This document shows, piece after piece, positions 1 through 11,528 of a stretch of DNA of 11,528 bases. Origin of the DNA: an uncultured Prevotella sp. (lineage in GTDB: Bacteria > Bacteroidota > Bacteroidia > Bacteroidales > Bacteroidaceae). A program made the translations under genes and the position numbers. Positions within the stretch are counted from its first letter, which is position 1, and every line of letters begins with the position of its first letter. Location of the stretch: NCBI GenBank assembly GCA_947304695.1, contig CAMZBS010000061.1:1-11528 (forward strand). The letters run 5' to 3'. The notes under the pieces are model-generated. The model did no database searches and was not told where the DNA came from. It was given only the letters and a program-made list of their open reading frames with translations.

Positions 1-12
1 ATGGGAATGTTG

Positions 13-20
13 TATCTTTG
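13..20 (+). promoter_or_regulatory. Second putative -7 box upstream of serB
   Basis: TATCTTTG followed by CA is a strong match to the Bacteroidetes -7 consensus and points towards serB, 123 nt downstream. The -33 element would fall left of the window and cannot be checked. The resulting leader would contain an imperfect palindrome around CCTGCAGG (27-41) and a GTGA/TCAC inverted pair (50-64). I recognise no known regulator site in them. Confidence 0.4.
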
Positions 21-86
21 CACCATCGTTCCTGCAGGACGAAAAGCGAGTGAGTTAAATTCACTGTCATTTTTCTGCCAAAACGG

Positions 87-116
87 TTGGTGAGTCATTT
101 TTTTTTCGTATTTTTG
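87..116 (+). promoter_or_regulatory. Putative serB promoter, Bacteroidetes type
   Basis: TATTTTTG at 109-116 fits the Bacteroidetes primary-sigma -7 box TAnnTTTG. TTGG at 87-90 lies 18 nt upstream and is an imperfect match to the -33 TTTG element. The predicted transcript would start around 120-125 and reach the serB ATG at 143 after about 20 nt. A second, better -7 box, TATCTTTG, lies at 13-20, but its -33 element would be outside the window, so serB may have two start points. Confidence 0.5.
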
Positions 117-142
117 CAGTCACGATGCATTAAAAAACAAAT

Positions 143-1378
143 ATGACAATGGTACAGGAACAAATCTTAGTTCGCATAACGGGACAGGACCGTCCGGGAC
201 TGACGGCATCTGTCATGTCGATTCTGGCAAAGTATGATGCTCAGATTCTGGATATTGGTCAGGCCGACATCCACTCTACGCTGTCGTTGGGCATCCTCAT
301 CCGCATGGACGAGATGAACTCGGGACAGGTGATGAAGGAACTGCTCTTCAAGGCTACGGAACTGGGGGTCAACATTGGCTTTGCGCCCATTACGGACGAT
401 GAATATGAGGACTGGGTGGGCCATCAGGGCAAGAACCGCTACATCCTCATGGTGATGGGGCGCGAGCTGGAGGCCAAGCAGATTGAGGCTGCCACGCGCA
501 TCATTGCCGACCAGGGGTTCAACATCGATGCCATCCGACGCATGACGGGCCGCAAGAGCATTAAGAACCCCACGAAGCATGTGCGGGCCTGCATAGAGCT
601 GTCGCTGCGCGGCGAGCCGAAGGATAGGCAGGAGATGCAGAGCCAGTTTCTGAAGCTGTCGGCTGAGATGGAGATTGACTTCTCCTTCCAGCGCGACGAC
701 ATGTTCCGGAGGATGCGCCGACTCATCTGTTTCGATATGGACTCGACGCTCATTCAGACCGAATGTATCGATGAGCTGGCCGAACGGGCCGGTGTGGGTG
801 CTGAGGTGCGTGCCATCACGGAGAGTGCCATGCGTGGTGAGATTGACTTCAAGGAGAGCTTCACCCGTCGCGTGAGCCTGCTGAAGGGGCTTGACGTAAG
901 CGTGATGCAGGACATTGCCGAGCACCTGCCCATTACCGAGGGCGTAGACCGCCTGATGACCATCTTGAAGCGCTGTGGCTATAAGATTGCCATCCTGAGC
1001 GGCGGATTCACCTACTTCGGCGAATACCTGCAGAGGAAGTACGGCATTGACTATGTGTATGCCAACGAACTGGAGATTGACGAGAACGGAAAGCTGACGG
1101 GCCGCTATGTGGGCGAGGTGGTAGACGGCCACCGCAAGGCTGAACTGCTGAAGCTCATTGCGCAGGTGGAGAAGGTGAACCTGGCTCAGACCATTGCCGT
1201 GGGCGACGGTGCCAACGACCTGCCCATGATTAGCGAAGCAGGGCTTGGCATTGCGTTTCATGCCAAGCCCCGTGTGGTAGCCAATGCCAAGCAGAGCATC
1301 AACACCATCGGTCTCGACGGCGTGCTCTATTTCCTGGGCTTCAAGGATTCTTACCTGGGCGACCAGGGAAAGCTGTAA
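143..1378 (+). CDS. serB: Phosphoserine phosphatase, ACT-ACT-HAD form (SerB)
   Basis: The protein hydrolyses O-phospho-L-serine to L-serine, the last step of serine synthesis, in the cytoplasm. The 411-residue chain has two N-terminal ACT domains (about 7-85 and 98-180), the first opening with VRITGQDRPGL, then a HAD phosphatase domain (about 193-400). The HAD motifs are complete: FDMDSTL with nucleophile D198 and acid/base D200, the SGG motif at 286-288, K332 in the motif III region, and GDGAND at 354-359. The double-ACT layout resembles the long SerB2 form of actinobacteria rather than the short E. coli enzyme, and ACT domains commonly bind serine or another amino acid as feedback signal. 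The start at 143 is 6 nt before a second in-frame ATG (149). Its stop codon abuts the stop of the convergent tyrA, with no intergenic base. The function call is secure; the ACT ligand is inferred. Confidence 0.95.
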   Translation: MTMVQEQILVRITGQDRPGLTASVMSILAKYDAQILDIGQADIHSTLSLGILIRMDEMNSGQVMKELLFKATELGVNIGFAPITDDEYEDWVGHQGKNRYILMVMGRELEAKQIEAATRIIADQGFNIDAIRRMTGRKSIKNPTKHVRACIELSLRGEPKDRQEMQSQFLKLSAEMEIDFSFQRDDMFRRMRRLICFDMDSTLIQTECIDELAERAGVGAEVRAITESAMRGEIDFKESFTRRVSLLKGLDVSVMQDIAEHLPITEGVDRLMTILKRCGYKIAILSGGFTYFGEYLQRKYGIDYVYANELEIDENGKLTGRYVGEVVDGHRKAELLKLIAQVEKVNLAQTIAVGDGANDLPMISEAGLGIAFHAKPRVVANAKQSINTIGLDGVLYFLGFKDSYLGDQGKL

Positions 1379-2173
1379 TCACTTTTTGATCTCGATGTCG
1401 CGGCGCACGTTGTCGCGAATCTTCGTGAGATACCCCTTCATTCCATCGGCATCCTTGTTGTCGATGATTTCGAGCAGCTCCTTCAGCTCCGTGCGAATCT
1501 GCGACACCTGGTCGTGGGTGTAGGGGTTGAAGAGTATTTCCTGCAGCAGGTAGTCGTCCTCGTTGAGCACGCCCTTGGCTATGCGCATGTGGCGCTTGAA
1601 GGTGGTGCCCGGCGCGTCCTGATGCTTCATGACGGCGGCAAAGACGAAGGTCGAGACGAATGGGATACTCAAGGAGTAGGCCACCGTGCGGTCGTGCTCC
1701 TCGAAGGTGTACTCATAGATGTTGAGTCCAAGTCGCTGGTAGAGGTCCTTGAAGAAGATGCGGCCCATGTAGTCGCCCTCGCTGATGATGATGGCGTTCT
1801 CCTCGGAGAGCTGGTTCAGGTTGGCAAACGTGGGGCCGAACATCGGGTGGGTCGAGACGTAGCGCATGCCCGTCGACTCATAGAACTCCTTCAAGTCGGT
1901 CTTCACCGAAGCAATGTCGCTGATGATGCACTCCTTCGGCAGATGGGGAATCATCTCGCGGAACACGGGGATGGTGTACTTCAGCGTCACGGCATTGATG
2001 AGCAGTTCGGGCTTGAAAGCCTCCACCTCCTCATAGGTTGTGAACCGCTGGCAGTTGTACGTAAACCGCATGCGCTTGGGGTCTTTCTCAAACACGGCCA
2101 CCTCGTGGTCAAAACTCAGCAGGTCGATGAAGAACGAGCCCATCTTGCCTGCACCTAATACTAATATCTTCAT
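1379..2173 (-). CDS. tyrA: Prephenate dehydrogenase (TyrA)
   Basis: The enzyme catalyses NAD(P)+-dependent oxidative decarboxylation of prephenate to 4-hydroxyphenylpyruvate, the tyrosine arm. The 264-residue chain starts with a Rossmann nucleotide-binding motif, GAGKMG, at 7-12. SDIASVKT (85-92) and STHPMFGP (107-114, with probable catalytic H109) are typical of the TyrA family, as is EEHDR at 158-162 at the start of the helical dimerisation domain. It has no fused chorismate mutase and no ACT domain, so feedback control is not visible here. The chorismate mutase activity is on the neighbouring gene product. It is the last gene of the minus-strand aromatic operon, 132 nt after the DAHP synthase-mutase gene, with a repeat pair in the gap. 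The start is the ATG at 2173, immediately before the Rossmann strand, and no plausible earlier start is seen. Confidence 0.93.
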   Translation of the reverse strand: MKILVLGAGKMGSFFIDLLSFDHEVAVFEKDPKRMRFTYNCQRFTTYEEVEAFKPELLINAVTLKYTIPVFREMIPHLPKECIISDIASVKTDLKEFYESTGMRYVSTHPMFGPTFANLNQLSEENAIIISEGDYMGRIFFKDLYQRLGLNIYEYTFEEHDRTVAYSLSIPFVSTFVFAAVMKHQDAPGTTFKRHMRIAKGVLNEDDYLLQEILFNPYTHDQVSQIRTELKELLEIIDNKDADGMKGYLTKIRDNVRRDIEIKK

Positions 2174-2176
2174 AAA

Positions 2177-2216
2177 GACTCACCCCCATGCCCCTCCCTG
2201 TGAGGGAGGGGAGTAG
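2177..2216. repeat. GC-rich palindromic repeat, unit 1
   Basis: The unit reads GACTCACCCCC, three bases, then a CCCCTCCCT/AGGGAGGGG palindrome with a 3-base loop, ending in AGTAG. It forms an inverted pair with unit 2 (2266-2303), which is nearly identical when reverse complemented. It starts 4 nt upstream of the tyrA start codon. The pair resembles REP/BIME-type intergenic elements in layout; membership of a named family is not established. Confidence 0.7.
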
Positions 2217-2239
2217 AATGTTTGTGGGGTATTCTACTC
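2211..2239. repeat. Inverted repeat, 9-bp stem, inside repeat pair
   Basis: GAGTAGAAT (2211-2219) and ATTCTACTC (2231-2239) are perfect reverse complements separated by 11 nt. The left arm overlaps the outer end of palindromic unit 1. In RNA this would form a hairpin in the leader just before tyrA. No T-tract follows on the minus strand, so it does not look like a terminator. Confidence 0.55.
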
Positions 2240-2265
2240 TTTTGTTATTGTATGTACATTAGCGA

Positions 2266-2303
2266 CTACTCCCCTCCCTTCAGGGAGGGGTCGGGGGAGA
2301 GTC
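2266..2303. repeat. GC-rich palindromic repeat, unit 2 (inverted mate of unit 1)
   Basis: Read on the minus strand the unit begins GACTCTCCCCC, then the CCCCTCCCT...AGGGAGGGG palindrome and AGTAG, matching unit 1 except for a few bases. It ends 2 nt short of the stop codon of the DAHP synthase-mutase gene at 2306. The mRNA between that gene and tyrA would therefore carry two strong GC-rich hairpins, which could also pair with each other. Confidence 0.7.
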
Positions 2304-2305
2304 TT

Positions 2306-3370
2306 CTACTTGTTGATGATTTCTATCTGCTGTCTTACTGACTCTTCGTGGATGCTCTCGAAGACGTGGGCCACAAAGTCGGCACCCATGCCGCAGAGGG
2401 CACCCTGAGCGCCTCGCTTCGACAGGATTTCGTTGTAGCGCGAGGCCTGCAGCACGGTCATGTTGTGCTCCTTCTTGTACTGGCCTATCTCGCGGCACAC
2501 GCGCATGCGCTTGGCCAGCAGGTCCATGAGCTGGTTGTCCAGCTCGTCAATCTGCTTGCGCAGCTGCTGGATGCCCTCGGTGGTGGTGTGCTCGTCGCGG
2601 ATGACCAGCAGCGACAGGATGTAGTCGAGCACGTCGGGCGTGACCTGCTGGGCGGCGTCGCTCCATGCCTTGTCGGGGTCGCAGTGGCTCTCAACGATGA
2701 GGCCGTCGAAGCCCAGGTCCATAGCCTGCTGGCAGAGCGGAGCGATGAGCTCGCGGCGACCGCCGATGTGGCTGGGGTCGCTGATGATGGGCAGGTCGGG
2801 TATGCGGCGGTGCAGCTCGATGGGAATCTGCCACATGGGCATGTTGCGGTAGATCTTCTTCTCGTAGGAAGAGAAGCCACGATGGATGGCACCCAACCGC
2901 TTGATGCCAGCCTGGTTGATGCGCTCCAGGGCGCCAATCCACAGCTCCAGGTCGGGGTTGACGGGGTTCTTCACAAACACGGGCACGTCGGCACCCTTCA
3001 GCGCGTCGGCCAGTGCCTGCATGGCAAAGGGGTTGGCCGAGGTGCGTGCGCCGACCCACAGGATGTCGACATCATACTTCAGTGCCAGTTCCACATGCTC
3101 AGGCGTGGCCACTTCGGTGGAGATGAGCATCTTCGTCTCTTTCTTCACCTGCTGCAGCCAGACGAGGGCGGGCTCGCCGTGTCCTTCAAAGCCGCCGGGC
3201 TTGGTGCGGGGCTTCCATACGCCTGCACGGAAGTTGTGGCAGCCCTTCATGGCCAGTTGGCGGGCGGTGGTCATCACTTGCTCTTCGGTCTCGGCCGAGC
3301 AGGGGCCTGCAATCACGAAGGGACGTTCGTTGTCGCTGGGAAGGTTCAGTTTCTCTAATTCTAATTCCAT
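2306..3370 (-). CDS. Bifunctional DAHP synthase-chorismate mutase
   Basis: The fusion joins the first step of the shikimate pathway (phosphoenolpyruvate plus erythrose 4-phosphate to DAHP) to the chorismate-to-prephenate step. Residues about 15-250 form a KDO8P-synthase-like (type I beta) DAHP synthase barrel: AGPCSAE (21-27), a KPRTKPGGFEG segment (53-63), KNPVNPD (134-140), HRGFS (163-167), SDPSHIGG (197-204) and ESHCDPDKA (227-235). Residues about 263-354 form an AroQ-type helical chorismate mutase, with LRKQIDELDNQL, R288 and an IGQYKK helix. In other bacteria such a fused mutase can act as the feedback sensor for the synthase. I place the start at the ATG at 3370, where the conserved protein begins (MELELEKL). 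An in-frame ATG at 3415 adds 15 residues encoded mostly by a repeat, but it has the better ribosome site (AAAGGAG). A gene symbol is withheld because aroF, aroG, aroA and pheB are all used for this fusion. Confidence 0.92.
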   Translation of the reverse strand: MELELEKLNLPSDNERPFVIAGPCSAETEEQVMTTARQLAMKGCHNFRAGVWKPRTKPGGFEGHGEPALVWLQQVKKETKMLISTEVATPEHVELALKYDVDILWVGARTSANPFAMQALADALKGADVPVFVKNPVNPDLELWIGALERINQAGIKRLGAIHRGFSSYEKKIYRNMPMWQIPIELHRRIPDLPIISDPSHIGGRRELIAPLCQQAMDLGFDGLIVESHCDPDKAWSDAAQQVTPDVLDYILSLLVIRDEHTTTEGIQQLRKQIDELDNQLMDLLAKRMRVCREIGQYKKEHNMTVLQASRYNEILSKRGAQGALCGMGADFVAHVFESIHEESVRQQIEIINK

Positions 3371-3376
3371 ATTGAA

Positions 3377-3406
3377 AGCCCACCCAAACCCTCCCAAGGG
3401 GAGGGA
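3377..3406. repeat. GC-rich palindromic repeat, unit 3
   Basis: The plus strand reads AGCCCACCC, three bases, then CCTCCC AAGG GGAGGG and A. It matches unit 4 (3550-3579) in opposite orientation and is a variant of units 1 and 2. It lies between two candidate starts of the DAHP synthase-mutase gene and is in frame with it, so if translation began at 3415 this repeat would encode most of a 15-residue N-terminal extension. Confidence 0.65.
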
Positions 3407-3419
3407 TAAATACATACGG

Positions 3420-3434
3420 GTGCTCCTTTTTTTT
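3420..3434 (-). promoter_or_regulatory. Shine-Dalgarno-like site upstream of the DAHP synthase-mutase gene
   Basis: On the minus strand a run of A residues leads into AAAGGAG, followed after a short spacer by the ATG at 3415. Such a site is unusual next to the A-rich, SD-free starts seen elsewhere in this window. It favours initiation at 3415, whereas homology favours 3370. A likely explanation is that a repeat was inserted between an older ribosome site and the original start. Confidence 0.4.
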
Positions 3435-3530
3435 AGTTATACATTATGTTAAGCAAGTTTCGCAAGATCTTTTAAACAACGGATTTCATTCATGAGAAAG
3501 TCGAGTTATATTATTATACTCTTCGCCTGA

Positions 3531-4727
3531 CTATCCGTCCAGACATCCCTCCCTCCCTTTGGGAGGGCAGGGGTGGGCTTTTATCCGTTCCAACGCCTCT
3601 TGTATCTTCTCTTCCTTGGCGCAGAGCGAGATGCGGATGTAGCGTTCGCCGTTAGAGCCGAAGATGAAGCCTGGGGTGATGAACACGCGGGCTTCGTGAA
3701 GGATGCGCTCCGTCAGGTCTTCCACATTATTATAGTGAGCGGGTATCTTGCCCCAGAGGAACATGCCCACCTGCTCCTTGTCGTAGGTGCAGTCCAACAC
3801 GTCCATGATCTGTTCGGCATAGCGGCGGCGGCGGGCGTAGGTCTCGATGTTGAACTCGCGGTGCCAGGCCTCGTCGTTCTTGTAAGCCTCGGCAGCAGCC
3901 AACTGTATGCCCCGGAAGGTTCCGCTCTCGATGTTCGACTGTACCTTCAGAATCCACTGGATGAACTGGGCGTTGGTGGCACAGAGACCCACGCGCCAGC
4001 CCGGCATGTTGTGGCTCTTCGACATCGAGTTGAACTCAATGCAGCACTCCTTGGCTCCGGGCACCTGGAGCATCGACATGGGCGTGTCGTTGAGGATGAA
4101 GGAGTAGGGGTTGTCGTTGACCACGACGATGTTGTTGTTGCGGGCAAACTGCACCACACGCTCGTAGGTCTCGCGACGGGCACGGCCGCCGGTGGGCATG
4201 TTGGGATAGTTCATCCACATCAGCTTCACGCGGCTCAGGTCCATCTTCTCCAGTTCGTCGAAGTCGGGCTGCCAGCCGTTGTCCTCGCGCAGGTTGTAGT
4301 TCACAATCTTGGCACCCAGAATCTTGCTCAGCGAGGTGTAGGTGGGGTAGCCGGGGTTGGGCACGAGCACCTCGTCGCCTGGATTGACAAAGGCCAGCGT
4401 GACGTGCAGGATGCCTTCCTTCGAGCCGATGAGCGGCAGTATCTCCGTCTTGGCGTCGAGCTCCACGTCGTACCAACGCTTATAGAACGCGGCCATAGCC
4501 CCACGCAGTTCGGGCGTGCCCATCGTGGGCTGATAGCCGTGGGCCGTCGGGTCGTGGGCCACCTCACACAGTTTCTCAATGGTCTGTTCCGACGGCGGCA
4601 TGTCGGGACTGCCTATGGCCAGGCTGATAATGTCCTTGCCCTCGGCATTCATCTGTGCCACCTCTTTCAGCTTGCGGCTGAAGTAGTATTCGCTAACGAG
4701 CGATAAACGGTCTGCTGGTTGTATCAT
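3531..4727 (-). CDS. PLP-dependent class I/II aminotransferase of the aromatic operon
   Basis: This is a fold-type I aminotransferase that probably converts phenylpyruvate and 4-hydroxyphenylpyruvate to Phe and Tyr. That substrate choice comes from its operon, not from a specific motif. Visible family residues are N176 in MNYPNMPTG, D205/Y208 in NDNPYS, Schiff-base K237 in SMSKSHNMPGWR and the carboxylate-binding R365 in YIRIS. At 398 residues it has the usual length. Annotation pipelines may call it LL-diaminopimelate or aspartate aminotransferase, and a broad or different substrate range is possible. The start is the ATG at 4727 (MIQPADRLSL). An upstream in-frame start at 4760 would add 11 residues drawn from the spacer and is unlikely. 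The last ~15 residues after ALERIK are encoded by a GC-rich repeat and look like a read-through extension. It lies 48 nt downstream of pheA. Confidence 0.9.
   Translation of the reverse strand: MIQPADRLSLVSEYYFSRKLKEVAQMNAEGKDIISLAIGSPDMPPSEQTIEKLCEVAHDPTAHGYQPTMGTPELRGAMAAFYKRWYDVELDAKTEILPLIGSKEGILHVTLAFVNPGDEVLVPNPGYPTYTSLSKILGAKIVNYNLREDNGWQPDFDELEKMDLSRVKLMWMNYPNMPTGGRARRETYERVVQFARNNNIVVVNDNPYSFILNDTPMSMLQVPGAKECCIEFNSMSKSHNMPGWRVGLCATNAQFIQWILKVQSNIESGTFRGIQLAAAEAYKNDEAWHREFNIETYARRRRYAEQIMDVLDCTYDKEQVGMFLWGKIPAHYNNVEDLTERILHEARVFITPGFIFGSNGERYIRISLCAKEEKIQEALERIKAHPCPPKGREGCLDG
3550..3579. repeat. GC-rich palindromic repeat, unit 4 (inverted mate of unit 3)
   Basis: The plus strand reads TCCCTCCC TTTGGGAGGG, three bases, then GGGTGGGCT, the reverse complement of the unit 3 pattern. 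It lies inside the 3' end of the aminotransferase frame and encodes the last residues (AHPCPPKGREG). About 140 nt of AT-rich sequence separates units 3 and 4. I see no promoter box or gene in that stretch. Confidence 0.65.
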
Positions 4728-4775
4728 AATGCTTAATATTTTACTTGTGACTTCTAACATCTTCCCTCTTCCATC

Positions 4776-5606
4776 TTACCTCCCTACGTATTCTCCCAGT
4801 ATCTTCAAGTCCCTTGTCAGCGGGATGATGGCATCGACGGCCTGGCGGTAGCGCACCAGCGACTCGAACACCACGTCGACGTAGAACAGATATTCCCATT
4901 CGCGGCCGATGATGGGCAGCGACTGAATCTTCGTGAGGTTGATCTTGTAGAACGAGAGAATGGCCAGCACGGCTGAGAGCGACCCTTCCTCGTGGGGCAG
5001 CGAGAAGACGATGCTCGACTTGTTGGCCTCGGTGATGGGACGCAGCAGGTCGGCCTTCTGCGGAGCCGAACACACCAGGAAGCGGGTGAAGTTGTGCTTG
5101 TTGTCCTCAATGCCGTCCTCCAGCACCTTCAGTCCGTAGAGGCGTGCAGCGTCGGCGTGGCAGATGGCGGCCCATCCGTGGTGCTGCCCTTCGGCTATCA
5201 TCCGGGCCGAGCCAGCCGTGTCCTCGCCTTCCACGATGCGCAGTTCGGGGTGTCCCTCCAGGTAGTGGCGCGTCTGCATCAGGGCCACGGGGTGTGAATG
5301 CACCTCGGTGATGGTCGACCAGTCATCGTCGGGCAGGCAGCAGATGCAGTGGGTGATGTGCAGCTTGTGCTCGCCCACCACCGTTGTGTCGCTGTCGCGC
5401 AGCAGCTCGTAGTTGTGGAGCAGGCTTCCCGCAATGGTGTTCTCGATGGCCGCCATTGCAATCACCGTCGGGTCTTGGCTCACGGCCTCGTAGACCTTCT
5501 CGAACGTGGGGCAGCAGATGAGCTGTATCTGTTCGCCCTTGAAGTACTGGTGGGCTGCAATGTCGTGGAACGACCCTACGATGCCCTGAATTGCTATTCG
5601 TTTCAT
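4776..5606 (-). CDS. pheA: Prephenate dehydratase (PheA), monofunctional with ACT domain
   Basis: The enzyme decarboxylates and dehydrates prephenate to phenylpyruvate, the phenylalanine arm. The 276-residue chain has the dehydratase domain at about 3-182: IENTIAGSL (54-62), VHSHPVALMQ (102-111) and NFTRF (172-176), whose TRF triplet is the catalytic signature. An ACT domain follows at about 197-270, beginning SSIVFSLPHEEGSLSAVL. The phenylalanine-binding GAL motif reads GSL and the ESRP motif reads QSLP, so allosteric Phe binding may be altered or may be lineage-typical. There is no fused chorismate mutase; that activity comes from the DAHP synthase-mutase gene downstream. It is the first gene of the aromatic operon, and its ATG lies 21 nt after the T-tract of a terminator that forms part of the Phe/Tyr-codon attenuator. 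Confidence 0.95.
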   Translation of the reverse strand: MKRIAIQGIVGSFHDIAAHQYFKGEQIQLICCPTFEKVYEAVSQDPTVIAMAAIENTIAGSLLHNYELLRDSDTTVVGEHKLHITHCICCLPDDDWSTITEVHSHPVALMQTRHYLEGHPELRIVEGEDTAGSARMIAEGQHHGWAAICHADAARLYGLKVLEDGIEDNKHNFTRFLVCSAPQKADLLRPITEANKSSIVFSLPHEEGSLSAVLAILSFYKINLTKIQSLPIIGREWEYLFYVDVVFESLVRYRQAVDAIIPLTRDLKILGEYVGR

Positions 5607-5627
5607 TCTCGTCTGTTCACTTTTTAC

Positions 5628-5664
5628 AAAAAAACTCCGCTTTCACTTTGTCTGTGAAGCGGAG
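5628..5664 (-). terminator. Intrinsic terminator of the pheA attenuator
   Basis: On the minus strand, CTCCGCTTCAC (5664-5654) pairs with GTGAAAGCGGAG (5646-5635): an 8-bp GC-rich stem, a bulged A and 3 more bp, with a 7-nt loop. Seven T residues follow (5634-5628). This is a textbook intrinsic terminator, yet it sits inside the 5' leader, ahead of pheA, so it must be bypassed for the operon to be expressed. Its 5' arm can alternatively pair with 5717-5725. Confidence 0.88.
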
Positions 5665-5725
5665 CCCTTTCTGTTTTTTCTTTTCAAAAATCATTTTTCA
5701 ACTTACACACGCTCTACCGCTTCAC
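5654..5725 (-). promoter_or_regulatory. Antiterminator of the Phe/Tyr attenuator
   Basis: GTGAAGCGG (5725-5717, within leader codons 19-22) is a perfect 9-bp complement of CCGCTTCAC (5662-5654), the 5' arm of the terminator. The two structures are mutually exclusive. The first arm begins 10 nt after the last Phe codon and ends 11 nt before the stop codon, so a ribosome stalled early in the Tyr/Phe run would leave it free, and one at the stop would probably mask it. A weaker pairing of TGCATAC (leader codons 5-7) with GTGTGTA near the stop could be the 1:2 hairpin. Confidence 0.75.
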
Positions 5726-5780
5726 AATTGCTTGCAAAGTAAAAGTAATAGCCGTAAAAGTATGCACGTTGATTCGTCAT
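5703..5780 (-). CDS. Phe/Tyr leader peptide of the aromatic operon attenuator
   Basis: This is a 25-codon ORF starting at the ATG at 5780 and ending in TAA at 5703-5705. Residues 7-15 read YFYGYYFYF, so eight of nine codons are Tyr or Phe (five Tyr, three Phe in the peptide), followed by ASNCEAVERV. The end products of the downstream operon are exactly Phe and Tyr. By analogy with the proteobacterial pheA and his leaders, a ribosome slowed at these codons by scarce charged tRNA would leave 5717-5725 free to form an antiterminator. Rapid translation to the stop would cover that segment and let the terminator at 5628-5664 form. The start has an A-rich upstream region without a Shine-Dalgarno site, like neighbouring starts. 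The coding call rests on composition, position and the matching hairpins. Confidence 0.88.
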   Translation of the reverse strand: MTNQRAYFYGYYFYFASNCEAVERV

Positions 5781-5811
5781 GTTTGTTTAAACTTTTTTCT
5801 ATTTTCGGTTG

Positions 5812-5843
5812 CAAAAGTAATACTTTTCCCCGAACTATGCAAA
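5812..5843 (-). promoter_or_regulatory. Promoter of the pheA-aminotransferase-DAHPS/CM-tyrA operon
   Basis: On the minus strand TTTG (5843-5840) and TACTTTTG (5819-5812) match the Bacteroidetes -33 and -7 elements, with a 20-nt spacer as expected for this class. Transcription would start around 5805, about 25 nt before the leader peptide ATG. This is the clearest promoter in the window. Confidence 0.72.
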
Positions 5844-5847
5844 TAAT

Positions 5848-5877
5848 TTGTAAGAAAAATTTCGTTTTTGCTTACAA
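5848..5877 (-). terminator. Hairpin over the TPR gene stop codon, possible terminator
   Basis: TTGTAAG (5877-5871) pairs with CTTACAA (5854-5848), extended inward by AAAAA/TTTTT with one bulged C. The stem includes the TAA stop codon of the TPR gene. There is no T-tract after it, so it may be a weak or 3'-end-protecting structure. It separates the TPR gene from the operon promoter a few bases further on. Confidence 0.35.
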
Positions 5878-6750
5878 TCCGAACGGATTCATTGCCGAGT
5901 AGGCCTTTTTCACCCGTTCTTCGATGCCTTCGGCCGAGAAGTCGCCGTTGATGTCGGCGGCAGCCTGGGGGTCCAGTTCCAGCACCTTCTGCATGTCCTC
6001 CTGTGCGCCCTGCTTGTCGCCTTTGTCGAAGCGAATCTTCCCGCGTTCGCGGTAGGCATCAAGGTGGAAGGGGTTCATCTCTATAATCACGTTGTACAGG
6101 TTCTGTGCCACCTCGTCGTTGCCTCCGGCGTGCATCACGCGTGCTGCCAGCAGCATCACGTCTTCCTGTGGCTGCACATGATCCAGCAGCCATTTCACGT
6201 CGGTCAGTGCTCCGCCCATGTCGCCCATCTTGTAGAGCGTCTGTCCGCGCAGCAGGTGGGCATCGCCGCTTCTCTCGTCCAGGCTGATGGCCTTGGTCAG
6301 TCGTGCTACGGCGTTGACGGGTTCATCCTTGCCTATGAGTGCCTGAGCATAAAAATAATGTACGCGCGAGTTGTTCTCGTCGATGGCCAGTGCGCGCTCG
6401 CAGATGTCAATCATCTGGTCGTAGTCCTCCTTCATATAGGCCACATGAGCCATCTGCAGGGGCAGGCTGATGTTGTCGGGCATGGCCTGCGACAGCAGGT
6501 CCAGCTCGGCCAGTGCGTCGTCCATGCGGTCCAGTGCAATGTAGACTCTCGACAGCTGCTCGTGTATCTCCACATCCTCCTTGATGTTCAGAGCCTCATT
6601 GAAAAAGTTGACGGCGGCATCGAACTTGCCAATCTTCATGGCTTTCACACCGTCGTATTTCAGCATGTCGAACTGCTTGGCTGTGTCAATCTTCTTTTCT
6701 TCTTCGGGGTTCTCCTCCGAACCGCCGAACAGTGCTTTCAGGAAATTCAT
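5872..6750 (-). CDS. Tetratricopeptide-repeat protein, unknown role
   Basis: The 292-residue protein consists largely of tetratricopeptide repeats from about residue 28 to 265. Typical repeat cores include GKFDAAVNFFNEALNI, DRMDDALAELDLLSQ, EDYDQMIDICERALAID, GDMGGALTDVKWLL and GDKQGAQEDMQKVLELDP. The N-terminus (MNFLKALFGGSEENPEEEKK) has no signal peptide or lipobox, and no membrane segment is seen, so it is probably cytoplasmic. TPR arrays bind protein partners, and nothing here identifies the partner. It is transcribed divergently from tatA and lies just upstream of the aromatic operon on the same strand, but that operon has its own promoter, so a functional link to either side is not shown. 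The start at 6750 is the only good ATG before the first repeat. Confidence 0.85.
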   Translation of the reverse strand: MNFLKALFGGSEENPEEEKKIDTAKQFDMLKYDGVKAMKIGKFDAAVNFFNEALNIKEDVEIHEQLSRVYIALDRMDDALAELDLLSQAMPDNISLPLQMAHVAYMKEDYDQMIDICERALAIDENNSRVHYFYAQALIGKDEPVNAVARLTKAISLDERSGDAHLLRGQTLYKMGDMGGALTDVKWLLDHVQPQEDVMLLAARVMHAGGNDEVAQNLYNVIIEMNPFHLDAYRERGKIRFDKGDKQGAQEDMQKVLELDPQAAADINGDFSAEGIEERVKKAYSAMNPFGL

Positions 6751-6779
6751 TGTTTCTTGTTGTTTTAGAATTTTGGGTG

Positions 6780-6812
6780 CAAAGGTAGTATTTTCTTTGT
6801 CCTTTGCGCAAC
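6780..6812 (-). promoter_or_regulatory. Putative TPR gene promoter
   Basis: TACCTTTG (6787-6780, minus strand) is a good Bacteroidetes -7 box. The -33 position has only GTTG (6812-6809) at a 21-nt spacing. It would give a leader of about 25 nt before the TPR gene ATG. Confidence 0.5.
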
Positions 6813-6862
6813 ACTTAACAATCTTTAAGGCAGTTCAGTGGTCTGATAATGTGCTTTTTCGC

Positions 6863-6870
6863 TATCTTTG
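6863..6870 (+). promoter_or_regulatory. Putative tat operon promoter (-7 box)
   Basis: TATCTTTG matches TAnnTTTG and lies 49 nt before the tatA ATG in the divergent spacer. No convincing TTTG is found at the -33 position, so the promoter may be weak or activator-dependent. Confidence 0.5.
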
Positions 6871-6919
6871 TGGCGATATTACGAAAAAACAGATTGAGTT
6901 TATATAAACAAGAACAACT

Positions 6920-7117
6920 ATGTTTGGACTGGGTATGCAAGAGGTGCTCGTGATTGCCCTCATCGTGTTGCTGCTTTTCGGCGGCAGGAAGATTCCCGAG
7001 CTGATGCGCGGGCTGGGCAAGGGCGTCAAGAGCTTCAAGCAGGGCATGAACGAGCCTTTGGAGGAGCTGGAAACGGATAAGAAAGAGGAGAAAAAGACGG
7101 AAATGAAGCATGAGTGA
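6920..7117 (+). CDS. tatA: Sec-independent protein translocase subunit TatA
   Basis: TatA is the pore-forming subunit that oligomerises with TatC to move folded, mostly cofactor-bearing proteins across the inner membrane. The 65-residue chain has the standard plan: a short N-terminal membrane helix (about 7-20, [11 protein letters not shown]), the conserved FGG hinge (20-22), an amphipathic helix ([16 protein letters not shown]) and a charged KE-rich tail. A single TatA-like gene with no separate tatB suggests a minimal TatAC system in which TatA also does the TatB job, unless another copy lies elsewhere in the genome. Its last 8 nt overlap the start of tatC, which implies translational coupling. 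It is the first gene of an operon whose two downstream products carry twin-arginine motifs. Confidence 0.93.
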
Positions 7118-7847
7118 GCCGCTCACGTTCTGGGACCATCTCGACGAACTGCGCTCCTGCATCATCCGTTCGCTGGTGGTCGTCATGGCGGCGGCAGTGG
7201 TGGCCTTCTGTCTGAAGGACTGGCTGTTTGCTGTGGTGCTGGCTCCGCGTTCGGGCGATTTCGTCAGCTATCGCCTGCTGGGCATCGACAGCAGCTTCTC
7301 CATCCACCTGATGAACATCGGGCTTACCGAGCAGTTCATGACCCACATGCGGGTGGCACTCTATGCCGGACTGCTCATCGCCTCGCCCTACGTGCTCTAT
7401 CAGCTGTTCCGCTTCGTGTCGCCAGGACTCTATCAGAACGAGCGCAAGGCGGCCACCTGGGTCGTCACGTCGGCCTACGTGATGTTTGTCGTGGGCACGC
7501 TCTTGAACTATCTGCTCATCTTTCCCCTCACGGTGCGCTTCCTGGGCACCTATCAGGTAAGTCCCGATGTGCAGAACATGCTCACCCTTCAGTCGTACAT
7601 CGACACGCTCATCGGCATGAGCTTCGTCATGGGGGTGGTGTTCGAACTGCCCGTGGTCTGTGCCATTCTGGGGCGGCTGGGGTTAATCAACGGACGGATG
7701 ATGTCGAAGTACCGCCGTCACGCCATTGTGGCCATCCTGATTGTTGCCGCCATCATCACGCCCACGGTCGATGTGTTCACGCTCTTCGTGGTGTCGCTGC
7801 CCATCTGGCTGCTCTATGAAGTGAGCATCCTTGTAGTTAGGAATTAG
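7110..7847 (+). CDS. tatC: Sec-independent protein translocase subunit TatC
   Basis: TatC recognises twin-arginine signal peptides and assembles the translocon. The 245-residue protein has about six membrane segments and the family signatures: FWDHLDELR (7-15) in the N-terminal cytoplasmic signal-binding region, [12 protein letters not shown] (102-113, with E111) in the first cytoplasmic loop, GVVFELPVV (175-183, with conserved E179) and TPTVDVFT before the last helices. Length is normal. The start ATG overlaps the end of tatA by 8 nt. The last four residues (VVRN) and stop are encoded by one copy of a short direct repeat, so the extreme C-terminus is probably not conserved. The next gene, 32 nt downstream, encodes a probable Tat client. 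Confidence 0.95.
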
Positions 7848-7859
7848 GAGTTAGGAATT
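7835..7859. repeat. Short direct repeat across the tatC stop codon
   Basis: AGTTAGGAATT occurs at 7835-7845 and again at 7849-7859, a 14-nt period. The first copy encodes the end of TatC, including the stop. It resembles simple spacer sequence rather than a regulatory site. Confidence 0.55.
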
Positions 7860-7879
7860 GATAAAAAAACGACTTGTAT

Positions 7880-9337
7880 ATGCTAAGGAAAATTAGAATC
7901 GTGCTGGCTGTGGTGTTTTTTGTGGGACTCGCGCTGCTGTTTCTCGACTTCACCGGCACTGCCCACCACTGGCTGTCGTGGATGGCCAAGGTGCAGGCTC
8001 TGGAGGCTGTGCTGGCACTCAACGTGGTGGTCATCGCACTGCTGGCCGTGCTTACGCTGGTGCTCGGTCGCATCTACTGCTCCGTCATCTGCCCCTTGGG
8101 CGTGTTGCAGGACGTGTTCGGCTGGCTAGGCAAACGCCACAAGAAGAACCGCTACAGCTACTCAAAGGCCGTGAGCTGGCTGCGCTACGGCGTGCTGGTC
8201 GTGTTTGTCGCTGCCCTGGTGGCAGGCGTGGGCGTCGTGGTCCAGTTGCTGGCCCCTTATTCTGCCTTCGGACGCATCATGACCATGATTCTCCAGCCCG
8301 TATGGATGGAGGGCAACAACGTGCTGGCCTCGTTTGCCGAGTCGGCCGACAGCTATGCCTTCTATTCCGTCGACGTGTGGATGAAGTCGCTGCCCGTGCT
8401 CGTCATTGCCGTGGTCACGCTGGTGGTGCTCTTCGTGCTGGCCTGGCGTGGAGGCCGCACCTATTGCAACACCATCTGCCCTGTGGGCACGGTGCTGTCG
8501 TTTCTGGCCCGCTTCTCACTCTTCAAGATACGGTTCAATGCCGACAAGTGCAAGAACTGTTCGCTCTGCTCCAAGCAGTGCAAGGCCGCCTGCATCGACT
8601 ATAAGAACCACACTGTCGACCACTCGCGCTGTGTGGTGTGTGGCGACTGCCTGGAGAGCTGCAAGTTCGGTGCACTCAGCTACGGTCTGAGCGTAGAGCG
8701 TAAAGCGGAGAGCAGCAGTCGCCGCTCCTTCCTCCTGTCTTCAGCCCTGCTTACCACAGCGGCACTGGCACAGGAGAAGAAGAAGGTGGACGGCGGACTG
8801 GCCGAGATAAAAGACAAGGTGGCCCCCGAGCGACAGACACCGCTCACGCCCCCGGGTTCGCTCTCGGCAAGCCATTTCGCCCAGCACTGCACGGGCTGCC
8901 AGCTCTGCGTGAGCAAGTGTCCCAACCAGGTGCTGCGTCCCTCTGCCGACCTCATGCACTTCATGCTGCCCGTGATGAGCTACGAGCGCGGCTACTGCCG
9001 TCCCGAATGTACACGCTGCTCAGAGGTGTGTCCTGCCGGAGCCATCAAGCCCATTGACCGCGACGAGAAGACATCCATTCAGATAGGCCATGCGGTGTTC
9101 ATCCAGAAGAACTGCGTCAGCGTGAGCGACGGCGTGGAGTGCGGCAACTGTGCCCGTCACTGTCCTGCCGGAGCCATCGAGATGGTGCCGCTCGACCCCG
9201 ACGACGACCTGTCGCCCTCCGTCCCCGCCGTCAACGAAAGCCGCTGCATCGGTTGCGGCGCCTGCGAATATGTGTGCCCGTCGCGTCCGTTCTCCGCTAT
9301 CTTCGTGGAGGGGCATGAAGTACACCGTGACATATAG
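7880..9337 (+). CDS. Membrane polyferredoxin, NapH-NapG-like fusion with internal Tat signal
   Basis: This is a 485-residue membrane iron-sulfur protein (positions below from the ATG at 7880). Residues 1-270 resemble NapH, the quinol-oxidising subunit of periplasmic nitrate reductase systems: four membrane helices (about 5-24, 43-63, 104-125, 171-189), two CxxxCP loops (YCSVICP, YCNTICP) and two cytoplasmic 4Fe-4S motifs at about 224-261. Then SSRRSFLLSSALLTTAALA (279-297) is a twin-arginine signal with a possible AxA cleavage site, in the middle of the chain. Residues about 335-470 contain four further 4Fe-4S motifs, the NapG/MauM pattern. The reading frame is continuous. By inference, electrons pass from menaquinol via the cytoplasmic-side clusters to an exported ferredoxin. 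No nap catalytic gene is present; the partner is more likely the aldo/keto reductase 17 nt downstream. A TTG at 7874 is an alternative start. Confidence 0.82.
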   Translation: MLRKIRIVLAVVFFVGLALLFLDFTGTAHHWLSWMAKVQALEAVLALNVVVIALLAVLTLVLGRIYCSVICPLGVLQDVFGWLGKRHKKNRYSYSKAVSWLRYGVLVVFVAALVAGVGVVVQLLAPYSAFGRIMTMILQPVWMEGNNVLASFAESADSYAFYSVDVWMKSLPVLVIAVVTLVVLFVLAWRGGRTYCNTICPVGTVLSFLARFSLFKIRFNADKCKNCSLCSKQCKAACIDYKNHTVDHSRCVVCGDCLESCKFGALSYGLSVERKAESSSRRSFLLSSALLTTAALAQEKKKVDGGLAEIKDKVAPERQTPLTPPGSLSASHFAQHCTGCQLCVSKCPNQVLRPSADLMHFMLPVMSYERGYCRPECTRCSEVCPAGAIKPIDRDEKTSIQIGHAVFIQKNCVSVSDGVECGNCARHCPAGAIEMVPLDPDDDLSPSVPAVNESRCIGCGACEYVCPSRPFSAIFVEGHEVHRDI

Positions 9338-9354
9338 AACCCCTTTTTTTTGAT

Positions 9355-10737
9355 ATGGAAGAAAAGAAAAACATAAGCCGTCGCTCCTTTCTGAAGTACG
9401 TGGGAGCCGGAACAGCCGCCGCACTCGTTGCCTGCACCGGCAACAAGCAGGAGCAGAAGGCTGCCGAAGAATATAAGAGTCAGGTGGAGCCGCCCGTAGG
9501 CAAGATGACCTACCGCCAGAACCTCAAGGGCGAGAAAGTGTCGCTGCTGGGCTACGGCATGATGCGCCTGCCCACGAAGCCCGACAACAACGATGAGTTC
9601 GACCAGGAGATGATCAACCGCCAGGTGGACTACGCCATCGAGCACGGTGTGAACTACTTCGACACCAGCCCTGCCTACTGTCGTGGCCTGTCGGAACGCT
9701 GCACGGGCATCGCCCTGAGCCGCCACAAGCGCAGCGAGTACTTCGTGGCCACGAAGCTGTCGAACTTCTCGCCCGACACCCAGAGCCGTGAGGCATCCAT
9801 CGAGATGTACCACAACTCGATGCGCGAGCTGCAGGTCGACTACATCGACTACTACCTGCTGCACGCCATCGGCGGGTCGGGCATGGACGACCTGCACCGC
9901 CGCTATCTGGACAACGGCATGCTCGACTTCCTGGTGGCCGAGCGCGAGGCAGGCCGAATCAAGAACCTGGGCTTCTCCTATCATGGCAACATCAAGGTGT
10001 TCGACTACCTCTTGGAGCACCACAACCAATATAAGTGGGACTTTGTGCAGATAGAGCTGAACTACCTGGACTGGGACTTCGCCAACGAGATCAACAACAG
10101 CAACACCGATGCCCGCTACCTCTACGGCGAGTTGCAGAAGCGCAACATCCCCGCCGTCATCATGGAGCCGCTGCTGGGCGGGCGACTGTCCAACCTGCCG
10201 CAATACCTCATGACCGAGCTCAAGCAGCGCGCCCCTGAGAAGAGCGTGGCCTCATGGGCCTTCCGCTATGCCGGTACGCCCAAGGGCGTGCTCACCGTGC
10301 TCAGCGGCATGACCTATATGGAACACCTGAAGGACAACCTCTTGAGCTACTGTCCGCTTGAACCGCTCACCGACGATGAGATGGCCTTCCTTCACAGAGA
10401 CATCGCCACCAAGATTGTCGGTCTGGAGAACATCCCCTGCAACGACTGCAAGTACTGCATGCCCTGTCCCTACGGCATCGACATTCCCGGCATCTTCGTC
10501 CATTACAACAAGTGCAAGAACGACGGCACGCTGCCCCATACCGTTGGCGACCCAGACTACAGGAAGCACCGCCGCCAGTACCTCATCAGCATGGATCGTG
10601 CCGTTCCCCGCGAGCGTCAGGCCGACCACTGCATCCAGTGCGGCCAGTGTCAGCCCCACTGTCCACAGGGCATACGCATCCCCCGCGAGCTGCGCAAGAT
10701 CGACGAGTTCGTGGAGCAGCTCCGCCGCGATGCATGA
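9355..10737 (+). CDS. Tat-exported aldo/keto reductase with C-terminal ferredoxin domain
   Basis: The 460-residue protein begins with a Tat signal, ISRRSFLKYVGAGTAAALVAC, combined with a lipobox (LVAC, C27), predicting a folded lipoprotein anchored at the periplasmic face of a membrane. Residues about 55-345 form an aldo/keto reductase barrel with all four catalytic positions: D103 and Y108 (YFDTSPAY), K134 (VATK) and H170 (YYLLH). The C-terminal part holds two 4Fe-4S motifs: CNDCKYCMPCP (362-372) and CIQCGQCQPHCP (426-437). AKRs normally use NAD(P)H, which is scarce outside the cytoplasm. The clusters suggest that electrons instead come from the neighbouring membrane polyferredoxin, or that a bound nucleotide is exported with the folded protein. 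The substrate is unknown. It is the last full gene of the tat operon. Confidence 0.88.
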   Translation: MEEKKNISRRSFLKYVGAGTAAALVACTGNKQEQKAAEEYKSQVEPPVGKMTYRQNLKGEKVSLLGYGMMRLPTKPDNNDEFDQEMINRQVDYAIEHGVNYFDTSPAYCRGLSERCTGIALSRHKRSEYFVATKLSNFSPDTQSREASIEMYHNSMRELQVDYIDYYLLHAIGGSGMDDLHRRYLDNGMLDFLVAEREAGRIKNLGFSYHGNIKVFDYLLEHHNQYKWDFVQIELNYLDWDFANEINNSNTDARYLYGELQKRNIPAVIMEPLLGGRLSNLPQYLMTELKQRAPEKSVASWAFRYAGTPKGVLTVLSGMTYMEHLKDNLLSYCPLEPLTDDEMAFLHRDIATKIVGLENIPCNDCKYCMPCPYGIDIPGIFVHYNKCKNDGTLPHTVGDPDYRKHRRQYLISMDRAVPRERQADHCIQCGQCQPHCPQGIRIPRELRKIDEFVEQLRRDA

Positions 10738-10770
10738 TCATTTCATTGTCAATTCGTATTTCAATCAACT

Positions 10771-10950
10771 ATGGGAATATACATCAATACCTTGGAACTG
10801 AAGTTCAATCAAAATGCCGATGCTGCCATAGATCAAATACGTCGCAAGCAATATCCTGATAGCATTGCCCCTTATGTAAACCACCTCCTGCTCGTAGGCA
10901 TTAACTACGACCGCAATACAAAGCAGTACACCTGTAGAATAGAAAACTAA
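10771..10950 (+). pseudogene. Short ORF resembling the C-terminal end of an AAA-ATPase/PD-(D/E)XK protein
   Basis: The 59-codon ORF starts 33 nt after the aldo/keto reductase stop. ELKFNQNADAAIDQI followed by RRKQYPD, then LLLVGINYDRNTKQ, recalls the end of the nuclease domain of the large Bacteroidetes AAA-ATPase/DUF1703 (PD-(D/E)XK) family, including the E-x-K element. The ATPase part and the upstream half of the nuclease core are missing, so it is probably a decayed remnant. A functional small protein cannot be excluded. The family call is from memory of the motif and is moderate. Confidence 0.5.
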
Positions 10951-10990
10951 AAAACGCCAGAACAGTCCTATTCTGTGTTCTGGCGTTTTT
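10951..10990. terminator. Bidirectional intrinsic terminator
   Basis: AAAACGCCAGAAC (10951-10963) is perfectly complementary to GTTCTGGCGTTTT (10977-10989), with a 13-nt loop. A T-tract lies at the right end and an A-tract at the left, so it works on both strands. It lies between the tat operon and remnant ORF (+) and the convergent sugar kinase gene (-), whose stop codon is at 11008. Confidence 0.9.
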
Positions 10991-11007
10991 AATTGGATTA
11001 GAATTCA

Positions 11008-11528
11008 TTATTTCAGTAGTTCTTCTGGATAGGTGGGCATAGCACCATTCTGGGTGCAGACGTATGCTGAGACCTGAACAGCGATGCGGTGGGCATCAGT
11101 AACAGACTTGCCGTTGAGGATACTACCCACGAACGAGCCGGTGAAAGAGTCGCCAGCACCTACAGTGTCAGCTACTTTTACCTTAGGCGTTTCCTGGAAG
11201 GATACGTGACCAGGGGTGAAAACGTAACTACCGTTAGTGCCGCAGGTGAGCACGAGCATGTCGAGATTGTACTTGCCCAGGATGAGCCAGCACTTGTTCT
11301 CGATGTCGAGGCCGGGATAGCCAAACATACGGCCGATAAGCACCAGTTCCTCATCATTAATCTTCAAGATATTGCAACGCTGGAACGACTCGCGCAGAAT
11401 CTCCTGCGTATAGAACTGCTGGCGAAGGTTGATGTCGAAGATCTTCAGGCAGTCGGCGGGTGTGGCATCAAGAAACTTCTGGATGGTCTCGCGACTGACC
11501 ACATTGCGCTGGGCTAATGAGCCGAAGC
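11008..11528 (-). CDS. PfkB-family sugar kinase, fructokinase-like (3' part, cut by window edge)
   Basis: The product is the C-terminal part of a ribokinase/PfkB-family carbohydrate kinase, which phosphorylates a sugar with ATP in the cytoplasm. The visible frame enters from the right edge (FGSLAQRNVVSRETI) and has no stop, so the true start is outside; the GTG at 11502 is not a credible start. Family marks are FDINLR (substrate-side strand), CNILKINDEEL, VLTCGTNGSYVF, and the PfkB signature DTVGAGDSFTGSFVG, with the catalytic base in GAGD. The C-terminus (GAMPTYPEELLK) is complete. Fructokinase is likely from the overall pattern (SLAQR, NLRQQFYT), but the sugar-specifying N-terminal half is not visible. 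It converges on the tat operon with a shared terminator. Confidence 0.88.
   Translation of the reverse strand, partial: FGSLAQRNVVSRETIQKFLDATPADCLKIFDINLRQQFYTQEILRESFQRCNILKINDEELVLIGRMFGYPGLDIENKCWLILGKYNLDMLVLTCGTNGSYVFTPGHVSFQETPKVKVADTVGAGDSFTGSFVGSILNGKSVTDAHRIAVQVSAYVCTQNGAMPTYPEELLK

What the first reader, a model, noticed from the sequence alone, without database searches (positions are those of the whole stretch)
5628..5843. Leader-peptide attenuator sensing both Tyr and Phe ahead of the pheA operon
A 25-codon ORF that is too short for routine gene calling carries YFYGYYFYF at residues 7-15. It lies behind a clear -33/-7 promoter and directly before an intrinsic terminator that precedes pheA. 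The downstream operon makes precursors of exactly these two amino acids. Classical pheA leaders are rich in Phe only; here one leader mixes five Tyr and three Phe codons, fitting an operon that contains both pheA and tyrA. Ribosome-mediated attenuation is well known in Proteobacteria, and I know of little described in Bacteroidetes, where it would also imply transcription-translation coupling in leaders.
Basis: partly seen in the sequence, partly recalled or inferred. Interest (0 to 1): 0.92.

Follow-up and report, generated by a model that had tools for sequence, protein, structure and literature searches.

The report
Tyrosine-and-phenylalanine-sensing leader peptide switch
A short leader peptide packed with tyrosine and phenylalanine codons, kept in distant relatives of this bacterium, looks like a switch that turns on the genes for making these two amino acids when the cell runs short of either.

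Summary
Confirmed: a 25-codon ORF (minus strand 5780-5703, MTNQRAYFYGYYFYFASNCEAVERV) lies between a Bacteroidota-type promoter and an intrinsic terminator before pheA-aminotransferase-DAHP synthase/chorismate mutase-tyrA. Such a Tyr/Phe-packed leader stands in 180 of 217 pheA upstream regions, against 19 of 4,340 shuffles. All 180 have a U-tract hairpin; in 164 the leader's own 3' part complements the terminator's 5' arm, the classical antiterminator arrangement, with spacing that fits ribosome control. It reaches Prevotella, Flavobacterium and Mucilaginibacter.

Dual sensing gains support from operon content: with tyrA, aminotransferase or DAHP synthase just downstream, 142 of 142 leaders have Tyr in the run; with none there, 0 of 11 do (three changes on a PheA tree). 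Detached tyrA/DAHP-synthase operons have their own Tyr+Phe leaders.

Best reading: ribosome-mediated attenuation answering to both amino acids. The mechanism is known, and leader-peptide clues and a pheA 5' element in Flavobacteriaceae are in print (PMC9723704). The Tyr+Phe input and its re-tuning when operons split look new. Nothing was tested at the bench.

The parts
5840..5843 (-). -33 promoter element TTTG
   Evidence: Sequence read; 20 nt before the -7 element. A TTG lies in a like position in 126 of 180 leader loci.
5812..5819 (-). -7 promoter element TACTTTTG (TAnnTTTG type)
   Evidence: TAnnTTTG within 90 nt upstream of the leader ATG in 139 of 180 loci, against 5.4% of shuffled regions.
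5703..5780 (-). Leader peptide ORF, 25 codons plus TAA: MTNQRAYFYGYYFYFASNCEAVERV
   Evidence: Tyr/Phe leader found in 180 of 217 pheA upstream regions.
5736..5762 (-). Control codons YFYGYYFYF (5 Tyr, 3 Phe); also segment 1
   Evidence: the consensus fold pairs the end of the run with GTGAA of segment 2, mostly invariant pairs, so weak evidence.
5717..5725 (-). Segment 2, antiterminator 5' half, GUGAAGCGG, inside the leader ORF
   Evidence: Complementary to 5662-5654; predicted duplex -18.1 kcal/mol, 0 of 100 shuffles as good.
5654..5662 (-). Segment 3, CCGCUUCAC, shared by antiterminator and terminator
   Evidence: 5662-5655 kept in 41-45 of 45 aligned leaders, while 5667-5663, outside the antiterminator helix, vary (commonest base in 25-35 of 45).
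5628..5666 (-). Intrinsic terminator hairpin with U tract (segments 3 and 4)
   Evidence: dG -17.9; two outer pairs change C-G to U-A in 15 and 11 of 45 aligned leaders.
4776..5606 (-). pheA, prephenate dehydratase (276 aa)
   Evidence: NCBIfam prephenate dehydratase models, below the curated cut-off; PF00800 in the listed close relatives.
3531..4760 (-). Aminotransferase (409 aa)
   Evidence: NCBIfam aminotransferase models, those shown below their cut-offs, best LL-diaminopimelate aminotransferase; an aromatic substrate is inferred from context.
2306..3415 (-). DAHP synthase - chorismate mutase fusion (369 aa)
   Evidence: NCBIfam DAHP synthase and chorismate mutase stretches, below cut-offs.
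1379..2173 (-). tyrA, prephenate dehydrogenase (264 aa)
   Evidence: PF02153 over its cut-off; NCBIfam prephenate dehydrogenase models below cut-offs.

Best explanation
It is a ribosome-mediated transcription attenuator that reads the supply of charged Tyr-tRNA and Phe-tRNA. Shown by sequence and comparison: promoter, leader ORF, a Tyr/Phe codon run, segment 2 just after the run, and a terminator whose 5' arm (segment 3) can pair either with segment 2 or with segment 4. Inferred: when both amino acids are plentiful the ribosome runs to the stop codon and covers segment 2, segments 3 and 4 form the terminator, and the operon stays off. When Tyr or Phe is short the ribosome waits on the run; segment 2, starting about 9 nt after the run, stays free, pairs with segment 3 as soon as it is made, and RNA polymerase reads into pheA-aminotransferase-DAHP synthase/chorismate mutase-tyrA. 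The device acts as an OR gate for shortage of either amino acid, and its codon content follows the genes it controls.
For: (1) Leader in 180 of 217 pheA upstream regions, against 19 of 4,340 shuffles. Named anchors: Prevotella loci, Flavobacterium (L194), Mucilaginibacter (L124). (2) U-tract hairpin with dG <= -5 in 180 of 180, against 16 of 90 shuffled; the leader complements its own terminator arm at p <= 0.05 in 164 of 180. (3) Bases of segment 3 used by both structures are nearly frozen, while outer terminator-only pairs covary (45 of 83 near leaders aligned). (4) In the 164, segment 2 starts a median 9 nt (5-95%: 6-13) after the run; a ribosome at the stop codon would cover at least half of it in 140 of 164, one stalled at the last run codon a median 6% (footprint sizes assumed). 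(5) Codon content tracks genes: Tyr in the run of 142 of 142 leaders with a partner gene next downstream, of 0 of 11 leaders of solitary pheA; both traits change three times, together, on the PheA tree. (6) In 13 of 19 regions with detached tyrA/DAHP-synthase genes from 16 genomes with solitary pheA, a Tyr+Phe leader stands before them; these 13 all have a terminator and an antiterminator complement (p <= 0.015). (7) No Rfam family matches the window.
Against: No expression, ribosome or termination data. 37 of 217 upstream regions show no such leader by my rule; 26 of these have a PheA under 40% identical (14 of 40 such loci have it, against 166 of 177 others). The leader-swap test is only moderate: own leader among the best 5% for 46 of 118 distinct arms, best 10% for 71. 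In the full-length RNA the terminator is predicted even with a stalled ribosome masked, so the switch must rest on the order of synthesis. Only three changes carry the codon/gene-content argument, two of them forced by well-supported branches, too few for a sign test. 14 solitary-pheA loci had no usable leader, and several of the 11 have a Tyr outside the run.
Confidence: 0.9

Rival explanations
1. The attenuator is real but answers to one amino acid only (Phe or Tyr); the other codons are passive filler or follow from base pairing.
For: Classical pheA leaders are Phe-dominated (recalled). Tyr and Phe codons differ by one base and swap between relatives. Run codons may also pair with segment 2.
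Against: 174 of 180 leaders have at least 2 Tyr and at least 2 Phe in the best 9 codons. Tyr is missing from the run in 11 of 11 solitary-pheA leaders and present in 142 of 142 others. Detached tyrA/DAHP-synthase operons have Tyr+Phe leaders.
Confidence: 0.06
2. The nascent peptide itself arrests the ribosome in answer to a free metabolite (TnaC-like), or the peptide has a function of its own.
For: Strong conservation of YFYGYYFYF and CEA among many of the Prevotella relatives.
Against: Tyr and Phe interchange at several run positions, and the peptide after the run differs between clades while complementarity to the terminator is kept, which fits codon identity and RNA pairing rather than a peptide fold.
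Confidence: 0.02
3. The terminator is switched by a protein, a T-box or a riboswitch, and the ORF is a by-stander.
For: Terminators before aromatic operons are used by T-boxes in other phyla (established knowledge).
Against: No Rfam match at the gathering score in the window or in three relatives scanned (L036, L194, L124). The codon content of the ORF follows the gene content of the operon.
Confidence: 0.01
4. Chance: a Tyr/Phe-rich frame in A/T-rich DNA next to the end terminator of the upstream TPR gene.
For: T-rich pattern hits for Tyr/Phe runs occur elsewhere in genomes about as often as for the reversed control.
Against: 180 of 217 against 19 of 4,340 shuffles; in the window the promoter elements (5843-5812) lie between the TPR gene's end (5872) and the leader.
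Confidence: 0.005

Closest known systems
pheA / pheST leader-peptide attenuators of gammaproteobacteria (Rfam Phe leader; recalled, not from a call)
   Same: Short leader ORF with control codons, antiterminator/terminator choice, regulated gene pheA.
   Different: Those are Phe-dominated (recalled); here Tyr is as frequent as Phe and the operon includes tyrA and DAHP synthase/chorismate mutase. The window gives no Rfam match.
Bacteroid-trp RNA motif (RF01692), listed in PMC2864571 Table 1 (passage seen)
   Same: Listed as a cis-regulatory RNA of Bacteroidetes; recalled as lying before trp genes.
   Different: Not matched in the window; different gene and codons.
Structured 5' element before pheA in Flavobacterium psychrophilum and other Flavobacteriaceae (PMC9723704, section 19 read; supplement not readable here)
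   Same: Very probably the same attenuator in that family: the paper reports leader-peptide clues before amino-acid operons and a conserved pheA 5' element without Rfam hits.
   Different: The section read gives no peptide, no Tyr/Phe codons, no antiterminator and no reach beyond the family.
Multivalent attenuators such as thr (Thr/Ile) and ilv (Ile/Leu/Val) leaders of enterobacteria (recalled); Leu/phe leader of Lactococcus lactis (listed in PMC2864571)
   Same: One leader with codons for more than one amino acid.
   Different: None of them is known to me to read Tyr (recall).

Membership tests
Ribosome-mediated (leader-peptide) transcription attenuators | Short ORF rich in codons for the product(s) of the operon | tested here: met
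   8 Tyr/Phe in 9 codons; conserved in 180 of 217.
Ribosome-mediated (leader-peptide) transcription attenuators | Intrinsic terminator between leader and first gene | tested here: met
   180 of 180 leaders, 16 of 90 in shuffles.
Ribosome-mediated (leader-peptide) transcription attenuators | Mutually exclusive antiterminator that pairs with the terminator's 5' arm | tested here: met
   164 of 180 at p <= 0.05; only moderate in the swap test.
Ribosome-mediated (leader-peptide) transcription attenuators | Geometry: segment 2 free when the ribosome stalls on the run, covered when it reaches the stop | tested here: met
   assumed footprint: covered >= 50% at the stop in 140 of 164; median 6% covered when stalled at the last run codon.
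Ribosome-mediated (leader-peptide) transcription attenuators | Protector pairing of segments 1 and 2 that keeps the operon off without translation | tested here: inconclusive
   predicts it, but the pairs hardly vary.
Ribosome-mediated (leader-peptide) transcription attenuators | Read-through rises on amino-acid limitation and depends on leader translation | not testable with these tools
   Needs a reporter or RNA-seq/Ribo-seq.
Rfam leader families (Phe leader, Bacteroid-trp and others) | Match at the gathering score | tested here: not met
   0 matches in the window.
T-box riboswitch | Match to the T-box model | tested here: not met
   0 matches to any of 4,227 families.

The most novel reading that the evidence does not exclude
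This is a Tyr-reading ribosome-mediated attenuator, a two-input (Tyr OR Phe shortage) gate kept widely across the Bacteroidia, whose codon vocabulary is re-tuned when the operon is rearranged: Phe only in the run when pheA stands alone, Tyr+Phe for the part that keeps tyrA and DAHP synthase. With similar His, Leu, Ile/Val and Thr leaders seen in the same phylum, leader-peptide attenuation would be a main way of controlling amino-acid synthesis in bacteria that initiate translation largely without Shine-Dalgarno pairing (recalled), which requires close coupling of transcription and translation there.
Probability: 0.7. Interest if true: 0.75.

Novelty: new variant of a known kind. Interest (0 to 1): 0.66.

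Why it matters
It gives a concrete, testable control switch for aromatic amino-acid synthesis in a phylum prominent in gut, rumen and environment. It extends leader-peptide attenuation to tyrosine. It also makes the question of transcription-translation coupling in Bacteroidota directly testable, because such a switch cannot work unless a ribosome follows the polymerase closely on the leader. The match between leader codons and operon content is a natural experiment: where the operon is split, the leader codons differ accordingly.

Tried and rejected
Generic promoter and terminator scan: found neither. Degenerate pattern for seven Tyr/Phe codons in three whole genomes: useless, the reversed control gives about as many hits. 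First automatic terminator/antiterminator finder without bulges: 58 of 174 leaders with p <= 0.05; it mis-called many stems, including the window's, and was replaced by local folding. In one search the line 'footprint ... 0 of 164' and the 'stop codon end minus seg2 end' figures came from a coordinate slip in my script; corrected. Considered and rejected: T-box/riboswitch, chance frame, peptide-specific arrest (run residues interchange).

Dropped rows and biases: L054 has only 140 nt upstream and was left out of the 217. L091 is the same place as L036, so the 217 hold one duplicate. Loci are not a random sample: 80 are the best PheA matches of one scan. 47 come from the 49 of 119 genomes with a match in the order draw (G403 and G444 not fetched; three of the loci shared). 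The DNA alignment holds the window and 44 of the 82 nearer leaders listed. In one search, 173 PheA loci gave 153 usable ones; 20 were dropped (14 without a partner gene, 6 with), for lacking a leader by the 5-of-7 rule, for under 700 nt downstream, or for a short PheA piece; among them L163 (MYFDFVFGFLFCFPKS, solitary, one Tyr) and L323 (SFYYFFY, with partner). L343 repeats L169 and was left out, so L169 itself is not among the 11. 'Solitary' means no partner found within 1.3 kb; about 5.8 kb was checked only for three. The tree holds 89 of the 153, is a quick one, and carries long-branch warnings. Of the 19 regions, six were not carried: L400, L401 and L413 start too near a contig end, L403 and L411 (DAHP synthase without tyrA) showed no convincing leader, and L406 has a weaker candidate (MRKVHSYWGFSFFTFIFK) that I did not test. 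The other-operon leaders had no shuffle control, and L260 was read there on the wrong strand.

Full report
OBSERVATION. The minus strand from 5780 to 5703 encodes MTNQRAYFYGYYFYFASNCEAVERV and stops with TAA. Upstream lie TTTG (5843-5840) and, 20 nt further, TACTTTTG (5819-5812), the Bacteroidota promoter type (the consensus is recalled). Downstream is a hairpin with a U tract (5666-5628, dG -17.9), then pheA (5606-4776), an aminotransferase, a DAHP synthase-chorismate mutase and tyrA. The generic scan for sigma-70 promoters and simple terminators reported nothing here.

HIDDEN PART. Inside the ORF, GUGAAGCGG (5725-5717) is the complement of CCGCUUCAC (5662-5654) in the 5' arm of the terminator. 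The same arm can therefore form an antiterminator with the leader or a terminator with the 3' arm. With a stalled ribosome masked and the RNA made only up to the terminator loop, the predicted fold is the antiterminator; in the finished RNA the terminator is predicted. The switch must therefore work by the order of synthesis, as in classical attenuators (established knowledge).

CONSERVATION NEARBY. One scan of named genomes gave 80 PheA loci, titled Prevotella, Prevotellaceae, Bacteroidaceae, Bacteroidales or Xylanibacter. A strict search for the run found it in 76 of these 80 and in the window; the misses were L003, L004, L026 and L054. L003 has a variant run (NFYFYSWYYF) and L054 only 140 nt upstream. 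L004 and L026 have what reads like another gene directly upstream and no partner gene downstream (5,998 and 967 nt seen). In an alignment of 45 leaders (the window and 44 of 82 near ones) the bases of the terminator's 5' arm that pair in both structures (5662-5655) are kept in 41 to 45 of 45. The bases next to them (5667-5663), which pair in the terminator only, vary, with C-G to U-A changes of two pairs in 15 and 11 of 45. That is the constraint expected of a shared segment.

CONSERVATION FAR AWAY. Dinucleotide-preserving shuffles reach this in 19 of 4,340. Where PheA is at least 40% identical to the window's, 166 of 177 have it; below that, 14 of 40. Two of the unnamed loci could be placed by their PheA: the listed named hits of L194's are Flavobacterium, and nearly all of L124's Mucilaginibacter. 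The leader thus spans at least Bacteroidales, Flavobacteriales and Sphingobacteriales (orders recalled).

STRUCTURE FAR AWAY. All 180 leaders are followed by a U-tract hairpin of dG -5 or lower (median -18.4), against 16 of 90 shuffled regions. In 164 of 180 the stretch after the run complements the 5' arm of its own terminator at p <= 0.05 against 100 shuffles each. The paired sequence differs between clades (for example GUGAAGCGG, AGCCGGGACU, CGAGGCUUU, GACGGG). Exchanging leaders between species is a harder test with a moderate result: the own leader is among the best 5% for 46 of 118 distinct arms and the best 10% for 71, I think because several clades share a GCGGGA-like core.

GEOMETRY. 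In the 164, segment 2 starts a median of 9 nt after the last run codon (5-95%: 6-13). With an assumed footprint, a ribosome at the stop codon covers at least half of segment 2 in 140 of 164, while one stalled at the last run codon covers a median of 6%. TAnnTTTG lies within 90 nt upstream of the leader in 139 of 180 (5.4% in shuffles).

WHY TYR AND PHE. In 174 of 180 leaders the best 9 codons hold at least two Tyr and two Phe; three hold no Tyr. Those three (L143, L151, L169) turned out to be loci where pheA stands alone, with no aminotransferase, tyrA or DAHP synthase found in about 5.8 kb downstream; of the 14 other loci looked at in the same call, all have at least one of these genes. I then drew the families of these three genomes and classified 173 loci. 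Of 153 usable ones, 142 have such a partner gene within 1.3 kb, and all 142 leaders have Tyr in the best 7 codons; 11 have none within 1.3 kb, and none of the 11 has Tyr in its best 7 codons, which are runs such as FFFFFF (Fisher p 5e-17, not corrected for kinship). Several of the 11 have a Tyr elsewhere in the peptide, such as SYLY near the end of L151's. On a PheA tree of 89 of the 153 both traits change three times and together; starred branches force two changes, too few for a sign test.

SPLIT OPERONS. I looked for tyrA and DAHP synthase in 16 genomes with solitary pheA, ten with a Phe-run leader on pheA and six without a usable one, and fetched 19 regions. In 13 of the 19, from 13 genomes, a Tyr+Phe leader stands before the genes (for example MIKNISVFAYFYYYFYFSKK), and these 13 all have a terminator and an antiterminator complement at p <= 0.015. 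Five of the 13 are Phe-richer (2-3 Tyr, 5-6 Phe). Of the other six regions, three start too near a contig end, two are DAHP synthase without tyrA and showed no convincing leader, and one has a weaker, untested candidate. 14 solitary-pheA loci had no usable leader on pheA, among them L163 with a Phe-rich one containing one Tyr.

OPERONS WITHOUT tyrA. In Mucilaginibacter-like loci (L237, L242) pheA is followed by DAHP synthase-chorismate mutase and by genes that I read as aroA and aroC (no family search) rather than tyrA, and the leader is still Tyr+Phe. This suits DAHP synthase and chorismate mutase serving both amino acids, so the rule is better stated as Tyr codons accompanying genes that Tyr synthesis needs.

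WHAT IS KNOWN. Leader-peptide attenuation is a classical mechanism. For Bacteroidota, PMC9723704 (section 19 read) reports leader-peptide clues before amino-acid operons of Flavobacterium psychrophilum and a conserved, Rfam-less 5' element before pheA in Flavobacteriaceae. PMC7366714 (passages seen) mentions sORFs in Bacteroides thetaiotaomicron 5' UTRs reminiscent of leader peptides. PMC2864571 (table passages seen) lists Bacteroid-trp. PMC2965389 (passages seen) wrote in 2010 that leader peptides had to its authors' knowledge been shown only in Proteobacteria and Actinobacteria. A 2004 comparative study by Vitreschak and others (seen only as a citation) and a 2010 one by Lopatovskaya and others (citation) were not read; I recall that the former names Bacteroidetes/Chlorobi cases. 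In the listings of my ten paper searches I saw no description of a Tyr-reading or Tyr+Phe leader, but most subscription journals are not in that library.

VERDICT. Regulation was not measured.

Noticed in passing
L249, L253, L255-L259 (hisG); L261, L263-L267 (leuA); L272, L274, L276, L283 (ilvD); L285-L288, L292 (aspartate kinase): Short ORFs rich in His, Leu/Ile, Ile/Val or Thr/Ile codons upstream of the matching biosynthesis genes in several of 12 Bacteroidota genomes (e.g. MISIQLHHHHLHYCSQAMC, MIFNTSIITTIIITTGINQRG); none of this kind seen for hisG or aspartate kinase in G001, G002 and G397, the genomes nearest the window (no shuffle control).
   Followed up: partly
180 Tyr/Phe leaders: 41 of 180 leaders also contain Trp, so some may read all three aromatic amino acids; not tested.
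   Followed up: no
window 7110-10737, plus strand: tatC, a membrane-type polyferredoxin and a Tat-signal aldo/keto reductase with a 4Fe-4S domain follow one another, a possible exported redox module.
   Followed up: no
L163, about 143-92 nt upstream of pheA: Solitary pheA with a Phe-rich leader MYFDFVFGFLFCFPKS and a visible hairpin with a U tract, missed by the cut-offs; a possible fourth case of a Phe leader on a solitary pheA, though with one Tyr.
   Followed up: partly
L326-L331 (family of G425): Solitary pheA without a visible leader, while L151 and L325 of the same family have Phe-run leaders: apparent loss of the attenuator, or a mis-set start.
   Followed up: no
L268 (G217 leuA): The leuA match carries one in-frame TAG stop; pseudogene or sequencing error.
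   Followed up: no
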